In this document: positions 1 through 49,255 of the stretch, piece by piece | Numbering within the stretch: position 1 is the stretch's first letter | How the letters are laid out: each line of letters starts with the position of its first letter | Origin: Hydrogenophilales bacterium 28-61-23 | GTDB taxonomy: Bacteria; Pseudomonadota; Gammaproteobacteria; Burkholderiales; Thiobacillaceae | Assembly (NCBI GenBank): GCA_002281555.1 | Contig: NCGJ01000018.1 | Span: forward strand, 1 to 49,255 | Length of the DNA: 49,255 bases | Direction: 5' to 3' | Made by a program: the position numbers and the translations under genes | Notes under the pieces: model-generated | The model's input: only the letters and a program-made list of their open reading frames with translations | What the model was told of the DNA's origin: nothing | The model's database searches: none

Positions 1-126
1 AAACACGGCTTTGTTCCATTCGGCCGCGAACACCACGCCCGGTTTCATCAGGCCGGCCGCTACCGCCACGCTCACCGCGCCGGCGGCGCCAGCACCCTTC
101 AGTACGTTTCTGCGCAAAATGTTCAT
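1..126 (-). CDS. soxY: SoxY, sulfur-carrier subunit (5' end only)
   Basis: Only the first 42 codons are in the window; the gene runs off the left edge. Translation from the ATG at 126 gives a twin-arginine signal (RRNVLKGAGAAG), a hydrophobic stretch, and then AAEWNKAVF. This Tat signal followed by A-x-WNKAxF is typical of SoxY, the periplasmic protein that carries sulfur intermediates on a C-terminal cysteine while they are processed by SoxXA, SoxB and SoxCD. The carrier motif itself lies outside the window. An AGGAG ribosome site stands just upstream, and soxX ends 26 nt before the start on the same strand, so the two are presumably cotranscribed, with soxZ and soxA expected further left. 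The call rests on the signal peptide, the short mature start and the soxX neighbour. Confidence 0.85.
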   Translation of the reverse strand, partial: MNILRRNVLKGAGAAGAVSVAVAAGLMKPGVVFAAEWNKAVF

Positions 127-152
127 CTTCACTCCTAGGTCTATTTGGATGA

Positions 153-509
153 TTACAGGCTATGGATAAAGTCGACGACCTTATTGATTTCTTCCTCGCT
201 CAACGCTTGGTGCTTGCCGAACGGAGGCATGAAAGAAGCAGGGTTGGATGCGGTGGCATCCCAGATCTTGGCGCGCAAGACGGCCTTGTCGGGGAAGCGC
301 GCTTGCATGGCGATCAGGGGCGGGCCGCTGTTGCCAGTCTGTTCGGCGTCGGGCTGATTCGGAAAACCGTGGCAGGCCAGACAATTTCCCTTGGAACGGT
401 TGTAAGTAATGTCCTTGCCGGTCTCGCCTTTTTTGGGCTGTTGCGCGAAGGCAGTTGTGGCAAGCAGGGCAGCGAGAACCCCGGTTATTACGGCGGTGCG
501 TTTCCGCAT
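153..509 (-). CDS. soxX: SoxX, monohaem cytochrome c of thiosulfate oxidation
   Basis: A 118-residue secreted cytochrome c. Residues 1-22 form a Sec signal peptide. A single haem-binding motif CLACH sits at 43-47 and the likely distal ligand is Met94 in FMPPFGKH. The stretches GPPLIAMQARFPDK, IWDATASNP and LSEEEINKVVDFIHSL are typical of SoxX. SoxX pairs with SoxA in the SoxXA complex, which oxidatively couples thiosulfate to the SoxY cysteine in the periplasm. The start ATG at 509 has a strong GGAAGGAG ribosome site. It is the first visible gene of a leftward Sox operon (soxX, soxY, then off the edge). The 211 nt upstream contain candidate operator repeats, annotated separately. Confidence 0.93.
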   Translation of the reverse strand: MRKRTAVITGVLAALLATTAFAQQPKKGETGKDITYNRSKGNCLACHGFPNQPDAEQTGNSGPPLIAMQARFPDKAVLRAKIWDATASNPASFMPPFGKHQALSEEEINKVVDFIHSL

Positions 510-550
510 GACGTCTCCTTCCTTATCGAAAGCAATCTGGCTATGCCATT

Positions 551-577
551 GGGTCTATGCCGTCATGCATAGAACCC
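551..577. promoter_or_regulatory. Inverted repeat upstream of soxX
   Basis: Arms GGGTCTATGC (551-560) and GCATAGAACCC (567-577) pair over 10 bp with one bulged base and a 6-nt centre. The site lies 42-68 nt upstream of the soxX start. CTATGCC is also repeated directly at 541-547 and 555-561. Further upstream are GAATATTC (608-615) and a direct repeat GTTAGTAC at 652-659 and 681-688. These could be operators for a sulfur-responsive repressor, as Sox operons are often controlled by ArsR-type regulators, but no regulator gene is visible and the link is inferred. Confidence 0.4.
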
Positions 578-720
578 GAATGGATGGACCCGTATCGGGG
601 CGTCGAAGAATATTCGCAACATCACTCGCTGCACAAGGCCGAAGCAGGCGAGTTAGTACGATATTTTTTCACCCGAGTATGTTAGTACCAAGCCCCGCTG
701 CGGTGCTAGGCGCAAAAAAA

Positions 721-2139
721 TCAGCGTGGCGCTTCTTTCTGTTGCTTCTCGCGCAGGTTGCGCAAGCGGGCATCGATGATAGACAGCGTGTAGAAATCGG
801 CCTTTCCTGATTTTTGCGCCAACAGCAATTGTTCTATCGCCGCGCCCGAGCGGTCTTCCAGCACATAGGCCTCGGCCTGGGCCAGAGAGGACTGGGCGGA
901 TTCTCCAAGCGCTTGATGCGCCTGTGCTTGCAGCGCATAGAGCTTACTGTCGGACGACCAGATGAGCTGCCGCTCACGCAAGAATTTCAATGCTTCTTGT
1001 GGTTGCTTGTCACGCAGCAAAGCCTGGGCATGCAGGTAGGCCAACGGCCGGTAGGCGCTATGGGTGATTTGGGCCGCGACGCCTATCTTGATCGCTTCAC
1101 CCGCCTGACCGCGAGCCAGCGCAAGCTCCATGCGCGCCAGATCGAGCAATGGCGAGGGCATGGACAAGCTGATTGCCTTATCCAGCGCGCGCGCGGCGCG
1201 CTCAAGGTTAGGTACGCCGCGCAGGCTCGCGTGCGCCAAGCCATACCAGGCGGCGGCCGAAGGTTGTTCGCGCACGCGGGCTTCAAATTCACGTACGGCG
1301 TCATCCGCCGCGCCGGCCGCCGCCTGCACGCGCGCGCGAACCAGGCCGAACTCCTCGCTATCTGGGATCTGCCGGTAAGGCAAGCTGGCCAGGCGGTTTT
1401 GAATATCCGCGATGCGCTCAAAAGTCAGCGGGTGCGTGCGCAGATAGGCCGGCGCATTGTTCTCGTACAGACGTCCCTGCGCCTGCAGACGCTCAAAAAA
1501 CGTACCCATGCCCTGCGGGGCAAAACCAGCGGAAGACAGTGTTTGCAAACCGACCCGATCCGCTTCGCGTTCGTGTTCGCGGGTGAAATCAAGTTGATTC
1601 TGGATGCTCATCGCCTGTGCGGTGACAAGCGCCGCCTGAGTCGCATCCGGATTCGATCGCGCCGCCAAAATCGCGATCGCCAGCGCAACCAGTGACGCCA
1701 TGCCGGAGGTCTTCTGCGCATCGACAATGCGCGCGATGTGGTGCTGGGTAACGTGTGCGATTTCGTGCGCTACCACGCCGGCCAACTCCGACTCGCTGCG
1801 CGCCGCGGAAATCAGGCCGGTGTGGACGCCAACGTAGCCGCCCGGCAATGCGAAAGCATTGATGCTGCTGTCGCGGACGGGGAAAAATTCGAAACGGAGC
1901 CCCGGTTCGGGCGAAGCGGCGGCCAGTCGCTCGCCCAAAGAATTCAGGTATTCGACCAGTACCGGATCATCCAGATAAACACCTTCATCGCGTATCTGGC
2001 GCATGATCTCCCGGCCGATGCGTTTTTCATTCGCCTCGGTCAGCGCGACGCGGGACACCTCGCCAAGATCGGGCAATTCAAGGGCCTGAACCGGCAGGGC
2101 AACGAGCAATGCGAGTGTGATGGAGCGAATTTTCAGCAT
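721..2139 (-). CDS. BepA-like M48 metalloprotease with TPR tail
   Basis: A 472-residue periplasmic protein. Residues 1-19 are a signal peptide. The M48 protease domain has the zinc motif HEIAH at 125-129 and a downstream EREAD near 191-195 that supplies the third zinc ligand. The C-terminal 200 residues are helical and TPR-like. This architecture and length match BepA (YfgC), which degrades or rescues stalled outer-membrane proteins such as LptD at the BAM complex. The gene diverges from moaC with only 41 nt between the two starts, so their promoters must overlap. Between it and soxX lie about 210 nt of regulatory-looking DNA. Family assignment is firm; functional equivalence to E. coli BepA is inferred. 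Confidence 0.85.
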
Positions 2140-2180
2140 CGGGCTATGATACTTGCCCTCTTCACCAGTTCCCCGCCGTC

Positions 2181-2660
2181 ATGAACGACTTTACCCATTT
2201 TGACCATCAGGGCCGCGCGCTGATGGTCGGTGTCGGCGAAAAAGCCGAAACCCGCCGCGTCGCCGTCGCCGCCGGCCGCATCGAGATGCAAGCCGCCACG
2301 CTGGCGATGATTCGCGATGGCGCCACCAAAAAGGGCGACGTCCTCGGCGTCGCGCGACTGGCTGGCATCATGGCCTCGAAACGCACCGCCGATCTGATTC
2401 CGCTCTGCCACCCTATCGCGCTGACCAAAGTCACCGTCGACTTCACGCTGGACGAAGCCGCCAACGCCATCGACTGCAGCGCGATGGCGGAAACTTATGG
2501 CCGCACCGGGGTCGAAATGGAGGCGCTCACTGCGGTCGGCATCGCTCTGCTCACCATCTACGACATGTGCAAGGCGGTCGATCGCGGCATGATCATCTCG
2601 TCGGTGCGACTGATGGAAAAGCTCGGCGGCAAGTCCGGACACTGGCAAGCCGAAACTTGA
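2181..2660 (+). CDS. moaC: MoaC, cyclic pyranopterin monophosphate synthase
   Basis: A 159-residue protein of typical MoaC length. It carries the conserved blocks [43 protein letters not shown] and [10 protein letters not shown]. MoaC completes the first step of molybdenum cofactor synthesis, turning the MoaA product (3',8-cyclo-GTP) into cyclic pyranopterin monophosphate in the cytoplasm. There are no other moa genes nearby. The next gene, an FGE-like protein, starts 13 nt after the stop on the same strand, so they may be cotranscribed. No strong ribosome site precedes the ATG. A TATGAT hexamer just upstream could serve as the -10, but no good -35 is seen. Confidence 0.96.
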
Positions 2661-2673
2661 ACAAGGATTTTTC

Positions 2674-3531
2674 ATGAACGCCAGCAACGACTTGCGCGCA
2701 CCTTTCGTGCATGACCTCAGTCCGGCCCAATTGCGTGCCTTGCAGGAAAACACGGCCAGCCAGATCGGGCTCGCCGTCAATTTCCGGGACGCTCTGTCGG
2801 ATGGCGCGTCCGGACCGGAATTGGCGCTGATCCCGGCCGGTGTTTTCACCATGGGCAATCCCGATCCGGCGCGCGACTTTGGTGAACTGCCAGCACGCCA
2901 GGTTCAGATCGAGACCAGCTATGCCATCGGCCGCCACTGCGTCACCGCGGAGGATTTCCAGCGCTACGCGGAGGCCAGCGGCCACCCATGGCCCGACCAT
3001 CTGGTGCGCACCGAAGGACGCCAGCCGGTGACCAATATCAGCCGCGCGGATGCCACCGCCTATCTCGCCTGGCTATCGGAACAGAGCGGCCGCACTTACC
3101 GCCTGCCGACCGAAGCCGAATGGGAGTACGCCGCCCGCGCCGGCAGCCGGAGCCGCTATTGCTTCGGCGACGAACTCGCCTGCAGCGAAGCCAATACCGG
3201 CTCTTTCCGCATCGTCGGACGCAGTGTCCAGGGGTGGCGACGATATTTGCCGTTCTGCGCGCCGATGAACCAGGCGGTCGATGTCGGCCTTTACCCGGCC
3301 AACATCTGGGGTTTGCACGATATGCATGGCAATGTCTGGGAATACACCGCCGATTTATGGGAAGGCCCGGCGGATGCCCTCAGCCCGGGCAAAACCGGCC
3401 AGTGGTATGTCACCAAAGGCGGCTCGTGGTTCGAGTCGGCCTGGCAAGCCCGTTCGGCCGCGCGCAAACCGCGCTGGTTCGACGAGCTCGACGTCAACCT
3501 CGGCTTCAGAGTGCTGCGCGAAACTGCCTAA
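2674..3531 (+). CDS. Formylglycine-generating-enzyme-like (SUMF1 fold) protein
   Basis: A 285-residue protein whose region from about residue 45 onward is an FGE-sulfatase/SUMF1 domain. Typical blocks are RLPTEAEWEYAARAG, GLHDMHGNVWEYTADLW, KGGSWF and a final LGFRVLR. True formylglycine-generating enzymes carry a cysteine pair near this final block (GFRC); here the position is GFRV, so sulfatase activation by the known mechanism is unlikely. The fold is used for many other roles, including EgtB/OvoA-type enzymes and NirV/PvdO-type accessory proteins. The HX3HXE iron motif of OvoA is absent. There is no signal peptide, so it is probably cytoplasmic. It starts 13 nt after moaC, with AAGGA as ribosome site. 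Specific function unknown. Confidence 0.8.
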   Translation: MNASNDLRAPFVHDLSPAQLRALQENTASQIGLAVNFRDALSDGASGPELALIPAGVFTMGNPDPARDFGELPARQVQIETSYAIGRHCVTAEDFQRYAEASGHPWPDHLVRTEGRQPVTNISRADATAYLAWLSEQSGRTYRLPTEAEWEYAARAGSRSRYCFGDELACSEANTGSFRIVGRSVQGWRRYLPFCAPMNQAVDVGLYPANIWGLHDMHGNVWEYTADLWEGPADALSPGKTGQWYVTKGGSWFESAWQARSAARKPRWFDELDVNLGFRVLRETA

Positions 3532-3643
3532 AAAGACGTTATTATCTTTATAATCAATGATTTATTGAATTCCAAGCAACGTCTGCTAAAGAGAAAACAG
3601 GCCTGTGGCAACAGGTTTGTTCAACTCACCGAGGAGAATGGAA

Positions 3644-4009
3644 ATGCTCGATATCAATAAATTGCTTATGGCGGAAACCATGGCGCCGTGCGATGCGGAT
3701 GCCTATCTCAACGATCTGGACACCTGGAACGAAGACATGGCACGCGCGCAGGCTAGCAAAGAGGGCATCCAGCTATCGGATGCGCACCTCGATGTCATCT
3801 GCACGCTGCGCGACCATTTCGCCGAATGCGGGCCCACGCCAAACGCCCGCTCGCTGCTGAAAACGCTGGAAGATGCCTACATGGATCAAGGCGGCCGCAA
3901 ATACCTGTACAAATTGTTCCCGCGCGGTCCGATCACGCAAGGCTGTCGTCTGGCCGGTTTGCCGACACCATCCGGCAATGCGGATCCTTCATTTGGCAGC
4001 GTGCACTAA
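3644..4009 (+). CDS. DsrC/TusE-family protein lacking the C-terminal cysteine
   Basis: The start at 3644 is chosen because GAGGAG (3631-3636) lies 7 nt upstream; an in-frame ATG at 3638 overlaps that site. The 121-residue product has the DsrC fold signature ending YLYKLFPRGPITQGC and RLAGLPTPSGN. In DsrC two cysteines on the flexible C-terminal arm act in sulfur transfer: CysB, and CysA 11 residues later at the penultimate position. TusE keeps only CysA. Here CysB is present (Cys101), but the CysA position is Asn112 and the tail runs nine residues further. Three other cysteines (16, 53, 62) lie in the body. It may be a sulfur-related regulatory or binding variant rather than a persulfide carrier. 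The gene stands alone behind a 112-nt gap after the FGE-like gene and ends at a hairpin. Confidence 0.85.
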   Translation: MLDINKLLMAETMAPCDADAYLNDLDTWNEDMARAQASKEGIQLSDAHLDVICTLRDHFAECGPTPNARSLLKTLEDAYMDQGGRKYLYKLFPRGPITQGCRLAGLPTPSGNADPSFGSVH

Positions 4010-4029
4010 ACCCATCGCGTCAATGAAAA

Positions 4030-4059
4030 CGGCGTAGCCGAACTGGTCGGGCTACGCCG
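4030..4059. terminator. Hairpin between the DsrC-like gene and flgL
   Basis: A perfect 10-bp stem: CGGCGTAGCC (4030-4039) and GGCTACGCCG (4050-4059) with a 10-nt loop. It sits between the convergent stops of the DsrC-like gene (4009) and flgL (4091). There is no T-run on either side, so it may be a weak terminator or an mRNA 3'-end stabiliser. Confidence 0.5.
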
Positions 4060-4090
4060 CTATGACGCCGCTACAAAACTAGCATCAAGT

Positions 4091-5092
4091 TCAACTCAAA
4101 TAGTTGAACAACGACAAGCCGGAAGTCAGCGAGTAGGCGCGGCTGATCGCTTCCAGCGAAGTTTGCCGAGTCTGCAGTTCCACGATGGCGGCGGCTTTAT
4201 CGACCAGGGTCATGTCGCTCAACGCGTTCTTCTCCGCCAGCAGCAACGCCTCGGTAGACACGCGCACATCCTTGATCTCGGTCAGCGCGCCGGCGATGCG
4301 GTGTTCGACCAAGTTGAGCTTGCCCAGCGCGACATCGAGGATGTCGACGTAACCCTTCATGTCCGCCTCGGTCACCGCGCCCGGCAAGTTGACGATGGCA
4401 TGCGCCAGAGTTTGCAATACATCATGACGGTCAGTCGCCGGCACAAAGGCGGGATTGGCCGGATCGAAGATGGTAGAGCCGGCCTCGGCATCGGTGAAAC
4501 TCAACACATACGCCATGCTGTCGGTCACCTGAACCTTGTGGCTGACACCTATCTGGACCTCGCGCGTCGCCGACAACACCGCCGGTCCGGGCGAGGCGGC
4601 GCCATCGAAAGTCGTCGCTTGCACCGTGGCGGGCACCGTACTGGTACTGGTATTGGCAAATGGCTGCACATTCGTGGCGGAACCGCCGAAGATGTAATCG
4701 CCTGACGGGTTGCGCGTATTGGCCAAGTCGAGCAGATGGTTGAACACGCCTTTCAACTGTTCGGCGTGCACATTGCGCAACGACGCCGACTGCGACGGGC
4801 TGATTTGAGAAAGCAGGCTGCGCGCCTCGTTCATCGCCTTGCTCATTTCGTTCGTCACCACGGTTTCGTAGTTGAGGTCGAGTTCGGCCTTGTTTTGATT
4901 CGCCGCGTATTGCGTGCGCAACGCGATACGGTTGCCCAACTCCATCGCCTTCACGGCGGTCACCGGATCGTCCTTGTTGGAAAGCATGGTCATGCCGGTG
5001 GCGATCTGCTGATTCAGCCGCGCAATGGCGGACTGATTGCTCTGAATGCCCGGCAGGCTGGTGTTCATATAAGTCATCGAATCTATACGCAT
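4091..5092 (-). CDS. flgL: FlgL, flagellar hook-filament junction protein
   Basis: A 333-residue protein with the FlgL start MRIDSMTYMNTSLPGIQSNQ and the N-terminal flagellin-like helix (LNQQIATGMTMLSNKDDPV). The C-terminal helix (KAAAIVELQTRQTSLEAISRAY) is the region that packs in the axial core. FlgL (HAP3) joins the hook to the filament with FlgK and is exported by the flagellar type III system. It is the last gene of the flgB-L series, starts 24 nt after flgK ends, and is followed by the hairpin at 4030-4059, which marks the end of the operon. Confidence 0.95.
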   Translation of the reverse strand: MRIDSMTYMNTSLPGIQSNQSAIARLNQQIATGMTMLSNKDDPVTAVKAMELGNRIALRTQYAANQNKAELDLNYETVVTNEMSKAMNEARSLLSQISPSQSASLRNVHAEQLKGVFNHLLDLANTRNPSGDYIFGGSATNVQPFANTSTSTVPATVQATTFDGAASPGPAVLSATREVQIGVSHKVQVTDSMAYVLSFTDAEAGSTIFDPANPAFVPATDRHDVLQTLAHAIVNLPGAVTEADMKGYVDILDVALGKLNLVEHRIAGALTEIKDVRVSTEALLLAEKNALSDMTLVDKAAAIVELQTRQTSLEAISRAYSLTSGLSLFNYLS

Positions 5093-5116
5093 ATCATCTC
5101 CTTATCCGGCGCGCGT

Positions 5117-6784
5117 TCAGCGCAGCATGCCGATCAGTTCATCGAACAGGCTGGATGCCACCTGCATCGCCTTGGCGGAAGCCTGATACGCCTGCTGAAA
5201 CCGGATCAGATTCGCCGCCTCCTCGTCCAGATTAACGCCCGAAATCGATTGCTGCGCCACCCTGGCCTGGCTGGTCAGGGTTTCATAGGCCGCAACATTG
5301 ATATCCGCCTCCGAGGCCAGGGTCGCGGTGCGCGATATAAGTTGAGCATAGGCGCTGGAAAAGGTATCCGTGCCATTGATTGCAGTCGACAAGGTCTGCA
5401 GATCGGCCAGCAACAACGCATTCGCGTTATCGCCCGGGCTGCCCGCGCTGCTCGATGACGCGGCGACCCGATTCGGATCGGAAAGCAACGTACTCACCGT
5501 GCCCGACGCGCCATGGCTGGGGCGAATCAGCCAGCGGTCGCCGGCTTGGGCCGTGCCGGCGCCGGCGGTCAGCGTGAAGCCCTGCGACACGCCGTTAATG
5601 GTGGCGACCGCTGCGGCTGGACTGCTGGCGCCATCCGACAAACGGGTCAACGTGTAGCTCGCGCCGTCGTAAGACAACTCGTAGTCGCTGGCCTGAATCT
5701 CGGTGTAGTCGGTGATCGCCGCTGTGAACACCTGGTTGCCGGTGTTGCCGGTCTGCGCGGCCGGCTGCACGAATTGGGACAAGGTCGTGGCGGCGGTGAA
5801 GAAATCAGTGCCGGCGGTGCCCAATTTGTCAAAACCTGAGCCATGCTGGGCGTTGAACTGCGCCGAGAAAACCAGGGCCAGCCGATCCAGTTCCTGCATG
5901 GCCGGTTGCAGCACGGCGTCGCGCACGGCCAACAAACCGCCCAGTTTTCCGCCGGTGACCATCGAAGTAGTGAGCGTCAGCGTATTGCCGCCAGCCTGGT
6001 CGAGCGCCGGCACATCGAATTCCGGCCTGGTCGGGTCGACCACGCTGCTCATCTTGGTCACACCCGAACCCCGCACCAGCGGCTGGCCGTTACCGATGAA
6101 AAGACTGAACGTACCGTCGCCTTGCTGCACCGGCACCACATTGATCAACTTGTTCAGTTCCGACACCAGTTGATCGCGCTGGTCGCGCAGATCGTTGGCC
6201 GGCTGGCCGCCGGCCATGGCTTCGGCGCGAGCAATATTGCCGCCCAATTGCCCGATCTGGCTGGCGTAAGTGTTGATGCGCGCTACCGTCGACGCGACCT
6301 CGCGATTGGTATCGACGCGAATATCGTCCAGCGCGGAGGAAAGCGTATTGAAACGGGAGGCAAGATTGCGCCCGGACGACAGCATCACCTGGCGCGCCGC
6401 ATTCGAGGTCGGATCGGTGGCGACGGTTTGAGTGGCGCTGAAAAACGCATCCAGCGCGCTGGTCAAACCGCTATTGGCATTTCCGGCCAGTGTGTCGATC
6501 TGACTTGCCTGGGCGGCGTAGGCCTCGCTGCGCGAAAGCTGCGCCTGATCGAGCAAGACCTGGCTGTCCTGAAACTGGCTGTACAGGTTGCGCACCGTGC
6601 TGACGCCGACACCGGTACCGAACAGCGCCCCGGCGGCGAACTCGGGCTTCCGCGCCGAATAATCGACTTCCTGGCGCCGAAACCCCGCCGTGTTGATGTT
6701 GGAAATATTGTGTTCGGTAGTGCGTATGCCCGCTTGCGCGGCAGCCAAACCGGTTAGTGCGATTCCTAAAGTACCTGTCGCCAT
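5117..6784 (-). CDS. flgK: FlgK, hook-associated protein 1
   Basis: A 555-residue protein with the axial-protein N-terminal motif (ALTGLAAAQAGIRTTEHNISNINTAGF, given here as two parts: residues about 10-22 and NISNINTAGF). The C-terminal helix GVNLDEEAANLIRFQQAYQ is the standard FlgK ending. FlgK lies between hook and FlgL at the hook-filament junction. The ribosome site AGGAGG precedes the ATG at 6784. The 111-nt gap from flgJ is the largest in the operon and contains a short tandem repeat and a small hairpin (6809-6823), but no convincing promoter, so flgKL are probably read from upstream. Confidence 0.96.
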   Translation of the reverse strand: MATGTLGIALTGLAAAQAGIRTTEHNISNINTAGFRRQEVDYSARKPEFAAGALFGTGVGVSTVRNLYSQFQDSQVLLDQAQLSRSEAYAAQASQIDTLAGNANSGLTSALDAFFSATQTVATDPTSNAARQVMLSSGRNLASRFNTLSSALDDIRVDTNREVASTVARINTYASQIGQLGGNIARAEAMAGGQPANDLRDQRDQLVSELNKLINVVPVQQGDGTFSLFIGNGQPLVRGSGVTKMSSVVDPTRPEFDVPALDQAGGNTLTLTTSMVTGGKLGGLLAVRDAVLQPAMQELDRLALVFSAQFNAQHGSGFDKLGTAGTDFFTAATTLSQFVQPAAQTGNTGNQVFTAAITDYTEIQASDYELSYDGASYTLTRLSDGASSPAAAVATINGVSQGFTLTAGAGTAQAGDRWLIRPSHGASGTVSTLLSDPNRVAASSSSAGSPGDNANALLLADLQTLSTAINGTDTFSSAYAQLISRTATLASEADINVAAYETLTSQARVAQQSISGVNLDEEAANLIRFQQAYQASAKAMQVASSLFDELIGMLR

Positions 6785-6868
6785 GGCAACCTCCTGTTGC
6801 GTTTAATCGCGGCCTTCTGCCGCTGCTTGCTTAGCTTCGTTCATGCTGTTACGCGCTTTCATCGCGCG

Positions 6869-6894
6869 GTTTCACGCTGTTTCACGCGGTTTCA
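6869..6894. repeat. 10-bp tandem repeat after flgJ
   Basis: Two full units GTTTCACGC(T/G) at 6869-6878 and 6879-6888 and a partial third GTTTCA at 6889-6894, ending just before the flgJ stop codon (6896-6898). A related CTTTCATCGCG lies just before it. It is short and of unknown meaning; replication slippage in the flgJ-flgK spacer is the simplest reading. Confidence 0.6.
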
Positions 6895-6895
6895 A

Positions 6896-7870
6896 TTACC
6901 CGCCCGCCATCGCCACGCTGGCGATCACGGCTTTCAATTTGCCGGCATAAGCCGGGTCGGTGGCATAGCCGCCAGCGGCGAGGCCGCTCGCGAAGGCGTG
7001 GCTGTCCGCACCCTCCGACAGCGCCGCGCCGTAGCGCGATTTCAGCAACATCGCGTAATCGGTGAAACCGGCGCTGTAGTCGTCGTAGGCGCGGAAACTC
7101 TGGCTCAGTTTCATCGGAATGCCCTGGCGGTATTCGGTGGTCAGCGTCTGCACGGACGCGCCCTCCCAATTGCGGCCGGCCTTGATGCCGAACAGGTTAT
7201 GGCTGGCCTCGCCGTTCTCGCCGCGAATCTCGCGCTCGCCCCAGCCCGATTCCAGCGCGGCATGCGCCAGGATGAAACGCGACGGCACGCCGGTTGTCGC
7301 GGCGGCGGCTTCGGCATGCGGCTTCATGGTTTCCAGGAAGGTTTGTTTGCGGTTGCTGGCGTTCGCCGTAACCGGAATGGTCGCCGCAGTCTGAGCAGTC
7401 CCCTTCATCGGGTCTGCTGCTTGCGGCAAGGGATTGGCGCTGCGCGTGATTCCGTTCAGGCCGAACCTGTCGAAGCCCTGCCCTTCGACAGGATCAGGGC
7501 GAACGGTGGAATCAGCGGCGGGGATCGACAGCGGGCTCGCTTCTGGTGTTGTGCCAGCATTCATCCCCCTGCTCTCCATCGCCTTCACCATCATCTCGGC
7601 AAAACCGAGGCCGCGGCCGCTGGACAGTTTGGACGCCCATTGCTGATCGAGCAGCTCGCGATAAAGCTTGACGCCATCGCCGCCGGTCATCGGATCGTCC
7701 TCTTCGCTGAACCGGGTTTCGCGCATGGTTTTCAACATCTGCGCCATCATCAACGACTCGAACTGCCGGGCCGCCGAACGCAACGCCCCGGGGTCGCCGG
7801 AAACCGCGCGCGCCTTCAGCGCCTGGGCATCGGCGACATCGATCGCGAGACGTTCGGTGCCGGCGATCAT
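6896..7870 (-). CDS. flgJ: FlgJ, rod-capping muramidase
   Basis: A 324-residue two-domain protein. Residues about 25-105 are the rod-binding domain (AARQFESLMMAQMLKTMRE, LGFAEMMVKAM). Residues about 165-324 are a glucosaminidase/muramidase-type domain (FILAHAALESGWGEREI, NLFGIKAG, YRQGIPMKLSQSFRAYD). FlgJ caps the growing rod and opens the peptidoglycan for it. Its start overlaps the flgI stop by one base (TGATG), which implies translational coupling. The linker between the domains contains an odd 19-residue segment encoded by an interspersed palindromic repeat (7452-7506), residues 122-140. Confidence 0.95.
   Translation of the reverse strand: MIAGTERLAIDVADAQALKARAVSGDPGALRSAARQFESLMMAQMLKTMRETRFSEEDDPMTGGDGVKLYRELLDQQWASKLSSGRGLGFAEMMVKAMESRGMNAGTTPEASPLSIPAADSTVRPDPVEGQGFDRFGLNGITRSANPLPQAADPMKGTAQTAATIPVTANASNRKQTFLETMKPHAEAAAATTGVPSRFILAHAALESGWGEREIRGENGEASHNLFGIKAGRNWEGASVQTLTTEYRQGIPMKLSQSFRAYDDYSAGFTDYAMLLKSRYGAALSEGADSHAFASGLAAGGYATDPAYAGKLKAVIASVAMAGG
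7452..7506. repeat. Interspersed palindromic repeat inserted in the flgJ coding region
   Basis: A 55-nt dyad: outer arms CCGTTC (7452-7457) and GAACGG (7501-7506), inner arms CCTGTCGAAG (7466-7475) and CTTCGACAGG (7483-7492). The core CCCTTCGACAGG-TCAGGGCGAACGG is the widespread REP-like repeat of many proteobacteria, normally found between genes. Here it is in frame and codes for TVRPDPVEGQGFDRFGLNG in the linker of FlgJ (residues 122-140). The type and its frequency in this genome cannot be judged from one window. Confidence 0.8.
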
Positions 7871-8991
7871 CAGATGACCTCGAGCTCCGCTTTCAATGCG
7901 CCGGAAGCCTTCAAGGCCTGCAGGATGGCGAGCAGATCCTGGGGCGTCGCGCCGACCGCGTTGAGCGCTTGCACCACGTCGTTAAGCGTGGCGGAGGACG
8001 GCAGAATGACCAGTTCACCGTTGTCGCTTTTCACTGTGACATCGGTCGTCCCGGCCACCACAGTCTTGCCGCCGGACAACGCGTTGGGCTGCGAAACCTG
8101 AGTATCGGTATTGATGGTGACCGATAGATTGCCATGCGCGATGGCACATTTCTCGAGGCTGACCAGCTGGTTCATGACGATGGAGCCGGTGCGCGGATTG
8201 ATGATCACGCGCGGCATCGGTGACGCGGGGTTGAGGCTGAGATTCTCCAGCTGGGACATGAACAACACGCGCGCACCCGACTCGATCGGCGCCTTGACCC
8301 GCACCACGCGGCCATTGAGCGCCTGCGCCGTGCCCTTGCCGAAGTTCCGTTCGACCGCATCCATCAAGCGGCTGGCGGTGGTGAAATCGGATTCGCGCAA
8401 TTCCAGATGGACAAAATCGCCCTGCCCCAACGCCGTCGGCACGCCGCGCTCCACGGTGGCGCCGGAAGGAATACGGCCGGCGGAAAGATGATTGATCTGG
8501 GTGCCGCCGCCCGGCCCGCTCGCGCCCGCGCCGCCGACCATCAGGTTGCCCTGGGCGAGCGCATAGATCTGTCCATCCGCGCCTTTCAGCGGGCTCAACA
8601 GCAAGGTGCCGCCGCGCAAACTCTTGGCATTGCCAAGGCTGGAAATGGTGACATCGAGCTGCTGGCCGGGACGCGCGTAGGGCGGCATGACCGAGGTCAG
8701 CATCACCGCCGCGACGTTCTTCGATTTGATTGCGTTCGGGTCTTGCTGCAAACCCAACTGGCCCAGCAACGTGGCCACGCTCTGGTTGGTCAGCGGCAGA
8801 CTGGAATCGCCGGTGCCATCGAGACCGACCACGATGCCGTAGCCGATCAGCGGGTTGGAACGCACGCCGTCGATGGTGGCGATGTCCTTGACCCGCTCCG
8901 CCCGGGCCGGCTGCGCCGCGACGACGGCCAGCCCGGCGAACAGCGCCAGGATCGCAAGCACCGGGGACAAGCGTTTCATGTTGCGTTTCAT
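7870..8991 (-). CDS. flgI: FlgI, flagellar P-ring protein
   Basis: A 373-residue secreted protein with a cleavable signal peptide (about residues 1-31, ending AQPARA). It has the FlgI hallmarks RVKDIATIDGVRSNPLIGYGIVVGLDGTGD, here split as RVKDIATIDGVRSN and LIGYGIVVGLDGTGD, and MPRVIINPRTGSIVM. FlgI forms the P ring in the peptidoglycan layer that acts as a bushing for the rod. It overlaps flgJ by 1 nt and starts 8 nt after flgH stops. Length is normal for the family. Confidence 0.97.
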   Translation of the reverse strand: MKRNMKRLSPVLAILALFAGLAVVAAQPARAERVKDIATIDGVRSNPLIGYGIVVGLDGTGDSSLPLTNQSVATLLGQLGLQQDPNAIKSKNVAAVMLTSVMPPYARPGQQLDVTISSLGNAKSLRGGTLLLSPLKGADGQIYALAQGNLMVGGAGASGPGGGTQINHLSAGRIPSGATVERGVPTALGQGDFVHLELRESDFTTASRLMDAVERNFGKGTAQALNGRVVRVKAPIESGARVLFMSQLENLSLNPASPMPRVIINPRTGSIVMNQLVSLEKCAIAHGNLSVTINTDTQVSQPNALSGGKTVVAGTTDVTVKSDNGELVILPSSATLNDVVQALNAVGATPQDLLAILQALKASGALKAELEVI

Positions 8992-8999
8992 GTCGCCTC

Positions 9000-9683
9000 C
9001 TAGAACGGCAACAAAGTCAGGAACAATCGCGCCAGCATGCTGCCCAGCTGCGAAGCATCCATGCTCTGAGTGCCCTTCGATTCGAATTGCGCGTTGGCCA
9101 ATTGCGTCGAGTTGATGCTGTTGGCGCTGCTGATCTGGCTCGGGTTGACCACACCGGCGAGGCGGATGTATTCGGTATCGCTATTGATCGCGACCTGCTT
9201 TTCGCCGGCCACAACCAGATGCCCGTTGGCCAGCACCTCGACCACCGTCACCGTGATCGAGCCGGTGACGCTGTTGGAGTTGGTCTCGTTGTCTTTCAGC
9301 TCCTGCTTGTTCGATGCCGAGGGCGACCAGGCGGTCGCGCCGAAGCCGGGCGTCGTGCCCAGAATTTTCGGCTCGGGAATGTTCAGCGCCGCATTCGCCT
9401 TGCGCTCATCCGTGGTTTCGGACTTGCGCTTGGCTTCGGTTTTTTCGACCAGATTGACGGTCAAGGTATCGCCGACATAGCGCGCCTTGCGGTCTTCGAA
9501 CAAGCTCATGCCGGGCCGCGCCTGGGCGGGCGCGGGCTGAAAAATGGCGCCATTGTTGGCGAGCGCCGCGGCGACGGGTTCCGGCCGGATGCTGAGCGGC
9601 TGCCTGATCGCGGTGGCGGGCGGTGGCGTGGCGCAGCCGGCCAGCAACGCAACGACGGAAATCAAGGCAAGGAATCGTGTCAT
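9000..9683 (-). CDS. flgH: FlgH, flagellar L-ring lipoprotein
   Basis: A 227-residue lipoprotein. The lipobox LLAGC ends the signal peptide at Cys17. Typical FlgH blocks are LFEDRKARYVGDTLTVNLVEKT, split here as LFEDRKARYVGDTLTV and NLVEKTEAKR, then GSITVTVVEVLANGHLVVAGEK and the C-terminal SMLARLFLTLLPF. FlgH makes the L ring in the outer membrane, stacked on the FlgI P ring. It lies 22 nt after flgG in the operon. No oddities seen. Confidence 0.97.
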   Translation of the reverse strand: MTRFLALISVVALLAGCATPPPATAIRQPLSIRPEPVAAALANNGAIFQPAPAQARPGMSLFEDRKARYVGDTLTVNLVEKTEAKRKSETTDERKANAALNIPEPKILGTTPGFGATAWSPSASNKQELKDNETNSNSVTGSITVTVVEVLANGHLVVAGEKQVAINSDTEYIRLAGVVNPSQISSANSINSTQLANAQFESKGTQSMDASQLGSMLARLFLTLLPF

Positions 9684-9705
9684 CTCGGGCTCCGGTCAGC
9701 CGGGC

Positions 9706-10491
9706 TCACAACTGCGTCAGACGCTGCAACATCTGGTCGGATGTCGTGATCGCCTTGGAGTTCAGCTCGAAAGCGCGCTGCGCGATGATCATGTTGACCA
9801 GCTCCTCCGCCACATTGACGTTGGAGGTTTCGATAAAGCTCTGGTTGAGCACGCCGAGACCGTTCGTGCCCGGGTTGTTGATCTGCGGCGCGCCTGATGC
9901 GGCGGTTTCGATGTACAGGTTTTCGCCCTGGCTTTGCAGGCCGGAGGTATTGACGAAGGTCGCCAATTGCAACTGGCCGAGCTGGGTCACCGTATTCGGG
10001 TTGCCCGGCTGCGTCACGCTGACGATGCCATCGCGGGCGATGCTGACCACCAACGCATCGTTTGGAATCTGGATGCTCGGTTGCACGGCATAGCCGCTGG
10101 CGGTAACCAACGTGCCCTGGCTGTCGACCTGGAAGGAGCCGTCGCGCGAGTACGCCGTGCCGCCATCCGGCATCAGGATCTGGAAGAAGCCACGCCCGTT
10201 GATCGCCACATCGAGCTGGTTGCTGGTCTGTTGCATGCTGCCTTGCAGATGGATGCGTTCCGTGGCCACCGTGCGCGCGCCAACGCCAAGCTGGAAACCG
10301 GACGGCAACTGGGTCTGCTGCGAAGACTGCGCGCCAGGCTGGCGGATGGTCTGGTAAAGCAGGTCTTCGAAAATCGCGCGGCTCTTCTTGAAGCCGGTGG
10401 TGGACACGTTGGCCAGGTTGTTGGAAACCACGTCCAACTGGGTTTGCTGGGTTTCCAGACCGGTACGGGCGATGTGCAGGGAGCGGAGCAT
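9706..10491 (-). CDS. flgG: FlgG, distal rod protein
   Basis: A 261-residue axial protein beginning [20 protein letters not shown] and carrying the rod/hook signature [15 protein letters not shown]. The C-terminus [25 protein letters not shown] matches FlgG (distal rod). It is exported by the flagellar type III apparatus and assembles between proximal rod and hook. Length is the usual 260-262 residues. It follows flgF by 21 nt. Distinguished from FlgF by its length, its start and its position next to flgH. Confidence 0.97.
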
Positions 10492-10512
10492 ATTGAGTCC
10501 TTATCGTCCTGA

Positions 10513-11253
10513 TCAGGTAGCGGACAGCACTTTGTCGGCGCTGCGATTGTTGTCTTCGGCGGCGCGCAACACGCGCATCTGCAGTTCAAACTGGCGCGCC
10601 AGGCTAACCATATTCACCATCGCCTCGGCCGGATTCACATTGCTGGTTTCCAGCGCGCCGGAGATCAGCGTGACATTGGCATCGGCGTCGGCCGGCTGGC
10701 CGGATTTCTGCCGGAACAGGCCATCTTCGCCACGTTCCAGATCGGTCTCGGTCGGGTTGACCAGCTTGATGCGGCCGGCAATGGCGACCGCGTTCAGGCC
10801 CAGGTTGATCGGCACGGTGGATACGGTGCCGTCCTTGGCGATCAGGATGTCCTGATCCGGCGGCACCGCCAGCGGGCCGGCATCGCCCAATACGTTAAGA
10901 CCGTTGCCGGTCTGCATGATGCCGTTCTGGCTGACCTGCAGATGGCCCATGCGGGTGTAAGCCTCCTGGCCGTTGGCATCCTGCACCGCGATCCAGCCTG
11001 AGCCGCGCAACGCGACATCGAGCGGCTGCCCGGTTTGTTGCACGGTTCCCGGCGTGAAATCGGTGCGCGGCGTGGTTTCCAGCACGAACGCGCGCGTCTT
11101 GGCGCCCTCGCCCACTACCGGCAGGGCGCGGAACACGTTGAGTTCCTGCTTGAAGCCGTGCGTGGAGATGTTGGCCAGGTTGTGCGAGACCGCCGCTTGC
11201 TGGCGAGTCACCTCGCGCGCGCCGGTCATGGCAACGTAGATTACGCGGTCCAT
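10513..11253 (-). CDS. flgF: FlgF, proximal rod protein
   Basis: A 246-residue axial protein starting MDRVIYVAMTGAREVTRQQA with the family signature HNLANISTHGFKQEL. The C-terminal SNVNPAEAMVNMVSLARQFELQMRV, split as SNVNPAEAMVNMV and SLARQFELQM, is typical of FlgF. It is one of the proximal rod subunits with FlgB and FlgC. It sits between flgE and flgG as in most proteobacterial flg operons. Confidence 0.96.
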   Translation of the reverse strand: MDRVIYVAMTGAREVTRQQAAVSHNLANISTHGFKQELNVFRALPVVGEGAKTRAFVLETTPRTDFTPGTVQQTGQPLDVALRGSGWIAVQDANGQEAYTRMGHLQVSQNGIMQTGNGLNVLGDAGPLAVPPDQDILIAKDGTVSTVPINLGLNAVAIAGRIKLVNPTETDLERGEDGLFRQKSGQPADADANVTLISGALETSNVNPAEAMVNMVSLARQFELQMRVLRAAEDNNRSADKVLSAT

Positions 11254-11267
11254 TCAGTGTTCTTGCC

Positions 11268-12536
11268 TTAACGCAGATTGACCAAGGTCTGCAGGATCGT
11301 GCTTTGCGCGGTGATGCTTTGCGCATTGGCCTGGTAGAGGCGCTGCGCGACGATCAGGTTGACCAGTTCACCGGTCAGGTCGGTGTTGGAATCCTCGACC
11401 GAACCCGACTGCAACTGGCCGGCCACGCCCTCGCCCGGTTTGTTGATGGTTTCCGCGCCGGCATCCAGCGTCGCCACCCACTGGCTTTGCCCGACCGGGA
11501 TCATCGCTTGCGGATTCCGGAAGGTGACCAGCACCAACTGTTGCATGGGCTGGTTGACACCGTTGCTGTAGCGGCCAGCGATGACGCCATCGTCGCCGAT
11601 GCTCAAGCCGACCAGACTGCCACTCTGAAAGCCGTTCTGGCTGACCGAATTGACACCGGAACCGCCGAAATACTGGCTGGAGCCGGTGAAGTCCATGTCG
11701 ATCACCAGGGAGTTCGCGCCCACCGGCGTCACCGCCGTGTTGGCTGTCGTCGCGCCAGAGACCAGGTTGCCGGTGCTCGAGAAGCCCATGGTGTGGGCAT
11801 TGACGCCGGCCGTGGCCTGATCGAGGTCGAGCTGGTCAGCCGGGGCCGTGCCATCCATATAGCCATAGGCCAGCCAGGTGTTGGGGGCCGCCTGTTTCAC
11901 GAAGAAATACTGGACCGTGTGCTCGGTACCCAGGCTGTCGAAAACCGACACCGAGGTGCTGTAGTTGTAGCTGGCCGGCACGTTGGGAGAAAACGCCACC
12001 GGCGGCGTCAGGGTGGACGGCGCGACCGCGGAGGAATCCAGATTGACATTGAGCGCCAGATCGGTGGTCGCCTGGGCGTTGATGCCATCCAGATCGATCT
12101 GGATATTGCCCAGCTTGCTGGTGCCGACCACCTTGAATGAGGTATCCAGGGTCAGTTCGGTATAACCGGTGACGTTTTCACCGGTGTTGGTGACCAGGAA
12201 ACCATCCTTGTCCATGCGGAACTGGCCGCTGCGCGTGTAGGTACTTCCGGCCTGGCTGTCCAGGCGAAAAAAACCGTTGCCGCTGATCGCCACATCGAGC
12301 GGATTGCTGCTGACGCTCAAGCCACCCTGGGCGAACTGCTGTGCCACCGAGACGGTCTGCGTGCCCAACCCGGCCTGCAGATTGCTGGCGCCAAAAGTTG
12401 CCGTGGCATAGACATCGGAAAACTCCGTCCGGCTGGATTTGAAGCCCACCGTGCCGACGTTGGCGATGTTGTTGCTGATGACATCAAGATTTTTGGAAGC
12501 GGCATTCAGTCCGCTCAAGCCTTGCTGGAAGCCCAT
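11268..12536 (-). CDS. flgE: FlgE, flagellar hook protein
   Basis: A 422-residue hook subunit starting MGFQQGLSGLNAASKNLDVI, with NNIANVGTVGFKSSRTEFSD (residues about 21-40). It ends with DLTGELVNLIVAQRLYQANAQ. FlgE polymerises into the curved hook that links the rod to the filament. The central variable region (about residues 90-330) is of normal size. The spacer to flgD is 61 nt, somewhat longer than the other early junctions, with no clear promoter in it. Confidence 0.97.
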   Translation of the reverse strand: MGFQQGLSGLNAASKNLDVISNNIANVGTVGFKSSRTEFSDVYATATFGASNLQAGLGTQTVSVAQQFAQGGLSVSSNPLDVAISGNGFFRLDSQAGSTYTRSGQFRMDKDGFLVTNTGENVTGYTELTLDTSFKVVGTSKLGNIQIDLDGINAQATTDLALNVNLDSSAVAPSTLTPPVAFSPNVPASYNYSTSVSVFDSLGTEHTVQYFFVKQAAPNTWLAYGYMDGTAPADQLDLDQATAGVNAHTMGFSSTGNLVSGATTANTAVTPVGANSLVIDMDFTGSSQYFGGSGVNSVSQNGFQSGSLVGLSIGDDGVIAGRYSNGVNQPMQQLVLVTFRNPQAMIPVGQSQWVATLDAGAETINKPGEGVAGQLQSGSVEDSNTDLTGELVNLIVAQRLYQANAQSITAQSTILQTLVNLR

Positions 12537-12597
12537 CTCGGTTGCTCCTTAGTTTGTTTGATTCAATCCGCGCCCAAGCCTGAAGCCGGGCAAATAC

Positions 12598-13275
12598 TTA
12601 GAAAATCTGCCGAATCTGATCCAGGCCACGCGCGCCCAGGCCATCGATTTCAACGTCCATATTGCTGTCGTTGAGAGAAACGCTGAGCACACTGCCCAGC
12701 GTGTATTGGGTTGCCGCAACCGACTCGCCCTTGAAATTGGCCTCGGCCTTGAAGCTGTAATCGCCCTGCGCTTGCGCCGCGCCGCTGGAATCTTTGCCAT
12801 CCCAGACGAAACGAAGCAGACCGGCATCCTGCTTGCCCAGATCCAGGGTTTGCACCAACACGCCATTGCCGTCGAGAACCTTGACCTTGACGTTATCGGC
12901 CGCGGTTTTCAGCTCGACGCCGCCCGCCGCGCCGGCCGCACCCAGGGTGAGCGCATCGCCTTGGGCCAGCACCTGATGCCCGACCAACGATGCGCCCTGC
13001 ATGACCTGGTTCGACTTGAACTGCGCCACCAGGCCATCGAGCGTGCTGTTGAGCTTGTTGACACCCTCCACCGTCGACATCTGCGCCAACTGAGTGGTCA
13101 GTTCGGCGTTTTCCATCGGATTCATCGGATCCTGATTCTGCAACTGGGTAACCAACAGCTTGAGGAAGCGGTCGGACATTTCGGTCGTCGCGTCGGTCGT
13201 CTTGGTTTTCGCGGTTGCGTTGATGCTGGCAACGAAACTTGAGGCTGCATCGGTCTGGGTTGCGGCAATAGCCAT
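12598..13275 (-). CDS. flgD: FlgD, hook-capping protein
   Basis: A 225-residue protein with the FlgD N-terminal motif DRFLKLLVTQLQNQDPMNPM, followed by ENAELTTQLAQMSTVEGVNKLN. The C-terminal half has the FlgD Ig-like/Tudor region (LRFVWDGKDSSGAAQAQGDYSF). FlgD caps the growing hook so that FlgE can polymerise and is not kept in the finished flagellum. It starts 12 nt after flgC ends. Length and order are normal. Confidence 0.96.
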   Translation of the reverse strand: MAIAATQTDAASSFVASINATAKTKTTDATTEMSDRFLKLLVTQLQNQDPMNPMENAELTTQLAQMSTVEGVNKLNSTLDGLVAQFKSNQVMQGASLVGHQVLAQGDALTLGAAGAAGGVELKTAADNVKVKVLDGNGVLVQTLDLGKQDAGLLRFVWDGKDSSGAAQAQGDYSFKAEANFKGESVAATQYTLGSVLSVSLNDSNMDVEIDGLGARGLDQIRQIF

Positions 13276-13287
13276 GATTCAGTGCTC

Positions 13288-13701
13288 CTAACTTGCCGCG
13301 ACGGCCAAAGTGCGCTGCAGCAGCGACTTGGTGGTGGCCATCACTTCGGCATTGGTTTGATACGAACGCGAGGCGGAGATCATGTTGACCATCTCCTCAA
13401 CCGCGTCCACGTTGGGGTATGCGACATATCCTTTGGGGTCGGCCAGCGGATGTTTCGGGTCGTAGACCATGCGCGCCGGCGACTTGTCCTCGACCACTTC
13501 CGTCATCCGCACGCCTTGCGCCCAGGGCGCGGATTTGTTGATCGCGGTGGCCTGGAATATCACCTGCTTGGCCTTGTAGCCCTCGCCGGTGGAGGCATGC
13601 GCGGAATCGGCGTTGGCCAGGTTCGACGCCACCGCATTCAGGCGCATCGACTGCGCGGTCAACGCGGATGCAGCAATCTGGAAGACATTGGTGAGTGACA
13701 T
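13288..13701 (-). CDS. flgC: FlgC, proximal rod protein
   Basis: A 137-residue rod protein. Its N-terminus is MSLTNVFQIAASALTAQSMR with NAVASNLANADSA, and its C-terminus is NVDAVEEMVNMISASRSYQTN, the standard FlgC ending. The middle carries the usual KAKQVIFQA and GVRMTEVVEDKSPARMVYDP. It assembles with FlgB and FlgF in the rod. It begins 16 nt after flgB ends. Confidence 0.97.
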   Translation of the reverse strand: MSLTNVFQIAASALTAQSMRLNAVASNLANADSAHASTGEGYKAKQVIFQATAINKSAPWAQGVRMTEVVEDKSPARMVYDPKHPLADPKGYVAYPNVDAVEEMVNMISASRSYQTNAEVMATTKSLLQRTLAVAAS

Positions 13702-13717
13702 TTATGCGCGTCCTTGC

Positions 13718-14122
13718 TTATTGCCCGCCAAGCGCCAAGTTCATCGTCTTGAACGACGAAGCGGCGCGGTCGAGCAGGAACTGGTAATGCAGCGAGTTTT
13801 CGGTGAAATGCGCCCGTTCGATATCGGGATCGACCGTATTGCCATCCAGGCTGGGCTGCACTGTGGAGCGGTATTTGAAGAGGCCGCCGGAGGTCATCGC
13901 ACTGGCGCCGTCGATGTGCGCGCTGGCTGTGCGCGCCATTTTCAACGGGCCGCCCTCAGCGCCGATGGCATTCTTCAACGCGGCGGCGAAATCCAGATCG
14001 CGCGCTTTGTAGTTGGGCGTATCCGAGTTGGCGATATTGCCGGCCAATATTTCCTGCCGCCGCGCTCGCAGGTCGAGGGCGGATTGGACAAAGGCGAGTT
14101 CGGTGTCGATTTTGCTTAGCAT
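13718..14122 (-). CDS. flgB: FlgB, proximal rod protein
   Basis: A start at 14122 gives 134 residues, the normal FlgB length, with GGAG upstream at good spacing; a longer reading from 14179 would run through the promoter and is rejected. Hallmarks are AFVQSALDLRARRQEILAGN, ANSDTPNYKARDLDF and the C-terminal LHYQFLLDRAASSFKTMNLAL. FlgB is the first rod subunit laid on the MS ring/FliE base. It is the first gene of the leftward flgBCDEFGHIJKL operon. The usual neighbours flgA, flgM and flgN are not upstream; an unrelated ovothiol operon lies there instead. Confidence 0.95.
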   Translation of the reverse strand: MLSKIDTELAFVQSALDLRARRQEILAGNIANSDTPNYKARDLDFAAALKNAIGAEGGPLKMARTASAHIDGASAMTSGGLFKYRSTVQPSLDGNTVDPDIERAHFTENSLHYQFLLDRAASSFKTMNLALGGQ

Positions 14123-14144
14123 AGGGGTTCTCCACAGGGAGAAT

Positions 14145-14160
14145 AGCAAGTCCCATGCCA
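14145..14160 (-). promoter_or_regulatory. Sigma-54 promoter for the flg operon
   Basis: Read on the minus strand, the sequence is TGGCATGGGACTTGCT, matching the RpoN consensus TGGCAC-N5-TTGCW with the invariant GG (-24) and GC (-12) correctly spaced. It lies 23-38 nt upstream of the flgB start codon. This fits middle-class flagellar genes activated by a FleQ/FlrC-type enhancer-binding protein in polar flagellates. No enhancer-binding gene is in the window. Confidence 0.85.
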
Positions 14161-14312
14161 AACCATGAAAAATCAACAAGCCTTTGATTTCATATCGATT
14201 TCAAACCGGGCCGGCAAGCACCGCACTAACCGGGCGGCAAGCCTCGCCGCATGCGGCAAGTTCTGCCGGCGACCTCAATCCTTGCCGCTTGCCGACGAGC
14301 GGAGGTTGAGAT

Positions 14313-14332
14313 GTCGGCAAAGGATTGCCGAC
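14313..14332. terminator. Hairpin after the ovothiol operon, REP-like
   Basis: A perfect 8-bp stem, GTCGGCAA (14313-14320) and TTGCCGAC (14325-14332), loop AGGA, starting directly after the stop codon of the lyase gene (14333-14335, minus strand). There is no T-run. Related pieces (TTGCCGCTTGCCGAC, 14284-14295 region, and CGGCAAG at several points of 14210-14300) give the whole 14210-14332 spacer a repetitive, REP-like look. It may end the ovothiol transcript or shield the flg promoter. Confidence 0.5.
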
Positions 14333-15550
14333 CTACGTTTCAGTTCTGATAGCCTCGGCCATGCGCGCCAGCGCGGTTTCAATCGCCGCGCGCGGCGCGC
14401 CGATGTTCATGCGCATGAAACCGCCGCCGCCGGCGCCGAACACCGTGCCGGGGCTCATGCCGACGCGCGCCTGTTCGACGAAGAAGCGTTTCAGCGCGGC
14501 ATCGTCGTGGCCACGCTCCCAGCCGCGCGCGCGGCACAACTCGCGGCAATCCAGCCAAAGCAGATAAGTGCCTTCCGGCTCGATGACCCGGATGCCGGGC
14601 AGATTACGGCTGACGAACTCGGTGACGTAATCGCGCGTATCGGCCAGATAGACCATCAACGCATCCAGCCAGTCCGCGCCGTCACGATAACCGGCGGCAA
14701 AAGCGGTGCTGCTGAACGGGTTGTAATTGCCAGCATGGAGCAGGTCGAACGCCTGGCTTAACGCGGCGCGGCGCGTCGGATCGGGCGCGATCAGCGCGGA
14801 CAGTCCCAGGCCGGGAATGTTGAAGGTCTTGCTCGGCGCCACGGCGGTGACCACGCGTCCGGGATCGGTTGCCAATTCATCGGCCAGCCTGACCAGAACA
14901 TGATGTTGCCGGCCGGGGTAGATCAAGTCGTGATGAATCTCGTCGGACAGCACGACCAGATCGTGCCGCTCGGCAATGTCGAGCAGTTGCGCCAGCTCAT
15001 CGCGTGACCACACCCGGCCGACCGGGTTGTGCGGCGAGCACAGCAGCAACAGGCGCGTCTTGGGCTTAGTCTGCGCGGCGCAACTTTCCAGATGCTCGAA
15101 GTCGATACGGTAGCGGCCCGCTTCCAGCTTCAGCGGATTTTCGATCAGCCGCCGTCCGGTTGTCGTCACCGCCGAGAAGAACGGGTAATACACCGGCGGC
15201 TGCACGATGACGCCCTCGCCCGCCTCGGCAAAGGCCAGCACGGCGGCATGCAGCGACGGCACCACGCCGGGCGCGGGCAAGATCCAGTCGCGCTCGATCC
15301 GCCAGCCATGGCGTTGCCGCATCCAGCCGATCAATGCCTCGAACATCGCCTCCGGATAGCGGCTGTAGCCGTAAACCGGGTGCGCCGCGCGCACCAGCAG
15401 CGCCTGGGTGACGGCTTCGGGCGCGGCAAAATCCATATCCGCGACCCACAGCGGCAGCACATCCGCGGTGCCGAAATAGTCGGCCCGGCCGTCGTGCTTG
15501 ACCGAGTCGGTACCGTCGCGGGAGATCGGGTGGTCGAAGTCGATGCTCAT
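14333..15550 (-). CDS. ovoB: PLP-dependent C-S lyase of the PatB/MalY type, probable OvoB
   Basis: A 405-residue fold-type I aminotransferase-class enzyme starting MSIDFDHPISRDGTDSVKHD. It has the MalY/PatB signatures PLWVADMDFAAPEAV, LCSPHNPVGRVW, LSDEIHHDLIYPG and the PLP-lysine motif APSKTFNIPGL. Family members cleave C-S bonds. Next to ovoA the likely substrate is the cysteine-histidine sulfoxide conjugate, which OvoB cleaves to 5-thiohistidine in ovothiol synthesis. The start at 15550 is chosen because ATGA overlaps the ovoA stop by 4 nt, which implies coupled translation; an upstream in-frame start at 15565 would lie further inside ovoA. Taken alone, the protein could be called a cystathionine beta-lyase; the operon argues for OvoB. 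Confidence 0.85.
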   Translation of the reverse strand: MSIDFDHPISRDGTDSVKHDGRADYFGTADVLPLWVADMDFAAPEAVTQALLVRAAHPVYGYSRYPEAMFEALIGWMRQRHGWRIERDWILPAPGVVPSLHAAVLAFAEAGEGVIVQPPVYYPFFSAVTTTGRRLIENPLKLEAGRYRIDFEHLESCAAQTKPKTRLLLLCSPHNPVGRVWSRDELAQLLDIAERHDLVVLSDEIHHDLIYPGRQHHVLVRLADELATDPGRVVTAVAPSKTFNIPGLGLSALIAPDPTRRAALSQAFDLLHAGNYNPFSSTAFAAGYRDGADWLDALMVYLADTRDYVTEFVSRNLPGIRVIEPEGTYLLWLDCRELCRARGWERGHDDAALKRFFVEQARVGMSPGTVFGAGGGGFMRMNIGAPRAAIETALARMAEAIRTET

Positions 15551-17664
15551 CCGACGCGTTCCCAAATCGTCACTTCCGACAAGGTGTGCTGAAACTTGCG
15601 CCGGGTTTCACGCAACACGAAGGGAACCTCGAGCGGACCTTCGAGCAAGCGAAAATGCGCGCCCAGTCTGGCTTTCAGGCCGTCCAGCGTGGTGAAGTTC
15701 TCGCCGTCCTTCTTGAAGCCACCGATCCATTCCGCGCGCGGCGTGTGTTCTTCCAGCCAGGTGCAGGGCGTGGCGATCAGCAGCAGGCCACCCGGGTTGA
15801 GGCGTTCATGCACGTGATCGAGAAACTTGGCCGGGCTGTACAGGCGGTCGATCAGGTTGGCGGCCAGGATCAGATCGTAGCCGGTGAAATTCGGTTTCAG
15901 ATTGCAGGCGTCGCCCTGGAAAAACGCGACCTTGCCGCGCACCTCCTCCAAACCCAACTCGGCCAGACTGCGCTCGTGGTAACTGACCAGCTCGCCCTCT
16001 TCGGCAAAGGTGTAGCGCAGCCGGCCCTGCTCCGCCATTTGCACGCCGAGGCCGATGAAACGGGCCGAGAAATCGATGCCGGTGACCTGCTCGAAATGCC
16101 GCGCCAGTTCGAAGCTGGAGCGGCCGGCGGCGCAACCGAGATCGAGCGCGTGGCGGGCTGGACGTGTACCCATGGCGCGAATGGCCAGATCGGCCAGCGC
16201 CTTGGGGAAGTTTTCGACGCTGAAATGGGTGTCGCCGTAGTGGAACTCGGCGTATTCGGACAGCAGTTTGTCGGTTTCGTAATGGGAAGAATGCACGGCG
16301 GTCTCGGTAATTGCCGCGGGTTCGCCAACCACATAGCGAAACCCGGCATGCTGGAAGAAATGGCGCCGAAAGGCGTAACGCGCCGACTTGCGGCTTTCAT
16401 TGCCGGCGCTGATCCACGAACCGCCCTTGAACAGGTTGTGGCGGCCATCGAAAGTCGGCGTGGTGAAGTCGTCGTAGAGCGGATGCACACGGAAACCGTC
16501 GAACGGATAAATCGGCGTCCGCGTCCATTGCCAGACATTGCCGACCACGTCGTACAACTCGCCGTGTTTGAAGGTATCGACCGGGCAGGACGACGCGGCG
16601 TGATCGAGATGCAGATTGGCGGCGGCCGCCGCGCCAGTCGGCACTTCGGCCAGACCGGCATGTTGGTACAAACGCGCCCATTCATCCTCGCTCGGCAGGC
16701 GCACCGGCGAGTCGGTCCGTGCCGCTTTCCAGGCGCAGAACGCGGCCGCTTCCAGGCAATTCACTTCCACCGGCCAGTTCCACGGCATCGGAATCTCTTC
16801 CAGCATCAGGCGCAAGCGCCAGGCATCCTCGCATTTGATCCAGAAGGTCGGCTGCGTGGCCCGCGCGTAGGTTTTCCAGGCGCGCCCTTCCGCGTCCCAC
16901 CAGGTATCGTCGGCATAAGCGCCGTCGCGCACGAATTCGAGGAACTCGCCATTGCTGACCAGATGCCGGCTGGACTGAAACGCGGGCACCTGGGCGGTGT
17001 GCCGGCCGTATTCGTTATCCCAGCCGTAACTCGCGTCGGTCTTGCCCAGGCTGACTTCACCCGCCGGGATATCGACCAACCCATTCACCGGCGCCGGACC
17101 GCTTGCGCGCCAGGGCGCCCAGGCCGGGTGCGGCCGCACATGATCCAGCGTGTGCTGGCGGATCAAGACCGAGGAAGTTTCCAGATGAATCCGTTCGTGT
17201 TCGATACCCATCAACACCACCCAGGCCGGCGCATCCCAAGCTATCGGCAAGCTCAGCGGCATAGCGGCGATCACCGCATCCACCGCCGCCCGTACCTGTT
17301 GCCGGTAGGCGCGTACTTCCTCGACGCGCGGCCAGCCGTAATGCGCGTCGTCGAGATCGTCCCAGCTCATTTCATCGACACCGACCGCGAACATCGACTC
17401 GAAGCGTGGATTGATGCGCGCGCTCAACAGGCCGGCCAACAGGAGTTTATTGACGAAGAAAGTGGCGGTATGGCCGAAGTAGAAAATCAGCGGATGCCGT
17501 AGCGGAATCGGTTTTTTGTAATACGCCGCATCATTTGCCAAAGCCTCGAACAACTGTTCGTAGCGGACGAAGGTCGCGTGGAAATAGGCGCGGATTTCCT
17601 CGCGTTTGGCGACGGCATCGGCGCCGGACAGCGAGGGCGTGCGGGGGAAAAGCGCGGTGGACAT
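15547..17664 (-). CDS. ovoA: OvoA, ovothiol synthase (sulfoxide synthase plus methyltransferase)
   Basis: A start at 17664 (MSTALFPRTPSLSGADAVAK) gives 705 residues, the usual OvoA length. Domains in order: a DinB-like region (about 20-170) with the non-haem iron motif HERIHLE at 156-162 (HX3HXE), an FGE-sulfatase region (about 180-440, with YDVVGNVWQWTRTPIYPFDG and FKGGSWISAG), and a SAM methyltransferase (about 470-705, with LDLGCAAGRSSFELA). OvoA joins cysteine to the C5 of histidine using oxygen and iron, and its C-terminal domain N-methylates the thiohistidine product. It is followed by the C-S lyase with a 4-nt overlap, giving a full ovothiol A route. A weak ribosome site precedes the start. 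Ovothiol is a redox-active thiol, plausible for a cell handling reactive sulfur. Confidence 0.93.
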   Translation of the reverse strand: MSTALFPRTPSLSGADAVAKREEIRAYFHATFVRYEQLFEALANDAAYYKKPIPLRHPLIFYFGHTATFFVNKLLLAGLLSARINPRFESMFAVGVDEMSWDDLDDAHYGWPRVEEVRAYRQQVRAAVDAVIAAMPLSLPIAWDAPAWVVLMGIEHERIHLETSSVLIRQHTLDHVRPHPAWAPWRASGPAPVNGLVDIPAGEVSLGKTDASYGWDNEYGRHTAQVPAFQSSRHLVSNGEFLEFVRDGAYADDTWWDAEGRAWKTYARATQPTFWIKCEDAWRLRLMLEEIPMPWNWPVEVNCLEAAAFCAWKAARTDSPVRLPSEDEWARLYQHAGLAEVPTGAAAAANLHLDHAASSCPVDTFKHGELYDVVGNVWQWTRTPIYPFDGFRVHPLYDDFTTPTFDGRHNLFKGGSWISAGNESRKSARYAFRRHFFQHAGFRYVVGEPAAITETAVHSSHYETDKLLSEYAEFHYGDTHFSVENFPKALADLAIRAMGTRPARHALDLGCAAGRSSFELARHFEQVTGIDFSARFIGLGVQMAEQGRLRYTFAEEGELVSYHERSLAELGLEEVRGKVAFFQGDACNLKPNFTGYDLILAANLIDRLYSPAKFLDHVHERLNPGGLLLIATPCTWLEEHTPRAEWIGGFKKDGENFTTLDGLKARLGAHFRLLEGPLEVPFVLRETRRKFQHTLSEVTIWERVG

Positions 17665-17832
17665 AAGGCGAAGCGGCGAAAGGTCAGGCGGACATTGGGT
17701 TTGTATAGATCGGCACCTTGGCGCGCAAGGGTTGCGAAAAAGACCGCGCCGCCGTGCTCGGGACATCTTCCACGCCCCGCTTTGTACCGAGCAACGAATT
17801 TCATACACCGAACGATTTAGTCAACTTAATAC

Positions 17833-17859
17833 TAAAGATATATTCAGTCGTGCCGTTGG
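17833..17859 (+). promoter_or_regulatory. FliA (sigma-28) promoter for the chemoreceptor
   Basis: TAAAGATA (17833-17840), 11 nt, then GCCGTTGG (17852-17859), compared with the FliA consensus TAAAGTTT-N11-GCCGATAA. Spacing is exact, the -35 is strong and the -10 keeps GCCG. It lies 54-81 nt upstream of the chemoreceptor start, as expected for a late flagellar-regulon gene. Confidence 0.75.
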
Positions 17860-17913
17860 TAGCACAAATTCATTAAACCCTGCTTACTTCCCCCATCCGA
17901 ACGAGGCCTCTAC

Positions 17914-20022
17914 ATGAAAAACAATCAACCCGTGACCGGCCAGGAATACCAGGTTCGGAACGACGCCGCCTTCATCACGCACACGGATCACAAAGGGCGC
18001 ATCACCCGCGCCAACGACGAATTCGTCGAGGCGAGCGGCTTCACACGGGAAGAATTGGTCGGCCAGTCGCACAACATCGTGCGCCACCCGGATATGCCGG
18101 TCGAGGCATTCCGCGATCTGTGGGCGACATTGAAACGCGGTCGGCCCTGGACCGGGCTGGTCAAGAACCGGCGCAAGAACGGCGACCATTACTGGGTGCG
18201 CGCCAACGTCTCTCCGACCGCGGATGGCTACACCTCGGTGCGGGCCAAACCCTCGCGCCAGGAAGTCGATGCGGCCGAAACGCTGTACCGCGCCATGCGC
18301 AACGATGCCGGCATCAAGATGGATGGCGGTTACGTGGCGCCCACCGGCCTGGCCGGACTGATGCGGCGGCTGTTCGGCCGTATGCGCATATCGCAGCGGC
18401 TCTGGCTGATGGTCGGCGTCTCCGCATCGATGTTCGCCATCGCCGTGGCGATCGGCTGGAGCGGCTTGCAAAAAAACAACAACACGCTGAAGTCGATATA
18501 CGAAAACGGCGCGGTTCCGATGCATGCGCTGGCTGACTTCCGCGTCCTGTCCAAGGAAAACTATGCCGAACTGCTGCGCGCATTTCAGCACGATCCGGAT
18601 GGCAAGCTTCTCGCGATACACGATCACCCCGCCAGCGCCCATCTCGACGCGATCAAACAGCGCAAGGCCGAAAACGACCGCTTGTGGGCGCTCGTTGCCG
18701 AACGCAATCTCGACGATGAAGAAAAACGCCATTTCGCCGACATCAAAGAGAAACGCGCCGCCTGGCAGACCAAGCGCGATGCGGCCTTGGCGGCCGTGGC
18801 CGCGGGTGATTACTCGACGGAAGTCATGGCGGCCTACCTGAAAGCCGGGCGCGAAGAGGGCGCGGCGTTCGACAAATCGCTGCAGGATCTGTCCGAGCGC
18901 CTGGCCAACAAGTCCAAGCTTGAATATGAAAAATCCGAGGCGAGCTATCGACTCGACGTGATGATTTTCATCGCCTTGGCCCTCTTCGGTGGCAGCGCGG
19001 TACTCGGCTTGGCCTGGTTGTCCATCGGCCACATCACCCGCTCCCTGCGCGAAGCTGGCGAGGCCGCCGATGGCATCGCCTCGGGCGACCTGACCCGTCC
19101 TATGCCGCGCGCCGGCGAGGACGAGATCGGCGATCTGATGGCCAAACTCGGTGTCATGCGCAACACGCTGCATGAACTGATCGCCTCGATCAGCCAGAAC
19201 ATGAAGGGTCTCAACCAATCGGCCGGCGAACTTTCCAGTTCAGCCGCCAGCAGCGCGCGCAACACCGAAATACAGGCCGAATCGGCATCCAGCATGGCGG
19301 CATCGGTGGAACAACTGTCGGTATCGATCGACCAGGTCGAGGAATACGCCCGCGAAGCGCGCAGCGTGACCCAGGCCTCCAGCACGCAATCGACCGAGGG
19401 CGGCCGCATCATTCACGAGGCGGCAGCGGAAATGGGCCATATCGCCGATGCGGTGAACAGCACAGCCGGCACCATCAAGGAACTGGAAGGCTATTCCGAT
19501 CAGATTTCCAGCATCGTCCAGGTCATCAAGGACATCGCCGACCAGACCAATCTGCTCGCGCTCAACGCCGCCATCGAAGCCGCGCGCGCCGGCGAGCAGG
19601 GCCGCGGCTTCGCCGTGGTGGCGGACGAGGTGCGCAAGCTGGCCGAACGTACCGGCAATTCCACCCAGGAAATCAGCACCATGATCGGCAAAATCCAGCA
19701 AGGCACCCAGCGCGCGGTGCAGGAAATGGAAGCCGGGGTGCGTCGCGTCGGCGAAGGCGTCGATCTGGCCCACAAAGCCGGCGACTCGGTCACCGGCATC
19801 CGCGACAGCGCGGAACGGACGACGCGCGCCGTGGACGACATCAACCTCGCGCTCAAGGAGCAGGCCGTGGCGGCGCGCGACATCGCCCAGAAGGTGGAAC
19901 GCATCGCCCAGGGCTCCGAGGAAAGCAGCGCGGCGGTCGCGCAGACGGCAGCCGCAGCGCATCGCCTGGAAGTGTTGGCAGCCGAGTTGAACAGCCTCTC
20001 CGCTCGCTTCCGCGTGGCCTGA
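17914..20022 (+). CDS. Methyl-accepting chemotaxis protein with N-terminal PAS (Aer-like)
   Basis: A 702-residue receptor. A cytoplasmic PAS domain occupies about residues 15-120, with the Aer-type blocks [20 protein letters not shown] and [19 protein letters not shown]1 is about 163-184. A periplasmic helical region of about 160 residues follows, then TM2 at about 348-371, HAMP at about 372-425 and a methyl-accepting domain to the end. The signalling hairpin is conserved ([34 protein letters not shown]). The receptor relays signals to CheA/CheW. An Aer-like PAS often binds FAD and senses redox state, and the extra periplasmic segment could sense a ligand as well. No che genes are nearby; the link to motility is the FliA-type promoter. 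Confidence 0.93.
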
Positions 20023-20049
20023 TCGACCAGCGCAACCTGTCAGCTTGGG

Positions 20050-20073
20050 GCGGGAATCCTTTCTCGCGTTTTG
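20050..20073 (+). terminator. Probable terminator of the chemoreceptor gene
   Basis: GCGGGAA (20050-20056) pairs with TTCTCGC (20061-20067), one G-U pair, loop TCCT, followed by GTTTTG. It lies 28 nt after the receptor stop. The rest of the 172-nt spacer to the exopolyphosphatase shows no clear signal. Confidence 0.5.
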
Positions 20074-20194
20074 TATCGTCACACACGAAGACGATATTCA
20101 GCCCGCAAGCGGCCTGCGACAGCGTGGATGGCGAATCGAAAACATGTATCGGATGCCATAATCCGGACACATCCATCCGGTAAAACGCACTCGC

Positions 20195-21697
20195 ATGCAG
20201 GAATACAAAACTCTCGCCGCCATCGACCTCGGCTCCAACTCATTTCATATGCAGGTGGGCCGCGTCGAAGGCGATCAACTGTTCTACCTTGACTCGATCA
20301 AGGAGCCGGTTCGGCTGGCCAGCGGCCTCACCGCGAACAAACGCCTCGATGCCGCCTCGCAACGGCGCGCGCTGAACTGCCTGGCGCGCATCGGCGAACG
20401 TCTGCAAGGCATGCCGGCCGGCGCGGTGCGCGCGGTCGGCACATCCGCGCTGCGCGTCGCCAAGAACTCACCCGAATTTCTGGAAAAAGCGCGCGCCGCG
20501 CTTGGTTTTGAAATCGAAATCGTCGCCGGCCGCGAGGAAGCTCGCCTGATCTATTTGGGCGTATCGCACAGCCTGCCGTTGACGCAAACGCCGCGACTGG
20601 TAGTCGATATCGGCGGCGGCTCCACCGAATGCATCGTCGGCACCGGCTATGAACCGCAAGAACGCGAAAGCCTGCGCATGGGCTGCGTGGTGTTCTCCAA
20701 GCAATTCTTCCCGGACGGCATGGTCGACAAAACCAGCATGGACGCCGCCGATACCGCCGCGCGCGTCGAGATTCTGCTTGTCGCCAGCCAGTTCCGCGCC
20801 AGCGCCGCCTTGCCCGCCTGGCGCGAAGCCGTCGGCTCCTCCGGCACCGCGCGGGCGTTGGGTGAAATCTGCCGTCTGAACGGTCATTCCGACGGCGCCA
20901 TCACATTGAGCGGCCTGCGCTGGTTGAGCGAGCGCCTGATCAAAGTCGGCCAGATCGGCCAGCTCGATCTACCCGGCCTCAAACCCGACCGCCGCCCGGT
21001 GATCGCCGGCGGACTGGCCATCATGCTGGCGTTGTTCGAGGAACTCGGCATCGAAACCATGAACGTCGCGCAAGGCGCGATGCGCGAAGGAATTTTGTGG
21101 GACCTGCTCGGCCGGGTGCATGACAGCGACATGCGCGACGTCACCGTCAGCCAGTTCCAGAATCGCTACCGTGTCGATGGCAAACAGGCACAGCGTGTCG
21201 CCGAGCTCGCGCTGTTGCTGGCGCACCAGATTGCTCCGGGACTGGACGCGCTCACGGAAGACGCACTGCGCGCGCTGCTCTGGGCCGCGCTGTTGCATGA
21301 AGTCGGTATTTCCATCGCGCATTCCGGCTTCCATAAACATGGCGCTTACATCCTGGAAAACGCCGACATGCCCGGTTTCTCACGGCGCGACCAGATTCGC
21401 CTCGCCGCCCTGGTACGCGCCAGCCGCGGCGGCCTGAACAAACTCGGCATGAACCGCGCCGACCCGAACTGGCCCTTGATACTGTGCCTGCGCCTGGCCG
21501 TGCTGTTCAACAGCGGCCGCAACAAACTGACCCCGCCGAACCTCCAGCTCGAATGCCATGACGGCATCTGTGAATTGCATCTACCCGCCGCCTGGCTGAA
21601 CGCAAACCCGTTGACGCAAGCCGCGCTGGACGACGAACTGCAAACCTGGCACGAAGTCGCGCCCAGCATCGGGCTAGCGACGTTGCGCGCGGAATGA
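20195..21697 (+). CDS. ppx: Exopolyphosphatase, Ppx/GppA family
   Basis: A 500-residue protein. The N-terminal ASKHA-type ATPase fold has AAIDLGSNSFHMQVGR (phosphate 1), the conserved GREEARLIYLGV and the second phosphate motif VVDIGGGSTECIVG. The C-terminal half has an HD-like helical region (LLWAALLHEVGISIAHSGFHKHG). Ppx removes terminal phosphates from polyphosphate, and GppA converts pppGpp to ppGpp; the two cannot be separated reliably by sequence, and the length with the HD-like extension favours Ppx. It stands alone, convergent with murA. Confidence 0.9.
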   Translation: MQEYKTLAAIDLGSNSFHMQVGRVEGDQLFYLDSIKEPVRLASGLTANKRLDAASQRRALNCLARIGERLQGMPAGAVRAVGTSALRVAKNSPEFLEKARAALGFEIEIVAGREEARLIYLGVSHSLPLTQTPRLVVDIGGGSTECIVGTGYEPQERESLRMGCVVFSKQFFPDGMVDKTSMDAADTAARVEILLVASQFRASAALPAWREAVGSSGTARALGEICRLNGHSDGAITLSGLRWLSERLIKVGQIGQLDLPGLKPDRRPVIAGGLAIMLALFEELGIETMNVAQGAMREGILWDLLGRVHDSDMRDVTVSQFQNRYRVDGKQAQRVAELALLLAHQIAPGLDALTEDALRALLWAALLHEVGISIAHSGFHKHGAYILENADMPGFSRRDQIRLAALVRASRGGLNKLGMNRADPNWPLILCLRLAVLFNSGRNKLTPPNLQLECHDGICELHLPAAWLNANPLTQAALDDELQTWHEVAPSIGLATLRAE

Positions 21698-21705
21698 AGA
21701 TGCAG

Positions 21706-21723
21706 CCGGTTTGAGGGAACCGG
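21706..21723. terminator. Short hairpin between convergent ppx and murA
   Basis: CCGGTT (21706-21711) and AACCGG (21718-21723), loop TGAGGG, fill most of the 26-nt gap between the two stops. There is no T-run. Probably a shared weak terminator. Confidence 0.4.
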
Positions 21724-23260
<1,537 letters not shown>

Positions 23261-23278
23261 GGGAAGTGTCCGAAAAAA

Positions 23279-24037
23279 TTAGTGGCGAAGTTTATAGCCC
23301 GACTTCAGCATCATCAAAGTGATGCCGGCCAGGAGCAATACGAAGGGTGAGACTACAGCCAAACCGAGCCATGGATCGACATCGCCCTGGCCGAAGAAGC
23401 CGTAGCGGAAACCGTCGATCATGTAGAACACCGGATTGAAATGCGAAATGCCTTGCCAGAACGGCGGCAGGGAGTGGATGGAATAGAACACGCCGGACAG
23501 GAAGGTGAGCGGCATGATGACGAAGTTCTGTACCCCGGCAAGATGGTCGAACTGATTCGCCCAGATGCCGGCGATGATGCCGACACAGGCGAATACCGCG
23601 CCGGAGGCCAGGGCAAAAGCCAGAATCCAGAGCGGATAACGCATTTCGATGTCCGAGAAAATCAGGCCGACCAGCAACACGCCCAGACCCACGATGAATC
23701 CCCGAATCAATGCCGCAAGCAGGTAGGCCAGGAAGAACTCCAGGTACGACAGCGGCGGCAGCAGCACGAACACGATGTTGCCGGTGATCTTGGACTGGAT
23801 CAGCGACGACGAGGAATTGGCGAAGGCATTCTGCAACAGCGACATCATGATCAGGCCGGGCATCAGGAACGCGGTGTACGACACGCCGGGATAGACCTGG
23901 ACATGGTCTTCCAGCACATGCGAGAAGATCAGCAGATACAACAGCGCGGTCAGCACCGGCGCGCCGACGGTCTGCACCAGCACTTTCCAGAAGCGCAGGA
24001 TTTCCTTGTACAGCAGGGTGCGGAAGCCACTGCTCAT
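23279..24037 (-). CDS. ABC-2 type permease, YadH-like
   Basis: The start at 24037 (MSSGFRTLLYKEILRFWKVL) is preferred: it follows the ATPase stop by 10 nt with GAGGG upstream. An in-frame start at 24064 would overlap the ATPase. The product is 252 residues with six predicted membrane helices of the ABC-2 family (for example PVLTALLYLLIFSHVL, FIVGLGVLLVGLIF, ASGAVFACVGIIAGIWA) and the conserved region NFVIMPLTFLSGVFYSIHSL. It pairs with the ATPase just upstream to make an exporter. The substrate is unknown; the position next to mla genes hints at an envelope lipid or glycan. Confidence 0.88.
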   Translation of the reverse strand: MSSGFRTLLYKEILRFWKVLVQTVGAPVLTALLYLLIFSHVLEDHVQVYPGVSYTAFLMPGLIMMSLLQNAFANSSSSLIQSKITGNIVFVLLPPLSYLEFFLAYLLAALIRGFIVGLGVLLVGLIFSDIEMRYPLWILAFALASGAVFACVGIIAGIWANQFDHLAGVQNFVIMPLTFLSGVFYSIHSLPPFWQGISHFNPVFYMIDGFRYGFFGQGDVDPWLGLAVVSPFVLLLAGITLMMLKSGYKLRH

Positions 24038-24047
24038 GGGTAAGCCC

Positions 24048-24953
24048 TCACGACCGACCCTCATGCATCACCTTGAGGAATACTTCTTCCAGATCGGCCT
24101 GGCGCAAGGCCAGATCGCGGATCGGGATGCCGAGCACCCGCAATTGCGCCAGGATGCCTTCCAGATCGGCGAAGTCCGGCAGATCAAGCACGTAGTGATC
24201 GCCCTCGCGGCCTTTCAGGCGATTGCGCAGAAATTCCGGCAATTCGGGCGCATCCAGGTCCAGCAACAAGCGCCGTTCCGCGCCGGCGCGCAGCAGATTG
24301 GCGGTGCTGTCCAGCGCGACGATGCGGCCGTCCCGCAACATGGCGACGCGCTCGCACAGCATCTCGGCTTCTTCCAGATAGTGCGTGGTCAGAACGATGG
24401 TGTGGCCCTGACTGTTGAAGCGGCGGATGAAGCTCCAGAGCGATTGCCTGAGCTCGACGTCGACGCCGGCGGTCGGCTCGTCCAGCACGATGACGGGCGG
24501 TTTATGCACCAGCGCCTGCGCCACCAGCACACGCCGCTTCATGCCACCGGAAAGCAGGCGCGTGTAGGTGTCGGCCTTGTCGGTGAGGCCAAGATTGGCG
24601 AGCAATTCGTCGATCCAGTCATCGTTGCGGCGCAACCCGAAGTAGCCGGATTGCAGGCGCAAGGTTTCGCGCACGGTGAAGAACGGGTCATAGACCAGCT
24701 CCTGCGGCACCACGCCGAGCGCGCGGCGCGCATCGCGATATTGCGCGGTGACATCGAAACCCATGATCGCCGCCGAACCGGCTGAAGCGCGGGTCAGGCC
24801 GGCGAGTATGCTGATCAGCGTCGTTTTGCCGGCGCCATTGGGGCCGAGCAGAGCGAAAAACTCACCTTGTTCGATATCGAGATCGATACCGCGCAGCGCA
24901 TGCACACGGGGAAAGCGCTTTTCCAGGCCGCGCAGGCGAACGGCGGGACTCAT
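24048..24953 (-). CDS. ABC exporter ATPase, YadG-like
   Basis: A 301-residue nucleotide-binding subunit. Walker A is GPNGAGKTT, the signature is LLSGGMKRR, Walker B is VIVLDEP, and TTHYLEEAEMLCERVA holds the switch histidine. The C-terminal extension after residue 220 is typical of ABC-2 exporter ATPases (CcmA/YadG type). Its partner permease begins 10 nt after the stop. It starts 9 nt after mlaB, so the exporter is probably read as part of the mla transcript. Confidence 0.9.
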   Translation of the reverse strand: MSPAVRLRGLEKRFPRVHALRGIDLDIEQGEFFALLGPNGAGKTTLISILAGLTRASAGSAAIMGFDVTAQYRDARRALGVVPQELVYDPFFTVRETLRLQSGYFGLRRNDDWIDELLANLGLTDKADTYTRLLSGGMKRRVLVAQALVHKPPVIVLDEPTAGVDVELRQSLWSFIRRFNSQGHTIVLTTHYLEEAEMLCERVAMLRDGRIVALDSTANLLRAGAERRLLLDLDAPELPEFLRNRLKGREGDHYVLDLPDFADLEGILAQLRVLGIPIRDLALRQADLEEVFLKVMHEGRS

Positions 24954-24962
24954 CCAGGAAAA

Positions 24963-25226
24963 TCAGAACTGATCGTCGATGCCGTACAGCCGGGCCAGAC
25001 TGGTCAGGCTGTCCGGCATGTTACGGAACTGCAAGGATTTTCCATTGGCGCGTCGACGCAGCGCCAGCAGCAGGCTGAGCGCGGAAGAGTCCATCCGCCC
25101 GACGCCAGTCAGATCGAATATCGTGGAGCCGGCGCCGATGGCGGCTTCGCCTTCCGCCAACAGGCGGGTGGCGTTGTCGAGAACAAGATCGCCAGCCAGC
25201 ATGGCGACGCCCGCTTCTACGCGCAT
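24963..25226 (-). CDS. mlaB: MlaB, STAS-domain subunit
   Basis: An 87-residue protein with a STAS fold: IFDLTGVGRMDSSALSLLLA contains the conserved DSS(A) loop that contacts the ATPase. In the Mla system MlaB is a cytoplasmic subunit that stabilises MlaF in the MlaFEDB complex. Its start overlaps the mlaC stop by one base (TAATG). Length and position agree with MlaB. Confidence 0.88.
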   Translation of the reverse strand: MRVEAGVAMLAGDLVLDNATRLLAEGEAAIGAGSTIFDLTGVGRMDSSALSLLLALRRRANGKSLQFRNMPDSLTSLARLYGIDDQF

Positions 25227-25846
25227 TACTGGTTTTTCCCGCTGGTTGGCTGATTGCGGCGCGACAAAGAGGCCAGCAGTCCTTCGACGCCGCCTTTGCG
25301 CACTTCCGAATTGAATGAGTTGCGATAGACAGTGACCATGCTGACGTTATCGACCAGCACGTCGTAAACCTTCCAGCCGGCATCCTTCTTTTCCATCCGG
25401 TAATCGATGGGAATCGGCGGCGCGCCAGGCTTGCTGACCTCGGTATTGACAGTCACGTCGTTATCGTTGGGCGCCAACTTGAACGGTTTGAATTCGATCC
25501 GGTAATCGGCCACGCTGCTCAGCGACGCTGAATATGTCTTCACCAGCAAAGTGCGAAATTCATGGACCAGACTCTCCTGCTGCTCCGGCGTGGCCTTGCT
25601 CCAGTTTTTGCCGACGGCAAGTTGGGTCATCTGGCGAAAATCGAAATTGGGGAGGATTTTTTCTTCCACCAAAGCCAGGATTTTCTTGTTGTTGCCGCCC
25701 TTGATTTCCTTGTCCTGCTTGACGATGCGCAGCACATCATTCGTGGTGTTCTTGGCCAGGACATCAGGCGGCATGACTTCAGCGACCGCGCCAAGGGCGA
25801 ACACGGCCATCAGGCCAGCCAATAGAATTTGCATCAATCCAGTCAT
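25226..25846 (-). CDS. mlaC: MlaC, periplasmic phospholipid carrier
   Basis: A 206-residue secreted protein with signal peptide about 1-22. Family blocks are KILALVEEKILPNFDFRQMT, AVGKNWSKATPEQQESLVHE and the C-terminal VEGLLASLSRRN region. MlaC shuttles phospholipid between the outer-membrane MlaA complex and the inner-membrane MlaFEDB complex. The 98-nt gap to mlaD, where betaproteobacteria often carry mlaA, holds only a small hairpin (GCCCC/GGGGC, about 25883-25899). Confidence 0.93.
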   Translation of the reverse strand: MTGLMQILLAGLMAVFALGAVAEVMPPDVLAKNTTNDVLRIVKQDKEIKGGNNKKILALVEEKILPNFDFRQMTQLAVGKNWSKATPEQQESLVHEFRTLLVKTYSASLSSVADYRIEFKPFKLAPNDNDVTVNTEVSKPGAPPIPIDYRMEKKDAGWKVYDVLVDNVSMVTVYRNSFNSEVRKGGVEGLLASLSRRNQPTSGKNQ

Positions 25847-25944
25847 TTTTTACCTCGCTTACGAGCGCAATTTGAATATCGATGCCCCAAGAATCGGGGC
25901 TGGGCAATAAAGGGTCAAGCGGATATTGCTACCGAGCCGGCCCG

Positions 25945-26427
25945 CTATTCCGCCGCGTTGCCTTTTTCCGCCGCGCTATCGCTCTTGTTGTAGAGAAACT
26001 GGCCGATCAGATTTTCCAGCACCACCGCGCCCTGGGTAATCTTGAGCGCGTCGCCATTGGCCAGCATTTTCTCGCTCCCGCCCGCATCCAGCGCGATGTA
26101 CTGCTCGCCCAACAAACCGGAAGTCATGATCGAGGCGCTGGTGTCCTTGGGAAAAGGGTAATGCGTGTTGAGCGATAGCGTCACGGTCGCTTCGTAGGTT
26201 TTGGGGTCGAAACCGATTTCCGCAACCCGGCCGACCACCACACCGGCGCTCTTCACCGGCGCGCGCGCCTTGAGCCCGCCGATGTTGTCAAAAGACGCCT
26301 TCACGGCATAAGTCTCACTGCTGTCGTAGCCGCCCAGATTACCCACCTTCAAGGCCAGGAAAAGAATGGCGACGATACCCGCCACGACGAAGATGCCTAC
26401 CCAAAGATCAATTGTTGCGCGCTGCAT
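25945..26427 (-). CDS. mlaD: MlaD, MCE-domain lipid-binding subunit
   Basis: A 160-residue protein with one N-terminal membrane anchor (GIFVVAGIVAILFLALKVG, about 10-28) and one MCE domain (AVKASFDNIGGLKARAPVKS, then AGVVVGRVAEIGFDP). The segment SIMTSGLLGEQYIALDAGG is the MCE core. MlaD forms the hexameric ring that receives lipid from MlaC above MlaE. It starts 3 nt after mlaE ends. Confidence 0.95.
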   Translation of the reverse strand: MQRATIDLWVGIFVVAGIVAILFLALKVGNLGGYDSSETYAVKASFDNIGGLKARAPVKSAGVVVGRVAEIGFDPKTYEATVTLSLNTHYPFPKDTSASIMTSGLLGEQYIALDAGGSEKMLANGDALKITQGAVVLENLIGQFLYNKSDSAAEKGNAAE

Positions 26428-26430
26428 GGA

Positions 26431-27225
26431 TCAAACTCCACGGAACATGAATGCGGTCAGAACAAAATCCAGGCCCAGAATGGCCAGGGACGAAGTCACC
26501 ACGGTACGGGTGGTGGCGCGAGAAACACCTTCCGCCGTGGGCGGGGCGTCGTAGCCCTCGAACAACGCGATGATGGTGACGGCGATGCCGAACACCACGC
26601 TCTTGATGACACCGTTGAGGATGTCTTCCTTGAAATCGACGGCGGCTTGCATCTGCGACCAGAACGAGCCCTCGTCGACACCAATCAGTACCACGCCGAC
26701 CAGATAGCCGCCCAGTACGCCCATCGCCGAAAACAGCGCCGCCAGCAAGGGCATGGAAATCACCGCGCCCCAGAAACGCGGGGCAATCACCCGCGCGATC
26801 GGATCCACCGCCATCATTTCCATCGCGGCGATCTGCTCGGTCGCCTTCATCAGGCCGATTTCGGCCGTGATGGCTGAACCCGCCCGGCTGGCAAACAACA
26901 ATGCGGCCACGACCGGCCCGAGTTCACGCACCAGCGAAAGCGAGACCAGCACGCCCAGCGCTTCTTCGGAACCATAGGTTTGCAAGGTCTCGTAGCCCTG
27001 CAAGCCCAGCACCATGCCGACAAACAGCCCCGACACCAGGATGATGATCAACGAGAGAACACCGGCGGTGAATATCTCCCGCACGATCAAATGGAAACGC
27101 CGGAAACTGGTGCCCGAGTGCAGCAAAACAAGCAGAAAAAAATGCGCCGCCACGCCCATCCGCCAAACCCGGTCCACCGTGCGTCGACCGATACCGCGCA
27201 CACTTTCCAGCAAAGTATCCATCAT
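26431..27225 (-). CDS. mlaE: MlaE, permease subunit of the Mla transporter
   Basis: A 264-residue integral membrane protein of the MlaE family. Diagnostic stretches are LVRELGPVVAALLFASRAGS, AEIGLMKATEQIAAMEMMAV and DPIARVIAPRFWGAVISMPL. It forms the membrane channel of the MlaFEDB complex. The start overlaps mlaF by 4 nt (ATGA), with two adjacent ATG codons at 27225 and 27222. Confidence 0.95.
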   Translation of the reverse strand: MMDTLLESVRGIGRRTVDRVWRMGVAAHFFLLVLLHSGTSFRRFHLIVREIFTAGVLSLIIILVSGLFVGMVLGLQGYETLQTYGSEEALGVLVSLSLVRELGPVVAALLFASRAGSAITAEIGLMKATEQIAAMEMMAVDPIARVIAPRFWGAVISMPLLAALFSAMGVLGGYLVGVVLIGVDEGSFWSQMQAAVDFKEDILNGVIKSVVFGIAVTIIALFEGYDAPPTAEGVSRATTRTVVTSSLAILGLDFVLTAFMFRGV

Positions 27226-28022
27226 GCCGGCAGCCCCAGATCTTCCGCATACGAGGACGCGGGATAGTGAAACGGCACCGGCCCATTCTCTTCGCCATGC
27301 ACGAACTGGTGCACGTAAGGGAGGTGAGAGGCCTTGATCTCGGCCGGCGTGCCTTGCGCCTCGATCACGCCTTCGGAAACGAAATAAACGTAGTCGACCA
27401 TCTTTAGAGATTCCTGGACATCATGAGTGACAACGATCGAGGTCATACCCAAGGTATCGGTAAGGCGTCGAATCAGATTGCCGGTCACCCCAAGCGAAAT
27501 GGGATCAAGGCCGGCGAATGGCTCGTCATAAAGAATCAGCATGGGATCAAGCGCGATCGAACGCGCCAGAGCCACGCGCCGCGCCATGCCGCCGGAAAGT
27601 TCGGAAGGCATCAGGTCATGCGCGCCACGCAAACCCACCGCATTCAATTTCATGAACACCAGATCGCGAATCATCTCTTCAGGCAGGTCGGTATGCTCGC
27701 GTAACTGGAATGCCACATTCTCGAATACCGACATGTCTGTGAATAAGGCGCCAAATTGAAACAACATGCCCATGCGTCGGCGCAATTGATACAAGCCATC
27801 CTGATCCAGCAGCCCCATGTCGATGCCATCGACCAACAGGTTGCCGCTGGACGGTTTCAGCGCGCCGCCCATCAGGCGCAACAACGTCGTCTTGCCACAG
27901 CCGGAATTGCCCATGATGGCAATGACCTGGCCGCGATGCGCGGTCAAATTGATCCCCTTGAGCACCATACGTTGACCATAGGTGAAGGAAAGATCGCGGA
28001 TTTCGATGAAGTTGTCGGACAC
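27222..28022 (-). CDS. mlaF: MlaF, ATPase subunit of the Mla transporter
   Basis: A 266-residue ABC ATPase. Walker A is GNSGCGKTTLL, the signature is LSGGMARRVALAR, Walker B is MLILYDEPFAGLDP, and the switch histidine is in IVVTHDVQ. MlaF drives phospholipid movement through MlaE. It is the first gene of the minus-strand run mlaF-E-D-C-B, ABC ATPase, ABC permease, ibaG, murA, in which nearly all junctions are tight. The 55 nt upstream contain TAGAAT as a possible -10 but no convincing -35. Confidence 0.95.
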   Translation of the reverse strand: MSDNFIEIRDLSFTYGQRMVLKGINLTAHRGQVIAIMGNSGCGKTTLLRLMGGALKPSSGNLLVDGIDMGLLDQDGLYQLRRRMGMLFQFGALFTDMSVFENVAFQLREHTDLPEEMIRDLVFMKLNAVGLRGAHDLMPSELSGGMARRVALARSIALDPMLILYDEPFAGLDPISLGVTGNLIRRLTDTLGMTSIVVTHDVQESLKMVDYVYFVSEGVIEAQGTPAEIKASHLPYVHQFVHGEENGPVPFHYPASSYAEDLGLPA

Positions 28023-28077
28023 TGAGCTCAGCGTTTTTATTTTTCAGGCTGCGGCATTCTAGCAGTGCTTGCGAAAC

Positions 28078-28536
28078 TCACCGACCCATGACTTCGAGCA
28101 GCGTGGCGACACGTTCCATCTGACCGAGGTCGCCATCGCGGCTGACCAGAAAATGTGGCATTGCGACAGCGTTTTCAGACAACGCGCCCGCCAGTTGTTT
28201 GAGCGAGGAATTACGCGTAAACCAAAGTATCGCGGGGTCATCGGGGCGCATCAGCAGTGCCTTGCCCGCCAACGCTTCGGGTGCTGGCTGAGCGGCCTCA
28301 CCTTCCAGCAGAAATACGAACTGTTCATGGGTATCGGCGTTCCACTGCGCCAGTTGGTCGGAACTGGCCCGCCGCCAATCGGCTTGCGCAAGAAATACGC
28401 AATTGAACTGGGTGTTGAAATAGGTCAACCGCCATTCGTCCGGCATATCCGCCGGGTAAAACGTTCCGCGCCAGGCCGGGTCAGACCATCCCAACGCGCC
28501 GAGGCGCACGCTTCGGCTTATATCGGCATGGGGCAT
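28078..28536 (-). CDS. Short DUF72-like protein
   Basis: A 152-residue protein without signal peptide. Residues 12-50 (LGALGWSDPAWRGTFYPADM and later TYFNTQFNCVFLAQADW) resemble the start of DUF72 proteins, which normally begin (I)G(T)SGW(S)x-P-WRGTFYP and are about 240-300 residues long. The rest does not obviously continue that TIM-barrel family, so this may be a shortened relative or only share the N-terminal motif. It lies upstream of mlaF on the same strand with 55 nt between them. Function unknown. Confidence 0.6.
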   Translation of the reverse strand: MPHADISRSVRLGALGWSDPAWRGTFYPADMPDEWRLTYFNTQFNCVFLAQADWRRASSDQLAQWNADTHEQFVFLLEGEAAQPAPEALAGKALLMRPDDPAILWFTRNSSLKQLAGALSENAVAMPHFLVSRDGDLGQMERVATLLEVMGR

Positions 28537-28606
28537 GGTTGTCGTAAGTATCGAAGATGGCGAAATTGCAACAGCATCAGCAGAGTCATTGGAAGAAGGT
28601 ATATTG

Positions 28607-28640
28607 GATTTTGTTTAAATAAGGGTATCTCTATATTCTG
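28607..28640 (+). promoter_or_regulatory. Possible promoter of the repeat protein gene
   Basis: In the AT-rich region before the gene, a TTGTTT and a TATTCT separated by 17 nt could be a sigma-70 promoter. Each hexamer matches only 3-4 of 6 positions. The ribosome site AAGGAG before the ATG at 28701 is strong. Confidence 0.35.
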
Positions 28641-28700
28641 CAAGCCACTAATTCTGTTGTTTGCCAAGCCCCGTACCACCCAAACCCCAAGGAGATTGAA

Positions 28701-29540
28701 ATGAAAATGAAATCACTCGTTGCCGCCCTGTTGCTGTGCGCCTCCCCCGCCGTTTTTGCCGCTGACGCCGCTCCCGCTCCGGCCCCCGCCGCCAAGGCAG
28801 TGCCCCAGACCCCGGAAGCCTGGTTGGCCCGTATGACCGACATGACCCAGAACATGTCCGCCTACAAGGATCCGAAGGTGTTCGTGCCCTGGATGAACGC
28901 CGTGACCGAACCCGGTTTCTACACCACCATGGGCAACAACATGATGGACCCGGGCAACTGGCTGAACATGGCAAATTCCATGACCCAGCCGGGCGCCTAC
29001 ACCAACCTGGCCGCCTTCGCCGATCCCAACGTCTACATGAAGTGGCTGGCAGCCGGGATGGACCCCAACTTCTATACCGCCATGCTGACGCAGATGTCGG
29101 ATCCGGGCAAATTGATGCGCTGGGCGATGTCCCCGATGGACCCGAAAGTCATGTCCATGCTGATGAACATGGTTAACCCCAACCTGTACATGAAGTGGCT
29201 GATGTCCCCCATGGATCCCCGTGCTCAGCAGTTGATGATGGCCCCGCTTAACCCCAATCTGTACATGGGCTGGATGGGCGCTTCCATGAATCCAGGTTCT
29301 TACGGCGACATGTGGAAAGGCTTCATGAACCCAGCCACCGGCGCCATGCCGGCCATGCCGACCTCCACCCCCTGGGCCTTTCCCGCCGCTCCCGCCGCCG
29401 GCACCGCCCCCAGCTTCAACTTCTTCGACCCGAACGCCTGGAGCCAGATGATGCCTGCCGCCCCTCAAGGCGGTTATGCCTTCCCGTTCCCGCTGCCCGC
29501 CGCTCCAGTTGCAGCTCCCGCTGCTCCCGCCGCCAAGTAA
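28701..29540 (+). CDS. Secreted protein made of 13-residue Met/Pro/Tyr/Trp repeats
   Basis: A 279-residue protein of no family I recognise. Residues 1-20 are a clear signal peptide (cleavage after VFA), followed by an Ala/Pro linker. From about residue 54 to 210 the chain is about twelve tandem repeats of 12-13 residues with consensus P-(N/G)-x-Y-x-x-W/M-x-x-x-M-(D/N). Examples are PNVYMKWLAAGMD, PNFYTAMLTQMSD, PNLYMKWLMSPMD and PGSYGDMWKGFMN. The tail is Pro/Ala-rich with aromatic patches. There are no cysteines after the signal peptide. The gene is monocistronic: strong ribosome site, own terminator, DUF72-like gene divergent on one side and cysS convergent on the other. Possible roles are a surface or matrix structural protein, an envelope for periplasmic inclusions such as sulfur globules, or a metal-binding Met-rich protein; none can be proved here. 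Confidence 0.85.
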   Translation: MKMKSLVAALLLCASPAVFAADAAPAPAPAAKAVPQTPEAWLARMTDMTQNMSAYKDPKVFVPWMNAVTEPGFYTTMGNNMMDPGNWLNMANSMTQPGAYTNLAAFADPNVYMKWLAAGMDPNFYTAMLTQMSDPGKLMRWAMSPMDPKVMSMLMNMVNPNLYMKWLMSPMDPRAQQLMMAPLNPNLYMGWMGASMNPGSYGDMWKGFMNPATGAMPAMPTSTPWAFPAAPAAGTAPSFNFFDPNAWSQMMPAAPQGGYAFPFPLPAAPVAAPAAPAAK

Positions 29541-29554
29541 TCTGGTTCGTGGCA

Positions 29555-29587
29555 ATAAAAAACGGCTGCCGCGGCAGCCGTTTTTTT
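29555..29587. terminator. Strong bidirectional rho-independent terminator
   Basis: A perfect 20-nt palindrome ACGGCTGCCGCGGCAGCCGT (29562-29581) flanked by A6 on the left and T7 on the right. It can end both the repeat-protein gene (stop 29540) and cysS coming from the right (stop 29610). Confidence 0.92.
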
Positions 29588-29609
29588 GTCCATACCTTTC
29601 GTAATCCAA

Positions 29610-31007
29610 TCATTCACGTCGCCACAGCGTTCCCTGCGCGCCATCTTCGAGCAGGATGCCAGCCGCCTTGAGTTCATCGCGAATCGCATCCGAACGTTTG
29701 AAGTCTTTGGCCTTGCGCGCAGCCAAGCGCTCATTGATCAGCGCGTCGATACGCTCGGCGGCATAGTCATTGCCCGCATCATCGACAACCCCGGCCTGCA
29801 TGAATTGCTCCGGGTCGCGTTGCAAAAAACCCAAAACATCCGCCAGCGACTTGAGCAAACCCAGCAGTTGCGACGCTTCCACAGGCGCTGCCGCACGCAT
29901 CCGATTTGCCTCCGCCGCCAGATCGAACAACACCGCCAAAGCTTCCGGCGTATTGAAGTCGTCATCCATCGCGGACTGGAAACGCGCCGCGTAAGGGTTG
30001 CTCCAATCAAGCTTGGATTCAGTCGCTTCGATACCGCGCAATGCGGTGTAAAGCCGCGTCAATGCCGCTCTCGCGTCATCCAGATGCTGATCGGAATAAT
30101 TCAGCGGGCTGCGGTAATGCGCGCGCAAAATGAAGAAGCGCACCACTTCCGCATCGTATTTCCGCAGCACTTCGCGGATCGTGAAAAAGTTGCCCAGGCT
30201 CTTGGACATCTTTTCATCATCCACGCGGACAAATCCGTTGTGCAGCCAGTAATTGACGAATTTGCAGTCATGCGCGCCTTCGGATTGGGCGATTTCGTTC
30301 TCATGGTGCGGAAACTGCAAGTCCTGGCCACCGCCGTGAATATCGAAATGTTTGCCGAGCAGATCGGAGCCCATCGCGGAACATTCGATATGCCAGCCTG
30401 GACGGCCCGCGCCCCAGGGCGAAGGCCAGGACGGTTCGCCCGGCTTGGCCGCTTTCCAGAGCACGAAATCCATCGGGTCGCGTTTGTTCGGGTCGACTTC
30501 CACCCGTTCGCCGGCACGCAAGTCTTCCAGCGACTTGCCGGAGAGCTGGCCGTAATTGGCAAAGCTTTGCACCGAGTAGTAAACATCCCCATTCGAAGCG
30601 GCATAGGCGTGGCCGCGTTCAATCAAGCTCTGGATCATGGTCAGCATGTTGCCGACATACTCGGTAGCACGCGGTTCATGATCCGGCGGCAGCACACCAA
30701 GGGCGGCGCCGTCTTCATGCATCGCCGCGATGAAACGGTCGGTCAATGCCGTGTAGGGTTCACCGTTGTCTTGCGCCCGCTTGATGATCTTGTCATCGAT
30801 ATCGGTGATGTTGCGCACGTAGGTGACCTGGTAACCAGAGCCGCGCAGCCAGCGCGTCATCATGTCGAACACCACCAGCACGCGGGCATGGCCGAGATGG
30901 CAATAGTCGTAAACCGTCATGCCGCAGACATACATGCGCACCTGGCCGGGGACGATTGGACTGAAAATCTCTTTCTTGCGCGTCAGCGAGTTATGCAGTA
31001 CGAGCAT
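29610..31007 (-). CDS. cysS: Cysteinyl-tRNA synthetase
   Basis: A 465-residue class I synthetase. The HIGH motif is HLGH within [16 protein letters not shown], and the KMSKS motif is [10 protein letters not shown]. Zinc-binding residues occur in the usual places (Cys28 region, and GWHIECSAM with [19 protein letters not shown]). It charges tRNA-Cys in the cytoplasm. It follows glnS by 5 nt and is presumably cotranscribed. Length is normal. Confidence 0.98.
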
Positions 31008-31012
31008 CAGCC

Positions 31013-32719
31013 TTACCCCCTCTGCCCCGGTCCGCTCGACCAGGTATCCTTCAGGCCGACCGCCCGGTTGAACACCAGTTTCTCACCCGGTTTGTGGTCG
31101 AGACGATCGGCGCAGAAGTAACCCAGACGCTCGAATTGAAAACGCGATTCCGGCGCCGCATCCTGGATGCTGGCTTCGATCCAGCCCTGAACGATTTGCA
31201 GAGAATCGGGATTCAGAAATTCCAGAAAATCTCGCTCCTTATGCCCATCCGGCTCGGGATCGGTAAACAAGCGTTCATACAGGCGAATCTCCACCGGCTT
31301 GGCGTGCGCGGCGGAAAGCCAGTGAATGACACCCTTCACTTTGCGGCCTTGCGGGTTCTTGCCGAGCGTATCGTGGTCGATGCTGCAACGCAGTTCAATC
31401 ACATTGCCGGCGGCATCCTTCACCACCTCATCGCACTTGATCACATAGGAATAGCGCAGACGCACTTCGCCGCCCGGCGTCAGGCGCTGCCAACCGGCGG
31501 GCGGCGCTTCGGAAAAATCGTCTTGTTCGACCCAGATTTCGCGACTGATCGGCACGTCCCGCTCGCCAAACTCCGGATGATTCGGGTGAAAGCCGGCGCT
31601 GCGGCTGGCGGTTGGATTGGCGGACAACGCGTCCTGAAAATTCGTCAACACGACCTTGAGTGGATTCACCACCGCTATCACGCGTGGCGCCTTGGCCTCC
31701 ATATCCTCGCGGATACAGCCTTCCAACACCGCCATATCGATCGCGTTTTCCGACTTGGACACGCCGATGCGGCGCGCGAATTCGCGAATACCTTCCGGCG
31801 TATAGCCGCGCCGACGCATGCCGTGGATGGTCGGCATGCGCGGATCGTCCCAACCGGATACCAGTCCTTGCGTAACAAGCTGGTTCAGCTTGCGTTTGCT
31901 GGTCACGGTGTAATGCAGTTCCAGGCGGGAAAACTCGATCTGACGCGGATGCGACAGCACCGGCAACTGATCCAGCACCCAGTCGTATAAAGGGCGGTGG
32001 TCTTCGAATTCCAGCGTACACAGCGAGTGGGTGATGTTTTCCAGCGCATCGGAAATGCAGTGCGTGTAGTCATACATCGGGTAGATCACCCAGGCATCGC
32101 CGGTGCGAATGTGATGCGCGCGCTTGATGCGATAAATCACCGGGTCGCGCATATTGATATTGGGTGAGGCCATGTCGATCTTGAGCCGCAAAGTCTTGGC
32201 TCCATCCGGAAACTCGCCCGCCTTCATGCGCCGGAACAGATCCAGGTTTTCCGCCACGGAACGCGCCCGATATGGGCTGTCGCGCCCGGCCTGGGTCAAA
32301 GTGCCGCGATATTCGCGCATCGCTTCCGGCGTCAGATCGTCGACATAGGCCAGGCCTTTTTCGATCAACGCCTCGGCAAAGCCATACAAGGCCGGAAAAT
32401 AATCCGAAGCCCAGCGCACCTCGCCATTCCACTGGAACCCGAGCCAACGCACATCTTCCTGGATGGCCAGCGCGTATTCCTCGCTCTCCTTCTCCGGATT
32501 GGTGTCATCGAAGCGCAGGTTACAAGTGCCTTGATAGTCCTCCGCCAGGCCGAAATTCAGACAAATCGATTTGGCATGGCCCACATGCAGGTAGCCATTC
32601 GGTTCTGGCGGAAAACGAGTGGCAATGCCTTGATGCTTGCCACTATTGAGATCGGCCTCAACAATAGTGCGAATGAAATGTTGAATCGGCGCGTTGGAAA
32701 TGGGAGCTTGGTCGTTCAT
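31013..32719 (-). CDS. glnS: Glutaminyl-tRNA synthetase
   Basis: A 568-residue class Ic synthetase. The HIGH-type motif is [15 protein letters not shown], and the KMSKS-type loop is [11 protein letters not shown]. The region [16 protein letters not shown] and the C-terminal beta-barrel region ending [20 protein letters not shown], then AVGLKDTW, are typical of GlnRS rather than GluRS. It charges tRNA-Gln. It is first in a glnS-cysS operon, divergent from the TPR gene at 32885 across 165 nt. Confidence 0.97.
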
Positions 32720-32884
32720 GGCACGGAAGAATCAATCGGGAGGAGAAGAATCATGCGGCGTATGCTGGAAAGGCTTGTTCGCATATCAGGGACTATTTTG
32801 AGTTGTGTCCCGCGAAGGCTAGAATTCGCGGGCCCGGCACATCTGCCATGAACCACCGCAAAAACGCCGAAAAGAATAGCACAC

Positions 32885-33907
32885 ATGACACTCTCCCGTT
32901 TCTCCCTCGCCTTCCTTGCCGCCCTGCTGCCAGCGCTCGCGCTTGCCGCCGTACCCAGTGTGCAAGACGCCAATCAGGCCTTTCGCCAGGGCAACAACCA
33001 GGCCGCGCTAGAAAAAGTGAACGGCTTTCTCGCCAGCAACCCCAAGGACGCGCAAGGACGCTTTCTCAAGGGATTGATCCTGACCGAGTTGAATCGCTTT
33101 CCCGATGCAATCAAGGTGTTCTCGGGCCTGACCGAAGACTTCCCGGAACTGCCGGAGCCTTACAACAATCTGGCCGTTCTTTACGCCGCCCAGGCCGACT
33201 ACGAGCGCGCCAAAAACAGCCTGGAAATGGCCATCCGCACGCATCCCAGCTATGCCACCGCGCACGAAAACCTCGGCGACATCTACGCCAAGATGGCCTC
33301 TCAGGCCTACGACAAAGCGCTGCAACTGGATAAATCCAACACCTCGGCGCAGACCAAACTGGCACTGATTCGCGACCTGTTCAGCCCTACGCCACGTCCG
33401 CAAGACACGACCAAGCTGGCCGACGCCGGCAAAGGCAAGGCCAAGCCCGCCGCAAAACAGGCGGCGGCAACGCAGGCAACCCCACCGCAGGAAACGAAGC
33501 CGGCAACACCCGCCGCCAGCGAAGCCGTAAAACCAGGCAAAGAAGCCGCCAAACCGGCGGCGACGGAAGCCATTGAACCGAAGGCGCAAATCGAACGCAC
33601 CCTGCGCGCATGGATCGACGCTTGGAGCGCGCGCGATGCCGAAACTTATCTGGGTTTCTACAGCACCCAATTCAAAGTCCCCGCCAACAGCGATTTCGCC
33701 ACCTGGTCGCAAGAGCGCAAAGCACGCGTCACCCGGCCCGACTTCATCAAGGTCGCGATCGATCGATTAAAGATCAAACTCAAAAATGACTCCGCCAAGG
33801 TCAACTTTATCCAACACTACGAGTCCAACATTGTCAAAGACACATCCAGGAAAACCATGGCTTTGGTGCGTGAAGGTTCAATCTGGAAGATCGTGGAAGA
33901 ACGATGA
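32885..33907 (+). CDS. Periplasmic TPR protein with NTF2-like C-terminal domain
   Basis: A 340-residue secreted protein. Signal peptide about 1-21. TPR repeats span about residues 25-165 (QAFRQGNNQAALEKVNGFLA, EPYNNLAVLYAAQADYERA, AHENLGDIYAKMASQAYDKA). A low-complexity Ala/Lys/Pro linker covers about 175-235. The last 105 residues form an NTF2/SnoaL-like domain (LRAWIDAWSARDAETYLGFY, FIQHYESN, MALVREGSIWKIVEE). The same type of C-terminal domain ends the next gene, an L,D-transpeptidase, and the genes overlap by 4 nt (ATGA). This suggests the two act together on the peptidoglycan, perhaps as partners through the shared domain. A longer in-frame start is not supported by the signal peptide. 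Confidence 0.85.
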   Translation: MTLSRFSLAFLAALLPALALAAVPSVQDANQAFRQGNNQAALEKVNGFLASNPKDAQGRFLKGLILTELNRFPDAIKVFSGLTEDFPELPEPYNNLAVLYAAQADYERAKNSLEMAIRTHPSYATAHENLGDIYAKMASQAYDKALQLDKSNTSAQTKLALIRDLFSPTPRPQDTTKLADAGKGKAKPAAKQAAATQATPPQETKPATPAASEAVKPGKEAAKPAATEAIEPKAQIERTLRAWIDAWSARDAETYLGFYSTQFKVPANSDFATWSQERKARVTRPDFIKVAIDRLKIKLKNDSAKVNFIQHYESNIVKDTSRKTMALVREGSIWKIVEER

Positions 33908-35196
33908 AGCGTCTGTTTAATCCGCTTTTCCACGCGGTTCTTAATCTGGCCCTGATGACCGGTGGTTTCAGTGTGGTCTCAGGCAGTCAGTCGTTTGCGA
34001 GTGAACTAGCGGCCACGCCACCCATCCTGCTTGCATCCGCCGATCCAAGCCGCTTTCTGGCCACGCCCGTTTTGACCTCACCCGACTCGCTGATATCCAA
34101 AGCGTTGCAGGACATCCGCGCGACCCGAATGGACGATGCGCTCAAGCAAGTCAATCGCGCCATCGCACTACGCCCCGACTTCAAGCTTGCACACCTGATC
34201 CGTGGCGATCTGCTCATGGCGCGAGCCAGACCCCTTGCCGGACTCGGCCCCGTCGCCAAGGCCCCCAACCCGTCGCTTGACGACCTGCGTGACGAAGCGC
34301 GAGTCCGTCTCATGCGTTACATCGACCAACCCGATCCGGATTTCTTGCCGCGTCAGATTTTGCAACTCGCGCCCAGCCAGAAATATGCGCTGCTCGCCGA
34401 TACCTCGCGCGCCCGCCTCTACCTGTTCGAGAACGTCGATGGCGTGCCACGCCTAAAATCCGATTTCTACATGACGATCGGAAAAAACGGCACGGACAAG
34501 CGCAAGGAAGGCGACAAACGCACCCCGATGGGGGTGTATCGAATCGCCGAACAACTGCCGCGCGCCGGCTTGGCCGATCTTTACGGAGATGGAGCGTTCC
34601 CACTTAATTACCCTAACGAGTGGGATCAATCGCAAAACCGCGGCGGCCACGGCATCTGGCTGCATGGCGTGCCATCCAACACCTACAGCCGCCCGCCACG
34701 TTCCAGCGATGGCTGTGTCGTCGTCGCCAATCCCGATTTGAAAGAACTCACGCGTTGGATAAAAGTCGGCTCCACCCCGGTCATCATCACCGATCGAACC
34801 GATTGGGTAGCGCGCGACACATGGGAACAGAGCCGAAACGAACTGCTCACACGACTACAGACCTGGAAAGACGATTGGGAAGCGCGCGATCCCGACCATT
34901 TCCTACGTCATTACAGCACCGCGATGACCAGCGGAGCCGGTGCCACATGGGCCAGAGACAAGCGCCGAAATATTCAGGAAAAAAACTGGATTCGGGTAAA
35001 CCTGACTGATGTCAGCCTGTTCCTCTATCCAGGCGGCGATATGGCCTATACCGAATTCACCCAACGCTACAGCAGCGACAAACTGTCCGGCCTGTCCAGC
35101 AAACGTCTGTATTGGCGGCAGGAAAACGGCGGCTGGCGCATCGCTCTGGAAAAAGCTCAAGACATCCCCATTTCCACCAACCTCGCACAACGTTGA
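33904..35196 (+). CDS. L,D-transpeptidase (YkuD) with NTF2-like tail
   Basis: A 430-residue secreted protein. The N-terminal signal is about 1-30, then a helical region with TPR-like character (residues about 60-100). The YkuD domain (about 155-295) has the catalytic motif [18 protein letters not shown] with the nucleophile Cys in SDGCVVV. The final 120 residues are an NTF2-like domain ([36 protein letters not shown]) similar to that of the upstream TPR protein. L,D-transpeptidases make 3-3 cross-links or attach proteins to peptidoglycan. Others with this tail (Cds6-type annotation) are known; the particular reaction is not evident. Overlaps the TPR gene by 4 nt and precedes a cyclophilin by 8 nt. 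Confidence 0.9.
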
Positions 35197-35204
35197 GGAA
35201 ATTG

Positions 35205-35822
35205 ATGAACTTGCATCGCCGCTCCCTGTTATTGCTGGCACTTGCCGCCTCCTGGGCGGGCATTGTCGGCGCCGCCACAAACAAACCTTTACCCCCCTCA
35301 GCATCCGCCAAACGAAAGGTCAAAATGGTCAAACTGCACACCAACTTTGGAGCCATCACGCTGGAACTCGATGCCAAAGCCGCTCCTGAAACCGTCGCAA
35401 ACTTCCTGCAATACGCCAAAGATGGCCACTATGACGGCACCATTTTTCACCGTGTCATCGATGGATTCATGATTCAGGGCGGCGGCTTCACCGCCGACAT
35501 GGAGCAGAAACCGACCCGTGCGCAGATTCAGAATGAAGCCCAGAACGGACTCAAGAATGTGACCTACAGCATCGCCATGGCGCGCACTCCCGACCCGCAC
35601 TCCGCGAGCAGCCAGTTCTTCATCAACATCGCCGACAACGCTTTCCTCGACTTCCGCGCAGCCAATGCCCAGGGTTATGGTTACTGTGTTTTCGGCAAGG
35701 TGAGCGAAGGCCAGGATGTGGTCGACCGTATTCGCAAGGTACGCACCGGCACGCGCGCTGGCCATCAAGATGTACCGGTCGAAAACGTTGTCATCGAGCG
35801 CGCCGAAATCATCGAAGGCTGA
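35205..35822 (+). CDS. Cyclophilin-type peptidyl-prolyl isomerase, probably periplasmic
   Basis: The start at 35205 is chosen for its GAGGA ribosome site 8 nt after the transpeptidase stop. It gives 205 residues with a signal peptide ([20 protein letters not shown]). A second possible start at 35325 (MVKLHTNFG) would give a cytoplasmic PpiB-like form. Cyclophilin motifs [14 protein letters not shown] and [13 protein letters not shown] are intact. The enzyme speeds proline cis-trans isomerisation in folding proteins. It lies in a run TPR, L,D-transpeptidase, isomerase, lpxH with an envelope theme. Confidence 0.9.
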
Positions 35823-35862
35823 TCGTCAAAAGCCGATACGCAACGCCGTGCCCGACAACGCA

Positions 35863-36612
35863 ATGTCTGGTCAGCCTTATGTCTTGTTCATCTCCGACCT
35901 GCACCTGACACCGGAACGTCCGCTTCCGGTTCAGTTGTTCCAGCGTTTCATCAAGGAAGTCGCCCCCGGGGCCCAAGCGCTCTACATCCTGGGTGACTTT
36001 TTCGAAGCCTGGGTCGGCGATGACAATCTCGCCCAGACTTTCAATCAAGACATCACAAGCGCCCTGAAGTCCCTTTCCGAACGGGGGGTTGCGCTGTTTT
36101 TTCTACCGGGTAACCGGGATTTCCTGGTTGGCCCGACTTTCGCTGAAGCCGCGGGCCTGACGCTTCTGGCCGACCCGACAAATATCGAACTGTTCGGCGT
36201 TTCAACACTCTTGGCGCATGGCGACCAATTTTGTACCGATGACGCCGCCTACCAGGATTTCCGTCGACAAGTACGAGAACCGACTTGGCAGCGGAATTTT
36301 CTCGCTCAAGCGCTGGACCAGCGTCTTGCGTTGGCAAAAGCATTGCGGGAACGCAGCGAACACGCCAAAGCGGATAAAAAACCGGAAATCATGGATGTAA
36401 ACAACACGGCGATCGCCGCGGCGCTGGATCTCCTTACACGCAACGGCCAACCGATAGAACGCATCATCCACGGCCATACACACCGGCCCGCTCGGCACGA
36501 ATATCGACACAACGGCCAAATCGGAGAGCGTTGGGTATTGCCGGATTGGTACGAAACCGGCGGCTATCTGGCCTGCGATGAACTCGGCTGCCAGCTTGCC
36601 GAATTTCCTTGA
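35863..36612 (+). CDS. lpxH: LpxH, UDP-2,3-diacylglucosamine pyrophosphatase
   Basis: Start at 35863 (MSGQPYVLFISDLHLTPERP) gives 249 residues, normal for LpxH; upstream in-frame starts lie inside the isomerase gene. The metallophosphoesterase ligands are all visible: DLHL, LGDFFEAWVGDD, GNRDF, AHGDQF and HGHTHRP. LpxH hydrolyses UDP-2,3-diacylglucosamine to lipid X in lipid A synthesis, at the cytoplasmic face of the inner membrane. Its last 49 nt overlap the 3' end of a convergent gene. Confidence 0.95.
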   Translation: MSGQPYVLFISDLHLTPERPLPVQLFQRFIKEVAPGAQALYILGDFFEAWVGDDNLAQTFNQDITSALKSLSERGVALFFLPGNRDFLVGPTFAEAAGLTLLADPTNIELFGVSTLLAHGDQFCTDDAAYQDFRRQVREPTWQRNFLAQALDQRLALAKALRERSEHAKADKKPEIMDVNNTAIAAALDLLTRNGQPIERIIHGHTHRPARHEYRHNGQIGERWVLPDWYETGGYLACDELGCQLAEFP

Positions 36613-37322
36613 TCTCCACTGATAACAAAACGTAAATAATCCGCTGGCAACTCGAATAACTCAGGCCGGGCGGCACGTTTCTCGTGACCTTGATAGACGC
36701 GACTCCGTTTATCCCAATACCGTATCGCCAGCGGCAACCCCTGGCTGTATTCCCCCCCCGCCTCCTGTACATCGATAGTCAATGAACAGGGCTCGCGCAA
36801 ATCGTCCGGGGTTCCACGCCAGGCATTCGCCTGATTTGCCGCCAATGCCCGACGAAAATCACCGATCAAACGGGCTTCAGCCCGCAGCAACGGTGCATAT
36901 TTGAATTCAACACATAACACGCCGTTCAACCGGATCTGTCGCAACCCGCCCTGTTCACTCGGCAATTCTTCCTGACTTATTTTCCACTGCTTCGGCCACA
37001 CATCCTTGACCTCACCCGCCGCAATGCCGGTCAGGCGACGATCGCTTGGCGACACATGCCAGACCATATTGGCAGGACGGTCAAAGAGAATGAACCCCTC
37101 ATCGTCGCGACCGTAATCCATGCGCATTCGGTCACCCAGAATAAGTATCCGGCTGGTGTACGCGGGTTGCTCGGGTTCGCGGTCTTCATAACGTATCTCG
37201 GTCATCAACTCGGTAAGCGACTTGGACAAAATAAGCTGGACGGGCGCCTGATCAGCGAAAACCCAGCCAGATGCCAGGAAGCCATAAGCACTTAACCAGA
37301 ACCTGTACTTACCCAATCGCAC
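36564..37322 (-). CDS. Secreted protein of unknown function
   Basis: A 252-residue protein with a signal peptide (about 1-23, ending WVFA). The mature part looks like a beta-rich periplasmic domain (SRILILGDRMRMDYGRDDEG and later ANMVWHVSPSDRRLTGI), reminiscent of DUF4412-type proteins that bind something hydrophobic, but this is only a resemblance. It has two cysteines, in NGVLCVEFKY and REPCSLTID, which could form a disulfide. The C-terminus overlaps lpxH tail-to-tail by 49 nt. A terminator from the neighbouring gene lies just upstream of its start. Confidence 0.7.
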   Translation of the reverse strand: MRLGKYRFWLSAYGFLASGWVFADQAPVQLILSKSLTELMTEIRYEDREPEQPAYTSRILILGDRMRMDYGRDDEGFILFDRPANMVWHVSPSDRRLTGIAAGEVKDVWPKQWKISQEELPSEQGGLRQIRLNGVLCVEFKYAPLLRAEARLIGDFRRALAANQANAWRGTPDDLREPCSLTIDVQEAGGEYSQGLPLAIRYWDKRSRVYQGHEKRAARPELFELPADYLRFVISGDQGNSASWQPSSSQAR

Positions 37323-37355
37323 CGATAGCTCCTTGGTTACTTTTTCATCCCTAGT

Positions 37356-37382
37356 AAAAAAGCCCCTGAGAGGGGCTTTTTT
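37356..37382. terminator. Rho-independent terminator after the DUF302-like gene
   Basis: A6, stem GCCCCT-GA-GAGGGGC-like arms (AGCCCCT and AGGGGCT), then T6. It lies 25 nt beyond the stop of the minus-strand gene at 37407 and 34 nt upstream of the unknown secreted gene, so it isolates the two. Confidence 0.9.
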
Positions 37383-37406
37383 ACCAGTACCTTGGCTCAG
37401 CGCAAA

Positions 37407-38282
37407 CTATCGACCGCCACCAGCCACCTCGGTCAAGGTGTCATGAATGATTGCGGGCGCTTCAACAATACGCATGAAACTTCCCATCCCCACTTCAGGC
37501 CAGCCCAGCGCGATACGGAAACGTGCAAAAAGATGGCTGGCCTTGTTGTTTACCACGTAGATTTCATAGGGCAATGCGGCGATGTTATCGGCCCCCGTTG
37601 TCTTTACCCACCAACCTTCGCCCTCCTTGGGGTCGTTCATCGCCACACCAAACACCGCAATTTTCTTGTCCGGCATGATGATCTCGTACACCTTGCTGGT
37701 CTTGCCCACACCGCGCGCCAGATTGTCCTGAATGGCCTTGACCGCATCTTCGAACGCCAAATGCTCCATCAGTACGTTCTTATCAGACTCAAAACCCTCC
37801 ATACCGAACATATATTGGTAATCGGCCAAATCTTTGCGGTCGACATCGCCGCCGAATGGCTTGCCCGACCCCAATGCCTTAGCCAGTTTGACTTGAGTCG
37901 CCTTGATCGTCTTTTCAGCCAGCGGGAATTGTTTACGGAAGTAAGCCCGTAGCCAGTATTCCAGATTCTCATAAGAAACCGAACCGTCCGACTTGACCCC
38001 GATACGGATCGGCGCGCCAACGATACTGGCGCCTCCGAGCTTGCGGACTGCATCGAGCAAGCCCTTATCGGTCACCACTACAACACCGTAGCCCGACAGG
38101 CCGGATGGCATATATTTTCCAGCCAAGACGAAACCGGCCTTAGTGAGCTTGGCTTCAACCTGAGCAAGAACAGCTTGAACCTCACCCGCCGGCACCTTAT
38201 CGCCCTGAAAATAAGGACTCAAGGCCAAGGCCAGCGGCGCCCAGAACAACATGGCTAGAACTGCAAGGGTGCGTTTCATCAT
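37407..38282 (-). CDS. Secreted protein, possibly DUF302-related
   Basis: A 291-residue protein with a signal peptide (about 1-20, ALA cleavage). The segment VQAVLAQVEAKLTKAGFVLA and the later GPIRIGV-like stretch (GAPIRIGVKSDGSVSYENLE) recall DUF302 proteins. A large second part (about 120-291) includes KVYEIIMPDKKIAVFGVAMN and YEIYVVNNKASHLFARFRIA. No catalytic motif or lipobox is seen. It lies downstream of the FadL-type porin gene on the same strand, but a terminator separates them. A role with the porin in handling a hydrophobic substrate is a guess. Confidence 0.7.
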   Translation of the reverse strand: MMKRTLAVLAMLFWAPLALALSPYFQGDKVPAGEVQAVLAQVEAKLTKAGFVLAGKYMPSGLSGYGVVVVTDKGLLDAVRKLGGASIVGAPIRIGVKSDGSVSYENLEYWLRAYFRKQFPLAEKTIKATQVKLAKALGSGKPFGGDVDRKDLADYQYMFGMEGFESDKNVLMEHLAFEDAVKAIQDNLARGVGKTSKVYEIIMPDKKIAVFGVAMNDPKEGEGWWVKTTGADNIAALPYEIYVVNNKASHLFARFRIALGWPEVGMGSFMRIVEAPAIIHDTLTEVAGGGR

Positions 38283-38315
38283 GTTTTCCAGTAGTGGAAG
38301 AATTGAAACATTTTA

Positions 38316-38344
38316 AACAAAAAAGCCGGGAAGACCCCGGCTTC
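38316..38344 (-). terminator. Rho-independent terminator of the FadL-type gene
   Basis: On the minus strand, AAGCCGGG-GTCT-TCCCGGCTT followed by TTTTG. It begins 25 nt after the porin stop codon (38369). Confidence 0.88.
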
Positions 38345-38368
38345 TCTGTGGTCTGGATCGGAAGGAAA

Positions 38369-39580
38369 TTACATCTTCCAGCCGTAGGCGATACCGAGAG
38401 CGTTTTGATCCATCTTGATGGTGGAATTGCCGCCACCTAGTTGTGGAGTTGCACCGGTGATGGATTCACTGAAAGCACGCATGTAATAGCCACTCAACTC
38501 GGCGCCATTCCGCAGCGTCCAAGTCGCGCCCAAGGTCAAATGATCCTTGACTGTAGCCGGAGCAAGAATATTGAAGGCAACCTCGGTGGTCGGGATCACC
38601 GCGCTGCCGTGGTTGTAACCAGCGCGCACCGTCAGCTTGTCACTCACTTGATGAGACACGCCCAGTTTGACCACTGTCTGATTTTTCCAACCGAAACCGG
38701 CACCATTGTCATTACCCAATGTACCCGCTGCTAGCAGTGAGATCGGATTGGCAATGGACTTCACGTCGCCGTATTTGATCCGCACCACATCCAGCGCCAC
38801 CGTGGTCTTGGGGGTGGCCTTGACTGCAATGCCCAGGCCGTAGTTCTCGGGGATATCGAAGTCGCCCTGTTCCGCGAACAAACCACGGTATTTGTCGAAT
38901 TCGGACATCATGGTCTTGCTTTGATAAGTCGCGCCCATCGTCACCATCGGCGAAAGCGTACCCGTCCAGCCGATGCGCACACCCAAACCGGTGGAATCAT
39001 CGTGACCGTTATCGGAAAGGTTCGCCGCTGAAGAGGACATGCCGGCAAAGTTGCCAATACCAGAGGCCTTGAAACGCTGGTAAGCCAGATTCAGCGAGGC
39101 GCCCACGGCATGGTTTTCATTGATCTTCATGGCCAGCGTAGGGGCAATGAACAACTGCATCAAATCCACACCCGTTTTCGGACCATTGCTGAATTGCGTG
39201 ATCGGGTTGTAATGGCTGTTCATGCCACCGTTGCCATACACCGAAACCCCCACCGACATATTCGGCTTGATCATGCGGTTGTAGCCAAACTCCGGCACGA
39301 GAAAGAGATCGCTGCCACTCTTGTAGGTGGTGGCTCCGTTGACGTTAGCTTCACGATTCGGGTTGAACAGTTCGGCACCGAAATCCACTCGACTCCCGAC
39401 AAGCACCATTCCGGAAGGGTTGGTAGCCGCAGCCAAGGCATCCTGCGAATAAGCAATGCCGACACCTCCCATACCCTTGGATTTGATGCCAAAACCATGC
39501 GCAAAATAGCCGTTAGTTGCAGTAGCGGAACTGGCGAAGCCGATGGCGGCCAGGGCGATCAGTAATTGGGTCTTGCGCAT
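38369..39580 (-). CDS. Outer-membrane transporter of the FadL/OmpP1/TodX family
   Basis: A 403-residue beta-barrel protein. Signal peptide about 1-21 (ATA-TNGYFAHGFG). The N-terminal hatch has the family pattern GIKSKGMGGVGIAYSQDALA and ATNPSGMVLVGSRVDFGAEL. The remainder alternates as expected for a 14-strand barrel and ends ALGIAYGWKM, with an aromatic residue near the C-terminus. Family members take up long-chain fatty acids or aromatic hydrocarbons. The substrate here is unknown. It is monocistronic, with a candidate promoter at 39600-39628 and terminator at 38316. Confidence 0.93.
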   Translation of the reverse strand: MRKTQLLIALAAIGFASSATATNGYFAHGFGIKSKGMGGVGIAYSQDALAAATNPSGMVLVGSRVDFGAELFNPNREANVNGATTYKSGSDLFLVPEFGYNRMIKPNMSVGVSVYGNGGMNSHYNPITQFSNGPKTGVDLMQLFIAPTLAMKINENHAVGASLNLAYQRFKASGIGNFAGMSSSAANLSDNGHDDSTGLGVRIGWTGTLSPMVTMGATYQSKTMMSEFDKYRGLFAEQGDFDIPENYGLGIAVKATPKTTVALDVVRIKYGDVKSIANPISLLAAGTLGNDNGAGFGWKNQTVVKLGVSHQVSDKLTVRAGYNHGSAVIPTTEVAFNILAPATVKDHLTLGATWTLRNGAELSGYYMRAFSESITGATPQLGGGNSTIKMDQNALGIAYGWKM

Positions 39581-39599
39581 GTATTTCCCCTCGAAAACG

Positions 39600-39628
39600 A
39601 TGTAATAAATGTGACAACTGGTTTACAA
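39600..39628 (-). promoter_or_regulatory. Probable sigma-70 promoter of the FadL-type gene
   Basis: Minus strand: TTGTAA (39628-39623), 17-nt spacer, TTACAT (39605-39600), about 20-48 nt upstream of the ATG at 39580. Each hexamer matches 4 of 6. Confidence 0.45.
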
Positions 39629-39727
39629 CTACTAGGATAGTAATCAGCCCCCTTCGCTATCGCAAGGAATAACCTGTGCAAGAGTCTTCGTTCTCAAGGC
39701 CAGTGGACCGAATCTGACGTCAAAAAT

Positions 39728-39755
39728 AAAAAAGCCACCCGAAGGTGGCTTTTTT
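39728..39755. terminator. Rho-independent terminator after dsrE2
   Basis: A6, stem GCCACC-CGAA-GGTGGC, T6. It lies 18 nt beyond the dsrE2 stop (39773) and ends the leftward rhd-tusA-dsrE2 operon. The 100 nt between it and the porin promoter show nothing else. Confidence 0.92.
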
Positions 39756-39772
39756 ATACAACAGGATCGGCT

Positions 39773-40285
39773 TTAGATATAAAGGCAGATATCAGTCTCA
39801 CCAGCAAACTCGAAGAAAGTGGCGGCACCACCGTACTCGACACCATCGATGAAATCACTGTGTTCGAAGCCAAATAACTCTACGGTCATCTGGCAGGCAA
39901 TGAATTTCACCTCAGCTTCCTGACAAAGCTCACGCAGTTCAGGAATGCTCGCCACGCCGTTGTTCTTGATGGTTTGTTTCATCAAGACAGTTGCCAACGA
40001 CTCATAACCTGGCACCAGGGATTGAATTGCGTTGGGCATGTTCCAGTTGATGTCGCGGAACCACTTGGGTCCAAACGGCATTTTCATTGGCATACCCGGG
40101 TTACCCAAGGGGCTTACCTTAAGACCGGACAGATCCTTGCGTAGCATCTGCAGGCCATAGAAGGTAAAGAAAATCTGGGTTTCGTAACCTAGGGCAGCGG
40201 CTGTAGAAGCCAGAATGAACGGGGGATAAGCCCAGTCCAGTGTGCCTTTGGTTGCAATGATCGCCATCTTTTTTTGATCGTCCAT
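39773..40285 (-). CDS. DsrE2-like sulfur-relay protein
   Basis: The start at 40285 (MDDQKKMAIIATKGTLDWAY) has AGAGGTGG upstream; an apparent longer start at 40300 is a TTG inside that ribosome site. The 170-residue product is a DsrE/DsrF-like fold of the DsrE2 type: hydrophobic PPFILASTAAALGYETQIFF, TFYGLQMLRKDL, and the conserved cysteine in VKFIACQMTVELFGF. DsrE2 proteins pass sulfane sulfur with rhodanese and TusA in sulfur-oxidising bacteria. It is the last gene of a three-gene operon rhd, tusA, dsrE2. Confidence 0.9.
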   Translation of the reverse strand: MDDQKKMAIIATKGTLDWAYPPFILASTAAALGYETQIFFTFYGLQMLRKDLSGLKVSPLGNPGMPMKMPFGPKWFRDINWNMPNAIQSLVPGYESLATVLMKQTIKNNGVASIPELRELCQEAEVKFIACQMTVELFGFEHSDFIDGVEYGGAATFFEFAGETDICLYI

Positions 40286-40332
40286 CACACCACCTCTCAA
40301 GTCTTGCGATTTGTGACTAAGCCGGATGTAGC

Positions 40333-40560
40333 TTATTTCTTCTTGATGAAGAAGGTGTATTCACTACCAGCTTCCGAGGAGGCTAAGAGCTCATTACCCG
40401 TCTGCTTGGCAAATGCCGCAAAATCTTTAACAGAACCTGGGTCAGTAGAAACAACCTTTAGAACTTGGCCACTGGTGCAATCATTCAGGGCCTTCTTACA
40501 GCGTAAGATAGGCAATGGACAGTTCAGGCCGCGCGCATCTAGTTCTTTGTCAAAATCCAT
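40333..40560 (-). CDS. tusA: TusA, sulfur carrier protein
   Basis: A 75-residue protein with the TusA signature LDARGLNCPLPILRCKKAL; the first cysteine of CPLP carries the persulfide. TDPGSVKDFAAFAKQTGNEL is also typical. TusA takes sulfane sulfur from rhodanese or DsrE2 and hands it on, either to DsrEFH/DsrC or heterodisulfide-reductase-like systems in sulfur oxidation, or to tRNA thiolation. In this operon with rhd and dsrE2 the sulfur-oxidation role is favoured. It lies 47 nt before dsrE2 and 110 nt after rhd. Confidence 0.95.
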   Translation of the reverse strand: MDFDKELDARGLNCPLPILRCKKALNDCTSGQVLKVVSTDPGSVKDFAAFAKQTGNELLASSEAGSEYTFFIKKK

Positions 40561-40670
40561 GTTAGTTCCTTCACAAAATTAGCAAATGCTAAAAAAAGCC
40601 CAGCTAATTTACCCTTGTTACAAAAGGATTGCAACGATTCACAGTACCAGCAGAAACGGCACATTCCCGC

Positions 40671-40997
40671 TCACGAGAGCATCTCGAGTGGCCTCCCAGA
40701 ACGGGCCCAAGCCATGATGCCGCCTGACAAGTTGAACGTATTGGCAAATCCTTTACCTGCCATGAAAGCACACGCCTGCGCTGAGCGGGCCCCGGAATTG
40801 CAGTAAATAACAACGGGCTTGTCTTTTGGAATCTCATCTGCGCGCAAAGGCAACAGATGTAGCGAAATATGGATTGCGCCACCTATCACACCCCGCACAA
40901 CCTCGCCCTGAGTCCTTACATCAATCAGATGGAACTGATCTTTTCTCTCTTCCAGATCGTCGACATCAAGTTCGTTGATTGCATAGAAATCACTCAC
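40671..40997 (-). CDS. Single-domain rhodanese
   Basis: A 108-residue rhodanese with start GTG at 40997 (AGAGG at 41003-41007 upstream). The catalytic loop is CNSGARS with Cys at the persulfide position, preceded by KPVVIYC. The substrate-side block LIDVRTQGEVVRGVIGGAIH is normal. It moves sulfane sulfur to TusA in the cytoplasm. As first gene of rhd-tusA-dsrE2 it is expressed from the promoter at 41030-41058, which is covered by palindromes. Confidence 0.93.
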   Translation of the reverse strand: MSDFYAINELDVDDLEERKDQFHLIDVRTQGEVVRGVIGGAIHISLHLLPLRADEIPKDKPVVIYCNSGARSAQACAFMAGKGFANTFNLSGGIMAWARSGRPLEMLS

Positions 40998-41012
40998 GAG
41001 AACCTCTTTGAG

Positions 41013-41059
41013 GTATATGTTAATATTCTAATATACTTGAACTTGAATTCAACTTCAAG
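41013..41059 (-). promoter_or_regulatory. Promoter of rhd-tusA-dsrE2 with two abutting palindromes
   Basis: Minus strand: -35 TTGAAG (41058-41053), 17-nt spacer, -10 TATATT (41035-41030). A 24-nt palindrome (41036-41059; outer arms CTTGAA/TTCAAG, centre TTGAATTCAA, 11 of 12 pairs) covers the -35 and the spacer. A second 24-nt dyad (41013-41036; arms GTATAT/ATATAC, 9 of 12 pairs) covers the -10 and the likely start site. This is the layout of a tightly controlled promoter with one or two DNA-binding dimers. The regulator is not in the window. Confidence 0.7.
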
Positions 41060-41130
41060 CCCTCTGACATGGCATTCGAGTGATCATCAATAGCTCTGCT
41101 TGTAAGTGACGGACTGACAATAAGACGAAG

Positions 41131-41158
41131 TGGGCAAGAGATTCAGGGTATGTATAAT
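41131..41158 (+). promoter_or_regulatory. Promoter of tRNA-Thr
   Basis: A perfect TATAAT (41153-41158) 16 nt upstream of the mature tRNA 5' end, with TGGGCA (41131-41136) at 16-nt spacing as -35. Confidence 0.6.
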
Positions 41159-41174
41159 TGCTGGCTGCATTGTC

Positions 41175-41250
<76 letters not shown>

Positions 41251-41278
41251 CTAAATACCTACCCGCAAAGCTCCTTCT

Positions 41279-42247
41279 GTGCCTAAACCCCAATTGCTTT
41301 CCCTCTTAGAAGCCGACATGGTGGAAGTTGACGGGGTTATTCGAACTCGATTGCACTCTGAGGTTGCAATGGTTCGGCAGGTATCGGAATACATCATCAG
41401 TAGTGGCGGCAAGCGTCTGCGCCCTGCCCTAGTCGTTCTATCCGCTAAAGCATTAGGCTACCAAGGCGACAAACACCACGAGTTGGCAGCTGTAGTCGAG
41501 TTCATTCACACCGCAACCCTGCTTCATGACGATGTGGTGGATGCGTCCAACTTGCGGCGTGGCAGAGACACAGCCAATGCACTATTCGGCAATGCAACAA
41601 GTGTGTTGGTTGGCGACTTCCTCTACTCACGCGCTTTTCAGATGATGGTTTCGGTCGATAACACGCGGGTCATGAAGGTTCTGTCCGACGCCACCAACAT
41701 CATTGCTGAAGGTGAAGTACTGCAACTTATGAACTGCAATGACCCGGAAATAGACGAAACAGACTATTTGCGCGTTATTCGTTACAAAACAGCTCAACTG
41801 TTTGAAGCGGCTGGTCGGTTAGGCGCCATCGTCAATGATTCGCCGCATGACATTGAAGATGCACTGGGCACCTATGGCATGCATCTTGGAACTGCTTTCC
41901 AAATTATTGACGATGTTCTCGACTACTCTGGTGAGACGGATCGTATCGGCAAGAATGTCGGTGACGACCTGGCGGAAGGCAAGCCGACCCTGCCACTGAT
42001 ATACGCCATGAAGCACGGTTCAACCGAAGAATCTGAAATTATCCGCCAAGCCATAAAGCAAGGTGAATCAAAAGACTTCCAACGTATTCTGGAAATAGTT
42101 CAGGGCACGGGGGCTCTCGAGCATGCTTACACGCAAGCTAAACAAGAAGCCATACTCGCGGAGAATGCCATCGCAGCAATCCCAAGTAGCCAATACAAAG
42201 AGGCTTTGATAGAATTGTCTGCTTTCGCGGTAAGTCGAAAATTTTGA
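41279..42247 (+). CDS. ispB: IspB, polyprenyl (octaprenyl) diphosphate synthase
   Basis: A 322-residue trans-prenyltransferase. First Asp-rich motif LLHDDVVD, second IIDDVLDYSG, with GGKRLRPALVVLSAKALGY near the N-terminus. It makes the long side chain for ubiquinone from farnesyl diphosphate and isopentenyl diphosphate. The start appears to be GTG at 41279; the ribosome site is poor and an ATG at 41318 (MVEVDG) is an alternative that would drop 13 residues. It lies 28 nt after tRNA-Thr. Base composition is lower in GC than the flagellar region. Confidence 0.94.
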   Translation: MPKPQLLSLLEADMVEVDGVIRTRLHSEVAMVRQVSEYIISSGGKRLRPALVVLSAKALGYQGDKHHELAAVVEFIHTATLLHDDVVDASNLRRGRDTANALFGNATSVLVGDFLYSRAFQMMVSVDNTRVMKVLSDATNIIAEGEVLQLMNCNDPEIDETDYLRVIRYKTAQLFEAAGRLGAIVNDSPHDIEDALGTYGMHLGTAFQIIDDVLDYSGETDRIGKNVGDDLAEGKPTLPLIYAMKHGSTEESEIIRQAIKQGESKDFQRILEIVQGTGALEHAYTQAKQEAILAENAIAAIPSSQYKEALIELSAFAVSRKF

Positions 42248-42328
42248 TTTCTCCCTTGATGGCTCGTACGCCAGAAATTAACGAGAAATCAGCCATTTTG
42301 ATCGCAATCTAGCGTTCAAACATCCTGT

Positions 42329-42405
42329 CGGGGTGTAGCTTAGCCTGGTAGAGCGCCACGTTCGGGACGTGGAGGCCGGAGGTTCGAATCCTCTCACCCC
42401 GACCA
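42329..42405 (+). tRNA. tRNA-Pro (CGG)
   Basis: 77 nt, acceptor stem CGGGGTG/CACCCCG, anticodon arm CCACGTTCGGGACGTGG (anticodon CGG, reads CCG), T loop GGTTCGAATCC, encoded ACCA. An integrase fragment ends 15 nt beyond its 3' end, marking it as a likely integration site. Confidence 0.96.
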
Positions 42406-42419
42406 ACAAATTCAATCGC

Positions 42420-42578
42420 TTAGGTCACATCCCGACCTAACTCAAAAGCCCCAGCATGACCAGATCGTGACATCCGATCCAGCGCATGCACGACGGCCTT
42501 ATGGTTCTCCGGCGCAAGGTGCGCATAACGTTCGGTCATCTGAATGCTTGAATGCCCAAGTATCTCTTGCGCCACATC
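42420..42578 (-). pseudogene. C-terminal fragment of a tyrosine integrase
   Basis: Translation on the minus strand from about 42578 to the TAA at 42422-42420 gives DVAQEILGHSSIQMTERYAH followed by LAPENHKAVVHALDRM. LGHSS-x4-T-x-RYAHL is the conserved end of tyrosine recombinases, with the catalytic His (LGH) and the Tyr nucleophile (RYAHL). Everything upstream (Arg motif, core-binding domain) is missing: the reading before DVAQ is unrelated. It is a remnant of a phage or island integrase next to tRNA-Pro. Confidence 0.85.
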
Positions 42579-42710
42579 GCAGACGAAATTTAGGGGGAAG
42601 CTAAAACCATCTTCAAGCTTGCGCCTGCGCCGGGTGTATCCGTTGTCGAGTTCATGGCGATGGTGGAATCCACAGAGCCAAAAAAGAGTGTTCCAGCCAG
42701 TCCTGTCCCT

Positions 42711-42935
42711 CTACAGCTGTCTCAGCATGTCGACATACAGCGACTCCACGCGCTCCCGCGCCCACTGGGCACGTCGGAGAAACTTCAGGCTAGAGGCAAC
42801 GCTGGGTTCATGGGTGAAGCAGCGGATGGCAATTTTCCGCCCCAACGCCTCCCAACCGTAGAACGACACCAGTTCATTCAATAGCTGTTCAAGCGTGATG
42901 CCGTGGAGTGGGTTGTTGGGCTGAGTCTCTTGCAT
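42711..42935 (-). CDS. VF530-family (DUF2132) DNA-binding-like protein
   Basis: A 74-residue protein matching the VF530 family: [34 protein letters not shown] and [20 protein letters not shown]. The family is small, found in proteobacteria, and its fold suggests nucleic-acid binding; the biological role is not established. It is last in the minus-strand run 76-residue unknown, FKBP, yjdM, VF530, 19 nt after yjdM. The 130 nt between it and the integrase remnant show no gene. Confidence 0.88.
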
Positions 42936-42954
42936 GGTTCAAAACCCCAACCGT

Positions 42955-43293
42955 CTACGCCTTCTTCACAAACTCGGATTTCAACTGCATGGCGCCGATG
43001 CCGTCGATCTTGCAGTCGATATCGTGATCGCCTTCGACCAGGCGGATGTTTTTCACCTTGGTGCCGACCTTGACCACCAGCGACGAGCCTTTGACTTTCA
43101 GGTCCTTGATCACGGTCACGCTGTCTCCGTCCGTCAGCACGTTGCCATTGGAATCGCGTACGACGCGGCTATCGTCTGACACCTCAGCGTCTTGCTGCGG
43201 CCATTCGTGGGCGCATTCCGGGCAGACGAACATGACGCCGTCTGTGTAGGTGAATTCCGAATTGCATTTCGGGCAATGGGGTAACGTGCTCAT
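42955..43293 (-). CDS. yjdM: YjdM (PhnA-like) zinc-ribbon protein
   Basis: A 112-residue protein with an N-terminal zinc ribbon ([21 protein letters not shown]) followed by the PhnA/YjdM domain ([59 protein letters not shown]). The zinc ribbon is given here only as its Cys pairs at residues 7/10 and about 24/27. Its function is unclear; it is not the phosphonoacetate hydrolase once also called PhnA. A truncated copy lies at 48703-48771. Confidence 0.92.
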
Positions 43294-43308
43294 GCGGCTT
43301 CTCCAGGC

Positions 43309-43713
43309 CTAGCGATCGATGGCTAGTAATTCGACTTCAAAAGTCAGCACGGTATTGGCTGGGATGAGGCCGGGAACGCCACGAGCGCCATACCCGGTAT
43401 CGGCCGGGCAGGTAAGCTTGGCCTTGCCACCCACCTTCATTTTCTGCACGCCCTGAGTCCAGCAAGGGATGACACCCCGCAACGGGAAGGAGATGGGTTC
43501 GTTGCGCTTGTACGAACTATCGAACTCGGTTCCGTTCGGCAGCATTCCCCGGTAATGCACACGGACGGTGCTGTCCGCGCTGGGCGAAGCGCCCTGCCCT
43601 GGCTTTATATGGGCGACCACCACACCGGATGGCAATGTTTCCGTGTTTGCGGCCAGACCTTGAGCGCTGACGCCGACTACTGCAAGCGCAAAGAGAATTT
43701 GAAATGTACGCAT
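43309..43713 (-). CDS. Secreted FKBP-type peptidyl-prolyl isomerase
   Basis: A 134-residue protein. Signal peptide about 1-21. One FKBP domain: VRVHYRGMLPNGTEFDSSYK, PISFPLRGVIPCWTQGVQKM, KAKLTCPADTGYG and IPANTVLTFEVELLAIDR. It assists protein folding in the periplasm. Two cysteines (CWTQG and TCPAD) could pair. It follows the 76-residue gene by 11 nt. A fragment of a related gene is at 48633-48702. Confidence 0.93.
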   Translation of the reverse strand: MRTFQILFALAVVGVSAQGLAANTETLPSGVVVAHIKPGQGASPSADSTVRVHYRGMLPNGTEFDSSYKRNEPISFPLRGVIPCWTQGVQKMKVGGKAKLTCPADTGYGARGVPGLIPANTVLTFEVELLAIDR

Positions 43714-43724
43714 GAGTCTCGTCC

Positions 43725-43955
43725 CTAGTCTGCCGAGGCGCTTTTGTTACTCCCGGCCTTTCGACCTGCCGCGACGGGCGGCACGTAGCCAGAAATCCGG
43801 CACTGGAAAGCATCCACGCGCTTGTTGTCGTTGAAGTGGGTAACGCTGCACTGGGATATTTCTCCGCGCATCGTCAAGGCGGCCAGTGACTTGCGCACCA
43901 GAGGCAGTGCAATCCCGTGTTTTTTCAAGTGGCTTAGAACTTGGTTCGTCAGCAT
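43725..43955 (-). CDS. 76-residue unknown protein, first copy
   Basis: The start at 43955 has AGGAG 6 nt upstream; longer readings run through a terminator and a tRNA fragment and are rejected. The product (MLTNQVLSHLKKHGIALPLV..., ending in a Lys/Ser/Ala-rich tail) is basic, has two cysteines (SQCSV and FQCRI), and contains no signal peptide or known motif that I recognise. It could be a small nucleic-acid-binding protein. A second copy lies at the right edge (49054-49255); 99 bp of the N-terminal half are identical between copies while the C-terminal thirds differ. It heads the run 76-residue unknown, FKBP, yjdM, VF530. Confidence 0.75.
   Translation of the reverse strand: MLTNQVLSHLKKHGIALPLVRKSLAALTMRGEISQCSVTHFNDNKRVDAFQCRISGYVPPVAAGRKAGSNKSASAD
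43819..43917. repeat. 99-bp direct repeat, left copy
   Basis: Identical to 49157-49255 over all 99 bases and in the same orientation; identity may continue past the window edge on the right. Beyond the left boundary (below 43819) the two copies fall to an estimated 75-85% identity. The edge is sharp, as expected after gene conversion or recombination. Confidence 0.95.
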
Positions 43956-44031
43956 GTCGACTCCTTTGACGTGTGGATGAACGTGTGAGTCCAGGGTGAA
44001 TCCCTGAACCGATACAGAACACCCGAAAAGC

Positions 44032-44057
44032 AAAAAGGCCACTCCAAAAAGTGGCCT
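44032..44057 (-). terminator. Rho-independent terminator downstream of the tRNA-Asn fragment
   Basis: Minus strand: AGGCCACT, loop TTTTGG, AGTGGCCT, then TTTTG. The 8-bp stem is perfect. It lies 17 nt after the CCA of the truncated tRNA-Asn and was probably the terminator of the intact tRNA gene. Confidence 0.85.
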
Positions 44058-44073
44058 ATGCGCTTGCTGTGTC

Positions 44074-44119
44074 TGGCTCCCCGACCTGGACTCGAACCAG
44101 GGACACACGGATTAACAGT
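44074..44119 (-). pseudogene. 3' half of tRNA-Asn (GTT), attachment-site remnant
   Basis: Minus strand: ACTGTTAATCCGTG, then TGTCCCTGGTTCGAGTCC, AGGTCGGGGAGCCA. This is the anticodon loop (GTT), variable loop, T arm, acceptor 3' strand and CCA of tRNA-Asn. The 5' half (acceptor 5' strand, D arm) is absent upstream, so it cannot fold as a tRNA. Such 3' tRNA pieces are typical of att sites left by integrated elements. Confidence 0.88.
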
Positions 44120-44438
44120 CGTACTTACTGTGAAATTTATGGCTTGGAAGTTGAAGAATTCTAAAAGATTTTTCGTTGGCCTCGGAGACTTAATTTTCGA
44201 ACCGAACCTATGCCGAGCCTTACTGGCCCGAAAATGCACGATTAACAGATTTTTTCCAGAATAATCAACGAAATACGACGCCATTTCGCCGAAAGTTAAC
44301 CGAACGCCACCCCAGGATCGACGCCGGAGGGGCTCCACATGCGCCCCAACAATCTACGTGACTTGCAGCCGTCAGCCGCACTACAGCTGGGTTTATAAAT
44401 CATGATGATTTGCGTGTTCATGATTAATGAACAACGAA
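44120..44438. other. 319-nt non-coding spacer between tRNA-Asn remnant and IS remnant
   Basis: No gene is supported here. It is AT-richer than its surroundings. Two short perfect dyads lie at the right end: AAATCA-TGA-TGATTT (44397-44411) and GTTCAT-GATTA-ATGAAC (44416-44432), just before the left inverted repeat of the IS remnant. It probably consists of decayed island DNA. Confidence 0.6.
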
Positions 44439-44731
44439 TGAATCGCCCCGAGTTTTGAGGAGGCTCTACGACAAAGCCTTGGCCGAGACGATAAACGGGC
44501 TGTACAAGGCGGAACTGATCCACCGCCGGGCGCCCTGGAAGACCAAGGAGGCGGTTGAACTGGCCACGCTGGAATGGGTGTCCTGGTTCAATCACCACCG
44601 GTTGCTGGAGCCCATCGGCTACATTCCGCCCGCCGAGGCTGAAGCAATCTACTATCGCCAACTCGACGAAGAGGCCACATCGGTGGCTTTAACTTAAACC
44701 CAATAGCCTCCACGAAAGCCGGGGCGGTTCA
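44439..44731 (+). mobile_element. Internally deleted IS3-family element with both ends
   Basis: Left end 44439-44465 (TGAATCGCCCCGAG...GGAGGCT) and right end 44705-44731, whose reverse complement is TGAACCGCCCCGGC...GGAGGCT. The 27-nt ends match at 22 positions. Between them only the last part of the transposase remains. The left repeat joins the transposase 3' end directly, so orfA and most of orfB were deleted. No matching 3-4 bp target duplication is seen. At 293 bp it is MITE-like in structure and might be mobilised by a full copy elsewhere. Confidence 0.85.
44467..44697 (+). pseudogene. C-terminal fragment of IS3-family transposase (OrfB)
   Basis: About 77 codons reading YDKALAETINGLYKAELIHR, then APWKTKEAVELATLEWVSWF, NHHRLLEPIGYIPPAEAEAI and a short tail. 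This is the conserved end of IS3-family DDE transposases: the Glu in LAETINGLYK is the catalytic E, and NHHRLLEPIGYIPPAEAE is the standard ending. The catalytic Asp residues are gone, so it is not functional. Confidence 0.92.
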
Positions 44732-44766
44732 CTCAATACCGAGCCCGAGAGCAATCGCAGGATGCG

Positions 44767-47529
44767 CTAAACCTTTGAGGTCACTTGCTTGTTGAGCAAC
44801 GTTTCGAAAAGCGCCGCACTGACAGGTTTGGAAAAAAGGTAGCCCTGCGCAAAGTCACACCCTGCTTGGATCAGATGTGCGTGTTGCGCTTCCGTCTCCA
44901 CGCCCTCAGCAATAACTTTAAAACCCATCGTGTGGGCCATCATGATGATGGCAGTACATAAAGCCTGGTCATTCTTGCCGTGTTCTAAATGTTGCACGAA
45001 GGCTCTGTCGATCTTGAGATAGTCCAGATCGAATTTCCTGAGATAAGCCAAGGATGAGTAGCCCGTTCCAAAATCATCAATGGCGACTTGAATACCGCTG
45101 CTCCTAAAGGCATTGAGTTCCTCTCTGACTCGGAGCTCTGCATCAAGCAACAAGCCTTCGGTGATCTCGATACAGACACACTGGCCAGGAAGCCCCAGGT
45201 TTTGCAAATGCGCCTGCCAACTGAGGAAAACGCCGTTTCCATTGCGGAATTGCACGGGTGATTTATTGATGCTGATCTGAAAATCCGGGTTGTATTGCTC
45301 ACGAAACCGTTTAACTTGGGTCGTGGCTGTTTTAAAAACCCAATCCCCAATATCGACAATCAAACCAGTTTCTTCGGCTATTGGAATAAAAGATGCGGGG
45401 CTAACCAGACCCAGCTCCGGGTGCTGCCAGCGAATCAATGCTTCGCCTTTGTGCACATGCCCAGTGGACAGTTCAACAATAGGTTGATAGAGCAGTTGAA
45501 ATTGATCCAGCGCCAGCGCATTCCTGAGTTCGGATGTAAGGCGCATTTTGGCTTTGGCGGACTCTTGCAGTGCATGCGTGAAATAACGGTATCCATTGCG
45601 GCCCTGTGATTTGGCATCGTACATGGCCTGATCAGCGTGCTTGACCAAGTCTTCCGCTGTGTTAGCGTCGTCCGGGAAGAGGGCAATCCCGATGCTGGCA
45701 GAGATGTATCCTTTTTCATGGGTAAGCTGGAATGGCGTAGATAAGGCCAGAATCAGCTTTTGTGCAGCGGCCTCTACGCTATGGTTGTCTTTCAGGTCCG
45801 AAAGGATGACGGTAAATTCATCGCCGCCGAGGCGCGCAACGGTGTCGCTTTCGCGGACACATTGGCTGATTCGTTTTGCGGCTTCAATGAGCAGGATATC
45901 GCCTTGGTCATGGCCAAGCGTATCGTTGACTTCTTTGAAATGGTCTAAATCGATCAGCATTAATGCACTGGGGTGGCCCGTGCGAGCAGACTGCTTGATC
46001 GATTGTTCCAATCGATCCCGGAACAGGCGGCGATTGGGCAGCCCGGTCAGGGAATCAAAATTGGCCTGTTTCTGGATGGTTTCTTCCGCGTGCTTGCGCT
46101 CGCTGATGTCGCTGAAATTCACCATCAGCCGGGGCCCCGCCCACGAGCCCGCCAGAATCACGTGACGTTCTGAACCATCCTTACAGGTGACCTTGACTTC
46201 CCGTTGATGAATCGGGGTGTTGCGGTTCCTTGCGAGGGCAGCGCTGGTTTCCCAGCCTGCGGTCAGCGTTTGCCGGTATGCCGGGTCAGGGAAAGCTTGT
46301 TCATACCAGGCCTGCAGGCTGGGGATGTCCGCATGGCTGTAGCCGAACAGATTGGTGAACTGGTCGTTGGTGTACTCAATGACACCCGTTTCATTCGACC
46401 AGAATATGCCGGTCGCCGAGGAGTCCACCAGGCTTTGCAGCTTGGCTTCGCTTTCGGTGAGCAGGTGAGCCTGCTTCTCCACTTTGGCGCGTTCGGAATA
46501 AAGTCGGCGATTGTTGATCAGCAAGGCAAAGCCCAGCGAAACGAGCGCCAACATCATGACCGCAACGACCGCGATGGGCCATTTGTAGCGTTTGAACACG
46601 TCACCCGTCGTAAACTCCGGGGCCTCGTCGAAAGGTGGCGCGCGCAGGGTCTCGAGCATTTTCCCCACCGGAAGGTAATTGGCGGGGATCGAGAAGCCCT
46701 GAATGCCGATTGCTTTTACCGTCGCCGGGTCGGTCTCGGACAGGTTGAACAGGACCGCCGCCACCTTGCGAGCCAGATTGTCGTCCACATGGGGCAGCGC
46801 CGAGAACGACCACTCGGGATACAGACGGGTGGACGAGGCGTTGGGAAACCCGGGCAGGTTGTTGCGATTCACAATGTGGATGGCTTTCCAGTCGAGTTTT
46901 CCCTGCTGTGCCAATCGTTCCAGCAATCCCGATCGCACAAAACCCACGTCTGCCTTGCCGGACAGTACGGCCTCGACGACCCGTTCTTCAGGCCAGCCGG
47001 TCAGAACCAGTTGTTGACGATCCGGTTGAGGCAACCCCGCCAGCAGGAGTTCATAGGCCTGCATTTGATAGCCGCCCAAACTGGCGGTGTCGGTTACGGC
47101 AATGCGCTTGTTGGCCAGGCTTGGAAGATTGATCAGGGGACGTCTACGGTTGCTACCGAAGATGACCCCGCCATAGGCAGGGGTGGGAACGCCCAACTGG
47201 CTGTTGATCAGCGTGCCTAGCGGTGCCGATATGCCTATCTGGTGAGCCATGAGCACATGAAGGCCGGGCTCCATCAGCACGAAGTCGAGTTGACGGCTTT
47301 CGATGGCAGCCTTCAAGCCTGATGGTGGGAAGGTCTCGATGACGAAATTCTGGTCGGGGATGGCGCGCTTGAGCGATTGCGCCAAGGGTGACCATTGCTG
47401 CTGGCTTTCGGCAACGGAGGAAAGCGCAGAAATCCCGATTCGGATGGGCTCAACGGCAAGAGCCATCGTTGCGAGACTGCAGAAAAGCAGTCCCACAAGG
47501 AATCCTTGACGTAGGTGACGGCCGATCAC
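44767..47529 (-). CDS. Receptor with TtrS/PhnD-like periplasmic domain, PAS, GGDEF and EAL
   Basis: A 920-residue inner-membrane protein with a GTG start. Signal/anchor 1-25. A periplasmic binding-protein-like domain of the PhnD/TtrS type spans about 28-300 (DFVLMEPGLHVLMAHQIG, AYGGVIFGSNRRR, DTASLGGYQMQAYELLLAGL, ADVGFVRSGLLERLA, STRLYPEWSFSALPH). TM helix about 317-338, PAS about 360-480, GGDEF about 487-650 with GGDEF at 568-572 and I-site RESD at 559-562, then EAL about 665-915 (EAL at 696-698, DDFGTGYSS). Both c-di-GMP synthesis and breakdown sites look intact. TtrS senses tetrathionate; other members bind phosphonates, so the ligand is open. A substrate-binding lipoprotein gene lies 32 nt upstream on the same strand. 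Confidence 0.92.
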   Translation of the reverse strand: MIGRHLRQGFLVGLLFCSLATMALAVEPIRIGISALSSVAESQQQWSPLAQSLKRAIPDQNFVIETFPPSGLKAAIESRQLDFVLMEPGLHVLMAHQIGISAPLGTLINSQLGVPTPAYGGVIFGSNRRRPLINLPSLANKRIAVTDTASLGGYQMQAYELLLAGLPQPDRQQLVLTGWPEERVVEAVLSGKADVGFVRSGLLERLAQQGKLDWKAIHIVNRNNLPGFPNASSTRLYPEWSFSALPHVDDNLARKVAAVLFNLSETDPATVKAIGIQGFSIPANYLPVGKMLETLRAPPFDEAPEFTTGDVFKRYKWPIAVVAVMMLALVSLGFALLINNRRLYSERAKVEKQAHLLTESEAKLQSLVDSSATGIFWSNETGVIEYTNDQFTNLFGYSHADIPSLQAWYEQAFPDPAYRQTLTAGWETSAALARNRNTPIHQREVKVTCKDGSERHVILAGSWAGPRLMVNFSDISERKHAEETIQKQANFDSLTGLPNRRLFRDRLEQSIKQSARTGHPSALMLIDLDHFKEVNDTLGHDQGDILLIEAAKRISQCVRESDTVARLGGDEFTVILSDLKDNHSVEAAAQKLILALSTPFQLTHEKGYISASIGIALFPDDANTAEDLVKHADQAMYDAKSQGRNGYRYFTHALQESAKAKMRLTSELRNALALDQFQLLYQPIVELSTGHVHKGEALIRWQHPELGLVSPASFIPIAEETGLIVDIGDWVFKTATTQVKRFREQYNPDFQISINKSPVQFRNGNGVFLSWQAHLQNLGLPGQCVCIEITEGLLLDAELRVREELNAFRSSGIQVAIDDFGTGYSSLAYLRKFDLDYLKIDRAFVQHLEHGKNDQALCTAIIMMAHTMGFKVIAEGVETEAQHAHLIQAGCDFAQGYLFSKPVSAALFETLLNKQVTSKV

Positions 47530-47561
47530 GCGTGCTGTGCCGTATGAAAAAATCGGACTGA

Positions 47562-48545
47562 TTATTCGGCGCTTTCCGTGCTTGGGAGGAACGAAGCATT
47601 GACCAGATTGATCTTGCTGTCAGGTTTCTTGAGCAAGCCGGCCTGGATCAGGATGGCCGACAGATTGTCGGTCTTGCCGAGCAAGACCGGGGCGTTGCCC
47701 GCCAATAAGCGGCGATTGTTGGCGAGGTCTGGCAGCGTGAGTCCCTTGAACGAGACCAGCACTTCATTGGCAGGCAGCGCAAGATGCTTGGACATGCGGT
47801 ATGCCGCGTCCTGCGGGTGGCTGTGGAAGAAATTCAAACCTTTGAGGTGGGCAGCAACCAGGTGGCGGATGGCATCCGGATTTTTTTCAATCGCATCCTG
47901 TCGCATGACCAGCACGTCAAAAATGGTGTCGGGGATCTGTCGGCTATCCAGCAACCGGGTGGCTCCGGTCTTTTCGACCTCCATGGATACGGGTTCATAA
48001 CTGACCACCGCGTCAATCCTGTTTTCCTTCCAGGCAGCGATCTGGTCTGCGGGAGGAATATTGATCTGGGTGACATCGGCCGGCGTGAGCCCTTCCTTTT
48101 CCAGGGTCTTGTAGAGCACCAACGCCCCCAAAGCGCCTTGCTCAACGGCAATGCGCTTGCCCTTGAGCTGGCCGATGCGTGTGATCTCGGGGCGCGCCAA
48201 CACCACGTCAGCCCCAGCGGAAATGTCGCACACGAAAATGACGCTGATGGGTACCCCTTCCGCCCGGGCGCGCAACACCTCATCAAACGTCAGCCCCGCC
48301 CCGTCAACAGCGCCTGTCTTGAGAGCTTCGATCGAGTCTGCCGCAGTATGGTTTTCGACGAGCTTGACTTGGGCTTTGTCCAGCCAACCCTCGCGCTCTG
48401 CCATGAATAATGGCTCGTAACCGGACCATACATGCAGGGAAACTTTAAGCGGTTCCTGGGGTTTCTGACTGCAACCGAGCAGGGCGGGCAAGAGCACTAA
48501 TGCAACAAGTGCGCGCAGTAAGTTGACTTGTATTGATTGAAGCAT
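47562..48545 (-). CDS. Substrate-binding lipoprotein, NMT1/SsuA type, without transporter genes
   Basis: The start at 48545 (MLQSIQVNLLRALVALVLLP) has AAGGGA upstream and yields a 327-residue lipoprotein with lipobox ALLGC. A longer in-frame reading from 48632 has no signal and is rejected. The mature part is a type II periplasmic binding protein of the nitrate/sulfonate/thiamine-precursor group (VWSGYEPLFMAEREGWLDKA, DGAGLTFDEVLRARAEGVPI, GKRIAVEQGALGALVLYKTL, DAVVSYEPVSMEVEK). No permease or ATPase is in the window. The next gene is a c-di-GMP receptor with its own binding domain, so a role in signalling rather than transport is possible. Confidence 0.88.
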   Translation of the reverse strand: MLQSIQVNLLRALVALVLLPALLGCSQKPQEPLKVSLHVWSGYEPLFMAEREGWLDKAQVKLVENHTAADSIEALKTGAVDGAGLTFDEVLRARAEGVPISVIFVCDISAGADVVLARPEITRIGQLKGKRIAVEQGALGALVLYKTLEKEGLTPADVTQINIPPADQIAAWKENRIDAVVSYEPVSMEVEKTGATRLLDSRQIPDTIFDVLVMRQDAIEKNPDAIRHLVAAHLKGLNFFHSHPQDAAYRMSKHLALPANEVLVSFKGLTLPDLANNRRLLAGNAPVLLGKTDNLSAILIQAGLLKKPDSKINLVNASFLPSTESAE

Positions 48546-48632
48546 CAATTTCCCTTGGTCAGCCACGCAAAACATATGCCACTCCCCAGAAAAAAAGGCC
48601 AACCCGAAGACTGCCTTACCCAATGGCGCCAC

Positions 48633-48702
48633 TCAATGCTCGATGCCCAGCAACTCGATTTCAAAGGTCAATACGGTATTGGGTGGAATGATGCCAGGAA
48701 TA
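48633..48702 (-). pseudogene. 3' remnant of an FKBP isomerase gene
   Basis: Frame ending at the TGA 48635-48633 reads RSIPGIIPPNTVLTFEIELL, then GIEH. It matches the end of the intact FKBP at 43309-43713 (GVPGLIPANTVLTFEVELLAIDR) at 15 of 23 positions, so it is an older paralogue, not a fresh copy. The rest of the gene is missing; it is joined directly to the yjdM fragment at 48703. Confidence 0.85.
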
Positions 48703-48771
48703 CTACGGGCAGAAGAACATGACGCCGTCTTCGTAGGTGAATTCGGAATTGCATTTCGGACAGTTGGGCAT
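48703..48771 (-). pseudogene. 5' remnant of a yjdM gene
   Basis: From ATG at 48771 the frame reads [20 protein letters not shown], then CP and a TAG stop at 48705-48703. This is the zinc-ribbon start of YjdM. The deletion joins it to the last 70 nt of an FKBP gene. The 22-codon ORF retains the first Cys pair and one Cys of the second. Confidence 0.88.
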
Positions 48772-48821
48772 TTACAGAGTTTGTTTTTGTGAAAGTGCAT
48801 CTTTCCGGGTGATCTCGCCAA

Positions 48822-49013
48822 TCAACGTGTCTTCCGAAGGCGAGGATGTGCATCCACCGCCGGGTCTATTGTCGTCACACCGCACCGTCCACTGCGGCAG
48901 CCCCCTGGGGCGGCGGCTTCAATACCACTCTCTCCCATGGACTTCAAGAGCCAATAGATAAAACCGACACCAATCAGCAGCAGCCCCAAGGCAACAACAA
49001 CGGCAATCCACAT
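48822..49013 (-). CDS. Small single-pass membrane protein of unknown function
   Basis: The start at 49013 (MWIAVVVALGLLLIGVGFIY) has GGAG 8 nt upstream; a GTG at 49022 is the alternative. The 63-residue product has one hydrophobic helix (about 2-22), then a short segment with GGCRSGRCG and a polar tail. The Cys-x4-Cys pattern could bind metal or form a disulfide. It lies between the second copy of the 76-residue gene and the yjdM remnant; no equivalent is present in the left block. Confidence 0.6.
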   Translation of the reverse strand: MWIAVVVALGLLLIGVGFIYWLLKSMGESGIEAAAPGGCRSGRCGVTTIDPAVDAHPRLRKTR

Positions 49014-49053
49014 ATGTGACACTCCATTTCAAGGAGGGATAAGTGCCCCGTTC

Positions 49054-49255
49054 CTAGTCCGATGAGGCGCTTTCCGGGGCTTTGCTGCTCGCGGCCTTTC
49101 TACCGGCGGCAACGGGCGGGACGTAGCCAGAAATCCGACACTGAAAACCGTCAACACGCTTGTTGTCGTTGAAGTGGGTAACGCTGCACTGGGATATTTC
49201 TCCGCGCATCGTCAAGGCGGCCAGTGACTTGCGCACCAGAGGCAGTGCAATCCCG
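49054..49255 (-). CDS. Second copy of the 76-residue unknown protein (5' end off the window)
   Basis: The frame continues to the right edge. Visible residues read LVRKSLAALTMRGEISQCSV, THFNDNKRVDGFQCRISGYV and a variant tail (PPVAAGRKAASSKAPESASSD). The first visible 99 bp (49157-49255) are identical to 43819-43917; the downstream 100 bp differ by substitutions and small indels. The start codon lies outside the window. It shows that the 43.3-44.0 kb block and the right edge are related duplications. Confidence 0.8.
   Translation of the reverse strand, partial: GIALPLVRKSLAALTMRGEISQCSVTHFNDNKRVDGFQCRISGYVPPVAAGRKAASSKAPESASSD
49157..49255. repeat. 99-bp direct repeat, right copy
   Basis: Identical to 43819-43917, same orientation, 5.3 kb apart, and cut by the window edge. 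It flanks the IS remnant and the c-di-GMP sensory pair together with the left copy. Confidence 0.95.

Follow-up and report, generated by a model that had tools for sequence, protein, structure and literature searches.

The window analysed here, a stretch of 49,255 nucleotides from Hydrogenophilales bacterium 28-61-23, holds a gene for a highly repetitive protein, and the question it raises is what such a protein is for. The earlier note on this DNA saw no known family in it. Our searches agree: the window protein matched no Pfam and no NCBIfam family at E-values up to 10 and no PDB sequence at E-values up to 1, and no paper on the repeat family was found in the open-licence PMC literature. The features that concern us are as follows.

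28701..29540, + strand: gene for the repeat protein, with an ATG start and 279 aa; homologous open frames occur in 52 of 117 genomes of the bacterial family
28701..28760, + strand: putative Sec signal peptide, residues 1-20, MKMKSLVAALLLCASPAVFA, read by eye from its basic start, hydrophobic core and closing AFA
28689..28695, + strand: ribosome-binding site AAGGAGA, read from the sequence, with 5 nt between its end and the ATG
28617..28639, + strand: promoter-like block AAATAAGGGTATCTCTATATTCT, the best conserved part of the 130-nt upstream region
28872..29330, + strand: twelve 12/13-residue helix units, residues 58-210, forming three 51-residue super-repeats (from periodicity, predicted helices and conservation)
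29331..29537, + strand: Ala/Pro-rich C-terminal tail, residues 211-279, mostly of low model confidence, with one helix at 244-250
29557..29587, no strand assigned: hairpin with A-tract and T-tract, a likely terminator, possibly common to the convergent cysS
25226..28022, - strand: MlaF-MlaE-MlaD-MlaC lipid-transport genes, divergent from the repeat gene (Pfam ABC_tran, MlaE, MlaD, MlaC)
28078-28536, - strand: small ORF between the Mla genes and the repeat gene
29610..31007, - strand: cysS, the convergent neighbour (Pfam tRNA-synt_1e, E 3.1e-139)

The ribosome site and terminator that had been claimed for this gene were recovered, and its N-terminus looks like an export signal. In the upstream alignment (19 sequences, the window and 18 relatives), AGGAG is kept 5' of the start codons. 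The 55-nt fold of the terminator hairpin has an energy of −24.8 kcal/mol (z −5.1), and a similar hairpin lies 3' of the stop codon in relatives among the 15 loci listed. A consensus sigma-70 scan returned no promoters and did not pick up the block at 28617..28639; a consensus scan for terminators likewise returned none, despite the hairpin. The conserved block upstream and the hairpin downstream together indicate that the repeat gene is probably a separate transcription unit.

We then examined the array. The unit lengths over residues 58-210 are 13, 13, 13, 12, 13, 13, 13, 12, 13, 12, 13 and 13. Every unit has P first and D, E, N or Q last, and the consensus is P at position 1, N/G/K/R at 2, mostly Y at 4, W/M/L at 7 and M/L at 12. 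The mean BLOSUM62 score at lag 13 was 0.68. For comparison, we shuffled residues 57-212 5000 times and took the higher score of lags 12 and 13 each time; the mean was −0.75 and no shuffle scored above 0.03, so that none reached the observed value. Thus, the twelve tandem units proposed earlier are real, with a period that alternates between 13 and 12. The strongest lag among 2-59 was 51, that is, four units (score 1.40, identity 31%), and the array therefore reads most naturally as three four-unit super-repeats.

The mature protein has no Cys, no His, 13% Met and 25 charged residues in 259. Its GRAVY is −0.13 (−0.20 for the repeat region), so the protein is not extremely hydrophobic. The periodic side chains had been taken to suit an amphipathic layer at a hydrophobic surface, and this GRAVY, with modest helical moments of 0.11-0.48 per unit, speaks for that idea only faintly.

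To describe conservation, we aligned the window protein with 73 of 83 distinct candidate proteins (74 rows). Prolines are the best conserved letters, with 14 of the 19 core prolines kept in at least 90% of the relatives. Only one of the 30 core Met positions of the window protein is Met at that level; Met averages 51% of the letters at these positions, and its commonest replacement is Leu (18% of letters). Hydrophobic letters fill 98, 92, 86 and 85% of the cells at unit positions 4, 7, 8 and 12, respectively, so these side chains may line an apolar groove or face. The 12/13 spacing is also preserved in both distant proteins, those of genomes G219 and G661.

These numbers bear on the idea, raised in the earlier note, that the protein is a Met-rich binder of metal (copper or silver). 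An exported protein with this Met content fits such a role in principle. However, Met is replaced at most positions whereas the prolines are kept, the mature protein lacks Cys and His, and no metal gene was recognised among the scanned neighbours, which are a subset. Metal binding is thus disfavoured, and we give it hardly any credence. The protein could also serve as a sink for oxidants or sulfane sulfur, its Met side chains being sacrificed in the periplasm. High Met content, export and the sulfur gene clusters of relatives described below would accord with this. However, relatives have Leu in place of many of the Met residues, which points to a hydrophobic role more than to a redox one, and no Met sulfoxide reductase was recognised nearby in an incidental look. 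We consider a Met sink very unlikely.

The structure was predicted with AlphaFold from the 74-row alignment. A prediction that lacked a regular repeat fold would have spoken against the earlier note; the model is instead a regular succession of short helices that break at prolines, with about one helix of ~10 residues per unit, some of them broken (residues 58-68, 71-82, 84-94, 97-107, 109-119, 122-132, 135-142, 148-157, 160-167, 173-183, 185-196, 198-201 and 203-209). Means of pLDDT over blocks of 10 residues were 90-97 for residues 41-200 and 41-73 after residue 210 (overall 79.6, pTM 0.62). The model of the operon copy L115, built from 31 rows, has the same helix pattern at lower confidence (mean pLDDT 77.4, pTM 0.58). 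Fold searches of the PDB with both models gave nothing convincing.

Among the 74 members, 13 families were matched by any member at E-values up to 1. TetR_C_27 (5 members, best E 0.00026) and GerD (5 members, best E 0.049) were judged to be incidental weak matches. The G661 relative lies above the GerD (PF17898) cut-off (31.9 versus 29.5 bits, E 1.4e-7), which we read as a likely effect of helical, Met-rich composition.

One of the closest likenesses is to the STI1/DP domains of Sti1/HOP, Sgt2 and ubiquilin, which the excerpts of PMC8010706 describe as amphipathic helices with conserved helix-breaking prolines and a hydrophobic, Met-rich groove. The window protein shares the short helices broken by D/N-P, both in its model and in its conservation, as well as the Met-richness and, presumably, the logic of a hydrophobic groove. 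It could accordingly be a periplasmic chaperone of this type that holds hydrophobic protein segments. The G661 relative has sub-threshold matches to STI1-HOP_DP (E 0.0025) and UBQLN1 (E 0.0015). However, both score too low for the curated cut-offs (18.1 against 29.1 bits and 18.6 against 27 bits), and none of the 74 members matches an STI1-type family at E-values up to 1. Moreover, unlike STI1/DP domains, the window protein has twelve regular units rather than about five helices, is presumably exported and has no significant profile match. No client is known, and chaperoning alone does not explain the sulfur clusters. We therefore regard a chaperone as improbable, though by a smaller degree than the two Met-based roles. 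By analogy, a proline-capped helical array rich in Met and aromatic residues would fit the binding of a very hydrophobic ligand, much as STI1 domains bind protein clients according to the same excerpts of PMC8010706.

Where the family works in the cell can be approached through its paralogs. Seven places in the own genome match the repeat family, and the window copy is one of them. Paralog L002 ends in an OmpA family C-terminal domain (PF00691; Pfam, E 3.7e-17; L002 is the one member scanned within its subgroup), and, judged by eye, the long members of its group share a terminal RRVEIE motif. The window protein lacks this domain, as the Pfam search without any family shows. The OmpA domain on L002 puts the family, as far as sequence can tell, in the cell envelope. 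Contig C11 of the own genome (L005) carries two adjacent repeat paralogs, at 1441-2094 and 2205-2921. In the second protein of this pair the array is incomplete, and the C-terminus differs and closes with NPWLSNSVNYRY; in their subgroup the second protein recurs in 10 of 10 loci and the first in 9 of 10. The own-genome assembly (G000) is 98% complete, and ribosomal protein S12 was unmatched in it, probably because of a gap.

The neighbours of the window gene are Mla and tRNA-synthetase genes, and no sulfur gene adjoins it. In 21 of 21 loci chosen from its orthologs and near-orthologs, an MlaF match and the small ORF recur in the same orientation, and cysS recurs in 12, some of the stretches being short. 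In a neighbouring subgroup, the repeat gene has MlaF-like and cysS genes close by at 9 of 9 loci. Elsewhere in the window, at 32885-35196 on the + strand, there are a TPR protein and a YkuD L,D-transpeptidase, each with a C-terminal Cds6_C domain. The 20 scanned neighbours of the other own-genome paralogs included no recognised sulfur gene; among the neighbours of these paralogs are genes for O-antigen ligase, H+-pyrophosphatase, OprB porin, branched-chain amino acid ABC proteins and PEP-CTERM proteins.

This could be explained if the repeat protein is a general component of the envelope or outer membrane, either a structural layer or a lipid-handling partner of Mla, in which case the sulfur clusters of relatives would reflect the lifestyle of the hosts. 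The constant position divergent from the Mla operon, the OmpA domain on one paralog and the lack of sulfur neighbours for most copies are all in line with it. However, relatives may simply have inherited the synteny with Mla, and this explanation does not account for the recurrence of the gene beside DUF302 and sulfur genes across three bacterial families. We consider this explanation unlikely, while noting that it deserves more weight than a chaperone.

The repeat family is very rare outside its bacterial family (f1, presumably the Thiobacillaceae) in the genomes searched. In a set of 61 relatives, the 29 genomes that carry it all belong to f1, and none of 24 same-order genomes of other families carries it. 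Profile searches found it in 52 of the 117 f1 genomes (27 of 59 of good quality). Across the order it turned up in 7 of 399 genomes, of which G219 alone is not in f1; across the phylum it turned up in 3 of 398, these being the own genome, G661 and, doubtfully, G706. The G706 match (E 1.3e-6) was set aside; it is antisense to a metallo-hydrolase-like frame, and G706 has no SoxB match. Within f1, the family occurs in all 23 genomes of the own genus, 9 of 56 of g6, 4 of 9 of g5, 4 of 7 of g2, 5 of 5 of g7 and 4 of 4 of g11. It occurs in the single genomes of g4, g8 and g9 and is absent from g3 (0 of 6), g12 (0 of 3) and g10 (0 of 1). The taxon labels in the best 80 of 109 loci include Thiobacillus, Hydrogenophilales, Gallionellaceae, Tepidiphilus and Parasulfuritortus. 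In an isolate genome of Parasulfuritortus cantonensis (L095), the repeat gene appears as two frames (6001-6525 and 6303-6782), through a frameshift that is either genuine or an artefact of assembly.

The distribution of the family does not follow sulfur oxidation: SoxB is above its cut-off in 100 and DsrA in 94 of the 117 f1 genomes. The principal new evidence lies in gene order. The arrangement DUF302, repeat gene, cytochrome c and FccB on one strand, the last two being a pair of cytochrome c and flavocytochrome c sulfide dehydrogenase genes, was found at eight loci in six related genomes (G030 C53 and C21, G017 C2, G021 C164 and C77, G013 C174, G002 C157 and G020 C76). These loci were located with DUF302 as bait in f1 together with a local gene map, and they are therefore not a random sample. 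Gene identities were checked with Pfam on two of the eight, L115 and L138 (Rhodanese, DUF302, Cytochrom_C, FCSD, SoxY, SoxZ, NapB). The fetched stretch includes SoxY and SoxZ in four of the eight loci and SoxZ alone in a fifth, while three of the eight stretches are truncated on that side by the end of the contig or of the stretch; a rhodanese gene is present in six. A ninth locus, L183 (G036 C33), has the order FccB, repeat gene, SoxY, SoxZ and DUF302.

Distant genomes add two further arrangements. In G219 the order is a PF04143 sulfur transporter (Sulf_transp), the repeat gene and DUF302. In G661 an ArsR regulator, PF04143, a DsrE2-like gene, genes for two FadL-type proteins of the outer membrane and one for a CxxCH protein come first, in this order, followed by the repeat gene and DUF302. 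This G661 cluster (L160:1195-10246) looks like an uncharacterised locus for sulfur uptake or export. SoxB is above the curated cut-off in both genomes. The second G661 relative, L154, has no neighbour recognised as a sulfur gene, its neighbours standing without a Pfam scan. Thus, across three bacterial families, four different arrangements combine the repeat gene with DUF302 and sulfur genes.

DUF302 itself has 1-6 close copies per genome in 100 of the 117 f1 genomes. At an identity of at least 80%, the repeat gene adjoins 8 of 10 DUF302 matches, the close clusters without it being G018 C67 and G014 C38. In the excerpts of PMC5037610 and PMC5248467, a DUF302 gene between soxA and soxB in Acidithiobacillia and Thiohalorhabdus is described as of unknown function. 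The DUF302 genes of the own genome (C29 and C4; L177 and L178) have no repeat gene within the 18-kb stretches. At L177 (C29:370391-372609), two DUF302 genes adjoin a rhodanese gene. Among loci fetched regardless of sulfur genes (the best 80 of 109 relatives), only two have a sulfur-gene neighbour, L115 with the full cluster and L111 with DUF302 only.

We built a FastTree phylogeny from 117 of 189 frames, leaving out those shorter than 150 residues, with X or duplicated; placement of the long branches L154, L156, L113 and L006 is unsure. The window copy falls in a clade of 20 rows, near a group of 10 and a group of 13 that includes the OmpA fusion L002. Seven of the nine sulfur-cluster copies form one clade (support 96), and L173 and L183 branch close by. 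The own-genome paralog L003 belongs to the sister group, so the sulfur-cluster copies are clade-mates of L003 and not of the window copy.

FCSD, the flavocytochrome c sulfide dehydrogenase, yields zero-valent sulfur in the periplasm. Because some family members lie inside gene clusters for sulfide and thiosulfate oxidation, the protein may handle elemental sulfur outside the cytoplasm. The four arrangements in three families, the product of FCSD and an array suited to a very hydrophobic ligand lead us to favour sulfur handling. Our preferred reading, to which we assign a probability of roughly 45%, is that the protein sits in the envelope and binds zero-valent sulfur, coats it or ferries it. 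Counting against this reading are the scarcity of sulfur neighbours among the 80 loci fetched regardless of sulfur genes, the DUF302 clusters that lack a repeat gene, the mismatch with the distribution of SoxB and DsrA, the GRAVY and the position of the cluster copies in the tree. The idea of a sulfur-globule coat in the earlier note thus gains indirectly from the neighbours of paralogs and distant relatives and gains nothing from those of the window gene. The repeat and its conservation, the predicted helices, the OmpA fusion and the gene clusters are results of the analysis, whereas we infer export, the apolar surface, sulfur binding and a role that the window copy would share with the operon copies.

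Under the sulfur-handling reading, the exported protein would fold into a rod or solenoid of about twelve helices of ~10 residues, each with a D/N-P turn as its cap. Unit positions 4, 7, 8 and 12 (Tyr, Trp/Met, Met/Leu/Ala and Met/Leu) would form an apolar surface or groove. This surface would bind zero-valent sulfur as S8, polysulfur chains or the skin of sulfur globules, namely the sulfur released in the periplasm by sulfide dehydrogenase and the Sox enzymes. The protein would keep this sulfur dispersed, coated or carried to the next step. The paralogs may divide the job: the copy with the OmpA domain would be tied to peptidoglycan, another co-made with sulfide dehydrogenase, and the window copy made from its own transcription unit.

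Sulfur globule proteins are known from purple sulfur bacteria and similar organisms. Compared by description with SgpA-D of Allochromatium vinosum in the excerpts of PMC10386293, the window protein likewise has a putative export signal and is repetitive, with regularly spaced prolines and several genes per genome. SgpD is also reported there as a transcription unit of its own with promoter and terminator, as the window gene appears to be. However, the window protein has a proline every 12-13 residues and confidently predicted short helices, whereas the same excerpts give SgpD a P-X2-P type pattern and long helices with low-confidence loops. The Sgp proteins are also called "extremely hydrophobic", unlike the window protein with the GRAVY values given above.

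To our knowledge, how bacteria hold and pass on water-insoluble elemental sulfur in the periplasm is poorly understood. A bolder and rather doubtful proposal is that the family is a new class of exported solenoids, in which proline-capped helices of 12/13 residues with a surface lined by Met, Trp and Tyr would act as a receptor dedicated to zero-valent sulfur. Each cell would have about seven specialised copies, some free, some anchored to peptidoglycan and some co-made with sulfide dehydrogenase; in distant sulfur oxidisers, relatives would work alongside FadL-type pores and PF04143 transporters, and DUF302 would be a partner. If the repeat protein does handle sulfur, this family of Thiobacillus-type bacteria would offer a concrete handle on the problem, through a fold that is defined, a short repeat unit that lends itself to production and testing, and DUF302 as a neighbour.
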